This document shows positions 1 to 64,000 of a DNA stretch of 64,000 nucleotides, in pieces. The DNA is from Methylophilus medardicus (GTDB taxonomy: Bacteria; Pseudomonadota; Gammaproteobacteria; Burkholderiales; Methylophilaceae): contig NZ_CP040948.1 in NCBI RefSeq assembly GCF_006363955.1, positions 1,240,001-1,304,000 on the forward strand, in the 5' to 3' direction. Below the pieces are notes generated by a model. The model ran no database searches. It saw nothing but the letters and a program-made list of their open reading frames with translations, and was not told the origin of the DNA. Numbering within the stretch: the stretch's first letter is position 1; each line of letters begins with the position of its first letter. The position numbers and the translations under genes were made by a program.

Positions 1-23
1 GAACAGCAAGGATTATTTTAAAA

Positions 24-902
24 ATGTATTCAAAGATAACTTTAACTTTATTAGTTAATTTACTGATTTTAAATGAGTCTTTTGCAAAGGATTCCGCCTT
101 AGAATCTTGTGATGTTGCAATACAGCAGCGTCAATATGCACAGGCGATTCAAATCGCTGAACAGCATGCCGGCGAGGCTGCGTTCTGGCTTTGTAAAGGG
201 CGTGCGCAGTCTGCCCTCGCACAACATCCAGCGGCGCAAGCAAGCTTTCAGAAAGCGATTGACCTGAAGCCGCAAGGCCTTGAGCTAATCTCTGCGCATC
301 TATTGTTGGGCAACGCGCAGCTTGAAGGAAAATTGCATCGCGCAGCCCTAGAAAGTTACCAGCAAGCCGTCCATTTGAGTGAGCAGCAGAACATGCGTCG
401 TTATGCGCGCGTGGCGCACAATTTGATTGGTGAAGCTTACTTTGATATGGGCGAGCCTGCAGAGGCATTGAAAGCCTTTGAAACAGGTGAAAAGCTGGCG
501 ATGAATGATGATGAGCGCGCGGACAGTTACGTGCACGAGGCCACGGTTTACCAACAGTTGCAACAAGTGGATAAAGCCATTGAGTATCAGTTAAAAGGCG
601 TGATGATGCTTCGCAAGTCGGGTACGCCAGACCAGTATGCAGAGGCTAGCCTTCGGTTGGGTCAGTTGTTTTTTGCCAAGAAAGACTATGTGGGCGCTGA
701 CAAAACCTATCAACGCTTGATGGAATATGCCCACGACAATGGCGGCGATTTTTACGAGGCAAAAACAGCGATTTATTGGGCGGAATCTAAACGTGCACAA
801 GGCGACATGACGGCAGCTGCACAATTGCTTCAACAAGCCGAAACTATTGCCGCCAAACTGAATGATGCCGAGTTAAATGGGCTCTTAGCCAAAGCAAAAT
901 AA
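24..902 (+). CDS. Secreted tetratricopeptide-repeat protein
   Basis: The 292-residue protein opens with a hydrophobic signal peptide (residues 1-21, ending SFA before KDS), so export to the periplasm is likely. The rest is alpha-helical with TPR-like helix pairs, for example around residues 38-72 and 125-160 (GEAYFDMGEPAEALKAFE) and again near 180-240. TPR proteins act as protein-binding scaffolds; no enzymatic motif is visible and no specific partner can be named. An AAGGA lies upstream of the ATG at rather long spacing. A perfect 8-bp hairpin (910-929) follows the stop but has no T-run. The gene may belong to an operon that begins left of the window. Confidence 0.75.
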   Translation: MYSKITLTLLVNLLILNESFAKDSALESCDVAIQQRQYAQAIQIAEQHAGEAAFWLCKGRAQSALAQHPAAQASFQKAIDLKPQGLELISAHLLLGNAQLEGKLHRAALESYQQAVHLSEQQNMRRYARVAHNLIGEAYFDMGEPAEALKAFETGEKLAMNDDERADSYVHEATVYQQLQQVDKAIEYQLKGVMMLRKSGTPDQYAEASLRLGQLFFAKKDYVGADKTYQRLMEYAHDNGGDFYEAKTAIYWAESKRAQGDMTAAAQLLQQAETIAAKLNDAELNGLLAKAK

Positions 903-1149
903 ACGCATGACCTGCTTTGCAGCAGGTCTGCCAGCCCACACAGTTTGATCAAATACCAATAGCGTAGCAACGCATACGAAATTTCAGGCTGAACCGGGCT
1001 TGAGGCGGCCAACTTGAGAAGAATCCGTTGCCACAATGCCGCTATTTCACCCATTTTCAAAAGATTTACTTTTTGTGCGGAATCCGCTGTAAGGTTTGCC
1101 TGTCATACGCGACTAACGATGACACGCTATCATGCACACAGGAAATCTT

Positions 1150-2097
1150 ATGTTACTCGACAATAATAGACGCAATCCCAGCGGGATTTTACCCTCAGAA
1201 ATTACATCACAAGATTTATTTGAACAGCGTCGTACGGTGTTAAAAGCGGCCGGCGTTGCCGCGGCCAGCTTGTTGTTGCCCGCGCAAGCACATGCCGCAC
1301 AAACGCTAGACTTTCAAAAAACGGCTTACGGCAAAGACGAAAAGCTGACCAGTTATGAAGATGTGACCAGCTATAACAATTACTATGAATTTGGGACGGG
1401 TAAAGAGGACCCCGCGCGCGAGGCCGTACTATTTAAGCCGACCCCTTGGACGATTAAAATCGAGGGTGCTGTCAAACAGAACAAAACCATCAGTATTGAG
1501 CAGTTAATGAAACTCGCGCCGCTAGAAGAGCGTATTTACCGCATGCGTTGTGTCGAGGGTTGGTCCATGGTGATTCCATGGGTGGGCTTGCCGTTGAAGG
1601 CACTGGTGGACTGGGCGCAGCCCACTGGCAATGCTAAATACATCGAATTTGTGTCCTACAACGATCCACGTCATATGCCGGGTGCCCGAATACCGGTGCT
1701 TGATTGGCCGTATCTTGAGGGTTTACGCATGGATGAAGCCATGCAACCCCTGACCCTCTTGGCGGTGGGCTTATATGGCAAAGTACTGCCGAATCAGAAT
1801 GGGGCACCCGTGCGCTTGGTAGTGCCATGGAAATACGGATTTAAAGGCGCCAAAGCCATCAGCACCATTCGTTTTGTCGAACAGATGCCACGCACCTCAT
1901 GGATGAAAGCCAGCGCCCGTGAATATGGTTTTTATGCGAATGTGAATCCTGCGGTAGACCATCCGCGCTGGACGCAGTCCTCGGAGAAACGGATTGGCGC
2001 TGGGGTGTTTGCTGGCCGTATCAAAACGAAAATGTTTAATGGTTACGATGAAGTCGGGCAGTTATATGCCGGGATGGATTTGCAGAAAAATTTCTAA
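1150..2097 (+). CDS. msrP: MsrP, molybdopterin-dependent periplasmic protein-methionine-sulfoxide reductase
   Basis: The catalytic subunit repairs oxidised methionines in periplasmic proteins, with electrons from the membrane haem protein MsrQ. A twin-arginine signal is visible ([10 protein letters not shown], then [12 protein letters not shown]), as expected for export of a folded molybdenum protein. The sulfite-oxidase-type cofactor domain follows, with the expected Mo-ligating cysteine in [10 protein letters not shown] (Cys134 from this start) and the [11 protein letters not shown] segment. I chose the ATG at 1150 because AGGAAA lies at good spacing before it; an ATG at 1132 would add six residues but has no ribosome site. 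The stop lies 1 base before msrQ, so the two are translationally linked. Confidence 0.93.
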
Positions 2098-2098
2098 T

Positions 2099-2722
2099 AT
2101 GACGGTCTTGCAATGGGCCTCTGCGTGGTCCGCCAAACAATCGATCTATGCGCTGAAGTGTGTGATTTGGGTGGGCGCGTTGATCCCAATTTGTCGTTTG
2201 GTCTATTTGGGATTCAACGATGGGCTGGGCGCAAACCCAGTTGAATTTATTGAGCGTTCGACCGGTAGTTGGGCGTTGATCTTTTTATTGCTCTCTTTAG
2301 GTGTCACGCCCCTCAAACTATTGACTCAGCAGGCCTGGTTGATCGCCGTGCGCCGCTTGCTTGGTTTGTGGATGTTTGCCTATGCCGTGCTGCATGTCAC
2401 CAGCTATGTTTGGCTGGACTATCAATTTGACTGGTTAGACATCGTCAAAGACATCGTCAAGCACCCCTATGTGCTCGTAGGTGCGGCGGCTTTGCTATTA
2501 ACGCTGCCATTGGCTGCGACCTCCAACCAGCGTGCCATTCGGGCGCTCAAGCAACGTTGGAAACGGTTGCACAAGATCGTTTATGTTATTGGCATATTGG
2601 CGCTGTTGCATTTTTGGTGGCTGGTAAAAAAAGATGTCACGGAGCCTGTCATTTATAGTGTGGTGTTCGCCATGCTCATCGCGTTGCGCTGGTTACCGCT
2701 AACCAAAAAAACAAGCAAATAA
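2099..2722 (+). CDS. msrQ: MsrQ, haem-binding membrane subunit of the MsrPQ system
   Basis: MsrQ is an integral membrane b-type cytochrome that passes electrons from the respiratory chain to MsrP. The 207-residue product has about six hydrophobic helices and the family-typical order: SWALIFLLLSLGVTPLK, then RRLLGLWMFAYAVLHVTSYVWLD with a candidate haem histidine, and later WKRLHKIVYVIGILALLHFWW with two more histidines. Length fits the family of about 200 residues. The ATG sits 1 base after the msrP stop. A longer in-frame reading from 1994 only extends back through msrP and is rejected. Confidence 0.92.
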   Translation: MTVLQWASAWSAKQSIYALKCVIWVGALIPICRLVYLGFNDGLGANPVEFIERSTGSWALIFLLLSLGVTPLKLLTQQAWLIAVRRLLGLWMFAYAVLHVTSYVWLDYQFDWLDIVKDIVKHPYVLVGAAALLLTLPLAATSNQRAIRALKQRWKRLHKIVYVIGILALLHFWWLVKKDVTEPVIYSVVFAMLIALRWLPLTKKTSK

Positions 2723-2760
2723 CCCCGTGTGTAAGGAATGCTGCGCTCGTTAGACTAAGG

Positions 2761-2791
2761 GAGACAACCATCATCCAGAAAAGGTCGTCTC
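2761..2791 (+). promoter_or_regulatory. Hairpin covering the ribosome-binding region of the DoxX gene
   Basis: GAGACAACC at 2761-2769 is complementary to GGTCGTCTC at 2783-2791, apart from one A-C mismatch. The right arm ends 2 bases before the ATG at 2794 and covers the only purine-rich site (AAAAGG). If it folds in the mRNA it would hide the ribosome site, so it may be a translational control element. This is sequence inspection only. Confidence 0.35.
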
Positions 2792-2793
2792 TC

Positions 2794-3306
2794 ATGTTTC
2801 AGCACTTTGCTCGTTTTTATCAGTCGCTCGTCACCTCCCTTAATGATCTCAACACCTGGCTGCCCAGCCTCTTGCTAAGGCTGGTGTTAGCGTGGGAATT
2901 TGGCGAAGCCGGATGGGCCAAACTGCATGGTCAAAACTGGTTTGCCGAAGTACAGTTTCCGTTTCCATTTAATTTATTGCCAGCATCCCTCAACTGGAAC
3001 ATCGCAATGACGTTTGAGCTTGTCGGCGCGGCGGCTTTGATATTGGGTGTGTTTACGCGCTTTTTTAGTCTCAGTTTGATCGTCATCACGCTGGTAGCCA
3101 TCGCAAGCGTACATTGGCCAGAGCATTGGCGGACTGTCGGCGATATTCTGATCGGTTATCGATTCGAGGATACGGAGGGGGATGGCTTTGGCAATTATAA
3201 ATTGCCGCTCTTGTATTTGTTGATGCTGCTACCTCTAGTCACGCAAGGGGCGGGCAAATGCAGCGTTGACCGATTATTGTCACATATGTGTGACGCTCGG
3301 CGGTGA
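2794..3306 (+). CDS. DoxX-family membrane protein
   Basis: A 170-residue membrane protein with four predicted hydrophobic helices. The DoxX-like pattern is LLLRLVLAWEFGEAGWAKLHG near residues 25-46, then NIAMTFELVGAAALILGVFTRFFSL and LPLLYLLMLLPLVTQG. DoxX-family proteins are poorly understood inner-membrane proteins, some tied to thiol or oxidative-stress systems. The position just after msrPQ would fit an oxidative-stress role, but that is inference. The C-terminal segment CSVDRLLSHMCDARR carries two cysteines that could be redox-active. No terminator separates it from msrQ; the gap is 71 bases and holds the hairpin described at 2761-2791. Confidence 0.72.
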   Translation: MFQHFARFYQSLVTSLNDLNTWLPSLLLRLVLAWEFGEAGWAKLHGQNWFAEVQFPFPFNLLPASLNWNIAMTFELVGAAALILGVFTRFFSLSLIVITLVAIASVHWPEHWRTVGDILIGYRFEDTEGDGFGNYKLPLLYLLMLLPLVTQGAGKCSVDRLLSHMCDARR

Positions 3307-3512
3307 GGATTCAAAATCTCCGCACATAACCATCAATTTGTCTTGACATCAATTTGCTTTTTGACACATCATCGTAGGCACATAAGGGAATCGTCAGGCT
3401 CGATTGACGCCCAATTAAAATTCTTCGGGGGTGTGACATCTTAACAACCGACGGGCAGAGGGTGCCCAAGGGTCGGCAGTTAGATTTTGCACTGCGGTTG
3501 TGAAAGTATGCG

Positions 3513-5786
3513 ATGTCTATAGTAAATCTCGTGCCAAGTGCAGTAGCGTTGGCAGATGTTGTTTCGAGAATGTCATTGGATGTGAGTGTTTCATCGGGCT
3601 TAAACACTTCATTCGATCATTGGCGTTCTTTGGTCGATCATTCTAGTTTTTATATGGCGGTCGAAACTGATCGCCATGGCCATTGCCTGTCGATATTAGC
3701 TAGCCATACAGTCGTGCCAGCGAATGATTATTGGACAGTGTTGCCACTGGTTGTCCACGACTCATTCAAAGCAATATTGGCGCAGCCTGCGCCTGACATT
3801 CATCAACGCACGATACAGATCGCTTACCATGACAGCCAACAACGCTGGCTAGAGTGCAACGTCCATTATTTCAACACCCCAACAAACGAACCTCGTTGCT
3901 TGCTACTGGTGCGTGAGACGACCAATGAGCACCAAGCGGTCTTGGCGTTTCAACAAGAAAAGTTAGGTGCCATCGCCTATGAGCGTTTCAAGTTTTCGAT
4001 TCTTGAACTGGTGTTGAAAGAACAGGATCCGCTCAGGATTTTAGAAAAAATTGTGCGTGATATTGAGGCGATGCATCGCGATGTCTACTGTGCGATGGTG
4101 CTCACGCAAAACTTGGGTAAGTTGGTGCAGACTGTGATCGCACCCTCACTCCCCCCCGCATTACTGCAAACATTGCGTCACTTGCAACTCGAGGCAGGTA
4201 ACGGATCACTTGCGACTTCCATTGTCATGAAACAACGGGTGATTGTTGAAAATGTCATGACGCATCCGTATTGGGTAAATCACCGCGAGGCGGCTTTGGC
4301 GGCTGGGGTTGAGGCCGGTTGGTCAGAGCCAATTTTAAATGCCGATGGTGACGCACTGGGTGCGTTTGCCATCTATTATCGCCATGCGCAAACACCCAGT
4401 GCGCTTGAACAGTCGATGATTGCGCAAGCGACCAAGTTAATGAGCATTGTCGTCGATCGCCATTTATCCCAAGAATCTATCCAAAGCTTGGCTTATCTCG
4501 AGCCAGTCACTGGCTTACCGAATCGCAAGCGTGTGTATGAGGTGCTGCATGCCTTCAATGCACAGCCAAAAACTAGCGATGCTTGGGGCGTGATCTATCT
4601 CGATTTGGATCATTTTAAATGGATCAATGAAGCGCATGGGCACGACATAGGCAATGCCCTATTAAAGCAGGTCGCTGAGCGTCTGCAAAAAGTGGCTGGC
4701 GCACATTTTATTGCTTGCATGGGCGGTGATGAGTTTACTGTGGTGATGACAGACTTATCGTCACAACCGGATAAAGCGCTGTTGCAGCTGTGGACCATGC
4801 AGCGCAAGCTGCAAAAAATATTTGATCGACCGTTTAAAATCAGCGGTCAGAAATTAACCATCACTGCCAGCATGGGCTTATGCAGTTTGCATGAGGCTGC
4901 GTTGGCCGATGCCGACTATGTGAAAGCGGCGGACATCGCCATGCATAAAGCCAAGCAATCAGGGCGGAATCAGGCTTGCGTGTATGAGCCAGGCATGCAA
5001 ACTGAAATTGCGACACAAGTGATGCTTGAGACCGAACTGCGCGAGGCCATTGCACTGCAACAGTTTCGTTTACATTATCAAGTGCAGGTCGATCACACGG
5101 GGCGCCCATTTGGTGCAGAGGTGCTATTGAGATGGCATCATCCGCAGCGCGGCCTGATTTCACCCTTGCAATTTATTGCGGTGGCTGAAAGCAGTGGGCT
5201 GATCATCGACATTGGCATGTGGGTGCTCGATCAGGCTTGTGCGCAAATTGCGGTATGGCAGGGCGCGTTAAAAACCCGTGAGCTGAGCTTATCGGTCAAT
5301 ATTAGCGCGCGGCAATTTAGTCAGACTAATTTTGTGTCTATGATTAAATCGTGTATTCAACGCCATCAGATCAACCCCAATGCCCTCCGCTTGGAGCTGA
5401 CCGAAAGCGTATTGCTAGAAAATGTCGATGATGCAGTACGTATCATGGCTGAGCTCAGTCAGCTGGGTATCCAGTTCTCGCTAGATGACTTTGGCACGGG
5501 CTACTCCTCACTGCAGTATTTGAAAAAACTACCGCTGTATCAACTCAAGATTGATCGATCATTTGTGCATGACCTCGTCACGGATAGTCATGACCGTACC
5601 ATTGTGCGAACCATTATTGCCATGGCACAGAGTATGTATTTGAGTGTGATTGCCGAGGGGGTTGAAACGCAGGCGCAGATGGAGCTGTTATTGAATAATG
5701 GCTGTCGCCGTTATCAAGGGTTTTTGTTTGGTCAACCGATGCCTATCGAGCAATTTAACGATTGCTTGCAGCAGGTATTGGTGTAG
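3513..5786 (+). CDS. GAF-GGDEF-EAL dual cyclic-di-GMP protein
   Basis: This 757-residue cytoplasmic protein should make and/or degrade cyclic di-GMP, the messenger that switches bacteria between swimming and attachment. The N-terminus (about 35-145) looks PAS-like, residues about 160-310 look like a GAF domain, and the GGDEF domain (about 330-490) has an intact MGGDEF active site. The EAL domain (about 505-755) has AEVLLRW at the signature position (EVL, a tolerated variant), plus NISARQF, LELTES, DDFGTGYSS, KIDRSF and AEGVET, so the phosphodiesterase residues look complete. No membrane segment is seen. It converges with motD and the last 32 bases of the two genes overlap. The ATG has only a weak GAAAG ribosome site. 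Confidence 0.88.
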   Translation: MSIVNLVPSAVALADVVSRMSLDVSVSSGLNTSFDHWRSLVDHSSFYMAVETDRHGHCLSILASHTVVPANDYWTVLPLVVHDSFKAILAQPAPDIHQRTIQIAYHDSQQRWLECNVHYFNTPTNEPRCLLLVRETTNEHQAVLAFQQEKLGAIAYERFKFSILELVLKEQDPLRILEKIVRDIEAMHRDVYCAMVLTQNLGKLVQTVIAPSLPPALLQTLRHLQLEAGNGSLATSIVMKQRVIVENVMTHPYWVNHREAALAAGVEAGWSEPILNADGDALGAFAIYYRHAQTPSALEQSMIAQATKLMSIVVDRHLSQESIQSLAYLEPVTGLPNRKRVYEVLHAFNAQPKTSDAWGVIYLDLDHFKWINEAHGHDIGNALLKQVAERLQKVAGAHFIACMGGDEFTVVMTDLSSQPDKALLQLWTMQRKLQKIFDRPFKISGQKLTITASMGLCSLHEAALADADYVKAADIAMHKAKQSGRNQACVYEPGMQTEIATQVMLETELREAIALQQFRLHYQVQVDHTGRPFGAEVLLRWHHPQRGLISPLQFIAVAESSGLIIDIGMWVLDQACAQIAVWQGALKTRELSLSVNISARQFSQTNFVSMIKSCIQRHQINPNALRLELTESVLLENVDDAVRIMAELSQLGIQFSLDDFGTGYSSLQYLKKLPLYQLKIDRSFVHDLVTDSHDRTIVRTIIAMAQSMYLSVIAEGVETQAQMELLLNNGCRRYQGFLFGQPMPIEQFNDCLQQVLV

Positions 5787-6636
5787 CGGATTTGACGGGC
5801 GCGGCTGGTAAGGGTGCCGGTGTTTCCACTGCTTCGATCGCTAGTTCCTGCCGATTAGCCACACGACTGGCTTGTTGCATACTGCTCTCTGCGGTCAATA
5901 TCCGAACAGTCACACGCGAGTTAAGCCGTTGCGCTAAGCTGTTATCACTGCTTGAAACCGGCTTGGTGTCAGCCATGCCAATCGCAATCAGCTGTTTGCT
6001 GGCGAGCCCATTGCTGATCAGTGAGGCGGTTATTTGAGCTGCTTGCGCGGCGGTGAGCGCCCAGCGTTTGCGCTCAGCATCCGCTTGCTCATTAAATAAT
6101 TGTTTATCACTGTGTCCCTCGATTTGGATGCTCCGGTATTCATTTTTGAGTAGATCACTTAATGCATTGATGACGGGCGACGCTTGTGGGGTATAGCTAC
6201 TCTGGTCTTGATTAAACAACAGACTGTTTTCGATATCGACCTCAATGCCCAGCTCAGACTGGTACACCGTGATGTTTTTTTGCTCAATCCATGGCGTAAG
6301 CGCCTGTGCAATACGCTGGCCGATCGCACGCACTTTTTCTTGATCGCGCAGTTTTTTTTCTTGATACAAATAGCTCAAGGGTAACGGTTTGAGCACTGAA
6401 CTCTGGTTTTGCAAGGTGGCTTGTGTTTGTGCCTCTGGGGCCTCTGTCTGGCCGGGTTTGCCTTGAAAAGCGGTCACCACAGCGCTAGAAAGCGCGCGGT
6501 ATTTATTGAGATTAATGGTCGAGGTGGCGTACATCACCACAAAAAAGGCAAACAATAAGGTAATAAAGTCGGCGTAAGAAATGAGCCAGCGGTCATGGCT
6601 CTCATCGTCTTCATCCAGGATACGGCGGCGATACAT
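5755..6636 (-). CDS. motD: MotD, MotB-type stator subunit of the second flagellar motor
   Basis: This stator protein anchors the second torque generator to peptidoglycan. It has one transmembrane helix near the N-terminus containing the proton-carrying aspartate (Asp23, in SYADFITLLFAFFVVMY). A linker and an OmpA-like peptidoglycan-binding domain follow (about 150-265), with IQIEGHSD and RLNSRVTVRI. The C-terminal tail is rich in Ala and Pro. It lacks the HHGG segment seen in the MotB at 19371, and the pairing with motC directly after fliA identifies the MotCD set. Its ATG overlaps the motC stop by 1 base (TAATG). Its 3' end overlaps the convergent GGDEF-EAL gene. Confidence 0.92.
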   Translation of the reverse strand: MYRRRILDEDDESHDRWLISYADFITLLFAFFVVMYATSTINLNKYRALSSAVVTAFQGKPGQTEAPEAQTQATLQNQSSVLKPLPLSYLYQEKKLRDQEKVRAIGQRIAQALTPWIEQKNITVYQSELGIEVDIENSLLFNQDQSSYTPQASPVINALSDLLKNEYRSIQIEGHSDKQLFNEQADAERKRWALTAAQAAQITASLISNGLASKQLIAIGMADTKPVSSSDNSLAQRLNSRVTVRILTAESSMQQASRVANRQELAIEAVETPAPLPAAPVKSATPIPAASNR

Positions 6637-7388
6637 TAAGATTCCCGCAGATGCAGATAGGCCTCAAGCCGCTCACTGACCAGTTTAGGATTGTCACCGC
6701 GCGCAATGGATACCCAGGCGTTAAGTAACATTTCGCGTCTGGACATTTCGTGTTGCACATGGCCTTTTAATTTGTTTGAGATGGGCAAAAACACCAAGTT
6801 GGCTAACGCCACGCCATAAATAGTGGCTACAAATGCAACCGCAATTCCGCTACCAATTTTTGCGGGGTCAGACAGGTTTTCCATCACATGAATCAAGCCC
6901 AATACTGCGCCTAAAATACCCACGGTAGGGGCATAGCCGCCGGCTGCTGACCATATTTTAGCAGCCTCGCGCTCTTGTAGTTCGTAGTAATACATATCAA
7001 TCGCACACACTTCGCGAATGCGGTCTGCAGGTGTGCCGTCTACCAGCAGCTGTAGGCCTTTGCGCACAAACGGGTCTTGCTCTCGCTTGATATAGCTTTC
7101 TAAAGACAACACGCTTTCTTTGCGCGCTTGTTGGCTCCATTGATTAATTTTAATCGCGAGTTTTTTTCGGTCGTCATGTGGATGCACGAACACCAGACGC
7201 AACATGCGCAGGCCGCGCATGAATAATTTGAATTCGGTTTGCAACAGAACAGCGCCAGTCGTGCCGAGGATGACCACCGCAAACGCGGCGGGTTGCATCA
7301 AAGAATTAAGGTGACCGCCATCAATGACTTGCCCAAACACCAAACCGGCGAGGGCAATCACAAGCCCGGCGATACTTCCCCAATCCAT
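6636..7388 (-). CDS. motC: MotC, MotA-type stator subunit of the second flagellar motor
   Basis: A 250-residue inner-membrane protein with four hydrophobic helices. MotA/MotC proteins form the proton channel with MotB/MotD and push on the rotor through a cytoplasmic loop. The N-terminus MDWGSIAGLVIALAGLVFGQ and the channel segment with GGYAPTVGILGAVLGLIHVM (conserved prolines) are clear. It differs from the 286-residue MotA at 18480 and is the type found beside fliA in polar-flagellum clusters. It overlaps fliA and motD by 1 base each, so the three are translationally coupled. Confidence 0.93.
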   Translation of the reverse strand: MDWGSIAGLVIALAGLVFGQVIDGGHLNSLMQPAAFAVVILGTTGAVLLQTEFKLFMRGLRMLRLVFVHPHDDRKKLAIKINQWSQQARKESVLSLESYIKREQDPFVRKGLQLLVDGTPADRIREVCAIDMYYYELQEREAAKIWSAAGGYAPTVGILGAVLGLIHVMENLSDPAKIGSGIAVAFVATIYGVALANLVFLPISNKLKGHVQHEMSRREMLLNAWVSIARGDNPKLVSERLEAYLHLRES

Positions 7389-8122
7389 TAAGCCACTCCG
7401 GTCCAGGATTTATCCCGCATAGACGCCCGTAAACGCGCGACCGCTTGGCTATGCAATTGGCAAACACGTGATTCTGACACGCTCATGATGGCGCCGATTT
7501 CCTTGAGATTTAACTCTTGCTCGTAATACAAGCCCATCAACAATTTTTCGCGTTCCGGCAAATGATCAATAGAATCAATCAGGGCTTCGCGGAAATCGCT
7601 TTCCAGCAAGGATTTGACCGGATCATTGTTGTCATCATCCACGTAACGATCCAGAAAGTGCTCACCGCCATCGTCATCTTGAAAGTCTTCGTAGTAAATC
7701 AACTGATGGCCCTGGCAATCGCTCAACACATCGTAGTAGTCCTCAAGGCTGAAGTTCATGTGTTTGGCGATTTCAGACTCGGTAGGCGGGCGGCTGAGTT
7801 TTTGTTCGAGTTGTTGTACGGCAACCTCAATATCGCGCATGTTTTTGCGGATGCCACGTGGTAACCAATCCGCACCACGCAGTTCATCGAGCATCGCGCC
7901 GCGCACTCGCTGTGAGGCATAGGTTTCAAACTGCGCCCCATGCGTATCTTCATACCGCTGGATCGCATCCATCAAACCGATCATCCCAGCTTGTATCAAA
8001 TCGTCCAACTCAACACAGGAGGGCAACTTTGCTTTTAAGTGATAAGCCATTTTTTTGACCAGGCCGCTATGCTGTTTAAGCATCTGATCTGTATTTTGAG
8101 TTTTGCCTTTAGCGGTATACAT
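7388..8122 (-). CDS. fliA: FliA, flagellar sigma-28 factor
   Basis: The 244-residue sigma factor directs transcription of late flagellar and chemotaxis genes. Region 2 has LVKKMAYHLKAKLPSCVELDDLIQAG, MIGLMDAIQRY and QRVRGAMLDELRG. Region 4 near the C-terminus has LPEREKLLMGLYYEQELNLKEIGAIMSVSESRVCQLHSQAVARLR, the helix-turn-helix that reads the -35 element. The start is supported by AGAGGAAAAAC just before the ATG. It sits 17 bases after flhG and overlaps motC. I looked for the classical sigma-28 sites (TAAA-N15-GCCGATAA) before nearby late genes and found no convincing copy by eye. Confidence 0.96.
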   Translation of the reverse strand: MYTAKGKTQNTDQMLKQHSGLVKKMAYHLKAKLPSCVELDDLIQAGMIGLMDAIQRYEDTHGAQFETYASQRVRGAMLDELRGADWLPRGIRKNMRDIEVAVQQLEQKLSRPPTESEIAKHMNFSLEDYYDVLSDCQGHQLIYYEDFQDDDGGEHFLDRYVDDDNNDPVKSLLESDFREALIDSIDHLPEREKLLMGLYYEQELNLKEIGAIMSVSESRVCQLHSQAVARLRASMRDKSWTGVA

Positions 8123-8139
8123 GTTTTTCCTCTTTAACT

Positions 8140-8931
8140 TTAGGCAACAGCCAGGGATGGCGCGGTGGTCCGTTGTTTTTCGAGACGATGTGCCACGGAT
8201 TTAAATGCCATTGCTGTTTGCTGCTGTTTGACCGCTTCAGGCTGGGTACGAGCGTGCTTAACCGACGTTGGCACGGGTTCGTCTGCCGGGATGGCGCCAA
8301 GAAAATCCAGCGAAACACCTAAAAACTGCTTGCAGACCTGATTGAGACGCATAAAGTATTGTTGTCCTTGATCAGGCGTTGACCCAGTGACAACGACGCT
8401 CAATGGGATCTGACCATGCTGTTGGCTAATGTGCTTGATCGTCGCATAGGCGTCCTTGATCGCATTGTCGCTTCTGTCTAATTGAATGACGAGCTCATGC
8501 GTGGCCATCAATGGCAGCATTAGGCGGTGATCTTGGGTATTCAGTTGAGCTTCAATCATGACGGTGTCGTAGTCATAGGCTAGTTGATTGACTATACCGT
8601 CTAGCTGCGCACTTATATCTTGAGATAAGGGCAAGGTTAACGGGTCATTTTCGGTTAAACAGGTCAGGTCATAACCTTGCGGGTGCTTGTGAATTCCGCG
8701 TTTTAATGTGCCACTTTTGGCTGCAATTGTCGCCAGTGAATGGGGGACGACGGGGACGCGGTTTGCATGCACCAACAGCAGTCGGTGTTCAGGCACCAGC
8801 ATACTCATGCTAAGTTGATGCATCCAGGCGGTCGCAGGGCGACCGTTAGCACCAATCACGCTGATGATGCGTGCGGAGGATTTGGCCATGATGCGACGCA
8901 GGCCATCGGCTTGGTCGCGATAGTTAAACAT
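8140..8931 (-). CDS. flhG: FlhG-like (FleN) flagellar-number regulator with a lost P-loop
   Basis: FlhG is a MinD-type ATPase that limits flagellar number and works with FlhF. This 263-residue protein starts with the family hallmark DQADGLRR (6-13). Where a KGGVGKT-type Walker A is expected it reads SVIGANGRPATAWMHQ, with no lysine or GKT/S. The switch II region is also altered (YDTVMIEAQLN instead of the usual DTGAG stretch). The later DAYATIKHI, which matches the ALIK region of FlhG, is kept. It is therefore a recognisable FlhG fold probably unable to bind or hydrolyse ATP normally. AGGAG precedes the ATG, which overlaps the end of flhF by 8 bases. The gene name is by position and homology; the activity is doubtful. 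Confidence 0.8.
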   Translation of the reverse strand: MFNYRDQADGLRRIMAKSSARIISVIGANGRPATAWMHQLSMSMLVPEHRLLLVHANRVPVVPHSLATIAAKSGTLKRGIHKHPQGYDLTCLTENDPLTLPLSQDISAQLDGIVNQLAYDYDTVMIEAQLNTQDHRLMLPLMATHELVIQLDRSDNAIKDAYATIKHISQQHGQIPLSVVVTGSTPDQGQQYFMRLNQVCKQFLGVSLDFLGAIPADEPVPTSVKHARTQPEAVKQQQTAMAFKSVAHRLEKQRTTAPSLAVA

Positions 8932-10279
8932 GGTGTTGCTCCTGGCTGGCGCTCTGCATCATGCTAGAAATCACCAACGGCAATTCTTCATCTAAATACT
9001 GGTAGGGTAGGCTGGCCTGATGCGGCGTCAATACGCGTTCAATTAATGCGGGTTTGTCTGCGAGCTCAATATCCTCAGGCACGCGTTGGCCACTGGTGGT
9101 GTAAAACAGACGCATGCGTTCACGGATCAACACATCCAATACATTGCCGATGGCGGCAGCCTCATCCAACTTGGTCACAATACATCCGGCGATATCGTGT
9201 TTTTTATAACTACGCATCACATCGGTGAGGGTGTCTCCTGTCGAGGTTGCATTCAGACACAGCAATTTCTGAATCGGGCTCTCGGCACGGCTGAGCATCG
9301 ACAATTGCTCGGTCACGGCTTGGTCACGCTGGCTAACCCCAACCGTGTCGACCAAAATCATGTGTTTGTTTTTAAGCTCTTTAAGTGCGATCCGCAAATC
9401 ATCTTCGTCTTTGACTGCATGTACCATCACGCCCAAAATCTTGCCGTAAATCCGTAGTTGCTCGTAGCCGCCGATGCGGTAACTATCAGTGGTGATCAAG
9501 CCCAGATTTTGCGTGCCATGTTTCATCACATAGCGCGCAGCCAATTTGGCGGTCGTGGTAGTTTTACCGACACCCGTCGGGCCAACCAACGCATAAATCC
9601 CACCGCGGTCTAACAAGGCATCTTCGTCATCCAGGGTATGCAGATTGCGACTAATCACCTCTTTGGCCCACATCGGCGCTTTGTTGACATCAATGTGTTG
9701 AGGCATTTTTTCCGCAATCTGACGTGACAAGGAGGCGCTAAAGTTGGCAGAGAGCAGGGTGCTTAACACTTTGGATTTGGCAGGACTATGCTGCAAATGA
9801 TGTTGCCAGGTCATCGCGCTCATTTGGGTTTCAAAGTGACTGCGCATCTGGCGCATTTCCTGCATCATGCCCATCATTTTGTCTTCCAAGGTTTGGGTGG
9901 CCACTTGGTAGGCTTGTTCTTGGTGCTCGCTATGCTGTTTTAGCATATCCATAATGGCCATTTCATTGGCCACCGGTTCGTCTGCAGGCGCACTTTGGTT
10001 TTTCTGCATAGCAGCCGACGTCGTCTGTAGTTGCGGCTCAACTTGACGCGGCTGATCTTTTGCCGTGACAAAATCTAACAGGCTACGGGATTGATCCAGA
10101 CCGCTGTCAGTGTTACTGGCGGTGGTGTCTGCGGCAATGTCGGTTTCTAGCATGGCCATGATTTCGGTGCCGCCATTGACGCTGCGGTTAGCAACAATAA
10201 TGGCATCGTCACCTAAGGCCTGTTTGACTTGCGCCAACGCTTCGCGTGCATTTTTGCCAAAAAATCTTCTGATATTCAT
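8924..10279 (-). CDS. flhF: FlhF, SRP-type GTPase for flagellar placement
   Basis: FlhF is a signal-recognition-particle-like GTPase that marks the cell pole for flagellar assembly. The 451-residue protein starts with the family sequence MNIRRFFGKNAREALAQVKQALGDDAII. A variable linker follows, then the NG domain with an intact P-loop GPTGVGKTTTTAKLAARY (about 234-251), DTVGVSQRD (G3) and TKLDEAAAIGN (G4). Unlike its partner FlhG-like protein, it keeps every GTPase motif. Its ATG is 1 base after the flhA stop and its ribosome site (GGAG) lies inside the flhA end. Confidence 0.95.
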   Translation of the reverse strand: MNIRRFFGKNAREALAQVKQALGDDAIIVANRSVNGGTEIMAMLETDIAADTTASNTDSGLDQSRSLLDFVTAKDQPRQVEPQLQTTSAAMQKNQSAPADEPVANEMAIMDMLKQHSEHQEQAYQVATQTLEDKMMGMMQEMRQMRSHFETQMSAMTWQHHLQHSPAKSKVLSTLLSANFSASLSRQIAEKMPQHIDVNKAPMWAKEVISRNLHTLDDEDALLDRGGIYALVGPTGVGKTTTTAKLAARYVMKHGTQNLGLITTDSYRIGGYEQLRIYGKILGVMVHAVKDEDDLRIALKELKNKHMILVDTVGVSQRDQAVTEQLSMLSRAESPIQKLLCLNATSTGDTLTDVMRSYKKHDIAGCIVTKLDEAAAIGNVLDVLIRERMRLFYTTSGQRVPEDIELADKPALIERVLTPHQASLPYQYLDEELPLVISSMMQSASQEQHHV

Positions 10280-10280
10280 A

Positions 10281-12368
10281 TTATTGCGCTCCGATTAAAC
10301 TGGTGACACGAATGGACTTGTTGTCTGGCAGCTCGTCATGCGACAACACTCTGAGATGCGGGACAGTTCTTCTTAAAAATCTGGATAAGGCTTGTCGCAG
10401 TGGGGCAGCCACTAACAAGACCGGGGTCAAGCCCATTTGCTCTTGTTGTCTAGCAGCCACTTCGGTTTGCTGCGATAGTCGCTCAGCAATGCCCGGCTCG
10501 ATGACGTTCTGGTTAGATTGATTATTTTGCAGCGCTTGCAACAACAGGCGTTCTAATTGACCATCGAGCGTCATGGCGGTAATTTCGTTACTGTAGGGGA
10601 ACAAGTCCTGCACAATTGCGCGCCCTAGCTTGATGCGTACCATCGAGGTCAAATCATTGGCATCTTGGGTATATTGCGCGTGATCTGCCAAGGTCTCTAA
10701 AATCGAGCGCATATCACGAATGTGCACCCCCTCATTGAGCAGGTTCTGTAGCACTTTTTGCAGGCTGGAGAGGGTGATCATTTTAGGGACGATCTCTTCA
10801 ATCAGCTTGCTCGCATCTTTACCCAAATGGTCCAACAACTGCTGCACTTCTTGGCGGCCCAGCAATTCGCCGGCGTTGAGTGAAATGATATGGTTAAGGT
10901 GGGTAGCGATCACGGTTCCAGCGTCTACCACGGTGTAGCCTAGGCTTTGTGCATACTCTTTACGGTCAGATTCAATCCACACGGCAGGCAAACCAAATGC
11001 CGGGTCAGTGGTTTTGGCACCTTCTAGATCACCGGTGACTGCACCTGGGTCAATCGCGAGCATTTGACTGTAATTTGATTCGCCACTGGCCATTTCAACA
11101 CCCTTCATCGTAATGCGATAGGCATTGGGTTTGAGCGTCAAATTGTCGCGAATATGCACTGTAGGGGCTAAAAAGCCAATTTCCTGTGCAAACTTCTTAC
11201 GGATACCTTTGATGCGTTTCAGCAATTCACCGCCTTGGCCTTTGTCGACCAGTGGAATCAATCTGTAACCCACTTCAAGGCCAATCGTATCCACGGGCAA
11301 CACATCATTCCAAGTGGCTTCTTCGGCCTCGCTGGCTGGTGCTAGCTTGTCTTCTGCTTGCGGCTCAATCACCGCCTGTAGTTTGGCTTTGTCTTGCTTT
11401 TGTTTGAGGTTGTATGCCATGCCACCCAAGAGTGCGCCCAGCCCTATAAATGCCATGTGCGGCATGCCTGGGATCAACCCAATACCACCAATAATGCTGG
11501 CAGTGACGGTCAGCACGCGTGGGTTCTCGAATAACTGGCTGATCAACTGACCACCGATATCTTCATTGTTCGCCACGCGTGAGACCACCACACCGGCTGC
11601 GATGGAGATGACCAGCGAAGGAATTTGTGCCACCAGGCCATCACCAATGGCGAGCAGTGTGTAATTTTTAACCGCATCGCTAAAGCTAAGGTCATGTTGC
11701 AACATGCCGACAATCAACCCGCCAACAATATTGATGATAATAATGAGGATGCCGGCAATGGCATCGCCACGCACATACTTACTGGCACCATCCATCGCGC
11801 CATAAAATTCGGATTCTTGACCGACCTCTTTACGACGGCGACGCGCTTCGTCCTCGCCGATCAAACCTGCATTGAGGTCCGCATCAATCGCCATTTGTTT
11901 GCCTGGCATGGCATCTAAGGTAAACCGCGCCCCCACTTCAGCAATCCGGCCCGCACCTTTGGTGATCACCGTAAAGTTAATAATCGTCAGGATCACAAAG
12001 ACGACTATACCGACCGCATAGTTGCCGCCAATCAAAAAATGCCCAAACGCTTCAATCACTTTGCCGGCTGCGGCAGGGCCGGCATGACCCTCGGTTAACA
12101 CGACGCGGGTTGACGCCACATTCAACGCCAAGCGCAACATGGTGGTCATCAATAACACCGTTGGAAAGGCAATAAAATCCAGTGCTTTGGTGGTTTGCAG
12201 GCCGATCATCAGCACCAAGATCGATAAGGCAATATTAAAGGTAAAAAATACGTCGAGCATGATGGCCGGTAAAGGCAGAATCATCATCGCCAGCAACAAT
12301 ACAATAATGAGTGGCGCGGCGATGGCTCGACCGTCCATTTTTCCCATCCATTGTTGCCAATTATTCAT
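10281..12368 (-). CDS. flhA: FlhA, flagellar export gate protein
   Basis: A 695-residue inner-membrane component of the flagellar type III export gate. The N-terminal half (about 15-330) is strongly hydrophobic with eight or so helices and carries the family signature RFTLDAMPGKQMAIDADLN. The cytoplasmic C-terminal domain (about 350-695) is the docking platform for chaperone-substrate complexes. AGGAG lies 6 bases before the ATG and spans the flhB stop, which suggests coupled translation. Length and order (flhB-flhA-flhF-flhG-fliA) match flagellar clusters of beta- and gammaproteobacteria. Confidence 0.97.
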   Translation of the reverse strand: MNNWQQWMGKMDGRAIAAPLIIVLLLAMMILPLPAIMLDVFFTFNIALSILVLMIGLQTTKALDFIAFPTVLLMTTMLRLALNVASTRVVLTEGHAGPAAAGKVIEAFGHFLIGGNYAVGIVVFVILTIINFTVITKGAGRIAEVGARFTLDAMPGKQMAIDADLNAGLIGEDEARRRRKEVGQESEFYGAMDGASKYVRGDAIAGILIIIINIVGGLIVGMLQHDLSFSDAVKNYTLLAIGDGLVAQIPSLVISIAAGVVVSRVANNEDIGGQLISQLFENPRVLTVTASIIGGIGLIPGMPHMAFIGLGALLGGMAYNLKQKQDKAKLQAVIEPQAEDKLAPASEAEEATWNDVLPVDTIGLEVGYRLIPLVDKGQGGELLKRIKGIRKKFAQEIGFLAPTVHIRDNLTLKPNAYRITMKGVEMASGESNYSQMLAIDPGAVTGDLEGAKTTDPAFGLPAVWIESDRKEYAQSLGYTVVDAGTVIATHLNHIISLNAGELLGRQEVQQLLDHLGKDASKLIEEIVPKMITLSSLQKVLQNLLNEGVHIRDMRSILETLADHAQYTQDANDLTSMVRIKLGRAIVQDLFPYSNEITAMTLDGQLERLLLQALQNNQSNQNVIEPGIAERLSQQTEVAARQQEQMGLTPVLLVAAPLRQALSRFLRRTVPHLRVLSHDELPDNKSIRVTSLIGAQ

Positions 12369-12377
12369 TGTTCACTC

Positions 12378-13562
12378 CTAAAGCATTGATGACGCAATAT
12401 CGCCAGCACTGGCAGGGGCTGCCGCCAAGGCATGGGGATCTAATGCATCTGGTACAGGTACGTTTGCTGGCATGGCCGGACGCACGCCACCATGTTGTTT
12501 AAACACGCGTAGTTGAAACACATACGCCAAAATTTCAGCCACGGCGGCATACAAGGTTTGCGGAATCTCTTGCTCCAGCTCGGCATGGGCATATAGCGCA
12601 CGCGCTAGTTTCGGAGACTCTAGCGTCATGACCTCATGTTCAGCCGCAATGGACTTGATTTTCTGCGCAATCACGTCAGCCCCTTTGGCGACGACAATTG
12701 GCGCGCCGTTTTCACCTTCTTTATAGCGAATAGCCACTGCATAGTGGGTAGGGTTGGTAATCACCACATCGGCATTCGGCACATTACTCATCATTCTTCT
12801 GCGCGCCATTTCACGTTGTTGCTGGCGAATACGCCCTTTAATCTCAGGGCTACCTTCAGACTCTTTGGATTCGTCTTTCAGCTCTTGCTTGGTCATTTTG
12901 TGTTTTTGCGCATATTGATAGAGCTGATAGGGCACATCAATCACTGCGATCAATACCAGTGCCGAAGCAATGGTCAAAAAGCCAGTCACCATATAATCAC
13001 TCACGGTGCTAATGCCAGACTCAATCGGCATGTGCGACAGGCTCAGCATTGGCTGCAAATCCTTTTTAACAATGGAGTAGCCCACGGAAGCGACCAAGAT
13101 TGTTTTTGCAATCGACTTAAGCAGTTCGACTAACGAATTTTTTGAGAACAGGTTAGCCAACCCTTTGATCGGATTGAGTTTGCCAAAATCAGGCACCACC
13201 GATTTTTGTGACATGACCCAGCCACCGACCAAAATGGGCGCTGCGACTGCCACTGAGACAATAATCACCGCCAGTGGTAGAAACGCCCACATGGCTTGTT
13301 CAATGACTTTAAGCATGTGCACGATGAGCAATTGGGGTTCAAATGCCATGGCGTGGTCAATGCTCAAGCCTTGTCTCAACACGTTTTTCATGGCGTCACC
13401 CATGGGGCGGCTCAGCATCATGATCGCCATACCGCTGGTGAATAGCACAGCACAGGCAGCTAGCTCGCGGGAGCGGGGAACGTCGCCGTCTTCGCGTGCC
13501 TTTTCCAATCGCTTGGCGGACGCTTCCTCGGTTTTTTCCATATCGCTGTCTTCAGCTGCCAT
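12378..13562 (-). CDS. flhB: FlhB, flagellar export specificity switch
   Basis: FlhB sits in the export gate and switches secretion from rod-hook to filament proteins after cutting itself. The 394-residue protein has the acidic N-terminus DSDMEKTEEASAKRLEKAREDGDVPRS, four membrane helices (about 35-215), and a cytoplasmic domain with the autocleavage site NPTHYAVAI at about residues 268-276. Beyond the usual end it carries an Ala/Pro-rich tail of about 40 residues. It is the first gene of the minus-strand operon; its promoter must lie in the 610-base gap before flhD. Confidence 0.96.
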   Translation of the reverse strand: MAAEDSDMEKTEEASAKRLEKAREDGDVPRSRELAACAVLFTSGMAIMMLSRPMGDAMKNVLRQGLSIDHAMAFEPQLLIVHMLKVIEQAMWAFLPLAVIIVSVAVAAPILVGGWVMSQKSVVPDFGKLNPIKGLANLFSKNSLVELLKSIAKTILVASVGYSIVKKDLQPMLSLSHMPIESGISTVSDYMVTGFLTIASALVLIAVIDVPYQLYQYAQKHKMTKQELKDESKESEGSPEIKGRIRQQQREMARRRMMSNVPNADVVITNPTHYAVAIRYKEGENGAPIVVAKGADVIAQKIKSIAAEHEVMTLESPKLARALYAHAELEQEIPQTLYAAVAEILAYVFQLRVFKQHGGVRPAMPANVPVPDALDPHALAAAPASAGDIASSML

Positions 13563-14172
13563 GACCTCAATACCTTTGTGGGTGGTTACAACACGATTGT
13601 TGTATTTCTTGAGAGTGATTATTGGCTAGAAAAACGCTTTTTTATGTCTGGAATAAAAGGGCTAATAGGCCGCTTTCTATCGATTGTGGAAAGGTTTGTG
13701 TTAACGGGTGTAAAAACATTAATTAATTTTTGTTTTAAAACAGTCACTTATAAAAATATTGAATTTTTTTCATCACTGCCCCCTAAAGTTTTAGTGTGGG
13801 CAGACGTTAACCGGAATAAGACAAAAAGTGTTTTTGTGTGTCTGAACCGCTGATGGGGATACAAAAACCCGATGTTTACGGAATACAGCCGTAAAACTTT
13901 AATTATTTATTGAATTGGATTGTTGAAAATGCTGAGAGCATAGACACTTAATAATTATTGCATTACATTAAATTTGCATCGTAACTAATTGATATTGATA
14001 GTTATGGTGATTGCCGTGTAGGGGTTTGTAAGACAAACGCCTACACGGCTGTTTTCGTCTGTCTTACAAAATAAACCGACAAACCCTGATTGTTGCAGTT
14101 CATGATTGCGCGCAAAGTACGCCTAACGCTCAGGCGGACTTAAATTTACGCAAAAAAACGGAGAATAAGATC
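13563..14172. other. 610-base divergent control region between flhB and flhD
   Basis: An AT-rich stretch with no convincing gene. A reading frame at 13578-13853 lacks a ribosome site and recognisable features. On the plus strand a candidate sigma-70 promoter for flhDC is TTGCAT (13974-13979), a 17-base spacer, and GATAGT (13997-14002). It is followed by the structured leader at 14014-14086 and a smaller CGCCT/AGGCG hairpin at 14120-14136. The flhB promoter is expected near 13600-13800 on the other strand, but I cannot place it. Long-range control of motility probably acts here. Confidence 0.55.
14014..14086 (+). promoter_or_regulatory. flhDC leader with competing inverted repeats
   Basis: Three sets of complementary arms interleave. 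CCGTGTAG (14014-14021) pairs with CTACACGG (14041-14048). TTTGTAAGACA (14025-14035) pairs perfectly with TGTCTTACAAA (14060-14070). GGGTTTGT (14022-14029) pairs with ACAAACCC (14079-14086). The first two hairpins interlock, so they exclude each other or form a pseudoknot, and the third competes with the second. Such layouts occur in riboregulated leaders. In enterobacteria flhDC is a known target of mRNA-level control, but no ligand or small RNA can be named here. Confidence 0.5.
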
Positions 14173-14493
14173 ATGAACATGCAAAACGATTTACTCGCTG
14201 AAATCAAGGATGCCAATCTGAACTATCTGATGTTGGCGCAACAACTGATCCGCGCTGACAAAGCCACTGCCATTTTTCGCCTTGGCATCAACAAAGAAAT
14301 TGCCGACCTGCTAGAAAATCTGACCAACCTGCAATTACTCAAATTATGTAATACCAATATGTTGCTCACACGCTTTCGCTTTGATGACAGCGAAATTCTT
14401 GGCATGTTGACCAGCTACTCTAAAGATCCAGCGCAAGCACATCTGCATACCGCTGTGTTGATGTCAGCCCAAGCGGCGGACTCCACTGTATAA
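14173..14493 (+). CDS. flhD: FlhD, flagellar master transcription regulator subunit
   Basis: FlhD forms a hetero-hexamer with FlhC that activates class II flagellar promoters. The 106-residue protein is mostly helical and shows the family core EIKDANLNYLMLAQQLIRADKATAIFRLGINKEIADLLENLT, then LCNTNMLLTRFRFDD. The conserved Cys in LCNTN corresponds to the E. coli inter-subunit cysteine region. GGAG is present before the ATG. flhC follows after 49 bases. Confidence 0.95.
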   Translation: MNMQNDLLAEIKDANLNYLMLAQQLIRADKATAIFRLGINKEIADLLENLTNLQLLKLCNTNMLLTRFRFDDSEILGMLTSYSKDPAQAHLHTAVLMSAQAADSTV

Positions 14494-14542
14494 CAGTGTA
14501 GACATTTTCATCTGGCAATTAAAAATAGAAAAGAGGGTTATC

Positions 14543-15109
14543 ATGCAAAAGAAGAGTGTAGTAAACGAAGCAGAACAAATTAAACTGGCGATGCAAATGA
14601 TTGAGTTAGGCGCTCGCCTGCAATTGTTAGAATCACAAACGACGCTGTCCCGTGAACGTTTAATCAAGCTGTATAAAGAAATGAAGGGCGTTTCTCCTCC
14701 AAAAGGCATGTTGCCGTTCTCTACCGACTGGTTCTTGACCTGGCAGCCAAACATTCATTCCTCAATTTTTTATAACATCTATCGTTTTATGGTGGATTAC
14801 GCCGGTGTCGATGGCATTCAGGCGATCATTAAAGCCTATACGCTTTACATGCAACAAGTGCAAAACCCTGATGCAGACCAAAAAGACGAACCTGTGTTAT
14901 CTCTGACCCGTGCTTGGACCTTGGTACGCTTTATTGAGAGCAAAATGCTCACTACCAAACTGTGTCACTGCTGTGGCGGCCAATATATCGTCAATAGCTA
15001 CGATTTAAACCAAAATTATGTTTGCAACCTGTGCCACGTACCTTCACGTGCCGGAAAAACCAAAAAAGCCAAAGAACTCAACTATAAACTGGTATCAATG
15101 ACTGCTTAA
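14543..15109 (+). CDS. flhC: FlhC, zinc-binding flagellar master regulator subunit
   Basis: FlhC provides DNA-binding specificity in the FlhD4C2 activator. The 188-residue protein carries the four zinc cysteines Cys141, Cys144, Cys161 and Cys164 (CHCCGGQY and CNLCHV), plus the family segment ELGARLQLLESQTTLSRERLIKLYKEMKG. The ATG is preceded by GAGGGTT. Finding FlhDC with FlhF and an FlhG-like protein in one cluster is less common than either set alone. Confidence 0.96.
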   Translation: MQKKSVVNEAEQIKLAMQMIELGARLQLLESQTTLSRERLIKLYKEMKGVSPPKGMLPFSTDWFLTWQPNIHSSIFYNIYRFMVDYAGVDGIQAIIKAYTLYMQQVQNPDADQKDEPVLSLTRAWTLVRFIESKMLTTKLCHCCGGQYIVNSYDLNQNYVCNLCHVPSRAGKTKKAKELNYKLVSMTA

Positions 15110-15154
15110 TCGGTTAAAACAGCGTCATCTTGTTTATGAACTGAAAGACTGCGC

Positions 15155-16003
15155 ATGCACTTAATAAAATTGTCGGCAGAGATGTTGCCATCCCCCGCGT
15201 GGATGCATCGTCTCTTGCCCAAACGATTATGGTGTCAGGCATTGTTGATCCAATGTGTGAGTATATTGTTGATGACGGCCATTGCGCCTAGCGTGATCAA
15301 CAGTGTATTTGCATTTGAATTACGTAGTGTAGGGCTCCACTTAGACTCACTCTGGTTTTGGCTGTTTCCTCACATTGGCTTGGTCACTGCGCTGGCAACT
15401 CTCGCGCGTATGCCAAGCTGGTGGCGTTGGATTCACGGCTTTTTTCCCTTGCTCGTCGTGTTGATGCAACAGCTTGTGTTACCCGCGAGCGTTTATTTTG
15501 CTGGCTTCGTCATTACCTTGGCGCTTTACTGGTCAGTACACAATACCCGTGTGCCGTTTTACCCCTCTTTTCCAGCTACCTGGCGGGCATTGCAACGCGT
15601 GCTTGAACAGCATGCGGGTGATCGTGCAATGAAAGTATTGGACATTGGCAGCGGCATCGGCGACATCGCCATGTTTTTAGCCAAACAACGCATCCATGAT
15701 CAAGTGTCCGGCATCGAAATCGCGCCTCTGCCATGGGCGGTGAGTGTGGTTCGGGCTTTATTTTCAGGCACCAGCGCCACCTTTACCTTGGGTGACTATC
15801 GGAGTCTAAACTTTGCTGAGTTAGATGCCATTTTTGCCTACCTTTCTCCAGCCGTCATGCCAGATGTGTGGCAAAAAGTGCAGCGCGAAATGCGGCCCGG
15901 TAGTTTGTTCATTAGCTCCGAGTTTCCGGTGCCCGATCGTAATGCCGATCATATTATTTTCCCCAACCCTCAATCGCCAGCCTTATACGTCTATCTCCAA
16001 TAG
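15155..16003 (+). CDS. Membrane-anchored SAM-dependent methyltransferase
   Basis: The 282-residue protein has two parts. Residues about 25-130 form roughly four hydrophobic helices. The C-terminal half is a class I methyltransferase domain with motif I VLDIGSGIGD (about 161-170), the acidic post-I residue in GIEIAP, and a motif IV-like DAIFAYLSP. The substrate is unknown. The position 45 bases after flhC, on the same strand, suggests read-through from flhDC, but no flagellar role is established for this family. The same fusion of helices and a small methyltransferase occurs in uncharacterised proteobacterial proteins. Confidence 0.65.
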   Translation: MHLIKLSAEMLPSPAWMHRLLPKRLWCQALLIQCVSILLMTAIAPSVINSVFAFELRSVGLHLDSLWFWLFPHIGLVTALATLARMPSWWRWIHGFFPLLVVLMQQLVLPASVYFAGFVITLALYWSVHNTRVPFYPSFPATWRALQRVLEQHAGDRAMKVLDIGSGIGDIAMFLAKQRIHDQVSGIEIAPLPWAVSVVRALFSGTSATFTLGDYRSLNFAELDAIFAYLSPAVMPDVWQKVQREMRPGSLFISSEFPVPDRNADHIIFPNPQSPALYVYLQ

Positions 16004-16209
16004 GCGCTATCGACTCCCCCCGCGCTAAGCGGTAGATGAATGCTTTCCAGTTCATTGCGCGCGTGATATAAAGGTATGCGTTCACGCAGATTGAATGAAT
16101 ATTCAGTGATGCAATCGCAGTCATGTGGACGTAAATCGCCACTTATTCGCGGTGTGAAGGCATAGACATCAACAGCTGACATCTAAAACACGGGCTGTTT
16201 TCGGGGGCA

Positions 16210-18321
16210 ATGAGATTGGGCGATTCGCATCAAATAGCGGAAGTGCAACACTTTCATCGCATTTTGTTAGAGGGCGTTAACTTAGCCATTCTTGCAGAAT
16301 CCGTTGAAGGCATCGTGCTTTATTGCAATGCCAGTGCAGCGCGCTTACTGGGATATGATGCAGAAGACATCATCGGTCAGCCGCTGATTCGTTTTTTGCC
16401 GGACCCAGTCCACCGCTTTCAAAAAAATCAGTTAGCCACACAAAAAGTGACTCACGGTCCGATACATTATCAGACGGTTTGTGCCGGGCGGCAATCGCCC
16501 ACAATCAAAGTCATGGTCACTGTGTTACCCATCCTCAAGCCAGGCGGTGAGTTGCTGGGTTTTTCATCGCAACTTCAAGTGCTCGAAGCCTCGCTTATTC
16601 AGCAAAACACCATCAACGAGCTGACCCGATACAAGCAAAATTTGGCGGCGATCGTCGAGTCTAGCGACGATGCCATTATCAGTAAAACTTTGGATGGCAT
16701 TGTCACCAGTTGGAACAAGGCCGCCGAAAAGATTTTTGGCTACAGCGCCGATGAAATGGTTGGCCAGCCAATGCTTAAGATTTTCCCTCCAGACCGGATG
16801 GATGAAGAAACACATATTTTAAGCAAACTCAAATCGGGCGAAAAGGTCGACCATTTTCAAACCATTCGCTTGCACAAGTCTGGTAAGCAAGTGCACATCT
16901 CAGTCACGGTGTCACCGATTTATGATGCTGAGGGCAACATTGTTGGCGCGTCTAAAATTGCCAAAGACATCACCGAAAAACTCAATACTGAAAAGCTGGT
17001 GTGGCGGCAGGCCAATTATGACGCTTTGACCAACTTGCCGAATCGACGCTTGCTCATGGATCGATTGGCGATGGAGATTAGCCAGGCCCACCGAGAGCTG
17101 CATGGCTTGACCATTATGTTTATTGATCTTGACCACTTTAAAGAGGTCAACGACTCGCTGGGCCACAATATTGGCGATGAATTATTACAAAAAGTCAGTC
17201 AGCGTATCCGCGAATGTTTTAGGCAATCTGACATGTTGGCAAGATTTGGCGGGGATGAGTTTGTGGCAATCATGCCATGCTTGGACCAGCGCAAAGATAT
17301 TGACATCGTTTGCTCGAAAGTACTCAAAACGTTAAATGATCCTTTTACTTTAGAGGATGGCAACACCGTCTACGCATCTGCCAGTATTGGCGTGGCGGTT
17401 TACCCCATGGACGGCGCGTCGGATCAGGAAATGATTAAGCATGCCGATCAAGCCATGTATGAAGCCAAGCGAAAAGGGCGCAACCAGACCAAATACTTTA
17501 TCCCTGCCATGCAAGTGTCGTTAGATAAACACCATCAGCTCGGCGTAGATTTACGCTTTGCCTTACAAAACACCGAATTTTTTCTCAATTATCAGCCGAT
17601 TATCGATTTAAACACGCATCAGGTGGTGAAAGCCGAAGCGTTGATCCGCTGGAAACATCCGGTGCTCGGCGTGCTTGGGCCGATGGAATTTATCCCGATT
17701 GCTGAAGAAACCGGCATTATCCACGCCATAGGTGATTGGGTATTCAGAACAGCCATTCGGCAACTCAAACACTGGCAACAGACCTTTCAATTGCCACTAC
17801 AACTCAGCATTAATAAGTCCCCGCTGCAATTTAACATGGGCCATGATGTGCCGCAACATTGGCTAGCGTATATGCAAGAGGTGGGCTTATCTGGCGAGTC
17901 TTTGATCGTCGAAATTACCGAGTCGACCATGATGACGCAACAAGACTCGACGCAAAATAAATTGCTTAGCTTTGCACAGGCGGGGATTCAGGTCGCGATT
18001 GATGACTTTGGGACGGGTTACTCCTCACTGGCTTATCTCAATCGCTTTGATATCGACTACATTAAAATTGACAAAGCGTTTGTCCAAGACATGAAAAAAG
18101 ACGGTCAAAGCTTTCATCTGTGTGAGGCGCTGATCGTGATGGCACATAAGCTCGGGTTGAAGGTTGTGGCAGAAGGCGTCGAAACCCAAGAGCAGCATGC
18201 GCTGCTGTCTGCGATGCAATGTGATTTTGGACAAGGTTTTTTCTACGCCCGGCCATTGTCACACGATGACTTCGAGCATTTACTCAAGGCCCAGAGCAAT
18301 CCCAGCCTCACCGCGGCCTAA
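16210..18321 (+). CDS. PAS-PAS-GGDEF-EAL cyclic-di-GMP protein
   Basis: A 703-residue cytoplasmic sensor and cyclic-di-GMP enzyme. Two PAS domains (about 15-130 and 145-265, the second with SSDDAIISKTLDGIVTSWNKAAEKIFGYS) precede a GGDEF domain with an intact RFGGDEF site (about residues 340-350). An EAL domain follows with a true AEALIRW signature, then VEITEST, DDFGTGYSS, KIDKAF and AEGVET. The usual NISARQ segment reads INKSPLQF, keeping the key Asn. Both activities could be present. A GGGGGC ribosome site precedes the ATG. Placement between flhDC and motAB suggests control of the swim-or-stick decision. Confidence 0.88.
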   Translation: MRLGDSHQIAEVQHFHRILLEGVNLAILAESVEGIVLYCNASAARLLGYDAEDIIGQPLIRFLPDPVHRFQKNQLATQKVTHGPIHYQTVCAGRQSPTIKVMVTVLPILKPGGELLGFSSQLQVLEASLIQQNTINELTRYKQNLAAIVESSDDAIISKTLDGIVTSWNKAAEKIFGYSADEMVGQPMLKIFPPDRMDEETHILSKLKSGEKVDHFQTIRLHKSGKQVHISVTVSPIYDAEGNIVGASKIAKDITEKLNTEKLVWRQANYDALTNLPNRRLLMDRLAMEISQAHRELHGLTIMFIDLDHFKEVNDSLGHNIGDELLQKVSQRIRECFRQSDMLARFGGDEFVAIMPCLDQRKDIDIVCSKVLKTLNDPFTLEDGNTVYASASIGVAVYPMDGASDQEMIKHADQAMYEAKRKGRNQTKYFIPAMQVSLDKHHQLGVDLRFALQNTEFFLNYQPIIDLNTHQVVKAEALIRWKHPVLGVLGPMEFIPIAEETGIIHAIGDWVFRTAIRQLKHWQQTFQLPLQLSINKSPLQFNMGHDVPQHWLAYMQEVGLSGESLIVEITESTMMTQQDSTQNKLLSFAQAGIQVAIDDFGTGYSSLAYLNRFDIDYIKIDKAFVQDMKKDGQSFHLCEALIVMAHKLGLKVVAEGVETQEQHALLSAMQCDFGQGFFYARPLSHDDFEHLLKAQSNPSLTAA

Positions 18322-18479
18322 AACCCTAGACACTGGCAAGTCGATGCCAGCGTAAAAGGGTATGCTGCTATTCTTGACCCTGCCGATTTAACTGGCTAAA
18401 GGCCTTTTATTTCAATAAATGAATCTGGTGGTGCGTTGCTATGCTTTCCACAGTTAACTGCTAAAAGTGGAGTCAAAGC

Positions 18480-19340
18480 ATGTTTGTCATTATTGGATAT
18501 GTCGTCGTTTGTGGCATGGTGTTCGGGGGGTATGCACTCGCAGGCGGCCATTTAGGCGCCTTGTGGCAACCGCTTGAAGTCATGATGATTTTTGGCGGGG
18601 CGTTCGGTGCCTTTATTGTCGGCAACGACAGCAAGGCAATCAAAGCGACGGTCAAGTCGCTCCCCACCTTGTTTAAGGGTTCCAAATACAACAAACAGTT
18701 ATATCTCGATTTACTGGCGTTGCTGTTTGAGATACTGACCAAAATCCGTAAGGATGGCTTAATGTCGATTGAAAAAGACATTGAGGATCCTGAGTCGAGT
18801 GCCTTATTTGGCAAATATCCCACGATTTTGCATGACCATCACTTGGTTGAGTTTATTGCCGATTATCTACGTCTGATGGTGTCTGGCAACATGGACGCCT
18901 TTCAAGTCGAAAACTTGATGGATAACGAGCTAGAAACCCACCATATGGAAGGCCACGTGCCCGCCCATTGTATTGCCAAATTGGGGGATGGTTTGCCTGC
19001 ATTTGGCATTGTTGCCGCGGTGATGGGGGTAGTACACACCATGGAAAACGTGGCTTTACCGCCCGCCGAACTCGGTATTCTGATTGCTCACGCGCTGGTG
19101 GGTACCTTCTTGGGGATTTTGCTGGCTTATGGTTTTGTGGGGCCTTTGTCCGGCTTGTTAGAGCAAAAACTAGAAGAGTCGAGTAAGAGTTTTCAGACGG
19201 TCAAAGTGGTGTTGCTGGCAAGCCTCAACGGCTATGCGCCGCCGATTGCCGTGGAATTTGGCCGCAAAGTGTTGTATTCAACCGAGCGCCCAGGATTCAC
19301 CGAGCTAGAAGAGCACGTCAAACAGGCTAAATCTAAATAA
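18480..19340 (+). CDS. motA: MotA, proton-channel stator subunit
   Basis: The 286-residue MotA is of the enterobacterial long type: MFVIIGYVVVCGMVFGGYALAGGH at the start, four membrane helices, a large cytoplasmic loop (about 60-170) and the channel helix with DGLPAFGIVAAVMGVVHTM. With MotB it converts proton flow into torque. It is the first gene of the motAB-che run; motB follows after 30 bases. The upstream gap (18322-18479) holds a GCCGATTT at 18382 that resembles a sigma-28 -10 element, but no TAAA lies at the right distance. Confidence 0.96.
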   Translation: MFVIIGYVVVCGMVFGGYALAGGHLGALWQPLEVMMIFGGAFGAFIVGNDSKAIKATVKSLPTLFKGSKYNKQLYLDLLALLFEILTKIRKDGLMSIEKDIEDPESSALFGKYPTILHDHHLVEFIADYLRLMVSGNMDAFQVENLMDNELETHHMEGHVPAHCIAKLGDGLPAFGIVAAVMGVVHTMENVALPPAELGILIAHALVGTFLGILLAYGFVGPLSGLLEQKLEESSKSFQTVKVVLLASLNGYAPPIAVEFGRKVLYSTERPGFTELEEHVKQAKSK

Positions 19341-19370
19341 GTGCACGCATAAGACCGCCGGGAGAGCGTC

Positions 19371-20315
19371 ATGGCAGAAGAACATATTGCCCCGATTATT
19401 GTTAAGAAAATCAAAAAGAGTGGCGGTGGCCATCACGGTGGTGCTTGGAAGATCGCCTATGCTGACTTCGTGACGGCGATGATGGCCTTTTTTCTGCTGA
19501 TGTGGCTGCTAGGGTCTACCTCTAAAGCGCAAAAAGAAGGCATTGCAGAATACTTTCAAACCCCTTTACACATGGTATTGATGGGGCCATCCATGGGCCA
19601 GAGTGACTCCGCGCTCAAAAATACCGGTGGCAAAGATGTCACCAAAAAGCAAGGGCAAGTCAAGCCAGTAGAAGGGGACCCCGGCAAACTGAAGACGGTT
19701 AAGCTTGAAGATGTTAAAGAAGCGCTAAAACAAGCCGAAAAAGTTAAATTAGAGGCATTGAAAGCCAAGATTGAACAAGCCATCGAAGACAATCCGACCT
19801 TGCAGCAATTTAAATCACAACTCAAGCTGGACATCACCAGCGAGGGATTGAGAATTCAGATTATCGATGAGCAAAACCGCCCGATGTTTGAAAACGCCAA
19901 AGCTGAGTTACAACCGTATGCTAAACAAATTTTGCGCGAGATCGGCAAAACGCTCAACGGTGTCGACAACAAAATTAGTTTGTCGGGCCATACCGATGCC
20001 GCGGGTTATGCGAACGGCGAACATGGCTACAGTAACTGGGAACTCTCAGCCGATCGGGCAAACGCCTCCAGGCGCGAGCTGATTAACGGTGGCATGGATG
20101 AAACCAAGTTGATGCGAGTGGTCGGTTTAGGCTCCGCCATCATGATGGACAAAGAAAATCCGTTTAATCCGATTAACCGACGCATCAGTTTAATTGTCAT
20201 GAACAAAGACACTGAAGAGCAATTGTTGAAGGATAACGACCAGATTTCTGTTAGTGAGCATGACCAATCACAAGTCCAGGCATTACAGAAAACTCCAGAC
20301 AAGCCTGCACCATAA
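19371..20315 (+). CDS. motB: MotB, peptidoglycan-anchored stator subunit
   Basis: The 314-residue MotB has a single membrane helix with the essential proton-binding Asp32 (AYADFVTAMMAFFLLMWLLG), preceded by the basic, glycine- and histidine-rich tail typical of MotB. A Lys/Glu-rich helical linker (about 95-145) leads to an OmpA-like domain with ISLSGHTDA and NRRISLIV that grips peptidoglycan. A GGGAGAG site precedes the ATG. It is distinct in sequence from MotD at 5755, so the organism has two stator sets. Confidence 0.96.
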   Translation: MAEEHIAPIIVKKIKKSGGGHHGGAWKIAYADFVTAMMAFFLLMWLLGSTSKAQKEGIAEYFQTPLHMVLMGPSMGQSDSALKNTGGKDVTKKQGQVKPVEGDPGKLKTVKLEDVKEALKQAEKVKLEALKAKIEQAIEDNPTLQQFKSQLKLDITSEGLRIQIIDEQNRPMFENAKAELQPYAKQILREIGKTLNGVDNKISLSGHTDAAGYANGEHGYSNWELSADRANASRRELINGGMDETKLMRVVGLGSAIMMDKENPFNPINRRISLIVMNKDTEEQLLKDNDQISVSEHDQSQVQALQKTPDKPAP

Positions 20316-20410
20316 AACAGGCTGACTGAAAAGCGTGCAAGAAGTAAGTCATTTTTATATGGTTTATTTCTTGATTGAAAAAAAGGGAAATCAGGCAAGA
20401 TAGGACCACT

Positions 20411-20953
20411 ATGAAAACATTGCCCATAGAAGAATTAAGAGAATTACTGGCCGCGGTATCGCGTCATGGTGACTGGCATCTGCTCGAGATCGAAACCGAC
20501 TTGCAACAAACAGCCTTTTTACTGGATGAAGCGATTGAAAAACTCAGTGGCAGCTTTATGACGGTATACGCCCAATTGCAGGAACAGCAAGCTGCCGTGC
20601 AGTTGTTGGTCGAGGCCGGTAAATTACAGCCCGAAGAAATGCAACAGTTGCAGGTGTATCAAGACAATATTGGCCAAGAGGTTAATAAAGTGGTGACCGG
20701 CATGCAGTTTCAGGACATGACCAATCAATTGTTGCAACGCACGATACACCGGGTCAATGGCTTAAAAGAGTTGCTGCACGAGTTGTCTAGCCATCAGTTT
20801 CCGATGGCGGCCGAGGATGAACACGAGGAAATCGGGCGATTTATCATGCAACTCAATCAGAACTTTGATCAGGGTAGCCAGCATTTGACCGGGCATTTAC
20901 GCAAGTCAGTGAATCAGCAAGATCTCGCGACAGGCGATATCGATTTATTTTAA
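20411..20953 (+). CDS. CheZ-like phosphatase-type chemotaxis protein
   Basis: The 180-residue protein is helical. Its centre reads VVTGMQFQDMTNQLLQRTIHRV, which matches the catalytic helix of CheZ (DFQDLTGQ): an Asp followed four residues later by Gln, the pair CheZ uses to remove the phosphate from CheY. The flanking sequence is otherwise unlike the canonical CheZ at 42033, so this is a paralogue or a distinct CheZ-type family. The last six residues, GDIDLF, are identical to the end of CheD at 39816. I chose the ATG at 20411 because AGGA lies 6 bases before it; an upstream in-frame start has none. It sits between motB and cheY-cheA, so CheY at 20997 is the likely substrate. Confidence 0.7.
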   Translation: MKTLPIEELRELLAAVSRHGDWHLLEIETDLQQTAFLLDEAIEKLSGSFMTVYAQLQEQQAAVQLLVEAGKLQPEEMQQLQVYQDNIGQEVNKVVTGMQFQDMTNQLLQRTIHRVNGLKELLHELSSHQFPMAAEDEHEEIGRFIMQLNQNFDQGSQHLTGHLRKSVNQQDLATGDIDLF

Positions 20954-20996
20954 TACAGCGGCGTTTTACAAAATTAGTGAAAAAGGCGAATCAAAC

Positions 20997-21365
20997 ATGG
21001 CGAAAACAATTTTAACAGTAGACGATTCCGGCTCATTGCGTCAGATGGTGGCTTTTAGTCTGAAAGCGGCTGGTTATGATGTGGTGCAGGCGGTAGACGG
21101 TCAAGATGGCTTAAACAAAGCCAAAGAGAAAACTGTAGACCTGGTACTGACTGATCAAAACATGCCGGTAATGGATGGCCTGACACTGATCACCAACTTA
21201 CGCACGCTGGCGTCTTATCAAAAAGTGCCGATCTTGATGCTGACCACAGAATCGTCTGATGAGATGAAAGCAAAAGGCAAGGCCGCAGGCGCGAATGGCT
21301 GGTTGGTAAAGCCGTTTGATCCAAAACGTTTGATTGAAGTTGTTCAAAAAGTAATCGGTGCCTAA
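20997..21365 (+). CDS. cheY: CheY-type response regulator (CheA-linked)
   Basis: A 122-residue single-domain receiver. The acidic pocket is Asp9/Asp10 (TVDDS), the phosphoacceptor is Asp53 (LTDQNMPVMDG), followed by the conserved Thr (MLTTES) and Lys (LVKPFDP). It lies 30 bases before cheA, so it is a direct CheA target. The TDQNMP form differs from the motor-type SDWNMP CheY at 41632. It may be a phosphate sink, a regulator of a non-flagellar target, or the second motor-binding CheY. Confidence 0.93.
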   Translation: MAKTILTVDDSGSLRQMVAFSLKAAGYDVVQAVDGQDGLNKAKEKTVDLVLTDQNMPVMDGLTLITNLRTLASYQKVPILMLTTESSDEMKAKGKAAGANGWLVKPFDPKRLIEVVQKVIGA

Positions 21366-21395
21366 GCATCGCTGGTTAAGGGACTGGAGTAAACA

Positions 21396-23813
21396 ATGAC
21401 CGTGGATATGAGCCAGTTTTATGAGGTGTTCTTTGATGAAGCCGAAGAGTTATTGGCCGAAGCAGAGCATCTGTTGCTTGGTATCGATGTAGAAGCACCT
21501 GATATTGAGCAGTTAAACGCAATTTTCAGAGCGGCACACTCTATTAAAGGGGGCGCCGCTACGTTTGGTTTTATGGACATGGCAGAAATTACCCATGTGC
21601 TAGAGAACCTGCTCGACAAGCTTCGCAAAAATGAGATGGCACTCACCACCGAGCATGTGGATGCATTTTTGGCCGCCAAAGATGTGATCAAGATGCAAGT
21701 GGATGGGCATCGTCATGGTTCAGAAGTCAATGCTGAACAAGTCAGCGATGTCGCCATGATGTTGAAATCCTTGTCAGAGGGCAAGGGTGCGATTCCTGTC
21801 GATCCGGTGATTGCAGCCGCGACGCCTGAGCCAGAAGTATTGAAGATTGCCGCTGAAAAACCCGCATTGACCATTTCGGACGAGGAAAAAGCCAAAGGCT
21901 TTACCCTCTATGACGTCGGTTTACCTCCGGTCACCGAAAAAGATTTAGCCAACCTAAAAGACGAGTTGGCTTTGTTGGGCGAAGTCGCGGCGTATGTTCG
22001 CGGCGAAAATGCGCACGCCTTGATCGTGAAAACGGATTCGAGTGCAGATGACATCGTGTCTATCTGTTCATTTATTGTGGATGCCGATGCCTTGGTGATC
22101 CAAGTATGCGGTGCACCAGCCAGTGAACCAGCCGTTGCTGAAACCGCGCCGCCTGCCGCAGCCACCCAGCCGGTGGCAGCCGCGCCAGTTGCTGAAGCTG
22201 ACCTCGGCTACGGTTTCTTCGATGACGATCCAATTGTCGCGCCGCCTGCGCAAGCTGCTGCAACTGTTACCGCAGAGGGCAGTAAAGACAATGGTAAGGT
22301 GCAAGTGGCCGAAGAGATGGGCTATGGCCTGTTTGCGAGCAACGGTCAGGATTCGCAAGAAGAGGGCTATGGATTCTTCGCCCCATTTAAACCACATCCA
22401 GATGCGCCGAAAGCGCAAATGATTGGTGATGATAATGCAGCTGCAGCCGTCGCAAAAACCAACGCAGAGCCAGTGGCGGCAACGCCTGCTGCCAGCGTTG
22501 CAGAGGCTGCACCTAAAGATGACCGTCGCCAACAAGGGCGTCGTGAATCTGACAAGCCCGCAGCCACACAAAACGCAGAAAGTACGTCCATCCGCGTGGG
22601 CATTGAAAAAGTCGATCAACTCATCAACTTGGTGGGTGAACTCGTCATTACCCAAGCGATGATTGAACAGCGCGTCAATGCCTTAGACCCAGTGGATAAC
22701 GAAGCATTAATTAACAGCGTCGGCCAGTTAACCCGCAACACACGTGATTTGCAAGAATCTGTGATGTCGATTCGTATGATGCCGATGGACTTTGTGTTCT
22801 CACGCTTCCCACGCATGGTGCGCGATCTGGCTGGCAAACTGGGCAAAAAAGTCGAGTTTGTGACCAGCGGTGCCACCACAGAGCTCGATAAGAGTTTGAT
22901 TGAACGTATCGTCGATCCATTAACCCATTTAGTGCGTAATAGCGTCGACCATGGCATTGAAAAACCGGAGGTGCGCCGCGAGAGAGGCAAGCCTGAGAGC
23001 GGTACCTTAACGCTGTCTGCTGCGCACAAAGGCGGCAGTATTGTGATCGAAGTGACCGATGATGGCGGTGGTCTCAACCGTGAACGTATATTAGCCAAAG
23101 CGGCCTCTAACGGCTTGCCAGTCAACGAAAGCATGACTGACGCCGAAGTCTATAGCCTGATTTTTGCACCTGGTTTCTCCACAGCAGAGGTGGTCACAGA
23201 CGTGTCTGGCCGTGGGGTGGGCATGGATGTGGTTAAACGAAACATTACCGCCATGGGCGGCAATATTGAGATTCGCTCAGCGCTGGGTTATGGCACAACG
23301 ATCTCAATCTCACTGCCATTGACCTTAGCCATTTTGGACGGCATGTCTGTTTCACTCGGCAAGAGTGTCTACGTGGTGCCATTGAACCTGATTGTCGAGA
23401 CCCTGCAGCCACGCGCTGAGGATTTAAAAACCGTCACTGGTGAAGGCTTGATGGTGCATGTGCGTGGGGAATATTTACCCATTATCGCGTTACACGCCTT
23501 ATTTAATCACCCGACCCAAATTACCAGCCCCACCGATGGTGTGTTGTTGATTTTGGAAGCCGATGGCAAGAAATCTGCCTTGTTTGTTGATCGTTTGGTC
23601 GGCCAGCAACAAGTGGTGATCAAGAGCCTGGAGACCAATTTCAAACGGATTCCTGGCGTGTCTGGCGCCACCATCATGGGCGATGGCTCAGTGGCATTGA
23701 TTCTCGATGTTCCAGCCATTATCCAAATGGGGCAAACCACTAATTATGTGACGGGCGGAACCGCATTTTCCAACCAAAACTTTTTAACTTCACAAAACAC
23801 CATCAATGCATAA
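21396..23813 (+). CDS. cheA: CheA, chemotaxis histidine kinase with GYGFF repeats in the linker
   Basis: The 805-residue kinase phosphorylates CheY and CheB in response to receptors. P1 has the phosphorylated His48 (FRAAHSIKGGAATFG). Residues about 155-235 resemble a second small domain. A long Ala/Pro linker follows, then dimerisation (IRVGIEKVDQLINLVGELVI), the ATPase with N box LVRNSVDHG, DDGGG and GRGVGMDV, and a C-terminal CheW-like domain. The linker holds three copies of a GYG[FL]F motif near residues 270, 308 and 323, each after acidic or Ala-rich sequence. A good ribosome site (GGAGTAAACA) precedes the ATG. Confidence 0.97.
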   Translation: MTVDMSQFYEVFFDEAEELLAEAEHLLLGIDVEAPDIEQLNAIFRAAHSIKGGAATFGFMDMAEITHVLENLLDKLRKNEMALTTEHVDAFLAAKDVIKMQVDGHRHGSEVNAEQVSDVAMMLKSLSEGKGAIPVDPVIAAATPEPEVLKIAAEKPALTISDEEKAKGFTLYDVGLPPVTEKDLANLKDELALLGEVAAYVRGENAHALIVKTDSSADDIVSICSFIVDADALVIQVCGAPASEPAVAETAPPAAATQPVAAAPVAEADLGYGFFDDDPIVAPPAQAAATVTAEGSKDNGKVQVAEEMGYGLFASNGQDSQEEGYGFFAPFKPHPDAPKAQMIGDDNAAAAVAKTNAEPVAATPAASVAEAAPKDDRRQQGRRESDKPAATQNAESTSIRVGIEKVDQLINLVGELVITQAMIEQRVNALDPVDNEALINSVGQLTRNTRDLQESVMSIRMMPMDFVFSRFPRMVRDLAGKLGKKVEFVTSGATTELDKSLIERIVDPLTHLVRNSVDHGIEKPEVRRERGKPESGTLTLSAAHKGGSIVIEVTDDGGGLNRERILAKAASNGLPVNESMTDAEVYSLIFAPGFSTAEVVTDVSGRGVGMDVVKRNITAMGGNIEIRSALGYGTTISISLPLTLAILDGMSVSLGKSVYVVPLNLIVETLQPRAEDLKTVTGEGLMVHVRGEYLPIIALHALFNHPTQITSPTDGVLLILEADGKKSALFVDRLVGQQQVVIKSLETNFKRIPGVSGATIMGDGSVALILDVPAIIQMGQTTNYVTGGTAFSNQNFLTSQNTINA

Positions 23814-23825
23814 GGAGCATATGCA

Positions 23826-24341
23826 ATGACTACAACGACAGAAATGAGCAACGCCTTGGGCGGCAACGCTGGCAATGCCTTAAAAACGGCCGCAGGTGAG
23901 TACCTCACCTTTGTGTTGGGCAGCGAGCAATACGGCATCGAGATTCTTAAGGTGCAAGAGATCCGTGGCTACGACGCGGTGACGCAAATCGCCAACATGC
24001 CTTCTTTCATCAAAGGCGTCATTAACTTGCGCGGCAAGATTGTGCCGATTGTGGATCTCCGCATCAAGTTCAATTTGGGCAAAGTCGAATACAACGAATT
24101 CACGGTGGTGATTATTCTAAATCTCAACGGCAGGATTGTTGGCATCGTCGTCGATGGCGTATCCGATGTGCGTGAGTTGCGCGAAGAACACCTGCGTGAA
24201 GTGCCATCACTGGTAACGCGCATTGATACGAAATACATCGTGGGCCTCGCCACCATTGAGCAAGAAATGCTGATTCTGGTCGATATCGACAAACTAATGA
24301 CCAGCGAAGAAATGCAACTGATGGAAGCCGCAGTGCATTAA
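23826..24341 (+). CDS. cheW: CheW, receptor-kinase coupling protein
   Basis: A 171-residue CheW-domain protein that bridges chemoreceptors and CheA. The core is visible in [42 protein letters not shown] and [10 protein letters not shown]. About 20 extra Asn/Ala/Thr-rich residues precede the domain. It begins 12 bases after cheA with an AAGGAG site. It is the only separate cheW in the window, so all receptors here probably share it. Confidence 0.96.
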
Positions 24342-24435
24342 TCCACCACCATTAAAATAATTAAACAGTGCTTGGCTGCAACATCACAAAAGCACGATAA
24401 CTATTCGAAGAGATATATTTACAAGGATATCAATT

Positions 24436-27057
24436 ATGTTTTCTACCATCGTGAATAAGTTGGCAGCCAGCACTCGGGAGTATCGCAATGTCTTGGATCA
24501 AGTGGCTGAATTTAGCGCCCTCAAATCCGAAATCAACAAAGCGCGTGCGATCGTCGAACTCAATGCCAAAGGGGATATTAGCCACGTCAATGACAACTTA
24601 TGTCGTTCGCTTGGCTATAGTGATAAAGAGCTGGTCGGACAACATCATCGTGCGTTGCTGACCCGTGCACAGTCTGCGAAACCGGAGTATGAACAGTTCT
24701 GGTCTGCACTACAGAGTGGAAAATCGCAAGTCGGTGCGTTTAACTTGTGCGATAAAGCCGGCCATGAGGTCTGGTTCCAAGGCTATTATGCGCCCGTCAT
24801 GAGCGGCGGCCAGTTGGTCAAAGTGGTTGCCTATCTGACGGATATCACCACCGATAAACAACGCAACCTCTCACTGCAAGAAGAAGAACAAGCGCTCAAT
24901 CAATCATTTGGTGTGATGGAATGCGACCTTCAAGGCCATATTCTTGAGTGCAATGACCTCTTTTTGAAACCGCTCGGATACAGCCAAAACGAAGTAGTGG
25001 GCAAACATATCTCCATGCTATTGAAGCCGAATACTGCGCAAAGCCCGGAATACAAAAAACTATGGGAAACTCTGAACAAAGGCCAGAATGCCAAGCTAGA
25101 AATTTGCCGTGTGGCAAAAAATGGCAGCGAATTCTGGTTTAGCACCAGTTATGTGCCGATTGTAGGCGCCGGCGGAGAAGTGGCAAAAGTCAAAGTTTAC
25201 TCTTACTGCATCACTGAAGAAAAACAAAAACAATTGAATTTTCAGGGGCAAGTCGAGGCCATTAACCAATCACAAGGCGTGGTCGAATTTGACGTCAGCG
25301 GCAATGTGCTCACTGCTAATCAAAACTTTCTGGCCTTAACCGGGTACAGCCTGAGCGAAGTGGTGGGTAAGCCACATAGCATGTTTGTCAGCGAGCGTTA
25401 CAAAGCCACTCAAGAATACAAAGATTTCTGGGCAAAATTACAGCGGGGCGAGGCCGATGTCGGCGTCTATCACCGCTATGGTAAACAAGGCCAAGATATC
25501 TATTTGCAAGCTTCCTACAATCCGATTATTGGTTTGGATGGTAAACCCGTAAGCGTAGTGAATTTTTCGACAGACATCACAAAAGCGGTATTGGCTGATC
25601 AAGCGCAAAAGGTTAAGGCCCGCGAAGCGACCATGATTAAAAATGCACTTGAAGCCTCATCAAATTGCTTAATGATGGCGGACAAAGACGGTATTATCAC
25701 TTATATGAACCCAGCCGCGCTGACACTGATGCGCGAATCCAGTAAAACATTCAGACAAATGTTCCCGCACTTCGACGCTGAAAACTTGGTCGGGCAAAAT
25801 TTTGATCTGTTCCACAAAAATCCATCGCACCAACGCAACTTGCTCGGGCATTTAACCGGCAAACACCAGACCGAACTGGGCGTTGGCGATATGTTTTTCC
25901 GCCTGACTGCCAACCCGATTTTTGACGTCAACGGAGATCGATTGGGTACCGTGGTTGAGTGGGTAGATTTGACACAAGAAAAACGCGTCGATAACCAAAT
26001 CAAAGAAGTATTGAAGCTGGCAGTAGATGGGGATATCACCTCGAGATTGGACACATCCACCGCGCATGGTGCAGCGGTTGAAACCATGAGCGCAATTAAT
26101 CAATTGCTCGACATCATGACCGATATTCTGGGCAATGTGCGTGAGGCTGGTGAAACCATCAATACCGCTGCGCAGGAGATCTCTAGCGGTAACAACGACT
26201 TGTCTAGCCGTACCGAACAGCAAGCGTCGAATTTGGAAGAAACTGCGTCCAGTATGGAGCAGTTGGCCTCAACCGTGAAACAAAACGCCGAAAATGCGCG
26301 TCAAGCTAACCAAATGGCTGAAGCAGCTTCACAAGTCGCCATTCGTGGCGGTACCGTGGTAGGTAATGTGGTCACCACCATGAGCGCCATTAATGACAGT
26401 GCCCGCAAAATTGAGGACATTATCTCAGTGATTGATGGCATTGCCTTCCAAACTAATATTTTGGCACTCAACGCGGCGGTTGAAGCTGCACGCGCTGGTG
26501 AGCAAGGCCGCGGCTTTGCAGTAGTGGCGGGTGAGGTGCGCAACCTGGCGCAACGTTCGGCCAGTGCTGCCAAAGAAATTAAAGAGCTGATTTCAGACTC
26601 TGTGAGCAAAACTACCGATGGAACCAAACTGGTGGAGAGTGCCGGCCAAACCATGCAAGAGTTGGTGACTTCGGTGCAGCGCGTGACCGATATCATGAGC
26701 GAGATTACAGCAGCGTCTGCCGAACAAAGCTCAGGCATCAATCAGGTTAACGATGCGGTCAATCATATGGATGAAGTCACCCAACAGAATGCCGCCTTGG
26801 TGGAAGAAGCCGCCGCAGCCGCAGAATCACTGGTGGAGCAAGCCGGTAATCTGATGGATACCGTCAATAGATTTACCATCCGCGATGGCGCGCATTCCTC
26901 ACGCAACACAGCGGTGCGTGCGCCGGTGGTGAGTCGTCCTACCAAACCTGCTGCAGCCATTAAACCAAAAGCGGTTACTCAGGCACCAGCCAATAGTTTC
27001 AAAGCGGCGCCTGCGGCCAAAACTGGCACCGATAACCAAGACTGGGAAGAGTTTTAG
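24436..27057 (+). CDS. Cytoplasmic multi-PAS chemoreceptor
   Basis: An 873-residue methyl-accepting protein with no membrane helix. Four PAS domains lie in tandem (about 36-138, 155-262, 275-385 and 395-515). The first three share the pattern VxEx(5)GxI...N...GY(S)x(E)xVGxxH and probably sense internal redox or ligand state, as in Aer-type receptors. A linker and the signalling domain follow (hairpin tip [29 protein letters not shown]). The protein ends NQDWEEF, a CheR-tethering tail. The signalling domain is clearly less similar to the later receptors than those are to each other. Confidence 0.92.
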
Positions 27058-27103
27058 GCTACGTTTCACCCAAGAAAGCTTATTTCTGTGAAAGGAAAAG
27101 CCC

Positions 27104-27190
27104 ATGACGCAAAGACTTCTGAAAGTGGTGCATGCCCTGATTGAAGGTTTAATGTTATGGGCTTCTGCCATCATTGGTTACCCGTTATGA
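27104..27190 (+). CDS. Possible 28-residue hydrophobic small protein
   Basis: An ATG with a good AAAGGAAAAG ribosome site begins a 28-codon frame ending in TGA. The product has a basic start (MTQRLLKVVH) and a hydrophobic tail (LIEGLMLWASAIIGYPL), compatible with a short membrane peptide. It lies just after the multi-PAS receptor and before decayed receptor sequence. It may be real, or a chance frame in a degrading region. There is no family assignment. Confidence 0.33.
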   Translation: MTQRLLKVVHALIEGLMLWASAIIGYPL

Positions 27191-27259
27191 AATGCAACGC
27201 TTTAAAACATGCAAAAAAAAGCGTGAAAGTTCTTAATGAACAAAAATCACATTTGTACG

Positions 27260-27420
27260 AATGATCCGCACCTCGCATGGGGCAACTCGCTGATAGGGTC
27301 AAAAAACGCTAAAAATGCGAAAAAGGCCCATCAGTTCGCGATAACTGCCACCAAAGTGGCTCAGCGCGGCAGAGATGCGCTGATTGCAGTGTTTGAAATA
27401 ATGCATGGAATCGGTCGCAG
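27260..27420 (+). pseudogene. Eroded chemoreceptor signalling-domain fragment
   Basis: Reading MGQLADRVKK from 27277 in one frame, then NAKNAKKAHQFAITATKVA from about 27305 in another, matches the receptor stretch [29 protein letters not shown], with a frameshift at the A-run at 27301-27306. After that the match continues weakly to about 27420 (MHGI against MSAI). A 122-residue frame that starts at 27236 contains the second part only by chance and is not annotated as a gene. This is a decayed copy of a receptor core lying upstream of another receptor linker, so the order is rearranged. Confidence 0.6.
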
Positions 27421-27465
27421 CGTTACCAAAGGAGCTAAATATTTCAACCCGACCTCCGTTAATAA

Positions 27466-28682
27466 AACAAATATCGCGCGCAAATGCAGGTGGTTGAAGG
27501 CTTTGGTGTGGGTAATTTTGATCTGCCACTGGCGCGCTGGCCAGGTAAAAAAGGTGAGATCAATACGACAACCGAACAAGTGCGTAGCAATCTTAAAGAA
27601 CTGATTACCGATGTGAATCAGTTAACCGAGGCGCGAATGAGGGGCGTATTACAGTGCGTGTGGATGCTGACAGACATCAGGGTGATTTCCGTAAGATCAT
27701 TGACGGTGTAAATCACACCCTCGATATCATCGTCGAGCCGATCATCGCAGTGACCGAGGCAGTGGAAACCATCACCACCGCGGCCAATGAGATTTCAAGT
27801 GGTAACGCAGACTTGTCTTCCCGCACCGAGCAACAAGCTTCTAGCCTCGAAGAAACCGCAGCCAGCATGGAAGAGTTAGCCTCAACCGTGAAACAAAACG
27901 CTGAAAACGCTAAACAGGCAAACCAACTGGCACTGACCGCCTCTGGTGTCGCAGTGAAGGGCGGCGAAGTGGTGAACGAAGTGGTCGCCACCATGAGTGC
28001 GATTAACGAAAGTGCGAAAAAGATTGAGGACATTATTTCGGTCATTGACGGCATTGCCTTCCAGACCAATATTCTGGCCTTGAACGCAGCGGTTGAAGCG
28101 GCGCGTGCTGGTGAACAAGGCCGTGGCTTTGCGGTGGTGGCGGGGGAAGTACGCAACTTAGCACAACGTTCAGCCAGTGCTGCTAAAGAGATTAAAGAAC
28201 TGATTACCGACTCTGTGAACAAAACTACCGAAGGCACCAAACTGGTTGAGAACGCAGGCAACACCATGGAAGAAGTGGTGTCATCGGTGCAGCGTGTGGC
28301 AGACATTATTAGTGAAATCTCGGCAGCGTCTAACGAGCAAACCACTGGCATTGATCAAGTGAACCAAGCCGTGACCAGCATGGATGAAACCACGCAACAA
28401 AACGCGGCACTGGCGGAGGAAGCAGCCGCGGCAGCGGAATCACTGGTCGATCAGGCCAACCAACTGGGTGCAGTGATTAGCCAATTTAAACTGGAAGGCC
28501 GTGCGAGTGTTGCCCACGCAGTGGGTGCCGGGAAGTCACGTGGAAACGCGAACAGTGGACGATCCACTGGTCGGGCGATCGCACCACCAGCTGGCCACTC
28601 AAATAAACCACAATCGACAAGCACGCCATTGAATCCCTCTGCCAAAACTGGCACCGATGACAGTGATTGGGCATCCTTTTAA
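27466..28682 (+). pseudogene. Truncated, frameshifted chemoreceptor
   Basis: The first part (27466-27630) encodes receptor linker sequence like its neighbours (VVEGFGVGNFDLPLARWPGKK and [10 protein letters not shown]) but starts right after stop codons, without sensor or membrane parts. Near 27630 one base is missing, so the frame changes; the continuing frame reads [20 protein letters not shown] and runs through an intact signalling domain to DDSDWASF at the end. A GTG at 27654 could start a 342-residue soluble receptor core. The signalling domain is nearly identical at DNA level to those at 30594 and 34240. A CheR tail is kept in altered form (DWASF). Confidence 0.75.
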
Positions 28683-28700
28683 AACGCGCAGCTTCATCAC

Positions 28701-28732
28701 AAAACCGGTAGCAAATGCTGCCGGTTTTTTTG
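28701..28732 (+). terminator. Intrinsic terminator after the frameshifted receptor
   Basis: AACCGGTAGC (28703-28712) pairs with GCTGCCGGTT (28717-28726) across an AAAT loop, followed by a T-run. Similar CCGG-stem terminators follow the next two receptors, fitting duplication of whole gene units. Confidence 0.85.
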
Positions 28733-28878
28733 TATCTAGTGCGCATACTTATCGTTTGTTTTGCGGTTGAACTGAGCCATAAAACGCCGTTTGATTATTG
28801 AATATCGCGCAAAGTGAATTTGGCATAATCAGGCGTATGTAAGTGTAATGATTCAGTCAACATCGATTAGGAACAAAC

Positions 28879-31800
28879 ATGACTATTGCAAAACGGATGT
28901 ACCTCTTAATCGCCACGTGCGCCTTAGCATTGGTGATTTTGATTGGCGTCACTTTGAGTGAGATTATCAAGGTGTTTGAGACGACCAATCAGGCAAACGT
29001 GAATATCATCCCAAGTATTTTAGAGCTGTCAAAAGCGGAGAATTATTATCAACGCTTGCGTCTCAACGTGCTGCGTCACGTGAATGCAACCACGCCTGCT
29101 GAAAAGGAAAAGCTAAGCGGTCAAATTCAAGAACGCAAAGCGGTGGTAGACGAGGCAATTAAAAAATACGAAGCGTTGATTGTCGATAGTCAAGATCGAG
29201 CCATGCTGAATGCCGAAAAAATCATGTTCAATCAGTACTTTGAGCAAATGGCCAATGTCATCCGTTTATCGGACGCAGGTGCCCCAGAAGCCGCGCTCAC
29301 ATTAAAAGAAGTCGATAAATTGGCAATCCAAATTACGGACAAACTCGATGAACACATGGTGTTTAATCAGAACACTGGCTTAGCCATGGCAGAGCATGCT
29401 GCTAGTATTAAGACGAGTGCGGTTTGGCAGTCTGCCATCATTGCTTTGTTGTGTTTAGGCGCCATCATCACCCTGGGCATGATGATCACCAAACGCTTGC
29501 GTGCGCAATTAGGCGTTGAGCCTGACGAATTGAGTCAGATTGCCCGCAATCTGGTTGAGGGCAATTTGAACCAGAAAATCACCTTAGCGGCGAATGATAA
29601 AACCAGTGTAGCCTCTTCAATCGTTAGCCTGCAACGCACCCTGGATGGGTTGGTTCAATCACTTAACTACGTCAGCCAACAGCACGATGAAGGCGATATT
29701 GACTGCACGGTAGACCAAACCCGCTTTAAGGGTGGTTATGCTGAGATGGCAGCCGGCATCAACAAGATGGTGGCGGGTCACATTGCCATGAACCGAAGTG
29801 CCATTGAAGTGGTAAAAGCGTTTGGTGAAGGCAATCTTAATGTGCCTTTAGAGCAGTTTCCAGGCAAAAAAGCATTTGTGAATCAGGCGATTGAGCAGGT
29901 CAGAACCAATATTAAAGCATTGGTCAGTGATGTGAATGCATTGGCGCATGGCGCTGTCAGTGGCAATTTGTCAGCGCGCGCCGATGCGAGCAAATACCAT
30001 GGCGATTTCAGTTTGATTGTACAGGGCATGAATAACACACTGGATGCGTTGATCACGCCATTGAATTTGACGGCGCGTTATATTGACGATATTGCTAAAG
30101 GTGACATCCCAGCCAAAATCACCAATGAATACCAAGGTGATTTCAATACCATTAAAAACAATTTAAACCAGTGTATAGACGCGATTAACGCACTCATTTC
30201 AGAAATGAATCACATGAGCTCAGAGCACGATATCGGTGAGATTGATGTGCGGATTGATACCAGCAAATTCCAAGGTGCCTACCAAGTGATGGCGATTGGC
30301 GTGAATGACATGGTGGCTGAACATATCAATACCAAGAAAAAAGCGATCGCTTGCGTGAGCAGCCTGGGCGAGGGGGATTTTGACGCGCCGTTAGAAAGCT
30401 TCCCACGCAAAAAAGCCTTTATTAATGTGTCGATTGAGCACATTCGTCAAAACCTGAAAGCGTTGAACGAAGATACTTTAATGCTTGCAGAAGCCTCTAA
30501 AGAAGGGCGTATTACCGTGCGCGCTGACGCAGCGCGCCATCCGGGCGGTTTCCGCGACATTATTCAAGGCTTTAACGATACGCTGGATCTGATCGTCGAG
30601 CCGATCATCGCCGTGACCGAAGCGGTGGAAACCATCACCACCGCGGCCAATGAGATTTCAAGTGGTAACTCAGACTTGTCAGCCCGTACCGAGCAACAAG
30701 CCTCTAGCCTCGAAGAAACCGCAGCCAGCATGGAAGAGTTAGCCTCAACCGTGAAACAAAACGCTGAAAACGCTAAACAGGCAAACCAACTGGCACTGAC
30801 CGCCTCTGGTGTCGCAGTGAAGGGCGGCGAAGTGGTGAACGAAGTGGTCGCCACCATGAGTGCGATTAACGAAAGTGCGAAAAAGATTGAGGACATTATT
30901 TCGGTCATTGACGGCATTGCCTTCCAGACCAATATTCTGGCCTTGAACGCTGCGGTTGAAGCGGCGCGTGCCGGTGAACAAGGCCGTGGCTTTGCGGTGG
31001 TGGCGGGTGAAGTACGCAACCTGGCACAACGTTCCGCCAGTGCTGCCAAAGAGATTAAAGAGCTGATTACCGACTCTGTGAACAAAACCACCGAAGGCAC
31101 CAAACTGGTTGAAAACGCAGGCAACACCATGGAAGAAGTGGTGTCATCGGTGCAGCGTGTGGCAGACATCATCAGTGAAATCTCAGCAGCGTCTAACGAG
31201 CAAACCACTGGCATTGATCAAGTGAACCAAGCCGTGACCAGCATGGATGAAACCACGCAACAAAACGCCGCGTTAGTCGAAGAAGCAGCCGCGGCAGCGG
31301 AATCGCTGGTCGATCAGGCCAACCAGCTGGGGGCAGTCATTAGTCAATTCAAGCTTGAAGGGCGCGGTCATCAACCGGTGAATAGAGGCAATCGAGCTAC
31401 ACACACGACCACATTCAGAACCGAGTCAAATGTTGGTCAAAGAAGTACGGAGGCCCCGTCAAAAAAGTTCTCTTTGGATGATGCAAATGCGGCACATGCC
31501 AAATGGAAAACGCGCTTGATTGATTATATGAACGGTCGTGAGCGTGAGCCGATTAATCCAGTCGAGGCCGCAAGTGATCATAAATGCGAGTTAGGGCAGT
31601 GGATTTATGGCGAGGGTAAACAGCAACATGGACACCGTAAAGAGTACCGCGAGTTGAAAGAGGCGCATGCACATTTTCACCAAAGTGTGGGTGAGATTGT
31701 GAGCTGCGTTGCCCAACGCAAGATCGATAAAGCGAAATTTTTATTAGGCGGGGATTTTGCCAGAAAATCTAAACAGACCCATGCCGCGATTGATCAATTA

Positions 31801-31914
31801 TCTCGTTTGATTGCAGGGAGTGGTCATGGACATTCACCGCCGCTCGTTCGGCCGGCTATGTCTGGGGCATTTAAAAAAACAGGCACGGATGACGGTGATT
31901 GGGAAACGTTTTGA
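28879..31914 (+). CDS. Membrane chemoreceptor with HAMP array and C-terminal zinc-binding CZB domain
   Basis: A 1011-residue receptor. A membrane helix (about 7-29), a periplasmic helical domain (about 30-180) and a second helix (about 183-205) lead into repeated HAMP-type modules ([12 protein letters not shown] and [16 protein letters not shown] types) over about 215-570. The signalling core follows, ending near residue 828. After it (about 865-980) is a CZB domain, with a conserved Cys in [13 protein letters not shown], histidines in AHAHFHQ and an upstream AAHAKWK. In this family three His and one Cys bind zinc. The tail DDGDWETF is a CheR-tethering pentapeptide. The ligand is unknown; zinc or oxidants such as hypochlorite are known for CZB receptors. 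Confidence 0.93.
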
Positions 31915-31934
31915 CCCAACTAGGCTACTGAATG

Positions 31935-31963
31935 AACCGGTTGCGATTGCAACCGGTTTTTTT
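31935..31963 (+). terminator. Intrinsic terminator after the CZB receptor
   Basis: AACCGGTTGC (31935-31944), loop GATT, GCAACCGGTT (31949-31958), then five or more T residues. It is a perfect 10-bp stem. Confidence 0.92.
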
Positions 31964-32081
31964 ACATTTAATTGATTAAATAAACAATTTAGTGCTAAAG
32001 ATTGATGAAAATCCGCCGTAAAAGTGAATAAGTGGTAATTAATAACCACTGATACCCCTGTTCAATTTTTATGGAGACTTT

Positions 32082-32306
32082 ATGAAAAAAACTTTAAACA
32101 CAGCCCTTACGATCGTTGCGTTATCTGCTTTCTCAGCGCCTATTTTTGCTGCTGAAGTGTGTACCGTATCGATGATGGGTCGCGTTTGTTATGAAGAGGG
32201 CAGCCCAGAGCTGACTTCTGCACACATGAAAGGCGATGCCGTTGCTGAAGCAGGTGCTTCTAAGAAAAAAGTTGAAGTGGCTGACGCTTCAAAAGCGAAG
32301 AAATAA
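32082..32306 (+). CDS. Small secreted protein with two cysteines
   Basis: The 74-residue product starts with a clear signal peptide (MKKTLNTALTIVALSAFSAPIFA, cut before AEV). The mature part of about 51 residues begins AEVCTVSMMGRVCYEE, with two Cys nine residues apart that could form a disulfide in the periplasm. It ends in a Lys/Ala-rich tail. No known family is recognised. It is a separate transcription unit between two receptors: a GGAG ribosome site is present and a strong terminator follows 17 bases after the stop. It may be a receptor-associated periplasmic factor, but nothing in the sequence shows this. Confidence 0.72.
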   Translation: MKKTLNTALTIVALSAFSAPIFAAEVCTVSMMGRVCYEEGSPELTSAHMKGDAVAEAGASKKKVEVADASKAKK

Positions 32307-32322
32307 TTTCGTTGACTAAGTG

Positions 32323-32352
32323 AAAATCCCCCAGCAGTTTGGGGGATTTTTT
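32323..32352 (+). terminator. Intrinsic terminator after the small secreted protein
   Basis: AAAATCCCCC pairs with GGGGGATTTT across the loop AGCAGTTT, followed by a T-run. Confidence 0.92.
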
Positions 32353-32518
32353 ACGCGGTCTCGCAAAACAATGACCCGGGGTAGCAGTAGGAAAACTTTA
32401 GTCGGAAAAGAAGGGCGAAATGCTGCTTTATTTGAGCATGACGAATCAAAGCGTTAATAGACAATATAAGAGAGCCTAATTAGGGGCTAAAAAATACAAT
32501 GGATTTGGAGTCTACATT

Positions 32519-35230
32519 ATGACCGTTGCTAAAAGAATATATATTCTGATTGCCGTAGCAGCTGCAGGCTTGTTCCTGCTAGCCGGCATCAGCTATTTTC
32601 AAACTGAACGTGTATTTAAATACACTAACTTTGGAAACGAAATGGCTGCCCCAAGTATCGAGGTGCTTGATGACTCACTGCGTGAGTTTGAGAAGCTGAA
32701 TAGCTTGATCTGGCAGCACATGCTCAATACCGATAACGCCAAAATGCAGGTGATCGAAAAAGAAGTGGCCGAAACGCATGGCAAATTGATGGCCGCGTTA
32801 AAGCGCTACGACAATTACATCAGTGATTCTGAAGACAAGCAGTTTTTGGATAAGGATTATGCTGCCATTAAGGCCTACGATGTGTTGGGTAGCAATACTT
32901 TAACGCTCTCCCTCTCAAACAAAAAAACCGAGGCGAGAGACGCGTTGTTGGCAAACCAAGCGGTGATTGAGGGCGTACAAAACGCCATCCGCGAGCACCG
33001 TGTGTTTAATAACAAATTGGCCAAAGACAGTGCGAGCCAGGCAGCCAGTGTTAAACAAACCGCATTATTTATGTTGATCGGTATTGCGCTCACTGCATTG
33101 GCGTTTGTTGTGTCCATCGGCATCTACATCAAACGTAATATATTCAAGCAACTAGGCATGGAGCCTGCAGATTTAACACAGATTGCGCGTAACTTTGCCG
33201 AAGGCAATTTAAATCAGAAGATTGTGTTGCCTGAAGACGACAAGTCGAGCGCAGCTTACTCGATCCGCGTATTGCAACGCACGCTAGATGGGTTGGTGCA
33301 ATCGCTCAATTACGTGAGCCAGCAACATGACGAAGGCGATATTGACTGTACGGTGGACCAAACCCGCTTTAAGGGTGGCTATGCTGAGATGGCAGCCGGC
33401 ATCAATAAAATGGTCGCAGGCCACATTGCGATGAACCGCAGCGCCATTGAAGTGGTAAAAGCGTTTGGTGAAGGTAATCTGGATTTACCGCTGGAGCAGT
33501 TCCCAGGTAAAAAAGCATTTGTGAATGAAGCGATTGAGCAAGTGCGTGGCAATATTAAACGACTGGTCAACGATGCGGATGCCTTGGCACATGCAGCGGT
33601 AGAAGGTAATTTGTCTACTCGCGCAGATGCCAGCCAGCACCAAGGCGACTTTAGAGCGATTGTGCAAGGCATGAACGGCACCTTGGACGCGGTAGTGAAA
33701 CCCCTAAACGTGACCTCCAACTATCTGGATAATATCGCCAAAGGCATTATTCCAAGCACCATTCAAGAGCAATATCCTGGTGATTACAGCTTGATCATCA
33801 ACAACTTAAACACCTGTATCGCTGCGGTGAACGCACTGGTAGCAGATGCAAACAAACTGGCCCAAGCAGCACAAAACGGCCAATTATCGACCCGCGCAGA
33901 TACCGCGCTGCACAACGGCGATTTCCGTAAGGTGATCGAAGGCTTGAATGGCACGTTAGAAGCCGTGGTGAAACCATTAACCGTGACCTCTGAAACGTTG
34001 GATCAGATTGCCAAAGGCCAGATTCCAGACACGATTTCTGAATACTACCCTGGTGATTACAGCGAGATCATCAACAACCTGAACACCAGCATTGCAGCGG
34101 TAAATGCGTTGGTGGCGGATACCAGCATGCTGGCAGAAGCCTCTAAAGAAGGTCGAATTACCGTGCGGGCCGATGTCGATAAACACAATGGTGATTTCCG
34201 TAAGATTATCGAAGGCGTAAACAACACGCTGGACATGATCGTCGAGCCGATCATCGCAGTGACCGAGGCAGTGGAAACCATCACCACCGCGGCCAATGAG
34301 ATTTCAAGTGGTAACTCAGACTTGTCTGCCCGTACCGAGCAACAAGCCTCTAGCCTCGAAGAAACCGCAGCCAGCATGGAAGAGTTAGCCTCTACCGTGA
34401 AACAAAACGCTGAGAACGCTAAACAGGCAAACCAACTGGCACTGACCGCCTCTGGCGTGGCAGTGAAGGGCGGTGAAGTGGTCAATGAAGTGGTCGCCAC
34501 CATGAGTGCGATTAACGAAAGCGCGAAAAAGATTGAGGACATTATTTCGGTCATTGACGGCATTGCCTTCCAGACCAATATTTTGGCCTTGAACGCAGCG
34601 GTTGAAGCGGCGCGTGCCGGTGAGCAAGGCCGTGGCTTTGCGGTGGTGGCGGGGGAAGTACGCAACTTAGCACAACGTTCCGCCAGTGCTGCTAAAGAGA
34701 TTAAAGAACTGATTACCGACTCTGTGAACAAAACCACCGAAGGCACCAAACTGGTTGAAAACGCAGGCAACACCATGGAAGAAGTGGTGTCATCGGTGCA
34801 GCGTGTGGCAGACATCATCAGTGAAATCTCAGCAGCGTCTAACGAGCAAACCACTGGCATTGATCAAGTGAACCAAGCCGTGACCAGTATGGATGAAACC
34901 ACGCAGCAAAACGCCGCATTGGTGGAAGAAGCCGCCGCGGCAGCTGAATCGCTGGTCGATCAGGCCAACCAACTGGCAGAGGTGATTAGTCAGTTTAAAC
35001 TGGAGGGTCGTGTGGGCGGTGGCTTTAGCCAAGCAAAACAGAGCACCAGCTTTAAAAGCCATACGAGTCACACGCCATCTGCCAGCCGCGGAAACACGCA
35101 AACGAGTCGTCCGACAGGGCGCCCAGTAGCACCGCCAGCGGGTTATGTAGATAAACCACAATCCTCACCAAGTGCCACCAAGGTATCAGCCAAAACGGGC
35201 ACCGATGATAGTGATTGGGAAGAGTTTTAA
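32519..35230 (+). CDS. Membrane chemoreceptor with HAMP array
   Basis: A 903-residue receptor with membrane helices at about 6-27 and 184-207 flanking a periplasmic helical sensor. Repeated HAMP-type modules follow ([48 protein letters not shown]) to about 570. The signalling core and a Ser/Thr-rich linker lead to the CheR tail DDSDWEEF. Its HAMP modules at 33280-33480 and core are close copies of those in the CZB receptor, but the periplasmic domain is not, so the sensed compound differs. A terminator follows. Confidence 0.93.
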
Positions 35231-35250
35231 CAAGGGGGTTAAAACCACTG

Positions 35251-35282
35251 AACCGGCTGCTGATGCAGCCGGTTTTTTTTCG
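35251..35282 (+). terminator. Intrinsic terminator after the 903-residue receptor
   Basis: AACCGGCTGC (35251-35260), loop TGAT, GCAGCCGGTT (35265-35274), then eight T residues. It has the same design as the terminators at 28701 and 31935. Confidence 0.92.
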
Positions 35283-35495
35283 TCCATCTGTTACAAACCC
35301 ACAGCAGCAAATCCATGGTGGCTCAATACGCAGATTCAGATTTCTTTAGCCCTGCAATTACACTAAAAGAGCCGAGATTCCCCTTTTGACAGGCAATTCA
35401 ATTCTGCATTGAATGTTGAATAATCACCGATATAGGCCGTTAAAGAAAACATACAGGCAAGTCTTTAGGATCAACACAATGAAGGAGTCGCATAT

Positions 35496-38111
35496 ATGTC
35501 CTCGCTACCGTTGAGTGCATGGACGGGAAAATTATCCCGCATGAAACTGACATCGCAGTTAGGGTTGATGCTGACTATCCTCAGTGCTGGCATCATTGCC
35601 ACCAGTTATCTGGATAACATCAGTGACCGTGAAGTGGCTATCAATGGTGCGCATTATCAGCAAATCATCAATCACAAAGATTTGATTGCGGATATTTTAC
35701 CGCCGCCTGAGTATCTGATCGAATCTTGGTTGACCGTGCTTGAGATGGTCTCATTAAATAATCAGTCCTTGCAAACCTTGATCGACAAAGGCAACACGCT
35801 GCAAGCTGACTTTGAGCAGCGTCATGTTTATTGGCAAAAGCAATTACCTGAATCCCCCTTAAAAACCAGCACAGTAGGCCCATTGTTTGACACTGGCGTT
35901 GCGTTTTTTAAAGTGCGTGATCAAGAGGTCATTCCAGCGATCCGCAGCGGTGATAAAAAGCAGATAGACCAAGCACTGGATCACTTACAAGTCGCCTATC
36001 AAAAACATAGAGCCGCCGTCGATACAGTGGTGAAACAAGCGAGTGAAGGCGCTGCTCGTATTGAACAAGAGACACCCGTATTGATCAACCGCAACGACTG
36101 GCTGAACTATGGCTTGAATATCGGCTTGATCCTATTGACGGCCGTTGTTGGCACATTACTCATCTCGACCATCAGACGGAATGTCGGTGGTGAAACTTAT
36201 CAAGCGCTAGATGCGGCAAAAGGCATCGCCCAAGGTGACTTTAACGGTACTGCCATGGCAGATCGCATGGGTGAATCGAATGTGATTCATGCATTAAATC
36301 AGGCAAAAGCTACCCTGAAAGCCCTAGATGCGCAAATGGCTCACGTGGAAGCGGAGCATGCCAAGGGCAATATCAAAGCGGTGATTGATGTGAGCCAATT
36401 CAGTGGTGAATATCGCAATATGGCGCAAGACATCAATCGTATGCTGGCGATGCATGTTGAAATTTTGCATAAAACCAGTGCCTCTTTGCATTTGCTGGGG
36501 CAAGGGGATTTTAGTGTGCAGCTGGATCCGTTGCCAGGGGATTTAGGCATCCTCAATGCGAGCTTCGATAACCTGAAAAACAACGTCAAAACGCTGCTTT
36601 CTGATTTGTCACACATGGCCGCAGCGCATGCACAGGGCGAAAGTGATGTGAAACTGAATATCGACCAACTGGATGGTGACTTTAAAGAGGTTGGCCAAGG
36701 GGTCAATGATATGGTTCAAGCCTATGTCAACGACACGGATCAGTTTATCGCGGTGATGGATAACATCGGTCGTGGTGACTTGACCGCACAATTACAAGCC
36801 ATGCCAGGCCACAAAGCGGCGATGAACAAGAGTGTTGATCGCATCCGTGGCAATCTGAAGGGTATTGTCGACTCTGTGAATTGGGTGAACGACGAGCACG
36901 AAAAAGGCAATATCGACATGACCTTGCGTGCAGACATGTTTAAAGGTCAGTTTTCCGTGCTGGCTTCAAGTATTAATCAGATTGTTGCAGGGCATATTAG
37001 CCTAAACCAAAAAGCCATGGCCTGTGTGCAAGCTTTTGGTGACGGCAATTTTGATGCGCCGCTGGAGCAGTTTCCTGGTCAAAAAGCCCAAATCAACCAA
37101 ACGATTGAACAGGTACGCGCCAACCTGAAAGCATTGAATGCTGACGCGCAGATGTTAGCTGAAGCGGCCCGTGAAGGTAGGGTGACAGTGCGTGCCAATG
37201 CCGCGCAACATCCCGGCGACTACCGCAAAATTGTTGAAGGCATGAACCAGACGCTCGACATGATTGTGGAGCCAGTATTAACCGTGAAGGCAGCGGCAGA
37301 ATCCATCAACATCGCCGCCAAAGAAATTGCGCAAGGCAATGCTGACCTCAGCCGTCGCACAGAAGATCAGGCCGCAAACCTTGAGAAAACCGCTTCTAGC
37401 ATGGAAGAACTGGCATCCACCGTGAAACAAAACGCCGAAAACGCGAAACAAGCCAATCATCTTGCCGCGCAGGCATCCACCGTCGCGGTCAAAGGGGGCG
37501 ATGTGGTCAATGCGGTGGTGACGACCATGAGCGACATTAACGAGAGTGCGCACAAAATTGAAGACATTATCACGGTCATCGACAGCATCGCTTTCCAGAC
37601 CAATATTCTGGCACTAAACGCCGCGGTTGAAGCCGCCAGAGCAGGCGAGCAAGGTCGAGGTTTCGCTGTGGTGGCCAATGAGGTAGGCAATTTGGCACAA
37701 CGTTCATCGGTGGCTGCACGTGAAATCAAAGAATTAATTACCGACTCTGTCAACAAAACGGCAGAAGGTAGCCGTCAAGTCGAGCAAGCGGGCAACACCA
37801 TGCACGAGATTGTAGATTCGGTGAAACGGGTCAGCGTCATCATCAGTGAAATCGCGTCTGCTTCAAACGAGCAAAGCGCGGGCATTGCCATGGTCAATGA
37901 CGCAGTGATTCGCATGGATGATGTGACGCAGCAGAACACAGCGTTAGTGGAGCAAGCCGCCGCTGCTGCAGAGTCACTGATGGACCACGCCAATGAGCTG
38001 GCAACGGCAGTAAGCGTATTTATTGTGGAGGGACAGGCAACAAACCAGTCTCGCCATCAAGTAGGAAATGCAGGCTGGAACGATGAATATCGTCAGGTCA
38101 GCAACGGTTAG
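35496..38111 (+). CDS. Membrane chemoreceptor lacking a CheR tail
   Basis: An 871-residue receptor with membrane helices at about 22-41 and 206-229, a periplasmic sensor between them and several HAMP-type modules (about 245-590). The signalling core (about 600-845) has [37 protein letters not shown]. The core is more diverged than in the three near-identical copies. It ends [11 protein letters not shown], without the DWExF tail of the others, so it would rely on neighbours for CheR recruitment. The ribosome site is AAGGAG. It is directly upstream of fae. Confidence 0.92.
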
Positions 38112-38131
38112 GGCAGCGGAATGATTGCCCT
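38110..38131 (+). terminator. Weak hairpin between the last receptor and fae
   Basis: AGGGCA (38110-38115) pairs with TGCCCT (38126-38131) across ten bases, followed by TTAATT rather than a T-run. It overlaps the receptor stop codon. It is probably only partly terminating, which would leave fae in the same transcript. Confidence 0.3.
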
Positions 38132-38168
38132 TTAATTAAGTAGTACTTTTTTATCAGGAGTAATGAAA

Positions 38169-38876
38169 ATGGCAGTGATTGATCGAGTATTAATTGGTGA
38201 AGGTTTGGTAATCGAAGATCGCCCAGAGGGTGGCTTGGATTTGAAAAATGTGGCACACATTGACTTAGTGATGGGCCCACGCGGTAGCGCTGCAGAAGAC
38301 GCATTTTGTCGTACGCTCACCGACCAAAAACAAGGCGTTAACGGTTTATTGGCGATTGCAGCGCCAAACCTGATGGTCAAACCAAACACAGTGATGTTTA
38401 ACAAAGTGACCATCAAAGACGGTCGTCAAGCCACACAAATGTTTGGCCCAGCACAACGTGGCGTGGCCATGGCAGTGATGGATTGCGTTGCAGACGGCAC
38501 GATTCCATTGGAAGAAGCAGATGACGTATTTATTTGCGTGGGCGTGTTTATTGACAGCAAAGCCGACATGGATGACCGTATTCAGGACTGGAACTATCGC
38601 GCAACTAAAATGGCGATTAAATCTGCAGTGAACCGCGAACCTAAGGCGGCTGACGTAGTGAAACAATACAAACAAGCCTTGCATCCATTTGCTGCACAAA
38701 CCCCTGAAGCGCAGAATCGTCGTGCAGATGATCAAGCGGCTGCATTAGCGATCTCACAAATGCAAGAGCGTAGCAAATATGCACGCACCAGCGCTGAAGC
38801 CAAAGCCAAAGAAGAAAAGCAGATTGAATTGGCTATTTCTCAAATGAAAGACCGTATCGGCACCACCAAGGCATAA
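38169..38876 (+). CDS. fae: Formaldehyde-activating enzyme (Fae) homologue with a charged C-terminal extension
   Basis: Fae catalyses condensation of formaldehyde with tetrahydromethanopterin, the first step of formaldehyde oxidation in methylotrophs. The hallmark [12 protein letters not shown] (with His30, equivalent to catalytic His22 in M. extorquens) is present, as are [37 protein letters not shown] and [13 protein letters not shown]. The typical Fae ends near residue 170; here about 60 more residues follow, rich in Lys/Glu/Ala, with two copies of LAISQM[QK][ED]R. I chose the ATG at 38169 because AGGAG lies 8 bases before it; the ATG at 38163 leaves only 2 bases. It lies between a chemoreceptor and cheR, in one likely transcript. 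Whether it is catalytic or sensory is unknown. Confidence 0.9.
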
Positions 38877-38919
38877 CTGCCAGGCGATGTTAACCCACGG
38901 ATTTGCATAGGATAACGAA

Positions 38920-39819
38920 GTGAATGCACTCAAAAAACAAGAACAGGAAGAGCGCGAGTTTTTGTTTACGCGCGATGATTTTGTCAGAATTAAAAGTCTG
39001 ATTTATCGCCATGCAGGCATTTCATTATCCGATGCAAAGACCGATATGGTGTACAGCAGGATCGGCAGGCGTTTACGCGCTCTGGATATGCTTAGTTTTA
39101 AGCAGTATCTGGATACGCTAGAAAATCGTAATCAACCGGAGGAGTGGCAGGCGTTTACGAATGCACTGACCACGAATCTAACCTCATTTTTTCGGGAAGA
39201 ACATCACTTTCCGATATTGGCAGAGCATTTAAGCAAACTGGCTGCTCGCAAACCAGCAAAACCGATCCGTATTTGGTGTTCAGCGGCATCCACCGGCGAA
39301 GAACCTTATTCGATCGCAATGACTGCCTGCGAGGCCTTTAATTCACTCAAACCACCCGTGGAAATCATCGCTACAGACATTGATACCAATGTGCTGGCGA
39401 CAGCCGCGGCAGGGGTTTATCCTTTGGATCGAGTGAAGAAAATGGACGACGGCAGGGTGCGTAAGTTTTTTGAACGCGGCACTGGGAAACATGATGGATT
39501 GGTCCGCGTTAAGAAAGCCGTTCGTGAGTTGATTCATTTTCATCAACTCAATTTGCTGGATACACAATGGCCGTTTCATGATGGCTTTGATGTCATTTTT
39601 TGTCGCAATGTCATGATCTATTTTGACAAGCCGACACAAGGCAAAATTATCGAGAAATTTGTGACCTTGATGCACGAAGACAGCTTGTTGCTGGCCGGAC
39701 ATTCAGAAAACTTTTTGTATGTGTCTGACCACCTGCAATTGCTGGGGAAAACCGTTTATAAATTAAAAACCAGTGGCGCGGCACGTTCCAGCCTATTTAC
39801 GCATCGGAAACCGTCATGA
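38920..39819 (+). CDS. cheR: CheR, receptor glutamate methyltransferase
   Basis: CheR adds methyl groups from SAM to receptor glutamates. The N-terminal helical domain (about 10-80) is followed by a methyltransferase fold with RIWCSAASTGEEPYSIAMT, the family motif around the SAM site, and DVIFCRNVMIYFDKP. It starts at GTG 38920 with AGGA 7 bases before it. It overlaps cheD by 4 bases (ATGA). The DWExF receptor tails in this window are its expected docking sites. Confidence 0.96.
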   Translation: MNALKKQEQEEREFLFTRDDFVRIKSLIYRHAGISLSDAKTDMVYSRIGRRLRALDMLSFKQYLDTLENRNQPEEWQAFTNALTTNLTSFFREEHHFPILAEHLSKLAARKPAKPIRIWCSAASTGEEPYSIAMTACEAFNSLKPPVEIIATDIDTNVLATAAAGVYPLDRVKKMDDGRVRKFFERGTGKHDGLVRVKKAVRELIHFHQLNLLDTQWPFHDGFDVIFCRNVMIYFDKPTQGKIIEKFVTLMHEDSLLLAGHSENFLYVSDHLQLLGKTVYKLKTSGAARSSLFTHRKPS

Positions 39820-40424
39820 GTGTTATGCAAGAAGAAATTTCAACCACCCTGTATTTTGACAGAACGTTTAACACGAACGCCGCCAAAATATCGCCAGGGG
39901 AGTATTACTACACCGACAAAGACATGCTCATTGTCACCGTGCTTGGTTCCTGTGTGTCGGCGTGTATTCGCGACAGCCGGACTGGCATTGGCGGCATGAA
40001 TCACTTTATGCTACCGGATGGGGCAGCCGCGGATAAAGATAGTCCGGTGTCTGAGTCAATGCGTTATGGCACCTATGCCATGGAAGTGTTGATTAACCAA
40101 TTGTTACGTAATGGGGCCAAGCGGGAAAACCTTGAGGCCAAGATTTTTGGTGGCGGCAACGTCTTACGTAGCTTTACCACCAACAACGTCGGTGATCGAA
40201 ATGCCTCCTTCGTCAAAAAATATCTCAAAGAAGAGGGCATCAAAGTGACAGGCGAAGACCTGCTGGATATTTATCCACGCAAAGTCTATTTTTTTCCTAA
40301 GACCGGTAAGGTCTTGGTTAAAAAGCTGAAACAACTGAACAACTACACATTGGTCAAACGCGAGCAAGCATACTCCAGCAAGTTGCAGACAAACGATGTG
40401 GGTGGGGATATCGATTTGTTTTAA
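39816..40424 (+). CDS. cheD: CheD, receptor glutamine deamidase
   Basis: CheD converts selected receptor glutamines to glutamates and in some bacteria cooperates with CheC/CheY. The catalytic Cys46 (VLGSCVSACIRD) and His63 (GGMNHFMLP) are present in the 202-residue protein. Its C-terminus is GGDIDLF; the last six residues are shared with the CheZ-like protein at 20411. Translation is coupled to cheR. Confidence 0.95.
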   Translation: MSVMQEEISTTLYFDRTFNTNAAKISPGEYYYTDKDMLIVTVLGSCVSACIRDSRTGIGGMNHFMLPDGAAADKDSPVSESMRYGTYAMEVLINQLLRNGAKRENLEAKIFGGGNVLRSFTTNNVGDRNASFVKKYLKEEGIKVTGEDLLDIYPRKVYFFPKTGKVLVKKLKQLNNYTLVKREQAYSSKLQTNDVGGDIDLF

Positions 40425-40449
40425 ATAATAATTAAAAAAAGGATATGCC

Positions 40450-41520
40450 ATGAAAACAAAAGTACTCGTGATTGATGACTCGGCACTTATACGTAGTTTG
40501 CTGAGTGAAATTATCAATGACACCAAAGATCTGGAAGTGGTGGGGACCGCGCCTGATCCTTTGGTGGCGCGGGAAATGATCAAACAATTGAATCCAGATG
40601 TGTTGACGCTTGACGTCGAGATGCCACGCATGGATGGTTTGGATTTTCTGGAAAAACTGATGCGCTTGCGTCCGATGCCAGTGCTGATGGTGTCTACGCT
40701 GACCGAAAAAGGCTCTGAGATTACCTTGCGAGCTTTGGAGCTTGGTGCCACCGATTTTGTCACCAAACCTAAGATGGGCATCGCGCAGGGCATGCAACAG
40801 TATGCCGATGAAATCACCGATAAAATTCGCACAGCTTCACGGGCAAAAGTCAGTACCTTGCAAAGCATCGCCAAGGCCTCAAACACCCAAGTGCAACAAA
40901 GCGCCATTCGCAACCCCTTAATCAGTAGTGAAAAGTTATTGATTATTGGTGCGTCTACTGGCGGCACCGAGGCCATTAAGTCGGTGTTGATGCAAATGCC
41001 ATCGGATTGTCCGGGCATTTTAATCACCCAACATATGCCGGCAGGCTTTACCAAATCCTTTGCCGAGCGCCTCAACACCTTGTGCAAAATCGCAGTGAAA
41101 GAGGCCGTAGATGGTGAACGTGTGTTACCAGGCCACGCCTACATTGCCCCAGGCGATCAGCATTTATTGCTAGGCAGAAGTGGGGCAAACTATGTGACAA
41201 AACTGTCCGATAGCGAACCTGTGAACAGACACAAACCCTCAGTGGATGTATTGTTTGACTCAGCAGCCACTCATGCGGGTAAGAATGCGGTTGGTATTAT
41301 CTTGACCGGGATGGGCAAGGATGGTGCGGCAGGTATGCTGCGCATGAAAAATGCCGGTGCTTATAATTTTGCGCAAAATGAAGAGAGCTGTGTCGTCTAT
41401 GGCATGCCGCGCGAGGCAGTCGCGCACGGCGGCGTCCATGAGGTAGGGCATCTTAAAGACCTACCGCGCATGGTGCTGCATTATTTAGCTACTAACAGTG
41501 ATCGAGCCCTGCGTGTATAG
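40450..41520 (+). CDS. cheB: CheB, receptor methylesterase response regulator
   Basis: CheB removes receptor methyl groups when phosphorylated by CheA. The receiver domain has Asp9/Asp10 and the phosphoacceptor Asp55 ([12 protein letters not shown]). The esterase domain has the nucleophile Ser169 ([11 protein letters not shown]), a catalytic His in [10 protein letters not shown] and Asp in [12 protein letters not shown]. The 356-residue length is typical. AAGGATA lies before the ATG. A large hairpin follows before cheY. Confidence 0.96.
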
Positions 41521-41542
41521 CGTAGCGGTGAACAAACAGATA

Positions 41543-41605
41543 AATCCCGTGTTTATCAGCACTAACATGATCAATCGCTTGTTAGATAATGAACACTACG
41601 GGATT
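41543..41605 (+). promoter_or_regulatory. Large nested hairpin between cheB and cheY
   Basis: AATCCCGT (41543-41550) faces ACGGGATT (41598-41605), with extended arms GTGTT (41549-41553) and AACAC (41592-41596), and an inner pair CTAACA (41562-41567) with TGTTAG (41580-41585). There is no T-run, so it is not a simple terminator. It may be an mRNA processing or stability element setting cheB/cheY ratios, or a cruciform regulator site. Confidence 0.4.
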
Positions 41606-41631
41606 GGTAACTAATGATAGCGGAGTAACAA

Positions 41632-42030
41632 ATGGGCAACCCTAATACTAAATTTCTAGTCGTGGACGACTTTTCCACCATGCGAAGAATCGTGCGTAAC
41701 CTGCTCAAAGAGTTGGGTTACAACAATGTGGAAGAGGCTGAAGACGGCGCAGATGCGTTAAATAAGCTACGTAATGGTGATTTTGAGTTTGTGGTCTCAG
41801 ACTGGAATATGCCCAACATGGATGGATTAACCATGTTGCAAAATATTCGGGCAGATAACAAGCTGTCAAAACTGCCGGTGTTAATGGTCACCGCAGAAGC
41901 AAAAAAAGAAAACATTATTGCCGCGGCGCAAGCCAAAGCCAACGGGTATGTGGTTAAGCCATTTACGGCGGCCACCTTAGAAGAAAAACTATCCAAAATC
42001 TTTGAAAAATTGGAAAAAGGCGAGGTGTAA
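41632..42030 (+). CDS. cheY: CheY, motor-binding response regulator
   Basis: A canonical 132-residue CheY with [16 protein letters not shown], phosphoacceptor Asp57 ([11 protein letters not shown]), Thr in VTAEAKK and Lys in YVVKPF. These match enterobacterial CheY, which binds FliM to change rotation direction. Directly followed by cheZ (2 bases), so signal and its removal are co-made. It is a different subtype from the CheY at 20997. Confidence 0.95.
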
Positions 42031-42032
42031 TC

Positions 42033-42713
42033 ATGACCGAAGCTGTCAATCCGAATCAGGCCAACATTGTGGTGGATATTGCTTCCACCATGATGCAAGA
42101 TCTGAACGGAAACCAACAGGAAGAAATGATCAGCCGTATCGGCCATATGACACGCTCGCTGCATGATAGCTTGAGTGGCTTGGGTTATGACAAAGTGCTT
42201 GAGCAAGTGGCGCAAGAAATTCCAGATGCGCGAGACCGTTTGAGCTATGTCGCTAAAATGACCGAGCAAGCCGCCGAGCGTGTTTTGAATGCAACGGACC
42301 AGGCCACCCCATTACAAAGCGAATTGGCAGATCGTGCAGCGTCACTAAAGCTACGTTGGGAAGAGGTGATGCAACGTGCCGCACTTAAATCAGAGTACGA
42401 TGCCGTCGTCCATGAAACATTGGCTTATCTATCATCCGTCAATGAGCACACCGGCACGACCAAGTCGCTATTGATGGACATTATGATGGCGCAGGACTTT
42501 CAAGATTTGACCGGCCAAGTGATTAAAAAAGTCACTAATTTGGCGCAAGACCTTGAGCGCCAACTGGTTCAAGTGTTGGTGGATTTTGCACCGCAGGTGA
42601 AAAAAGATGAAGAGTCGCTGCTCAATGGACCGCAGATCGATCCACATAACACGGTGGATGTGGTGGCAAACCAAGAGCAGGTGGATGACTTGCTCGACAG
42701 CCTCGGCTTTTAG
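42033..42713 (+). CDS. cheZ: CheZ, CheY-phosphate phosphatase
   Basis: The 226-residue phosphatase has the long helical hairpin and the catalytic segment MMAQDFQDLTGQVIKKV, where Asp and Gln, four apart, position the attacking water. The C-terminal CheY-docking helix EQVDDLLDSLGF is intact. The partner is the CheY just upstream. A bidirectional terminator follows. Confidence 0.96.
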   Translation: MTEAVNPNQANIVVDIASTMMQDLNGNQQEEMISRIGHMTRSLHDSLSGLGYDKVLEQVAQEIPDARDRLSYVAKMTEQAAERVLNATDQATPLQSELADRAASLKLRWEEVMQRAALKSEYDAVVHETLAYLSSVNEHTGTTKSLLMDIMMAQDFQDLTGQVIKKVTNLAQDLERQLVQVLVDFAPQVKKDEESLLNGPQIDPHNTVDVVANQEQVDDLLDSLGF

Positions 42714-42730
42714 CGCATATTATTTTTTAA

Positions 42731-42756
42731 AAAAGGCATCCATGGATGCCTTTTTA
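42731..42756. terminator. Bidirectional terminator between cheZ and the DUF779 gene
   Basis: AAAAAGGCATCC faces GGATGCCTTTTT, with T-runs on both strands. It ends cheYZ on the plus strand and the DUF779 gene on the minus strand. Confidence 0.9.
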
Positions 42757-42760
42757 TTTA

Positions 42761-43138
42761 TCATAAACCGATGCGTTGTTCTGGTTGCAAATTGGCTAAC
42801 TCTTCATCCGAATACATTCGCCCACGCGTAATAAAAGCCATGCCGCTACCGCAATCTAGCGAAAATGAGCCACTCGAACCTGGCATCGCATCCAAAATAG
42901 TGTGTGTGCTATGCATAAAACTAAAGTGGCTATCGCTCATGTAAAAAATTGCGCCGCCGGGTAAATCACCCAGTTTTACATCTGCTGGACTGGCTTTAAA
43001 CTCACCGGCTGGCAGGCACATTGGGCCACTGCCTTCGCAGCAACCGCCAGACTGAAAAAACACAATAGGCCCATGCTGTACAGTGAGTTGCTCAATTAAA
43101 GCCACTGCGGCTGGTGTTGCAGAAACACGCGCTGTCAT
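42761..43138 (-). CDS. DUF779 family protein
   Basis: A 125-residue cysteine-rich protein (FFQSGGCCEGSGPMCLP near residue 25, plus a later Cys in SLDCGSGM). DUF779 genes often lie beside acetaldehyde-type aldehyde dehydrogenase genes, as here. The biochemical role is unknown; the cysteines could bind a metal. I chose the ATG at 43138 because GGGAG lies 7 bases before it. The longer frame extends into the terminator and lacks a ribosome site. Confidence 0.82.
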   Translation of the reverse strand: MTARVSATPAAVALIEQLTVQHGPIVFFQSGGCCEGSGPMCLPAGEFKASPADVKLGDLPGGAIFYMSDSHFSFMHSTHTILDAMPGSSGSFSLDCGSGMAFITRGRMYSDEELANLQPEQRIGL

Positions 43139-43173
43139 CTTGCTACTCCCGTGAATATTCATATGATGATAGA

Positions 43174-43203
43174 TAAAAAAAGGAGCGAAAAATTCGCCCC
43201 TTT
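43174..43203 (-). terminator. Terminator-like hairpin between the aldehyde dehydrogenase and DUF779 genes
   Basis: On the minus strand an 11-bp stem with one G-T pair (arms at 43193-43203 and 43179-43189, loop 43190-43192) is followed by a T-run. It may cut transcription partly so that less DUF779 mRNA is made than dehydrogenase mRNA. Confidence 0.7.
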
Positions 43204-43239
43204 TTAAACTTGGCGATTTAACCCGCCTCAAGATGGGTA

Positions 43240-44760
43240 TTAAAAGAAACCCAATTTTTTCGGGCTGTAGCTGACCAGCAAGTTTTTGGTCTGTTGGTAA
43301 TGATCCAACATCATTTTATGTGTTTCACGTCCAATGCCAGACTCTTTGTAACCACCGAAGGCTGCATGCGCTGGATAGGCATGGTAGCAATTGGTCCATA
43401 CGCGACCTGCTTTGATGCCACGACCCATACGATAAGCGCGGCTTCCATCACGGGTCCAAACGCCTGAACCCAAGCCAAAGATTGTATCGTTGGCAATGCT
43501 CAATGCTTCAGCTTCATCTTTAAAAGTCGTCACTGCTAACACGGGGCCAAAAATCTCTTCTTGGAAGATCCGCATTTTGTTGTGGCCTTTAAACAGCGTT
43601 GGCTTGATGTAATAGCCTTCAGCCAGATCGCCTGCCAGAATATTGCGCTCACCGCCACATAGCTGTTGCGCACCTTCTTGGCGGCCAATATCCATGTAAG
43701 ACAAGATCTTGTTGACTTGATCTTGAGACGCTTGCGCACCGATCATGGTGTTTGGATCCAGCGGGTTACCTTGCTTGATCGCCGCAACACGCGGTAATAC
43801 ACGCTCCATGAACTTGTCGTAAATCGATTCTTGAATCAACGCGCGGGAAGGGCAAGTACAGACTTCGCCTTGGTTAAATGCAAACAATACCAAACCTTCA
43901 ACGGCTTTATCCAAGAAGTCATCATCCGCATCCATGATGTCTTCAAAGAACACATTCGGAGATTTGCCGCCCAACTCAAGGGTGGCCGGAATCAGATTGC
44001 TCGCAGCGGCTTGTGCAATATAACGACCGGTCGCCGTGGAGCCTGTAAAGGCGATTTTGGCGATACGTTTGCTGGTGGACAATGGGGCACCCACCTCACG
44101 GCCAAAGCCGTTGACGATGTTGATGACGCCTGGAGGGACCAAGTCTGCGATGACTTCCATCAAGATCAATAAGCTGATGGGGGTAAATTCAGCCGGTTTC
44201 ATGACGACCACGTTACCTGCAGCCACTGCTGGCGCTAGTTTCCAAGCGGCCATCAAAATAGGGAAGTTCCAAGGGATAATTTGCCCAACCACACCCAATG
44301 GCTCATGGAAATGATAAGCCACGGTGTGTTCGTCAAGCTCACTAATACTGCCTTCTTGCGCACGCAACGCTCCAGCAAAATAGCGGAAGTGATCGGCAGC
44401 CAGTGGAATATCCGCATTCATGGTTTCACGGATGGGTTTACCGTTGTCAACTGTTTCTGCAGTGGCAATCAGCTCGAGATTTTGTTCGATGCGATCGGCA
44501 ATTTTCAGCAATAAGTTTGAACGTTCAACGACTGAGGTTTTACCCCATTTATCGGCCGCAGCATGCGCAGCATCCAGTGCCAGTTCAACATCCTCTGCAC
44601 TTGAACGTGCTGCTTGTGTATAAGGTTTGCCCGTGATGGGTGAAATCACATCAAAATACTCACCCTTGACCGGAGCGACCCATTTACCACCGATAAAGTT
44701 GTCATATTTGGCTTTGTATGGGACGGTGACGCCCATGGCCTTTAGAAGATCCAAACTCAT
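43240..44760 (-). CDS. NAD-dependent aldehyde dehydrogenase (AcoD/ExaC type)
   Basis: The 506-residue enzyme oxidises an aldehyde to an acid. Active-site features are present: the nucleophilic Cys near residue 300 ([14 protein letters not shown]), the general base Glu in LELGGKSPN, and [17 protein letters not shown] at the cofactor site. The C-terminus [22 protein letters not shown] and pairing with DUF779 fit acetaldehyde-type dehydrogenases. In a methylotroph it might act on acetaldehyde or other short aldehydes; the substrate is not shown. AGGAG lies 5 bases before the ATG. Confidence 0.92.
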
Positions 44761-45040
44761 AGTTACTCCTGTGCTTTTTCTATTAATATCGTAGCAGAAC
44801 TGCTCTCCAAACCGCTTACACCTAATCGCAATTTACTATCGCGATAAAGATAGGTTAACACCTTATTTTACAAGGCTTTGGCCTAAGTTTGTGTGCTAAA
44901 CATTAAACCTTCATAGTCACAAATGCAAGCCTTTTTCGTTAAGTTTTTGATGATTTATAAGATAGCAGAGTAGGGCTTGTAACCTGATTTAGAGCGGCTG
45001 TAATAGTCGTTAATCGCATTTAAAAATCCATTAAAATTGA
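44761..45040. other. Upstream region of the aldehyde dehydrogenase gene
   Basis: No gene is seen. The minus strand carries small perfect palindromes (TATCGCGATA at 44837-44846 and AGCAGAACTGCT near 44793) that could be operators. A GG-N10-GT near-match to a sigma-54 promoter is present but lacks the conserved GC, so I do not call it. Confidence 0.35.
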
Positions 45041-45070
45041 TTGGCGGCTGTGATATTTATGGGCTATAAT
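45041..45070 (+). promoter_or_regulatory. Promoter of the tRNA-Ser gene
   Basis: TTGGCG (45041-45046), 18 bases, then a consensus TATAAT (45065-45070), placing the start about 7 bases before the mature tRNA. Confidence 0.75.
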
Positions 45071-45083
45071 CGCGCCTTCTTTC

Positions 45084-45173
45084 GGAGAGATGGATGAGCG
45101 GTTTAAGTCACCACCCTGGAAAGGTGGCATAGGGGTAACTCTATCGAGGGTTCGAATCCCTCTCTCTCCGCCA
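45084..45173 (+). tRNA. tRNA-Ser(GGA)
   Basis: The 90-base gene has a 7-bp acceptor stem (GGAGAGA with TCTCTCC), the anticodon arm CCACC-CTGGAAA-GGTGG with anticodon GGA, a long variable arm typical of class II tRNAs, a T-arm with GTTCGAATC and an encoded CCA end. Serine identity follows from the anticodon and the long variable arm. Confidence 0.96.
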
Positions 45174-45179
45174 AATATA

Positions 45180-45203
45180 AAAAGCACCCAACGGGTGCTT
45201 TTT
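45180..45203 (+). terminator. Terminator of the tRNA-Ser gene
   Basis: AAAGCACCC (45181-45189) and GGGTGCTTT (45193-45201), loop AAC, then T residues. Confidence 0.9.
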
Positions 45204-45223
45204 GTTTTGTGTGTCAGCCCAGT

Positions 45224-45541
45224 TTACAGCGGCTTCTTTTTATCAATTAATTTATCGGCTTTGGTGGTTTCTGTTGCCATTGGCTTTTTACCGCTGACAC
45301 TCACGTCTTTTTTAAGATTAGCCAGCGTCGCTTGGCCAATGCCCGGCACTTGATCTAACTCGTCAACAGATTTGAATCCGCCATTTTTTTTACGATACTC
45401 CATGATGGCTTGGGCTTTGGCGGGCCCTATGCCATTCAGCGTTTCAAGTTCCGCTTGACTGGCTGTGTTGATATCTACGCCAGCAAAGGCTGCCGGTAAC
45501 CACATGAAATACATTAGATAAGCGATTAAGGTTTTTTTCAT
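45224..45541 (-). CDS. Secreted helix-hairpin-helix protein of the ComEA type
   Basis: The 105-residue protein has a signal peptide ([20 protein letters not shown]) and two helix-hairpin-helix motifs ([23 protein letters not shown] and [19 protein letters not shown]), the DNA-binding element of ComEA used in DNA uptake. Single small proteins of this kind are common in betaproteobacteria and are not proof of competence. The C-terminus is Lys-rich. I chose the ATG at 45541 because of a GGAGGAA site right before it. Confidence 0.85.
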
Positions 45542-45563
45542 AGTTCCTCCGTTTGGTCTAAAT

Positions 45564-45591
45564 AAAAAAACAGGCTTCATGGCCTGTTTTT
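45564..45591 (-). terminator. Terminator downstream of pyrF
   Basis: AAACAGGC (45568-45575) faces GCCTGTTT (45582-45589). On the minus strand seven T residues follow, so it ends the lapB-pyrF transcript before the ComEA-like gene. Confidence 0.82.
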
Positions 45592-45649
45592 ATTCTACGC
45601 AAAGCATTGAGTGGAGTAGAGAATCGGAACCTTAATTTAATAACTTATG

Positions 45650-46345
45650 TTAAATATTATTAATTATTGCGTTTAAAGCAACAAGGGGATCGGGTGCTTG
45701 CGTGATCGGCCTACCAATCACCAAATAATGCGCTCCCAGCGCTAATGCGGCTTCTGGCGTCACGATACGGGTTTGATCATCTTGATTTGCGTCGACTGGT
45801 CGAATACCAGGCGTGACCAAGCAAAAGTCGGAGCCAAGCGTCTGTTTAAGCACACTGGCTTCTTGCGCTGAACAAACCACACCATCTAAGCCAGCTTGTT
45901 GCGTCATGTTGGCTAATGCCAGCACATGCTCCGTTAATGGACGCTGAATACCGAGGCTACCTAAAGTGGCTTCATCCATACTGGTGAGTACGGTCACTGC
46001 AATCAGAAGAGGCGCTTGGGAACCATAGATTTTATCGAGGCCTTCTCTCGCCGCCACCATCATGGGGATGCCGCCACTAGCATGTACATTGAGCATCCAT
46101 ACCCCTAGGTTGGCGGCCGCCTGACAGGCTTTGGCAACCGTATTCGGGATGTCATGAAATTTGAGATCCAGAAATACGTCATAGTCACGTTTAACTAAAG
46201 ATTCAACGAAAGCGGGGCCAGCGGCGGTAAATAACTCTTTGCCTACTTTCAACTTGCAAAGTGTTGGATCTAAGCGATCGACGAGTGCATTGGCAGCGGC
46301 TGCTTCAGCATAATCAAGCGCCACAATAATTTTGCTATCAGTCAT
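45650..46345 (-). CDS. pyrF: PyrF, orotidine-5'-phosphate decarboxylase
   Basis: The last enzyme of UMP synthesis. The 231-residue protein shows IIVALDYA at the start, the active-site segment [15 protein letters not shown] with the Asp-Lys-Asp network, [12 protein letters not shown] and LVTPGIRP. The length is normal. lapB lies 39 bases upstream; the same neighbour order is known from other proteobacteria. Confidence 0.96.
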
Positions 46346-46384
46346 ATTCAGAGTCAGTTGAACAATAAAGTTGGGGAAAGCGAA

Positions 46385-47617
46385 TCACTTGCGTTTGAGC
46401 AGTTTGATATCTCGGATTGTCGCCTCGGAAGGCTCGGGCGGGAGTGATTCCCAAGCGTTGCAAGCAGGGCATTGCCAGTGGTATTGTTTTGCACGAAAGC
46501 CGCACTGATCACAGTAATAGGCAGCGCGGTCACCAATGGCGTTACGTACCGTTTGCTGCATCAACTGTAAATCATGCTGTTCATCATCCAGCATGGCACG
46601 GGCTTGTAATAGTTGATCCAGTGACTTGAGGCTCGGCTTGCGGATTAATTCAGTGCGTGCCAGTTTTGCGGCTTTATCGGGGCCCTCAGCTTGCAAGGTG
46701 GCCTCGTAAAGCACCGACATCATGCTACTGATTTGGTAAGTTTCAAGGTATTGATGCAACTGATTGAGACCCTCACTTAGGCCTTTTCCTGGTGTGTGTG
46801 TAGACTCAGGCTCGGTTTCACCATACAGCAATGCATAACTTTTGAGCATTTTTTGCGCGACTAAGCCGAGGTGCTCAGGGGCTTGCATTTCAATCCGTTT
46901 CCAAAAGGCAATGGCATCCGTATGATGACCTTGTTGGGCTGCGATATCGCCCAGCAGCACATTGGCTCGCACGCAGTTTTTGTTTGCATCGAGCGCAAGC
47001 AACAGCTGCGTTTTGGCTTGCGTCCAATCTTGGCTAATCATTGCATTTGCGGCGAGCTCACAATAATATTGCGCGACTTCTTTGCGATACGATATCCCAG
47101 ACGAACGCTCTAATTCTATTGCCATAGCAATGGCTTGAGACCACTCGCGTTCTTTGACATAAATCTCTAGCAGATGACGTAGGGCAGCCTGCTCGTAGCG
47201 AGTGTGACGTAAGGTCTGAAAAATTTCTTCGGCGCGATCATATAAACCGGCTTTAAAGTAATCTTGGGCCAACTCCACTTTAATGGATGTGGATTGCTGC
47301 TCGGTCAGCTCATAGTTTTCTAGCAGGTTCATGTGCAGGTGAATGGCACGGTCTGTTTCACCCGTTCTGCGAAACAGACTACCAAGCACAAAGTGCAGCT
47401 CTAAAGAGTCTTTATTGAGATACAGCGCCTCACTGAAAGCATCTACCGCTTTGTGGTACTGGTCTGCAATAAGCAGATTCAGTCCTTTAAAATACGTCGC
47501 GGGCAAGGAGGTGGATTCAGCAATCAGTTGCTTGATGTCCACACGGGCGGCAATCCAGCCCAACGTAAAAAACAGCGGCAGGATCAATAGCCACCAATAT
47601 TCAAATTCAACCAACAT
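46385..47617 (-). CDS. lapB: LapB, lipopolysaccharide assembly regulator
   Basis: LapB (YciM) controls lipopolysaccharide synthesis by steering LpxC degradation. The 410-residue protein has an N-terminal membrane helix (about 8-23), TPR repeats (about 70-330) and a rubredoxin-like C-terminal domain with YYCDQCGF and CPACNAWES. The gene lapA (DUF1049), normally just upstream, is absent: the gap to ihfB is 131 bases and contains the ihfB terminator. A separate promoter is therefore needed. Confidence 0.95.
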   Translation of the reverse strand: MLVEFEYWWLLILPLFFTLGWIAARVDIKQLIAESTSLPATYFKGLNLLIADQYHKAVDAFSEALYLNKDSLELHFVLGSLFRRTGETDRAIHLHMNLLENYELTEQQSTSIKVELAQDYFKAGLYDRAEEIFQTLRHTRYEQAALRHLLEIYVKEREWSQAIAMAIELERSSGISYRKEVAQYYCELAANAMISQDWTQAKTQLLLALDANKNCVRANVLLGDIAAQQGHHTDAIAFWKRIEMQAPEHLGLVAQKMLKSYALLYGETEPESTHTPGKGLSEGLNQLHQYLETYQISSMMSVLYEATLQAEGPDKAAKLARTELIRKPSLKSLDQLLQARAMLDDEQHDLQLMQQTVRNAIGDRAAYYCDQCGFRAKQYHWQCPACNAWESLPPEPSEATIRDIKLLKRK

Positions 47618-47694
47618 AAGAGGTCTCTTTTCAGGTCAGGCTATATTTTACCCAAGCAATGGGCGATACGCTATGAATAGCGTGAATGCCGGAT

Positions 47695-47726
47695 AAAAAA
47701 AACGGTATCCGAAGATACCGTTTTTT
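47695..47726. terminator. Terminator between ihfB and lapB
   Basis: AACGGTATC (47701-47709), loop CGAA, GATACCGTT (47714-47722), with A-run and T-run flanks, so it works on either strand. It ends the rpsA-ihfB transcript. Confidence 0.92.
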
Positions 47727-47748
47727 AGGACTGCACAATCAAAAAATT

Positions 47749-48036
47749 TTAAGATTCGATAGCATCTACGCGGTCACGCAACTCTTTACCAGCCTTAAAG
47801 TGAGGAACGTATTTCGCCGGCACTTGCACCTTGGTGCCCGTTTTCGGATTGCGTCCTAAACGAGGCGGGCGATAGTTAAGGCTAAAGCTACCAAAACCGC
47901 GTATTTCGATACGCTCCCCAGTCGCCAAGTTTTCTGTCATCGCATCGAGGATGGTTTTGACGGATAACTCGGCATCTTTCAGCACTAATTGCGGAAAGCG
48001 CTGGGCAAGCAAGTCTATCAGTTCAGATCTTGTCAT
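47749..48036 (-). CDS. ihfB: IHF beta subunit
   Basis: Integration host factor beta, a DNA-bending architectural protein. The 95-residue protein has [26 protein letters not shown], where the beta-arm proline inserts into DNA. It lies 14 bases after rpsA, as in most proteobacteria. Confidence 0.97.
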
Positions 48037-48050
48037 GATCTAAAGCCTTC

Positions 48051-49547
48051 TTATTTTTTGCTATCCAGTTTGGCTTTCAACAAAGCACCCAAGTTGGTGG
48101 TACCTGCAGAAGCTTCGTCGATCATCACGTCGTCAGCTTTTGCTTTCTTGGCTTTTGGTTTGCCAGATTTGTCGTCACCAATCGGAGCGCTGTTACCGCT
48201 AGGATCTTCAGTTAACTGTTTTACGCCCAGAGAAATACGCTCTTTCTCAACATCAATACCCAAGATAACGGCTTGCAGCTCATCACCTTTCTTGAAGTTG
48301 CGAATGGCTTCTTCACCTGATTGTGTCCATGACAGGTCAGACAAATGTACCAAGCCATCGATGCCACCTGGCAAACCAATGAACACGCCAAAGTCAGTGA
48401 TAGACTTGATTTGGCCAGCGACTTTGTCGCCTTTCGCATGGGTTGCAGCAAAGTCATCCCATGGGTTTGGTTTACACTGTTTCATACCCAATGACAGACG
48501 ACGACGGTCTTCGTCGATCTCCAAGATCATCACTTCAACTTCGTCGCCCAATTGTGCGATTTTGCCCGGGTGAATGTTTTTGTTGGTCCAGTCCATTTCA
48601 GAAACGTGTACCAAACCTTCGATGCCTGGCTCTACTTCAACGAATGCACCGTAGTCAGTCAGGTTAGACACTTTACCGAACAGGCGTGTGCCTACTGGGT
48701 AACGACGGCTCAAAGCAACCCATGGGTCATCGCCTAATTGTTTGATACCCAGAGAAACACGGTTTTTCTCTTGATCGAATTTCAGGATTTTGGCTTCAAC
48801 TTCTTCACCAACAGTCAGCACTTCTGAAGGGTGCTTGACGCGGCGCCATGCCAAGTCAGTAATGTGCAACAGGCCATCAATACCACCCAGATCCACGAAC
48901 GCGCCGTAGTCTGTGATGTTTTTAACGATGCCTTTGATCACTGCGCCTTCAGTCAGGCTACCCAGCAATGCTTCACGGTCAGCGCCCAGTGTGTCTTCCA
49001 TCACTGCGCGACGTGAAACCACGATGTTGTTACGCTTACGGTCCAGCTTGATGACTTTAAAATCCCACTCTTTGTTCTCGTAAGGGGTGGTGTCTTTTAC
49101 TGGACGAATGTCTACTAATGAGCCTGGCAAGAAAGCCATGATGCCACTCACAGAAACGCGCAGACCGCCTTTGACACGGCTGCTCACAAAACCTTTGACC
49201 ACGCGGCCTTCGTTCATGGCTTCTTCCAGATCCAGCCATGCTTGCATTTTCTTCGCTTTTTCGCGAGAGAGTTGTGTAGAACCAAAACCATCTTCCAGTT
49301 TTTCGATCGCTACTTTAACAAAGTCGCCAACGGCAACTTCAAGTTCGCCTTGCGCATTTTTAAATTCGCTAGCGTTGATAACGCTCTCGGATTTTAAGCC
49401 AGCGTTCACGATGACGAAATCATTGTCTACAGAAACCACTTCGGCGGTGATTACTTCACCAGCGCGCATTTCCTGGCGTGCCAGGCTTTCTTCGAAGAGG
49501 GCTGCAAAAGATTCCATGGAAGAAGATGTATTAGAAATAGAAGCCAT
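48051..49547 (-). CDS. rpsA: Ribosomal protein S1 with five S1 domains
   Basis: S1 helps mRNAs bind the ribosome. The 498-residue product has five S1 repeats (about 30-100, 115-185, 200-268, 285-355 and 372-440). Most proteobacterial S1 proteins are about 550-570 residues with six. Here the sixth domain is missing and the typical end [12 protein letters not shown] follows domain five after a Lys/Asp linker. The ATG at 49547 (MASISN) is preferred over a TTG 15 bases earlier. No strong ribosome site precedes it, as is usual for rpsA, which is translationally self-controlled in E. coli. Confidence 0.93.
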
Positions 49548-49575
49548 TAAAAAATTGTCCAATTTTTACTCGAAT

Positions 49576-49593
49576 GAAAGACAGACATCTTTC
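49576..49593 (-). promoter_or_regulatory. Hairpin in the rpsA leader
   Basis: GAAAGA (49576-49581) and TCTTTC (49588-49593), loop of six. It lies about 30 bases before the rpsA start codon and could be part of the S1-binding control region. Confidence 0.35.
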
Positions 49594-49638
49594 AGCGAGC
49601 CATTGCTACGTAGGGATACGCCATCAATGGAAAAGGTT

Positions 49639-49669
49639 AAAAAATATTGCTCAAGGGTTACTTGAGCAA
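49639..49669 (-). terminator. Terminator-like hairpin in the rpsA leader
   Basis: TTGCTCAAG and CTTGAGCAA form a perfect 9-bp stem (49647-49669) followed on the minus strand by TATTTTTT. It could end cmk transcription. However, the likely rpsA promoter lies just upstream of it (49682-49710), so it also sits at the very start of the rpsA mRNA and may act as an attenuator. Confidence 0.75.
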
Positions 49670-49681
49670 TCCGAGTCCGAA

Positions 49682-49710
49682 ACTATACACAAAAAATTTA
49701 TTGAGTTCAA
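49682..49710 (-). promoter_or_regulatory. Sigma-70 promoter of rpsA
   Basis: On the minus strand TTGAAC (49710-49705), exactly 17 bases, then TATAGT (49687-49682). The predicted start, about 49675, is 6 bases before the hairpin at 49669. Confidence 0.7.
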
Positions 49711-49729
49711 TGACTTATGCAATCTTTTA

Positions 49730-50404
49730 TCATGATTGCAACCCTTTTTTAAAGGCTTCAACCACGATTGCGACCGCCTGTTCAATGTTCTTGTCCGTCG
49801 TGTCTAACAAAATGGCGTCGGGTAATTGTTTTAACGGGGCAGCGACGCGCTGGCTGTCACGCAAATCCCGCTGCTGTAAGTCTGCAAGAATCGCCGCGTA
49901 ATCAGCGCGTTCACCGCGTTGCAACAATTGATCATAACGGCGCTGTGCGCGCGTTTCGACTGCGGCGGTGAGAAAAATCTTTAAACAAGCATCCGGAAAA
50001 ATCACGGAACCAATGTCGCGCCCATCGCCCACCAGACCCGGCGCTTGCCTGAAGTTTCTTTGGGTTTGCAGCAAGGCAGTGCGCACCTCTGGATGCACCG
50101 CCACCTCAGATGCCCCTTTGCCCATCTGCTCACTGCGAATCTGTGCACTGACCTGCAATCCATCTAGTAATACTTCCCCATGCGCAAAGCTGATATGCAT
50201 GTCAGCGGCTATGCTTGCCACCTTGGCCGCATCAGACCAAGCGATATTTTGATGATGCGCTGCGTAAGCTAGCAAACGATACAGCGCACCAGAGTCGAGG
50301 TAATGAAAGCCAAAATGACTCGCGACACGTTCTGCAACGCTGCCCTTGCCAGAGGCAGAGGGGCCATCAATCGCAATAACCGGTGGGAGAGAGGTAATTT
50401 CCAT
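49730..50404 (-). CDS. cmk: Cmk, cytidylate kinase
   Basis: Phosphorylates CMP and dCMP. The 224-residue protein has the P-loop IDGPSASGKGSVAERV, HYLDSGALYRLLAY, the LVGDGRDIGSVIFPDA segment and the RRYDQLLQRG lid. It precedes rpsA as in many proteobacteria. A plus-strand DUF2061 gene separates it from aroA, so it needs its own promoter or read-through from aroA. Confidence 0.97.
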   Translation of the reverse strand: MEITSLPPVIAIDGPSASGKGSVAERVASHFGFHYLDSGALYRLLAYAAHHQNIAWSDAAKVASIAADMHISFAHGEVLLDGLQVSAQIRSEQMGKGASEVAVHPEVRTALLQTQRNFRQAPGLVGDGRDIGSVIFPDACLKIFLTAAVETRAQRRYDQLLQRGERADYAAILADLQQRDLRDSQRVAAPLKQLPDAILLDTTDKNIEQAVAIVVEAFKKGLQS

Positions 50405-50495
50405 AAATTTAGTTTATCAATCTGTTTAAAACAATGAATTGGATTTAATTTAACCTTTTTTTTATCATGACTACATAGAGTTTAAGGGGTCTGTC

Positions 50496-50720
50496 ATGAT
50501 TAAAACCGCTTCATTTGCCATGTTGCATTTCAGCGTTGCATTCACCATCGCCTATCTGTTCACTGGGAGCCTGTTGGTCGGTGGGCTCATGGCTCTAGTA
50601 GAGCCCGCTTGTAATACGGTTGTGTTTTATTTTCACGAGCGCGCCTGGCAACGGCATCAGCACGGCCATGCAGCAACGGCTGCTGAGCCGGATGAACACG
50701 AGTGGGCTTATGCCGCGTAA
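50496..50720 (+). CDS. DUF2061 membrane protein
   Basis: A 74-residue protein of the DUF2061 family: K-T-ASFAMLHFSVAF and the second helix GGLMALVEPACNTVVFYFHERAW, which is the conserved core. It has two membrane helices and a His-rich C-terminal tail. AAGGGG precedes the ATG. It is inserted on the opposite strand between aroA and cmk. The function is unknown. Confidence 0.8.
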   Translation: MIKTASFAMLHFSVAFTIAYLFTGSLLVGGLMALVEPACNTVVFYFHERAWQRHQHGHAATAAEPDEHEWAYAA

Positions 50721-50736
50721 CGATGAGCCATCTACA

Positions 50737-52017
50737 TCAGCGCACGATGCTGGCAAACACTTTAAAGTAATCCGGAAACGTTTTTGCCACGCACTTTGGG
50801 TCGTTGATCGTAATCGGTACGCCGGCCAAGCTGACTAACGAAAAGCACATGGCCATACGGTGGTCATCATAGGTGTCAATGATGGCGTTGGGTGTGAGCT
50901 GTGTTGGCGGCGTAATTTGAATGGAATCCTCACGCTCAACGACCACCGCGCCCACTTTGCGTAATTCAGTGGCCATGGCGGCAATCCGATCTGTCTCTTT
51001 GACGCGCCAACTGGCAATATTGCGCAGGGTGGTGGTGCCTTTGGCAAAAAGGGCCATGACGGCCAAAGTCATGGCCGCATCAGGAATATGATTGCAATCG
51101 AGGTCAATCGCTTTGAGCGGCTGTGTTTTTTCTGCGCGCACGTGATTTTCACCGTAAGTGAAGCGGCCACCCATTAAGCTGGCCGCCTCCGCGAAGCGGA
51201 TATCCCCTTGAATACTATGCTGCCCAACACCATTCACCGTGACATCGCCCGCCACAATGCCTGCAGCAATAAAATAGGAGGCACTAGAGGCATCGCCTTC
51301 GACATAAAGCGCGCTTGGCGATTGATAATGGGTTGCGGCAGGCACATAGAACCGCTGCCATTGGTCGCGTTGCACCGTCACACCAAACTGTTGCATCAAG
51401 TTAAGTGTGATTTCAATATAAGGTTTTGATATCAGCTCACCCACCACCTCAATGGTCGCTGCTTGTCCGGTGAGCGGCAGTGCCATTAATAAGGCAGTCA
51501 AAAACTGGCTTGAGACATCCCCACGAATTTGTATGGCTTGGCTTACGTCCAGTTGCGCCGGTGAAATTTGTAGGGGAGGGTAGCCCGAGTTTGACTCATA
51601 ATTAATATTCGCGCCGGCCTGCTGCAAGGCATCGACCAAGTCACCAATTGGGCGCTCATGCATACGCGGCACTCCATGTAGGTGGTAATGCCCCCCCATA
51701 AACGCCAAAGTAGCAGTCAATGGCCTAAAAGCGGTGCCTGCGTTACCTAAAAATAAGTCTGCTTGTTTGTTAGGAAAAGAACCCGCGCATCCGGTAACTT
51801 GCCAGGCATGCTCCCCAATATTTTTTAACTGCACGCCCAGTGTCGACAAGGCTTCTAGCATCCGAGCTGTGTCGTCTGAGGCAAGTAAATCTCGAATGAC
51901 AGTATCACCATCAGCCAATGCAGCCAATAACAAGGTGCGATTAGAAATACTTTTAGAGCCGGGTAGGGTAATCGCGCCTAGCGCGTGGTGTGCAGCAGGT
52001 AAATGCAGTTGTTCCAT
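50737..52017 (-). CDS. aroA: AroA, EPSP synthase
   Basis: Makes 5-enolpyruvylshikimate-3-phosphate in the shikimate pathway. The 426-residue protein has [17 protein letters not shown] at the active site, [14 protein letters not shown], a RVKETDRI segment and YDDHRMAM, fitting class I enzymes. I chose the ATG at 52017 because MEQLHLPAA is the usual beginning; the longer frame overlaps tyrA by 77 bases. The start is 19 bases after the tyrA stop. Confidence 0.96.
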
Positions 52018-52036
52018 GGCAATCTTAAAGAAGGCG

Positions 52037-52906
52037 TTATTGAATTTTTGATTTAGCCCAGTCGTTGCGCGCATGGCTGGCATGCGCAAACAGGGCATGT
52101 AAGGCGTCCCCATCGTTTTGTACCAATAGGCTGGTCATCTCGGTCAGGGCTTGCTGGTAAATTTGCAGCTCGCGTAACAAGGCGGTTTTGTTGGCGAGCG
52201 CAATATCTCGCCACATTTCTGGATGGCTACCTGCAATTCGCGTAAAGTCACGAAAGCCACTTGCAGCAAATTTAAACAAAATATCGGCGTTATCACGTTT
52301 GGCTAAATCCTCAACCAAGGCAAACGCCAATAAATGCGGTAAGTGACTCACCGCAGCAAACACATGATCGTGAGCTTCTGCCGTCATACTCGACACGATC
52401 GCGCCGCAATCCTGCCACAAGCGGGTAACCTTCGCCAAGGCCTCTGGCGCAGTTTCATTCTCTGGGGTCAAAATCACATTTTTGCCGACATACAAATCAG
52501 CCATGGCGGCAGACGGGCCGCTTTTTTCAGCACCGGCAATCGGATGACCACCCACAAATTGGCTAAATTGAGGGCCGAGCTCCGTTCTGGCATAGCCCAT
52601 CACATCTGACTTAGTGCTGCCAGCATCCGTCAATACGGTGGAATCATTCAAAAACGGTCGAATTGCACGAAGAATCGCAGGCGTTTGTGCAACAGGCGTT
52701 GCGATAATGACCAGGTCTGCCGCTTGCATGGCGCTTGATAAATCGGTTTCTATTACGTCAATCAAACCCAATTGATAAGCTTCTTGCAGACTGTTGCTAT
52801 GACGACCAACACCGACTATTTGCGGTGCTTGAGGCAGCTTTTTAAGCGCAAGCGCCACTGAGCCCCCGATTAAACCAACCCCAAAGATAACAATTTTTTT
52901 AAACAT
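52037..52906 (-). CDS. tyrA: TyrA, prephenate (arogenate) dehydrogenase
   Basis: Oxidises prephenate or arogenate towards tyrosine. The NAD(P)-binding site is [17 protein letters not shown], followed by [23 protein letters not shown] and [13 protein letters not shown], all family hallmarks. The 289-residue length is typical of stand-alone TyrA. The ATG at 52906 gives MFKKIVIF; an ATG 21 bases upstream is less likely. Confidence 0.95.
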
Positions 52907-52911
52907 AATTG

Positions 52912-52933
52912 AATTGTACCATGGCATACAATT
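52912..52933. promoter_or_regulatory. Palindrome between tyrA and ssrA
   Basis: AATTGTA (52912-52918) and TACAATT (52927-52933) flank CCATGGCA. It lies just before the tyrA start and about 35 bases before the ssrA -10 element. Possible operator; the regulator is unknown. Confidence 0.3.
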
Positions 52934-52944
52934 GGGCCCGAAGT

Positions 52945-52973
52945 TTGGTCCGCAGGCTTTTAAAGCGTATAAT
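52945..52973 (+). promoter_or_regulatory. Promoter of ssrA
   Basis: TTGGTC (52945-52950), 17 bases, TATAAT (52968-52973), 13 bases before the mature tmRNA end. Confidence 0.7.
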
Positions 52974-52986
52974 CTGAGGTTGCATT

Positions 52987-53352
52987 GGGGCTGACCCGGT
53001 TTCGACGTGGGTTACAAAGCAGTGCAGGGCATACCGAGGATTCAGGTTCCCTCGTAAATCCATCTGAACAAGTATAGTCGCAAACGACGAAACTTACGCT
53101 TTAGCCGCTTAATCCCGGCTGAACGCTGCACCGAAGAGCCTCTCGGTCGGGCCGGGTAACCGGCAGCAGCGTCATTTAGAGAGGATCGTGCTTTATCGGG
53201 TTGCTTGGTAAGGCATTAAATCTAAGGCAGCTCGCTAGCCATCTGCTTGCTCGTTGGTGTGTGTCTAGTTAAATTCAAACAACACAGCTAAGTATGTAGA
53301 ACTGTCTGTGGAGGATTTGCGGACGGGGGTTCGATTCCCCCCAGCTCCACCA
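52987..53352 (+). ncRNA. ssrA: tmRNA (ssrA)
   Basis: The 366-base tmRNA rescues stalled ribosomes. The 5' end GGGGCTGA and 3' end CAGCTCCACCA pair as the tRNA-like acceptor; GTTCGATTC near the end is the T-arm. The tag frame at 53080-53112 encodes ANDETYALAA then TAA, a sequence typical of betaproteobacteria. All usual parts, including the pseudoknot region after the tag, appear to be in place. Confidence 0.97.
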
Positions 53353-53427
53353 ATATTGTAGTTGCTTGATGTAGTCACTTAAAATCGATTTAAACCACTG
53401 ATTTTATTTAGTTTTATGAGCGTAAAC

Positions 53428-53454
53428 AAAAGTTCACCTTCGGGTGGCTTTTTG
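53428..53454 (+). terminator. Probable ssrA terminator
   Basis: CACC-TTCG-GGTG (53435-53446) with weaker flanking pairs, then a T-run. The UUCG-type tetraloop is typical of strong hairpins. Confidence 0.6.
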
Positions 53455-53502
53455 TTTGGCTAGAACTTCTTGTATGAAAGGCTTTTTTGTTATCGATACT
53501 TT

Positions 53503-53874
53503 TTACCGATGACATTTTTTGAGTTTTTCGCAAAACCTGCGCTTGGCATGAATGTTCATTTGATCAAATATCATGGTCTTCCATGCAAACTTAGCCCTTA
53601 TACGAGCTTCATCCGGTAAGTATTTTTCAACATCTATGTTTTTTTTTCGTGTTTGCTTTCTGTAAGGTGACAAAGCGATCGTTTTAATTTTGTGCAGTTC
53701 TTGATTTGGAACTGCCAACTTGCCATTCACCCAGCGCTGGACAATAATCGGCTTCACATCCATCAACTGTGGCAGTTGTTGCATGCGCAGCGTTTTTAAA
53801 TGTTCACCAACTTTGACGTACCAAAGCAGTGTAAGCCTTGAGTTTATTTTTATGAGCGCTGACTTGTGCTGCAT
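53503..53874 (-). CDS. Small helix-turn-helix protein beside ssrA
   Basis: A 123-residue basic protein. Residues about 25-60 (LKTLRMQQLPQLMDVKPIIVQRWVNGKLAVPNQ) look like a Cro-type helix-turn-helix. The C-terminal half is Lys/Arg-rich without a clear fold. The ATG at 53874 has a good AAGGGG site; a start 21 bases upstream does not. The gene is AT-rich. The 3' end of ssrA is a common integration site, so it may be a remnant of a mobile element, but no integrase or repeat is seen. Function is unknown. Confidence 0.6.
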   Translation of the reverse strand: MQHKSALIKINSRLTLLWYVKVGEHLKTLRMQQLPQLMDVKPIIVQRWVNGKLAVPNQELHKIKTIALSPYRKQTRKKNIDVEKYLPDEARIRAKFAWKTMIFDQMNIHAKRRFCEKLKKCHR

Positions 53875-53995
53875 TGACTTTCCCCTTAACACCAATGAAC
53901 AATGTTGCTTATTATTAACATATGATTTATTTTTGTAAATAAATAATTATTGATGAGCGTACTTTGAGTGTCAAACCTCTATTTATTGCCAACAA

Positions 53996-54154
53996 ATGAC
54001 ACGGGTTTTAATTTATTCGTATAATGTATATTATGTTAAATTGTAGTTTTAATTATTTTGGGTCATATTTTAAGTTCATCCACCCTATTAAGGGTCGCGG
54101 CTGCTGCACAGATTGAAACTGCATAATAAAAAAAGGCCGTCACGGCCCTTTTTT
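53996..54154 (+). ncRNA. Candidate small RNA with its own promoter and terminator
   Basis: ATGACA (53996-54001), 18 bases, TATAAT (54020-54025) forms a good sigma-70 promoter facing away from the HTH gene, with no plus-strand gene downstream. A transcript from about 54032 would contain the hairpin ACCCT-ATTA-AGGGT (54082-54095) and end at GGCCG-TCA-CGGCC with T6 (54135-54154), about 122 bases. The parts are seen in the sequence; that they form one RNA is inference. Confidence 0.4.
54128..54154. terminator. Bidirectional terminator
   Basis: GGCCG (54135-54139), TCA, CGGCC (54143-54147), with A-run before and T-run after, so active on both strands. It ends the PEP-CTERM gene on the minus strand. 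Confidence 0.85.
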
Positions 54155-54175
54155 ATTATAACCAGCAATCAAAGT

Positions 54176-54691
54176 TTATTTGGTTTTGCGACGGCCTACA
54201 AAGCCCATCAAACCCAAACCAGCTAACAGCATGGCATAAGTATCCGCTTCAGGAACTTGCGCCACAGGGCTAATATTGAAGCTAACATTGAAGTCACCTC
54301 CTAAAGAACCAGCCAATTTACCACCAGCGGTCAAAAAGTAAGTGCCGGCAGCTAAATTAGTGAATGTAGACACTTCGTCGCCATTGGCATCAAAGAAACC
54401 AAAGTTCAAAAATGTCACATCATACTGTGCATTGTTACCTGCAGTGATTTCGCTGATGCTGTAAGAAAAATCAGAGATCTGTGTCAGGTTGATTTGATAG
54501 GTGTCATCAAAATAAGCACCTCTCACATTTGACGGGCCACTTGTTTTGACTGAATCAGCTTCCGCTGTCAGGCGAATGAAGTCGATGCTTTGGCTGGTGG
54601 TATAAGGACCAAAGTCTTGCGCTTGTGCTGCACCCACTGCAGCAATGCTCAAGAAGCCAACCAGTGCTAATTTTTTAAAGGTATGAACCAT
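54176..54691 (-). CDS. PEP-CTERM sorted secreted protein
   Basis: The 171-residue protein has a signal peptide (FKKLALVGFLSIAAVGAAQA) and a C-terminal sorting signal: VPEADTYAMLLAGLGLMGFVGRRKTK, i.e. the PEP-like motif, a hydrophobic helix and a basic end. Such proteins are processed by an exosortase and are linked to extracellular polysaccharide. The middle is a beta-rich domain without cysteines. No exosortase gene lies in the window. The function of the secreted part is unknown. Confidence 0.88.
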   Translation of the reverse strand: MVHTFKKLALVGFLSIAAVGAAQAQDFGPYTTSQSIDFIRLTAEADSVKTSGPSNVRGAYFDDTYQINLTQISDFSYSISEITAGNNAQYDVTFLNFGFFDANGDEVSTFTNLAAGTYFLTAGGKLAGSLGGDFNVSFNISPVAQVPEADTYAMLLAGLGLMGFVGRRKTK

Positions 54692-54852
54692 TACAACTGC
54701 TCCAGAGATAAATAATAACTAAAACGATGTAATCATTATTTGTGAAACGGAGAGGACACACAATAGTACAAACGGGCCAGTTCTCGTATCACTTGCACCA
54801 TCATAAAAGTGAAATATTTAAGATTGATGACACTGTGACTAAATGGTGCTCA

Positions 54853-56646
54853 TCAATGCTGCGGCGTTAATTTAAATGTCAAAATCCGGTCGCCTTGTTT
54901 AAAGCCAAATAAGGAATTTCCACCGCTGGCAACGGCAATATATTGCTCACCATTGACTTGATAGGTGATTGGCGGCGCGTTGACCCCAAACTCAGATGTG
55001 TATTGCCACAACGATTTGCCAGTTTGGCTATCATAGGCAGCAAACTTGCCATCGCCCTCACCACAAAATAACAGGCCTCCTGCGGTGGCTAACACCCCGC
55101 CCACCAACGGTTGGCTGGTTTTGTGTTGCCATGCAATGTGGCCAGATTGCAAGTCAATGGCGCTTAATAAGCCCCAGCGTGCATCATCGGTGGGTTCACT
55201 GGCGGCATAACGAATCGGTTTATCGCCAGGTTTGACCTCGGTCTCATGCACCGTATATTTGATCGGGCTATGAATGGCCGCGACGTAGACACGTTGTTGT
55301 TGTTCATCAAGACTGACTGGCGACCAGTTGGCGCCGCCAAGGATACCCGGATAAATGACGGTGCCCTCGGCACTGGGCTTTTTGAATAAATTGCGTTGCG
55401 GCACAAAAGGGTCCGATTTGGCAAGAAATTGCCCAGTCAAGCGGTCATGAATATAAAACCACCCTGCTTTGCTGGCTTGGCCTACCGCAGCAATGGTTTT
55501 GCCTTGATGTTGATAATTAAACAAGACAGGCGGGCTGGCGAGATCATAACCCCACAAGTCATGCGGCACTTGTTGGTAATGCCATTTGTATTTGCCGGTT
55601 TCGGTATCTAATGCCACCAATGAAACCGTGTAGAGATTGTCACCCGGCCTTGAAACATCGTTCATTTGCGGGGAGGGATTACCTGTGCCGAAATAGAGCG
55701 TGTGTGTGGCTGCATCAATTGCTGGCGTGCTCCAAGCCGACCCACCGCCAAATCGAGCGGAATCTGGAAAGTCTTTCATGGCGGCTTTTTCAGCGGCTAC
55801 ATCGCGCTCAAACTGGCTGCCATCCGCCGTTTTTGTAGTGAACTGCCCTTCCCAGCCTTGCTTAGGAATGGTATCGAATTGCCACACTTGATGGCCATCT
55901 TTGACATCAAATGCCGCTAAAAAGCCAGGGCGTCCATAGCGTCCGGTGACACCAATCACGGCGCCGAGCGGCGCATCACTACGCGGATTATCAATATGCA
56001 GCCCATAACCCACGCCAGTGATGCCAATAATGACTTTATGTTTGTAGACCACCGGAGCCATCGCAATGCCTACACCGGTGCCGCCTGTCACTTTGCGGGT
56101 TTTATTCGGGTCATTACCGCTCAGGGTGTCTTGATGTTCGGTATTGACTTGTTGACCTGCAACGTCGATGTCCCATACTTTTTGTCCCGATTTTGCATCT
56201 AGGGCAACCAGTCGAGCATCCACAGTGCCCATAAATACTCTGCCCTCAGCCACGGCAACACCACGATTGGCCGGGCCACAACACATCGGCCAGTCGGCTT
56301 TGCGAACATGCGTATACTTCCATAATTGTTTGCCTGTGCGCGCGTCGAGTGCAATCACATGGTTGAACGGCAGGCTGATGTACATGATGCCGTCGACTAC
56401 AATCGGCGTCGCTTGAAAAGTCGCTTTCACACCAGTATCCACTGACCAAGCCGGCTGCAACTGTGCGACAGTGTTGCGATTAATCTGCGACAAACCTGAA
56501 AACCGTTGTGCTTCTGGGCTTAATCCATAGCTCGGCCAGTCGGTAAGCTTTGCCGCCGGGGCTTCAGACTTAGGCAACTGTGCACATGCCACTAATAAGC
56601 TACAGGTGGCAACGGAAATAACAGAATTTAAAAAATAATTTGACAT
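54853..56646 (-). CDS. PQQ-type beta-propeller lipoprotein (quinoprotein dehydrogenase-like)
   Basis: The 597-residue protein carries a lipoprotein signal (ATCSLLVAC then AQLPK), so it should be membrane-anchored in the periplasm. The beta-propeller shows W-motif repeats (GTVDARLVALDAKSGQKVWD), the adjacent cysteines of PQQ alcohol dehydrogenases (WPMCCGPANRG) and AWSTPAID...GTGNPSP, where Asn binds the metal. In the catalytic region it reads PHDLWGYDLASPP: the place of the usual catalytic Asp in HDxWD is Gly, while the next Asp is kept. It may be an unusual dehydrogenase subfamily or an altered propeller. No cytochrome c domain is present. A GTG 45 bases upstream is a possible but less likely start. 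Confidence 0.78.
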   Translation of the reverse strand: MSNYFLNSVISVATCSLLVACAQLPKSEAPAAKLTDWPSYGLSPEAQRFSGLSQINRNTVAQLQPAWSVDTGVKATFQATPIVVDGIMYISLPFNHVIALDARTGKQLWKYTHVRKADWPMCCGPANRGVAVAEGRVFMGTVDARLVALDAKSGQKVWDIDVAGQQVNTEHQDTLSGNDPNKTRKVTGGTGVGIAMAPVVYKHKVIIGITGVGYGLHIDNPRSDAPLGAVIGVTGRYGRPGFLAAFDVKDGHQVWQFDTIPKQGWEGQFTTKTADGSQFERDVAAEKAAMKDFPDSARFGGGSAWSTPAIDAATHTLYFGTGNPSPQMNDVSRPGDNLYTVSLVALDTETGKYKWHYQQVPHDLWGYDLASPPVLFNYQHQGKTIAAVGQASKAGWFYIHDRLTGQFLAKSDPFVPQRNLFKKPSAEGTVIYPGILGGANWSPVSLDEQQQRVYVAAIHSPIKYTVHETEVKPGDKPIRYAASEPTDDARWGLLSAIDLQSGHIAWQHKTSQPLVGGVLATAGGLLFCGEGDGKFAAYDSQTGKSLWQYTSEFGVNAPPITYQVNGEQYIAVASGGNSLFGFKQGDRILTFKLTPQH

Positions 56647-56845
56647 GTTTTTTAAACAAAATATGAAATGACTATACAGGTTAGTATACACCTAAATGCA
56701 GGCGCGCAAAGTGCTGGATGACATGCTGCCGCTTTATCTATTAAGCTGCGCAAATGCAAGTGCATAAATATTTTTTTTAATGAAACTAAACTAAGCGGTG
56801 AATAGACATATACTGCAATAATAATTAATCGCAGCAATAACCATC

Positions 56846-57889
56846 ATGACATCAACCACCTCCATCGCACTACAGCTCGCCGAAAAAGGCTTACTTCCAG
56901 ACAGTATCATCCGCCAAGGGATTCAAAAACTTTGTAAAACCAGATTGCTGGAAATTGCAGAGAACAATTGTGAGCAAGCACAATCTTCGTTAATACAGTT
57001 TGTGCAGCAAATGAAAGTGGCTGACATTGCGCCATTACCCGAAAAAGCAAATGCGCAACACTATGAAATTCCGGCAGCGTTTTATCAGTATTGTCTCGGC
57101 ACGCATCGTAAATACAGTAGTTGTTTTTGGATGCCAGACACCAAAAGTTTAGACGAAGCAGAGCAACTCGCATTGGCCCAGACCAGTGCCCATGCACGCT
57201 TGGCAGATGGTCAACATATTCTTGAACTTGGCTGTGGCTGGGGCTCTCTTACATTATGGATGGCTAGCCATTACCCGAATGCCCACATTACCGGCGTCTC
57301 CAATTCAGCGTCCCAGCGCACTTATATTCTGCAACAAGCGCAGGCGAGAGGTCTAAGCAACATTCACATCATCACGGCAGACATGAATGTGTTTGATATT
57401 GACCAGACTTTTGACCGTATTGTGTCCGTAGAAATGTTTGAACACATGCGTAATTATCAAGTGCTCTATGGCAAGGTAGCCAAATGGCTGAAGCCGGATG
57501 GCTTATTTTTCAAGCACATTTTTGTACACCGCTATGCGCCTTATACTTTTGACGTCAAAGCAGAAGATGATTGGATGAGTCAATATTTTTTCAGTGGCGG
57601 CATGATGCCAAGTGATGATTTACCACTGTATTTTCAAGATCACCTTAGCATTGTCGATAAATGGCGCTGGGATGGCACCCATTACGAAAAAACTGCCAAC
57701 GCTTGGCTAGAAAACATGGATCAGCATCATCAGACGCTCACCCCGATTTTGCAATCGATTTATGGCGAAAAAGATGCAGAAATGTGGCGGCAACGCTGGC
57801 GCATCTTTTTTATGGCTTGCGCAGAACTATTTGGCTATAACCATGGACAGACATGGTGGGTCAGTCATTATTTATTTTCAAAGAAATAA
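56846..57889 (+). CDS. CFA-type SAM-dependent methyltransferase
   Basis: A 347-residue member of the cyclopropane fatty acid synthase family (COG2230). Motif I is LELGCGWGSLTLWMA, preceded by the family NAQHYEIP and FYQYCLGTHRKYSSC. Enzymes of this type methylate or cyclopropanate the double bond of membrane acyl chains using SAM. It is the first gene of a compact nine-gene lipid operon. No clear ribosome site precedes the ATG. A second, different member starts at 63377, so two acyl-chain methylations may occur. Confidence 0.85.
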   Translation: MTSTTSIALQLAEKGLLPDSIIRQGIQKLCKTRLLEIAENNCEQAQSSLIQFVQQMKVADIAPLPEKANAQHYEIPAAFYQYCLGTHRKYSSCFWMPDTKSLDEAEQLALAQTSAHARLADGQHILELGCGWGSLTLWMASHYPNAHITGVSNSASQRTYILQQAQARGLSNIHIITADMNVFDIDQTFDRIVSVEMFEHMRNYQVLYGKVAKWLKPDGLFFKHIFVHRYAPYTFDVKAEDDWMSQYFFSGGMMPSDDLPLYFQDHLSIVDKWRWDGTHYEKTANAWLENMDQHHQTLTPILQSIYGEKDAEMWRQRWRIFFMACAELFGYNHGQTWWVSHYLFSKK

Positions 57890-57904
57890 TATTCAAAATT
57901 AAAT

Positions 57905-58441
57905 ATGTATTCTAAGAAACTGATTATATTTAATTTTATTGGTTTTCAGATCCTTTGGTGGGCATGCATTTTGTCTGCCAAACCACAGTTAAGCTGGGCA
58001 GTACTCGGTTTAGTAGTCGTGCTTACATGCGTGCATCTACATTGGGTAGAAGGATGGAAGCAAACACTGCCTTTGCTCATAACCACTTTGATCGGCTGTA
58101 TTTTGGATCAATTTGGCTATTATATGGGCTGGGTTGATTTTGAATTTCATTCGTTATTCACTGCTTACATTCCGCTGTGGATGATCGCTTTATGGTTGGC
58201 TTTTTCAATGACAGTGAATGTCAGCATGCGCTGGTTGCAAGGCAAAAACACACTTGCTGTATTGTTAGGGGCAGTATTTGGCCCACTGGCCTATGTGGGC
58301 GCACAACAATTACAGGTAGTCACCCTACCCTTCGATACACTCAGTTTGATATGGGTGGCGGTTGAGTGGGCTGTGGCGATGCCAATATTGCTTTGGGTAC
58401 GTCAACAATTTAATCACGATGTGAACATGGAGTTGCCATGA
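57905..58441 (+). CDS. DUF2878 membrane protein
   Basis: A 178-residue protein with about five hydrophobic helices, matching the DUF2878 pattern (FNFIGFQILWWACIL and DQFGYYMGW). It overlaps the next gene by 4 bases (ATGA). Its role is unknown, but it commonly lies in the same cluster as CFA-type, DUF1295 and DUF1365 genes. Confidence 0.75.
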   Translation: MYSKKLIIFNFIGFQILWWACILSAKPQLSWAVLGLVVVLTCVHLHWVEGWKQTLPLLITTLIGCILDQFGYYMGWVDFEFHSLFTAYIPLWMIALWLAFSMTVNVSMRWLQGKNTLAVLLGAVFGPLAYVGAQQLQVVTLPFDTLSLIWVAVEWAVAMPILLWVRQQFNHDVNMELP

Positions 58442-59202
58442 TCTATCAGTATGCATTGATTGCCATATTATTGTTTGCACTCAGTGGCTGGTTGCTGAGT
58501 TTTGCGACCAAGCATTACAGCCACGTTGACAGCATGTGGAGCCTGTTTATGGCCATCACTGCTTATGTCAGTGCCTTGTTTGTTTACGATCTGTCTGCGC
58601 GGGCCATTCTTGTATTAATTGCAATCACCGTGTGGGCGCTGAGGTTGAGTCTATTTTTAACCTGGCGCAACTGGGGCAAAGAAGACCATCGCTATCAAAC
58701 CATACGCCAAAATAACGAACCGCATTTTTGGTTTAAAAGTTTATACATTATTTTTGCTTTTCAGGCAGTCTTGGCTTGGATCATCTCTTACCCACTCTTC
58801 GCTGCGGTGACTGATGGTAGCTCTCTCAATGCTTGGGATGTGGCGGGCTCGCTACTTTTCGTGATCGGCTTTTATTGGGAAGCAGTCGGAGATTGGCAAT
58901 TAATGCGGTTTCGCAAACAAGCAGATAGTCATCAAGCCGTGTTGCAAACGGGGTTGTGGCGTTACAGTCGCCACCCAAACTATTTTGGTGAAAGTCTGAT
59001 CTGGTGGGGGTTTGGGTTGATAGGCGCAGCCACTGGTAACCCTTGGGTTTGGATTTCCCCAGTAATCATGACTTTCTTGTTACTTAAAATTAGCGGTGTC
59101 AGCCTGATGGAGCAAACCATTCACAGTCGTCGTCCAGGGTATGCGCAATATGTCAAAAATACCAATGCGTTTATTCCCGGCATTCCAAAAAGTGAAGGTT
59201 AA
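58438..59202 (+). CDS. DUF1295 (steroid 5-alpha-reductase-like) membrane protein
   Basis: The 254-residue protein has six or so membrane helices and the family end GLWRYSRHPNYFGESLIWWGFGL with the NADPH-binding-type residues, then MEQTIHSRRPGYAQYVKNTNAFIPG. DUF1295 proteins resemble fatty-acyl or sterol reductases; the substrate here is unknown. It belongs to the lipid operon and overlaps its left neighbour. Confidence 0.85.
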   Translation: MIYQYALIAILLFALSGWLLSFATKHYSHVDSMWSLFMAITAYVSALFVYDLSARAILVLIAITVWALRLSLFLTWRNWGKEDHRYQTIRQNNEPHFWFKSLYIIFAFQAVLAWIISYPLFAAVTDGSSLNAWDVAGSLLFVIGFYWEAVGDWQLMRFRKQADSHQAVLQTGLWRYSRHPNYFGESLIWWGFGLIGAATGNPWVWISPVIMTFLLLKISGVSLMEQTIHSRRPGYAQYVKNTNAFIPGIPKSEG

Positions 59203-59206
59203 CAAG

Positions 59207-59842
59207 ATGCTTCACGTTCGATCTTGGTGCTTGTTATGTGTGGCTGCGTTGAGCTTCACGCCATTGGCCGAAGCCAAAGACTGGTCTTTCGACGTCTGGC
59301 TTGATAAGCAGAAAATCGGCACGCACACCTTTAGTTTGAATCAAAACCAGCTGCAAAGTCGGGCAAACTTTAAAGTAAAAGTGCTGTTTATCAACGCCTA
59401 TCGCTATCAGCATCAGGCGGACGAGACTTGGCAAGGTCAATGTTTGAGCCAATTAAATGCGCATACTGAAGAAAATAAAGACATTACCGATGTCAAAGGT
59501 CAGCTACAAGAGACGCAATTCAATGTTGAAAAAAATGGCATCAAACAAGCATTACCCGCTTGTGTCATGACGTTTGCATACTGGAACCCCAATATACTCA
59601 AACAATCGCGATTATTGAATCCGCAAAATGCTGAATACTTAGATGTGACGGTCAAGGATGAAGGCAATCAAAGCATTCAAGTAAAAGGGCAATCCGTGCT
59701 GGCGCATCAATATCGCCTAAACGGGCGTTTTCAGGGCAAAGAAAAATTAAAAATTACCGTATGGTATGACCAACAACAAGATTGGGTCGCTTTGGAATCC
59801 ATTACGCCAGAAGGTTACAAAATTGTATATAAACTCAATTAA
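59207..59842 (+). CDS. DUF6134-type periplasmic protein
   Basis: A 211-residue protein with a signal peptide (MLHVRSWCLLCVAALSFTPLAEA). The mature part is beta-rich and includes WSFDVWLDKQKIGTHTFSL and VTFAYWNPNI-like segments (VMTFAYWNPNIL). The start at 59207 is 4 bases after the upstream stop and has AAGG before it. The function is unknown; it is probably a periplasmic partner in the lipid operon. Confidence 0.75.
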   Translation: MLHVRSWCLLCVAALSFTPLAEAKDWSFDVWLDKQKIGTHTFSLNQNQLQSRANFKVKVLFINAYRYQHQADETWQGQCLSQLNAHTEENKDITDVKGQLQETQFNVEKNGIKQALPACVMTFAYWNPNILKQSRLLNPQNAEYLDVTVKDEGNQSIQVKGQSVLAHQYRLNGRFQGKEKLKITVWYDQQQDWVALESITPEGYKIVYKLN

Positions 59843-59847
59843 TCAAT

Positions 59848-60375
59848 ATGTTAAAAATTTTATTTAAAGTGATTTCTATAATGAGCATCTTCGGATTGAC
59901 TGCATGCCAGAATCTGCCCCCGATCAAAACGGTGGGTCAAGTGAACCTTGAGCGCTTCATGGGGGATTGGTATGTGATCGCGGCGATTCCTACCTTTATT
60001 GAAAAGGACCCTTACAACCCAGTCGAGCGCTATCAGCAGAATACAGATGGTTCGATTGCGACGACGTTTACTTTCTATCAGGGCAGCTTTGACGGGCCTT
60101 TAAAAACTTATCATCCCACCGGTTTTGTGGTTGAGGGTAGCAACAATGCTGAATGGAAGATGCAATTCGTCTGGCCGTTCAAATCTGAATATCTGATTGC
60201 CTACTTAAGTGAGGACTATCAACACACGGTGATTGCCAGAAACAAGCGTGATTATGTGTGGCTGATGTCACGCCAGCCCCACCTGGACACTGAAACATAC
60301 AACACGCTGGTGAGCAAAATCAAAGATATGGGTTATGACACCAGCAAGTTACAAGTTTTTCCACATCAAAAATAA
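59848..60375 (+). CDS. Lipocalin (Blc type) lipoprotein
   Basis: A 175-residue lipocalin with a lipoprotein signal (FGLTAC then QN). The lipocalin signature RFMGDWYVIAAIP and the later YLIAYLSEDYQHTVIARNKRDYVWLMSR match bacterial Blc. Blc binds lysophospholipids or fatty acids at the outer membrane. Here it may carry products or substrates of the lipid enzymes beside it. Confidence 0.9.
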   Translation: MLKILFKVISIMSIFGLTACQNLPPIKTVGQVNLERFMGDWYVIAAIPTFIEKDPYNPVERYQQNTDGSIATTFTFYQGSFDGPLKTYHPTGFVVEGSNNAEWKMQFVWPFKSEYLIAYLSEDYQHTVIARNKRDYVWLMSRQPHLDTETYNTLVSKIKDMGYDTSKLQVFPHQK

Positions 60376-60412
60376 AAAAATAAATGCTTAAGGTTTGCGA
60401 GAGGGATGTTTC

Positions 60413-61360
60413 ATGCAACAAAGAATTTCAGGCTTATTATGGCGCTTGGTTGGCTGGTTAGATAATCACCGCTATCAACCGCCAGAAACTGCAAGCGCCG
60501 AGAGTATAGACTGGTGGCGCGTGTTGCCGTTTGTTGCCTTACACCTTGGCTTAGTATCGCTGTTCTGGGTAGGCTGGAGCCCATTTGCAGTGTTTTTAGC
60601 CGTATTGGTGTATGTGGTACGTATGTTTGCGATTACAGGTTTTTATCATCGCTATTTTGCACACAAAACGTTTCAAACCTCACGCGTGACGCAGTTTGTG
60701 TTCGCTTTGATCGGTGCCAGTGCAGTGCAACGTGGACCGTTGTGGTGGGCCGCCCATCATCGCAGCCATCACATGCATTCAGACCAACCGCAAGATGTTC
60801 ATTCACCGCATCAACATGGCTTTTTGTGGAGTCATTTAGGCTGGTTTTTAAGCCATGCCAACTTTAATACGCAACTGGATCGCGTACGTGAGTTAAGCCG
60901 CTTCCGAGAGTTATGCTGGTTGGATCGTTTTGATAGTTTGGTGCCGATCGCGTTTGCACTGGGCTTGTACGGTCTCGGCGAGTGGCTTCAAGCGTATGCA
61001 CCTTCTTTACACACCAACGGCCTACAATTAATTGTTTGGGGCTTCGTGGTGTCTACCATTGCGCTTTATCACGCCACATTTTGTGTTAATTCATTGGCCC
61101 ATGTCTGGGGCAGCCGCCGTTACGCCACGCGTGACCACAGCCGTAACAATTTATTGATCGCCATTTTGACGCTTGGCGAAGGCTGGCATAACAACCATCA
61201 TCATTTTCCTGGGGCGGCTAAACAAGGCTTTTACTGGTGGGAAATTGACCTAACTTATTATGGCCTGAAGTTGCTTTCTGCGCTTGGTATTATCTGGCAA
61301 CTCAAGCAAGTACCTGACAATGTGCGTGCGCAACATGCAGCAAAAGAGGATCATGCATGA
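60413..61360 (+). CDS. Membrane acyl-chain desaturase
   Basis: The 315-residue desaturase has the three histidine boxes HRYFAH (about 80), HRSHH (about 117) and HNNHHHF (about 260), which hold a di-iron centre. Hydrophobic helices lie between them. It introduces a double bond into acyl chains, giving substrate for the CFA-type methyltransferases. The ATG at 60413 has a GAGAGGG site; an upstream TTG at 60395 would overlap this site and is rejected. It overlaps the next gene by 4 bases. Confidence 0.92.
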   Translation: MQQRISGLLWRLVGWLDNHRYQPPETASAESIDWWRVLPFVALHLGLVSLFWVGWSPFAVFLAVLVYVVRMFAITGFYHRYFAHKTFQTSRVTQFVFALIGASAVQRGPLWWAAHHRSHHMHSDQPQDVHSPHQHGFLWSHLGWFLSHANFNTQLDRVRELSRFRELCWLDRFDSLVPIAFALGLYGLGEWLQAYAPSLHTNGLQLIVWGFVVSTIALYHATFCVNSLAHVWGSRRYATRDHSRNNLLIAILTLGEGWHNNHHHFPGAAKQGFYWWEIDLTYYGLKLLSALGIIWQLKQVPDNVRAQHAAKEDHA

Positions 61361-62604
61361 ATATTGCCATCATTGGTGGCGGTATCGCCGGCAATACCCT
61401 TGCCTATCACCTACATAAACAGCATCAAATCACCCTATTTGAAAGCAATGACTACCTAGGCGGTCATACCCATACCCATCAGGTCAACGTGGGTGGTCAA
61501 CAACACAGCGTCGACACTGGATTTATCGTATTCAACGACAAAACCTACCCAGAGTTTGAACGGATCCTTCGCGAAAACCAGGTCGAGTGGCGTGACAGCG
61601 CCATGAGCTTTAGTGTGCGCAATGAAACCAGTGGCCTCGAATACAACGGCACCACCCTGAACAGCTTATTTGCCCAACGCCGCAATTTGTTCTCTCTGAG
61701 CTTTTACCGCATGGTGAAAGACATTTTACGCTTCAACAAACAATCGCTGGCATTGTTAGCGCCTGGTAACGAGATGCCGCTTGGTGAATATTTGCAGCTG
61801 CATGGCTATTCTGCGCAATTTATTCGCGACTACATCGTGCCAATGGGTGCCGCCATCTGGTCCACAGATGCTGAACAAATGTTGCAGTTCCCAGCCCGCT
61901 TTTTCGTCCGTTTTTTTCATCATCATGGCATGCTCAGCATAGACCAACGCCCGCAATGGCGCACGATTGTCGGTGGTTCGGCGCGTTATCTGGATAAAAT
62001 TTCTGCCGGTTACCGCGATCGGGTCCAGCTGGGGACATCGGTCACCGCAGTGGTGCGTCATGCGCAAGGCGTAAACATCACCACCAATCACGGCAACACA
62101 CACACCTTTGATTATGTATTTTTTGCCTGTCACAGTGATGAGGCATTGCAGATCCTGGGTGCAGAAGCCACCGCCGCCGAGCGTGAAGTGTTGTCTGCCA
62201 TTCCTTATCAGGACAATACGGTGTACCTGCATACCGATGCCAAGTTAATGCCCAAACGTCCATTGGCTTGGGCGGCATGGAACTATCATGTCACGGCCAA
62301 ACCGAGTGGCAAGGTACAAGTGACCTACAACATGAATATTCTGCAGGGCATTCGCTCGACGGAGCCATTGCTGGTCACCCTCAATTACACAGAGGCCATC
62401 GACCCGGCCAAAGTGATCAAAAAATTGCATTATCGTCATCCGTTGTACACCTTGGCTGGCGCAGCTGCACAAGCCCGGCATGCCGACATCAGTGGCGCAA
62501 ATCGCACCGCTTACGCTGGCGCGTATTGGCGTAATGGCTTTCACGAAGATGGTGTTGTGAGCGCTCTAGCCGCCATACAACACTTTGAGGCGGCCACTGC
62601 ATGA
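61357..62604 (+). CDS. FAD-dependent oxidoreductase (amine-oxidase fold, COG2907)
   Basis: The 415-residue protein starts with an FAD-binding motif (IAIIGGGIAGNTLAYHL) and ends with a second dinucleotide-type segment (GAYWRNGFHEDGVVSAL). Homologues lie next to DUF1365 and CFA-type genes in many proteobacteria. A desaturating or oxidising role on membrane acyl chains is plausible but not shown. It overlaps both neighbours by 4 bases. Confidence 0.9.
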   Translation: MNIAIIGGGIAGNTLAYHLHKQHQITLFESNDYLGGHTHTHQVNVGGQQHSVDTGFIVFNDKTYPEFERILRENQVEWRDSAMSFSVRNETSGLEYNGTTLNSLFAQRRNLFSLSFYRMVKDILRFNKQSLALLAPGNEMPLGEYLQLHGYSAQFIRDYIVPMGAAIWSTDAEQMLQFPARFFVRFFHHHGMLSIDQRPQWRTIVGGSARYLDKISAGYRDRVQLGTSVTAVVRHAQGVNITTNHGNTHTFDYVFFACHSDEALQILGAEATAAEREVLSAIPYQDNTVYLHTDAKLMPKRPLAWAAWNYHVTAKPSGKVQVTYNMNILQGIRSTEPLLVTLNYTEAIDPAKVIKKLHYRHPLYTLAGAAAQARHADISGANRTAYAGAYWRNGFHEDGVVSALAAIQHFEAATA

Positions 62605-63380
62605 CCTCCAGTAACCCACAGGCATTACACAGTGCGATTTACACGGGTTGGGTGAGTCATCAACGCTTGCAACCCAAACTGCATGGCTTTCGCTATCAGC
62701 TATTCATGCTTTACATCGATTTGGCTGAGCTGCCCACCCTTTTTAAGGGCAATACGTTCTGGTCATTTCTGACGCCCAATCTGGCATACTTCAGACGCAA
62801 AGATTATCTGGGCCCGCCTGAAAAGTCGCTGGATAGTTGTGTACGTGACCTCGTTGAGCAAGAAACCGGGCAGCGCCCGCTGGGTCGCATCGGGTTGTTG
62901 ACCCACTGTCGCTACTGGGGGGTGTGTTTTAACCCAGTCAGTTTTTACTATTGCCACAATGAAGCTGGCCAATTGCAAGCCATTATCAGCCACATCACCA
63001 ATACGCCTTGGAAAGAACGTTTTGCTTACGTACACGCAGTGAAAGATGATTCTTTGCTGTTTAAGTTAAAAAAAGACTTTCATGTCTCGCCTTTTATGCC
63101 CATGCAAATAGATTACCAGTGGCAGTTCTCCACGCCGGGGCAGGAGCTCAATGTGCATATGCAAAACTGGCAGCAGGAGCAGGCAATGTTTTTTGCCACG
63201 TTAAAAATGCAACGGCAACCCTGGCAGGCCAGCGCGCTGAACCGTATGTTACTCAATTACCCATGGATGACACTGAAAGTCATTCTGTCTATTTATTGGC
63301 AAGCCCTACGCCTGTGGCTCAAAAGAATTCCTTTTTACCCACATCCTGAGCAGCCTGCCAACCGCGGAGATGAATCTTGA
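62601..63380 (+). CDS. DUF1365 family protein
   Basis: A 259-residue DUF1365 protein: RFRYQ-type start (HGFRYQLFMLYIDLAEL), GYWGVCFNPVSFYYC-like segment (CRYWGVCFNPVSFYYC) and FHVSPFMPM. DUF1365 is a conserved partner of COG2907 and CFA genes. Its activity is unknown. Its stop overlaps the next start (TTGA). Confidence 0.88.
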   Translation: MTSSNPQALHSAIYTGWVSHQRLQPKLHGFRYQLFMLYIDLAELPTLFKGNTFWSFLTPNLAYFRRKDYLGPPEKSLDSCVRDLVEQETGQRPLGRIGLLTHCRYWGVCFNPVSFYYCHNEAGQLQAIISHITNTPWKERFAYVHAVKDDSLLFKLKKDFHVSPFMPMQIDYQWQFSTPGQELNVHMQNWQQEQAMFFATLKMQRQPWQASALNRMLLNYPWMTLKVILSIYWQALRLWLKRIPFYPHPEQPANRGDES

Positions 63381-64000
63381 CGATAGCCCCCTCCCCCCTT
63401 CCCGTGACCACGGATACCCTGACGAAGCCACTCAAGCCAAAAAGTCGGGCTAAGTGGGTAGCCAAGCTGGCAAAATCGCAGGTGCTCAGTCGTTTGTCTG
63501 GATTACGCAAAGGGCAATTGATTCTGATCGATGGCAGTGAACGTCATGTATTTGGTCGCCTTGATGCAGGTGACTTACAGGCGACTATTACCGTGCATGA
63601 CCCACGCTTTTACGGCGAGATTGCCTTCGGTGGCAGCATCGGTGCCGGTGAGGCTTATATGCTCGGTTATTGGCAGGCCGATACGCTGACTAACGTCGTT
63701 CGTTTGATGGTATTAAATCAGTCTGTAATGGATACCTTGGAAGGCGGTTATCAATGGTTCACCAAACCCTTACTCAAAGTCTTCCATTGGTTAAACAGTA
63801 ACAGCGAAGCAGGCAGCCAGAAAAATATTGCTGCGCATTATGATCTTGGCAATGATTTGTTTCAATTATTCCTCGATCCGACCATGATGTATTCGTCAGC
63901 TATGTTTGACGAGGACACCGCAACCTTGCAAGCCGCCTCTGAGCGAAAATTGCAAGTCATTTGTGACAAGTTGCAGCTGGTCCCCACCGACCATGTGTTA
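63377..64000 (+). CDS. Cyclopropane-fatty-acid synthase family protein, 3' part beyond the window
   Basis: Only the first 208 codons are present. The likely start is TTG at 63377, overlapping the DUF1365 stop, with GGAGA 6 bases before it. The visible part has FGGSIGAGEAYMLGYW and AHYDLGNDLFQLFLDPTMMYSSAMF, the N-terminal CFA synthase pattern; the SAM-binding motif would lie after the window end. It is a different paralogue from the gene at 56846. Confidence 0.9.
   Translation, partial: MTIAPSPLPVTTDTLTKPLKPKSRAKWVAKLAKSQVLSRLSGLRKGQLILIDGSERHVFGRLDAGDLQATITVHDPRFYGEIAFGGSIGAGEAYMLGYWQADTLTNVVRLMVLNQSVMDTLEGGYQWFTKPLLKVFHWLNSNSEAGSQKNIAAHYDLGNDLFQLFLDPTMMYSSAMFDEDTATLQAASERKLQVICDKLQLVPTDHVL

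Follow-up and report, generated by a model that had tools for sequence, protein, structure and literature searches.

The fae locus

In the 64-kb stretch of Methylophilus medardicus DNA analysed here, referred to as a whole as the window, a gene of the formaldehyde-activating enzyme (Fae) family lies between a chemoreceptor (MCP) gene and cheR-cheD-cheB. This arrangement, proposed in a preliminary description, is borne out by Pfam, NCBIfam and PDB matches and by the flanking genes. The features of the locus are as follows.

35250..35275, + strand: strong terminator-like hairpin 5′ of the last MCP gene (pattern scan; 11 pairs and a T run)
35496..38111, + strand: MCP gene directly 5′ of fae (PF00015, E 8.8e-52; C-terminus YRQVSNG)
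38109..38130, + strand: small stem-loop AGGGCA...TGCCCT, from the MCP stop codon towards fae, kept in Methylophilus (gap alignment)
38163..38876, + strand: fae, Fae family, 237 aa (ORF call, Pfam, NCBIfam, PDB, conserved residues)
38697..38873, + strand: C-terminal tail of Fae past HPFAA, aa 179-237, with RRADD and two AISQM[QK]xR copies (sequence comparison)
38920..39819, + strand: cheR (PF01739, E 3.8e-56)
39816..40424, + strand: cheD (PF03975, E 6.7e-34)
40450..41520, + strand: cheB (PF01339, E 3.4e-66)
41632..42030, + strand: cheY-like response regulator gene (PF00072, E 3.1e-31)
42033..42713, + strand: cheZ (PF04344, E 1e-76)
42730..42755, + strand: strong terminator-like hairpin 3′ of cheZ (pattern scan)

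The fae product is numbered here from 38163; the ATG at 38169, from which the preliminary description started, is an alternative in-frame start. The protein matches the Pfam family Fae (PF08714, aa 11-176, E 2e-62; 210 bits against a cut-off of 27), NCBIfam TIGR03126 (200 bits against a cut-off of 118) and the Methylobacterium extorquens Fae structure 1y5y (phmmer, aa 26-179, E 3.1e-58). Fae is its sole Pfam domain, and no MCP, CheW, response-regulator, CheR, CheB, CheD or CheZ domain was found in it. All conserved Fae positions are intact in the alignment, and the VAHID histidine (H32) does not vary among the 41 sequences aligned; we take it to be the catalytic histidine of the preliminary description, His22 of M. 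extorquens Fae. Fae enzymes are homopentamers; the core of the predicted single-chain model, itself poor (mean pLDDT 65.5, with residues 54-87 below 50), matches PDB Fae (Foldseek E 6e-15). The closest named isolates belong to Methylophilus, with 88-96% identity. Family, core and VAHID histidine are thus common to the window protein and M. extorquens AM1 Fae (1y5y, 1y60), but the AM1 chain ends just past HPFAA, at 168-169 residues, whereas the window protein carries a 59-residue tail and is encoded in a che operon.

The two strong hairpins probably form the upstream and downstream borders of a transcription unit, and the pattern scan found only weaker terminator-like sites between them; since such hairpins are consensus matches only (13 sites against 10.1 expected), they serve as hints. 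Because they flank the MCP start and the cheZ end, they suggest that MCP-fae-cheR-cheD-cheB-cheY-cheZ forms one unit of seven genes. The preliminary description had read co-transcription from gaps of 57 bases (MCP gene to the ATG at 38169) and 43 bases (fae to cheR). Both gaps are as described, and together with the flanking terminators they favor co-transcription. The stem-loop that follows the MCP stop codon speaks against simple co-transcription, and in other genomes fae and cheR lie up to 354 bases apart. On the sequence evidence, MCP-fae-cheR co-transcription is likely here. Across 15 Methylophilus MCP-fae gaps (16 were extracted and L079 was excluded), 92% of the stem-loop cells are paired, with modest covariation: 8 of 500 shuffles reached the score, and 101 of 500 reached the number of pairs changed on both sides. 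The sequence AGTAGTACTTTTT (window 38139-38151), just 5′ of the fae ribosome-binding site, is largely kept in the same 15 gaps and has one exact match in the 64-kb window. It is possibly a promoter or regulatory element.

Conservation of the fae-cheR order

We surveyed 150 Methylophilaceae genomes for Fae (match at 1e-50) and cheR (above 260 bits). The window Fae is matched in 84 genomes and cheR in 67, with weak cheR matches only in 2 further genomes. In 42 of the 67 cheR genomes, which represent several genera, fae lies directly 5′ of cheR on the same strand at a distance of 36-354 bases. All 22 genomes sampled from the window's genus are among them, together with 20 from elsewhere in the family. 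The arrangement is found in Methylophilus and in many Methylotenera, and the recurrence of the order indicates that the placement of fae before cheR is not due to chance. The gene 5′ of fae matches MCP in 34 of the 42 loci and gives no MCP hit in 8, four of which (L090, L091, L094 and L097) read by eye as argininosuccinate synthase.

Among the 25 cheR genomes that lack fae at the che locus, a Fae match is found elsewhere in 23 and none at 1e-50 in 2 (G022 and G041). Nineteen of these 25 loci were retrieved, one of them (L266) uninformative at a contig end. An MCP gene directly precedes cheR in 14 of the 18 informative loci (L249, L261, L262 and L263 differ), which counts for an insertion of fae between MCP and cheR. 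Outside the family, fae was found beside che genes in none of 54 order- and phylum-wide loci with flanks of up to about 1.5 kb. These loci come from searches that found Fae in 37 of 300 order genomes and 23 of 398 phylum genomes; at least three of them are Methylophilaceae (L298, L313 and L320), L318 lacks a genuine Fae, and no loci were taken for Fae copies of lower rank.

According to the preliminary description, a formaldehyde- or H4MPT-responsive taxis input would newly link C1 metabolism and motility, but both the fae-che synteny and the idea of Fae signalling are already in print. According to the available text of PMC3728764 (PeerJ 2013), mmol_1253 belongs to a sensing/chemotaxis cluster (after Lapidus 2011), Fae is a possible sensor or signal (a 2008 proposal repeated there), and in M. 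mobilis transcription of the che-cluster fae is far below that of the second copy. The available text of PMC4109929 (PLoS One 2014) likewise places one fae inside a conserved chemotaxis cluster, reports fae2 and fae3 types beside one fae in M. methylotrophus, and locates the fae genes of Methylovorus and Methylobacillus inside H4MPT clusters. Going by these excerpts, the chemotaxis-cluster fae of Methylotenera and Methylophilus (mmol_1253 and relatives) is the same gene as the window fae, and neither excerpt mentions a C-terminal tail. The fae-che link goes unmentioned in the available portions of PMC8399692, PMC6794327 and PMC8153426. In contrast to the che-locus gene, the non-che Fae of Methylovorus and other Methylophilaceae, about 79-84% identical to the window Fae domain, is encoded away from cheR and ends in HPFQAK or HPFAAK in nearly all cases.

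Probable enzymatic role of the che-locus Fae

Three genes of the Fae family, the window fae included, are present in the window genome, a single contig of 2.60 Mb. The two others fall short of 1e-50 against the window Fae but exceed the TIGR03126 cut-off of 118 with 128 and 140 bits, so they may have Fae activity as well. By our own assignment they are consistent with the fae2 and fae3 types as given in the available text of PMC4109929. The genome also encodes the H4MPT-pathway enzyme Mch (C1:1345429, E 3.8e-126), about 66 kb from fae. Mch is present in 41 of the 42 che-fae genomes, the exception being G145, whose genome is 80% complete. A second Fae match at 1e-50 is absent from 29 of the 42 and present in 13, where the second copies are 56-64% identical (72% in G136). 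The Fae domain evolves under a dN/dS of 0.019 (66 pairs, 12 Methylophilus). Because 29 of 42 genomes have no second match at 1e-50 and 41 of 42 have Mch, the main job of the window Fae is most likely normal formaldehyde condensation; as the only close Fae of its own genome, it does not resemble a redundant copy released for signalling.

Four genomes of one genus (G127, G134, G143 and G148; genus code g7) have Mch but no window-Fae match at 1e-50, along with no cheR match. They apparently run the H4MPT pathway without a true Fae, which indicates that some relatives can do without true Fae; the available text of PMC4109929 reports the same for another strain. Some che-fae genomes also have another type of Fae (L153, L154 and L155, from G078, G036 and G115), which is about 57-59% identical and not che-adjacent. 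By our own assignment it probably corresponds to the novel subtype in PMC3728764. The L153 protein ends in FDLRRRA.

A locus-linked C-terminal tail

Fae proteins encoded outside che loci nearly always extend no more than a few residues past HPFAA or HPFQAK. At che loci, by contrast, the protein goes on with RRxxD in all 42 sampled che-fae genes, and 31 of them have A[LI]x[QE]M[KRQ]xR-like repeats as well, in one copy or two (none in 11). When the named loci are added to the sample, the RRxxD tail is present in 48 of 49 che-locus Fae versus 3 of 59 others. The che-locus exception (L182) is tailless and lies on a short MAG contig. The tails outside confirmed che loci are those of L132 (G008), an RRAED tail with Mch about 2 kb away, L112 and L186. 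None of the 44 readable order- and phylum-wide Fae ends has the tail, all stopping at most 5 residues past HPF (10 of the 54 were unread).

For the same 66 pairs as above, the tail has a dN/dS of 0.122, which places it under purifying selection, though less tight than that on the domain; with differing pair sets the values are 0.018 for the domain and 0.129 for the tail. Tail length is constant in 14 Methylophilus. In the predicted model, residues 186-236 form one helix (pLDDT about 71-80 over 191-230); lone helices are often over-predicted in structure models. It is the selected, locus-linked tail that is the new part here, the placement of fae being already published. The literature searched, seen in part, does not mention the tail, and an earlier mention is possible in Lapidus 2011 or Kalyuzhnaya 2008.

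We searched for the tail elsewhere. In the proteins of its own genome only the Fae tail itself was found, and a degenerate DNA pattern for the repeat, which does not cover AGR arginine codons, has two genome matches, both in fae. With tblastn against the retrieved loci, the matches listed (39 of 103 outside annotated fae) are without exception this Fae again, in duplicate loci. By eye, the ends of CheR, CheD, CheB, CheY and CheZ show no striking difference between loci with and without fae, and no convincing remnants of a longer tail lie past the stop codon in short-tailed Methylotenera. CheR/CheD methylation sites were also considered for the tail and rejected: judged by eye against the consensus, the motifs are not conserved.

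Phylogeny of the che-locus Fae

A tree of 108 Fae domains, with the tail excluded, was built by a quick search with SH-aLRT support and no bootstrap. It contains the family sample, minus fae2/fae3, the about 60%-identical L151-L155 copies and one fragment, and takes in 13 of 80 named-isolate loci. A single clade of 54 rows (SH-aLRT 97) takes in every one of the 49 che-locus Fae. The other five rows are L112 (G122), L186, G006, G140 and L201. The contig of L186 stops just after fae. G006, G140 and L201 are tailless Fae outside che loci, and G006 and G140 retain Fae with no cheR match. The window cheR finds no match at 1e-40 in G122, where Fae is retained with an RRRATDK tail, a 79-aa MCP remnant adjoins fae, and another CheR-type cluster lies on the opposite strand. 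One relocation of the true fae followed by later losses would be the simplest account of the tree.

The association between tail and locus comes down to few events, with 1 independent pair on the starred branches and 3 on all, too few for power. With about one origin of tail and locus, their correlation alone is no proof of coupling to chemotaxis, and shared ancestry would account for it as well as a docking function would.

Origin and function of fae in the chemotaxis operon

We consider it fairly probable that the window protein is a true catalytic Fae that moved once into the che operon, keeps a mainly metabolic role, and has a tail that probably binds something. The move would have happened a single time, in an ancestor of the Methylophilus-Methylotenera group, and would have put fae between the MCP gene and cheR. 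To judge from family, residues and genome content, the enzyme would condense formaldehyde with tetrahydromethanopterin for H4MPT oxidation, while its position would probably tie fae expression partly to that of the motility genes. As a selected element, the tail probably binds a partner, one possibility being a Che protein or a receptor. The retention of Fae in G122, G006 and G140, where the window cheR has no match, counts for a metabolic main role. A plain metabolic reading faces the tail, whose conservation points to selection beyond plain catalysis, as well as the low transcription of the M. mobilis che copy (in the available text of PMC3728764), the paralogues that pass the Fae cut-off, and the Fae-less relatives.

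Alternatively, a housekeeping fae may have ended up in the che operon by chance, with a promoter of its own and a tolerated, function-poor tail. Such neutral hitch-hiking is possible, if not what we expect. It would agree with the single origin on the tree, the variable tail length, the different upstream gene in several Methylotenera, the hairpin between MCP and fae, and the fae-cheR gaps of up to 354 bases. Nevertheless, the gene order has held in 42 sampled genomes of several genera, the RRxxD core is kept in all 42 sampled che-locus genes, and the tail is constrained (dN/dS 0.12) with unchanged length in 14 Methylophilus.

The tail could also be a docking element that holds Fae at the chemosensory array, or at CheR/CheD/CheB, so that the flux of formaldehyde or methylene-H4MPT is reported to taxis. 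We regard this as unlikely, although the tail at che loci is an unexpected hint of coupling between Fae and chemotaxis. Its near-restriction to che-locus Fae (48 of 49 versus 3 of 59), its absence from the 44 readable ends of order- and phylum-wide loci, its dN/dS of 0.12, the three tailless non-che Fae inside the che-locus clade and the place of fae immediately 5′ of cheR in 42 of the 67 genomes would all fit. However, tail and locus represent about one event, and 25 of the 67 cheR genomes have no fae there. L182 is tailless at a che locus, G122 has the tail without the window cheR, and L132 has it beside Mch. Moreover, in the available text of PMC10613068, a fae1 fae2 hgd mutant of Methylobacterium aquaticum 22A retains methanol and formaldehyde taxis, so formaldehyde taxis there is independent of Fae. 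The MtpA protein of that strain ties formaldehyde to taxis, as the link proposed for the window would, but it is an MCP and not a Fae, and it belongs to another lineage. The specific mechanism, in which the tail tethers Fae to the array or to CheR/CheD/CheB, formaldehyde is captured at the array, and occupancy or product tunes receptor adaptation, is in our view quite doubtful. It is highly improbable that the protein has given up Fae catalysis for a dedicated role in taxis. Only the placement of fae and the tail would speak for this. Against it stand the conserved Fae positions, every one of them kept, the lack of another close Fae in 29 of the 42 che-fae genomes, the presence of Mch in 41 of the 42, and the retention of Fae in G122 with no match to the window cheR.

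Methanol metabolism may thus be linked to swimming. Steering by methanol or formaldehyde is known for few methylotrophs. If loss of the tail altered taxis, a core metabolic enzyme would be wired into chemotaxis, and under docking a central C1 enzyme would be a direct taxis input; if taxis were unaltered, the gene order would have been preserved by history.

Other features of the window

The other four MCPs in the window (24436-27057, 27654-28682, 28879-31914 and 32519-35230) end in DWEEF, DWASF, DWETF and DWEEF, respectively. We take this W..F pentapeptide to be of the CheR-tether type. It is missing from the MCP at 35496-38111, which ends in YRQVSNG, and from 29 of the upstream MCPs in the 34 che-fae loci (present in 5). 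In G022 (L257), a VSNG-ended MCP precedes cheR and there is no fae. About 12 kb past cheZ, at 54853-56691 on the minus strand, lies a gene for a PQQ alcohol dehydrogenase-like protein (PF01011, E 3.5e-99), which could be a candidate methanol dehydrogenase.
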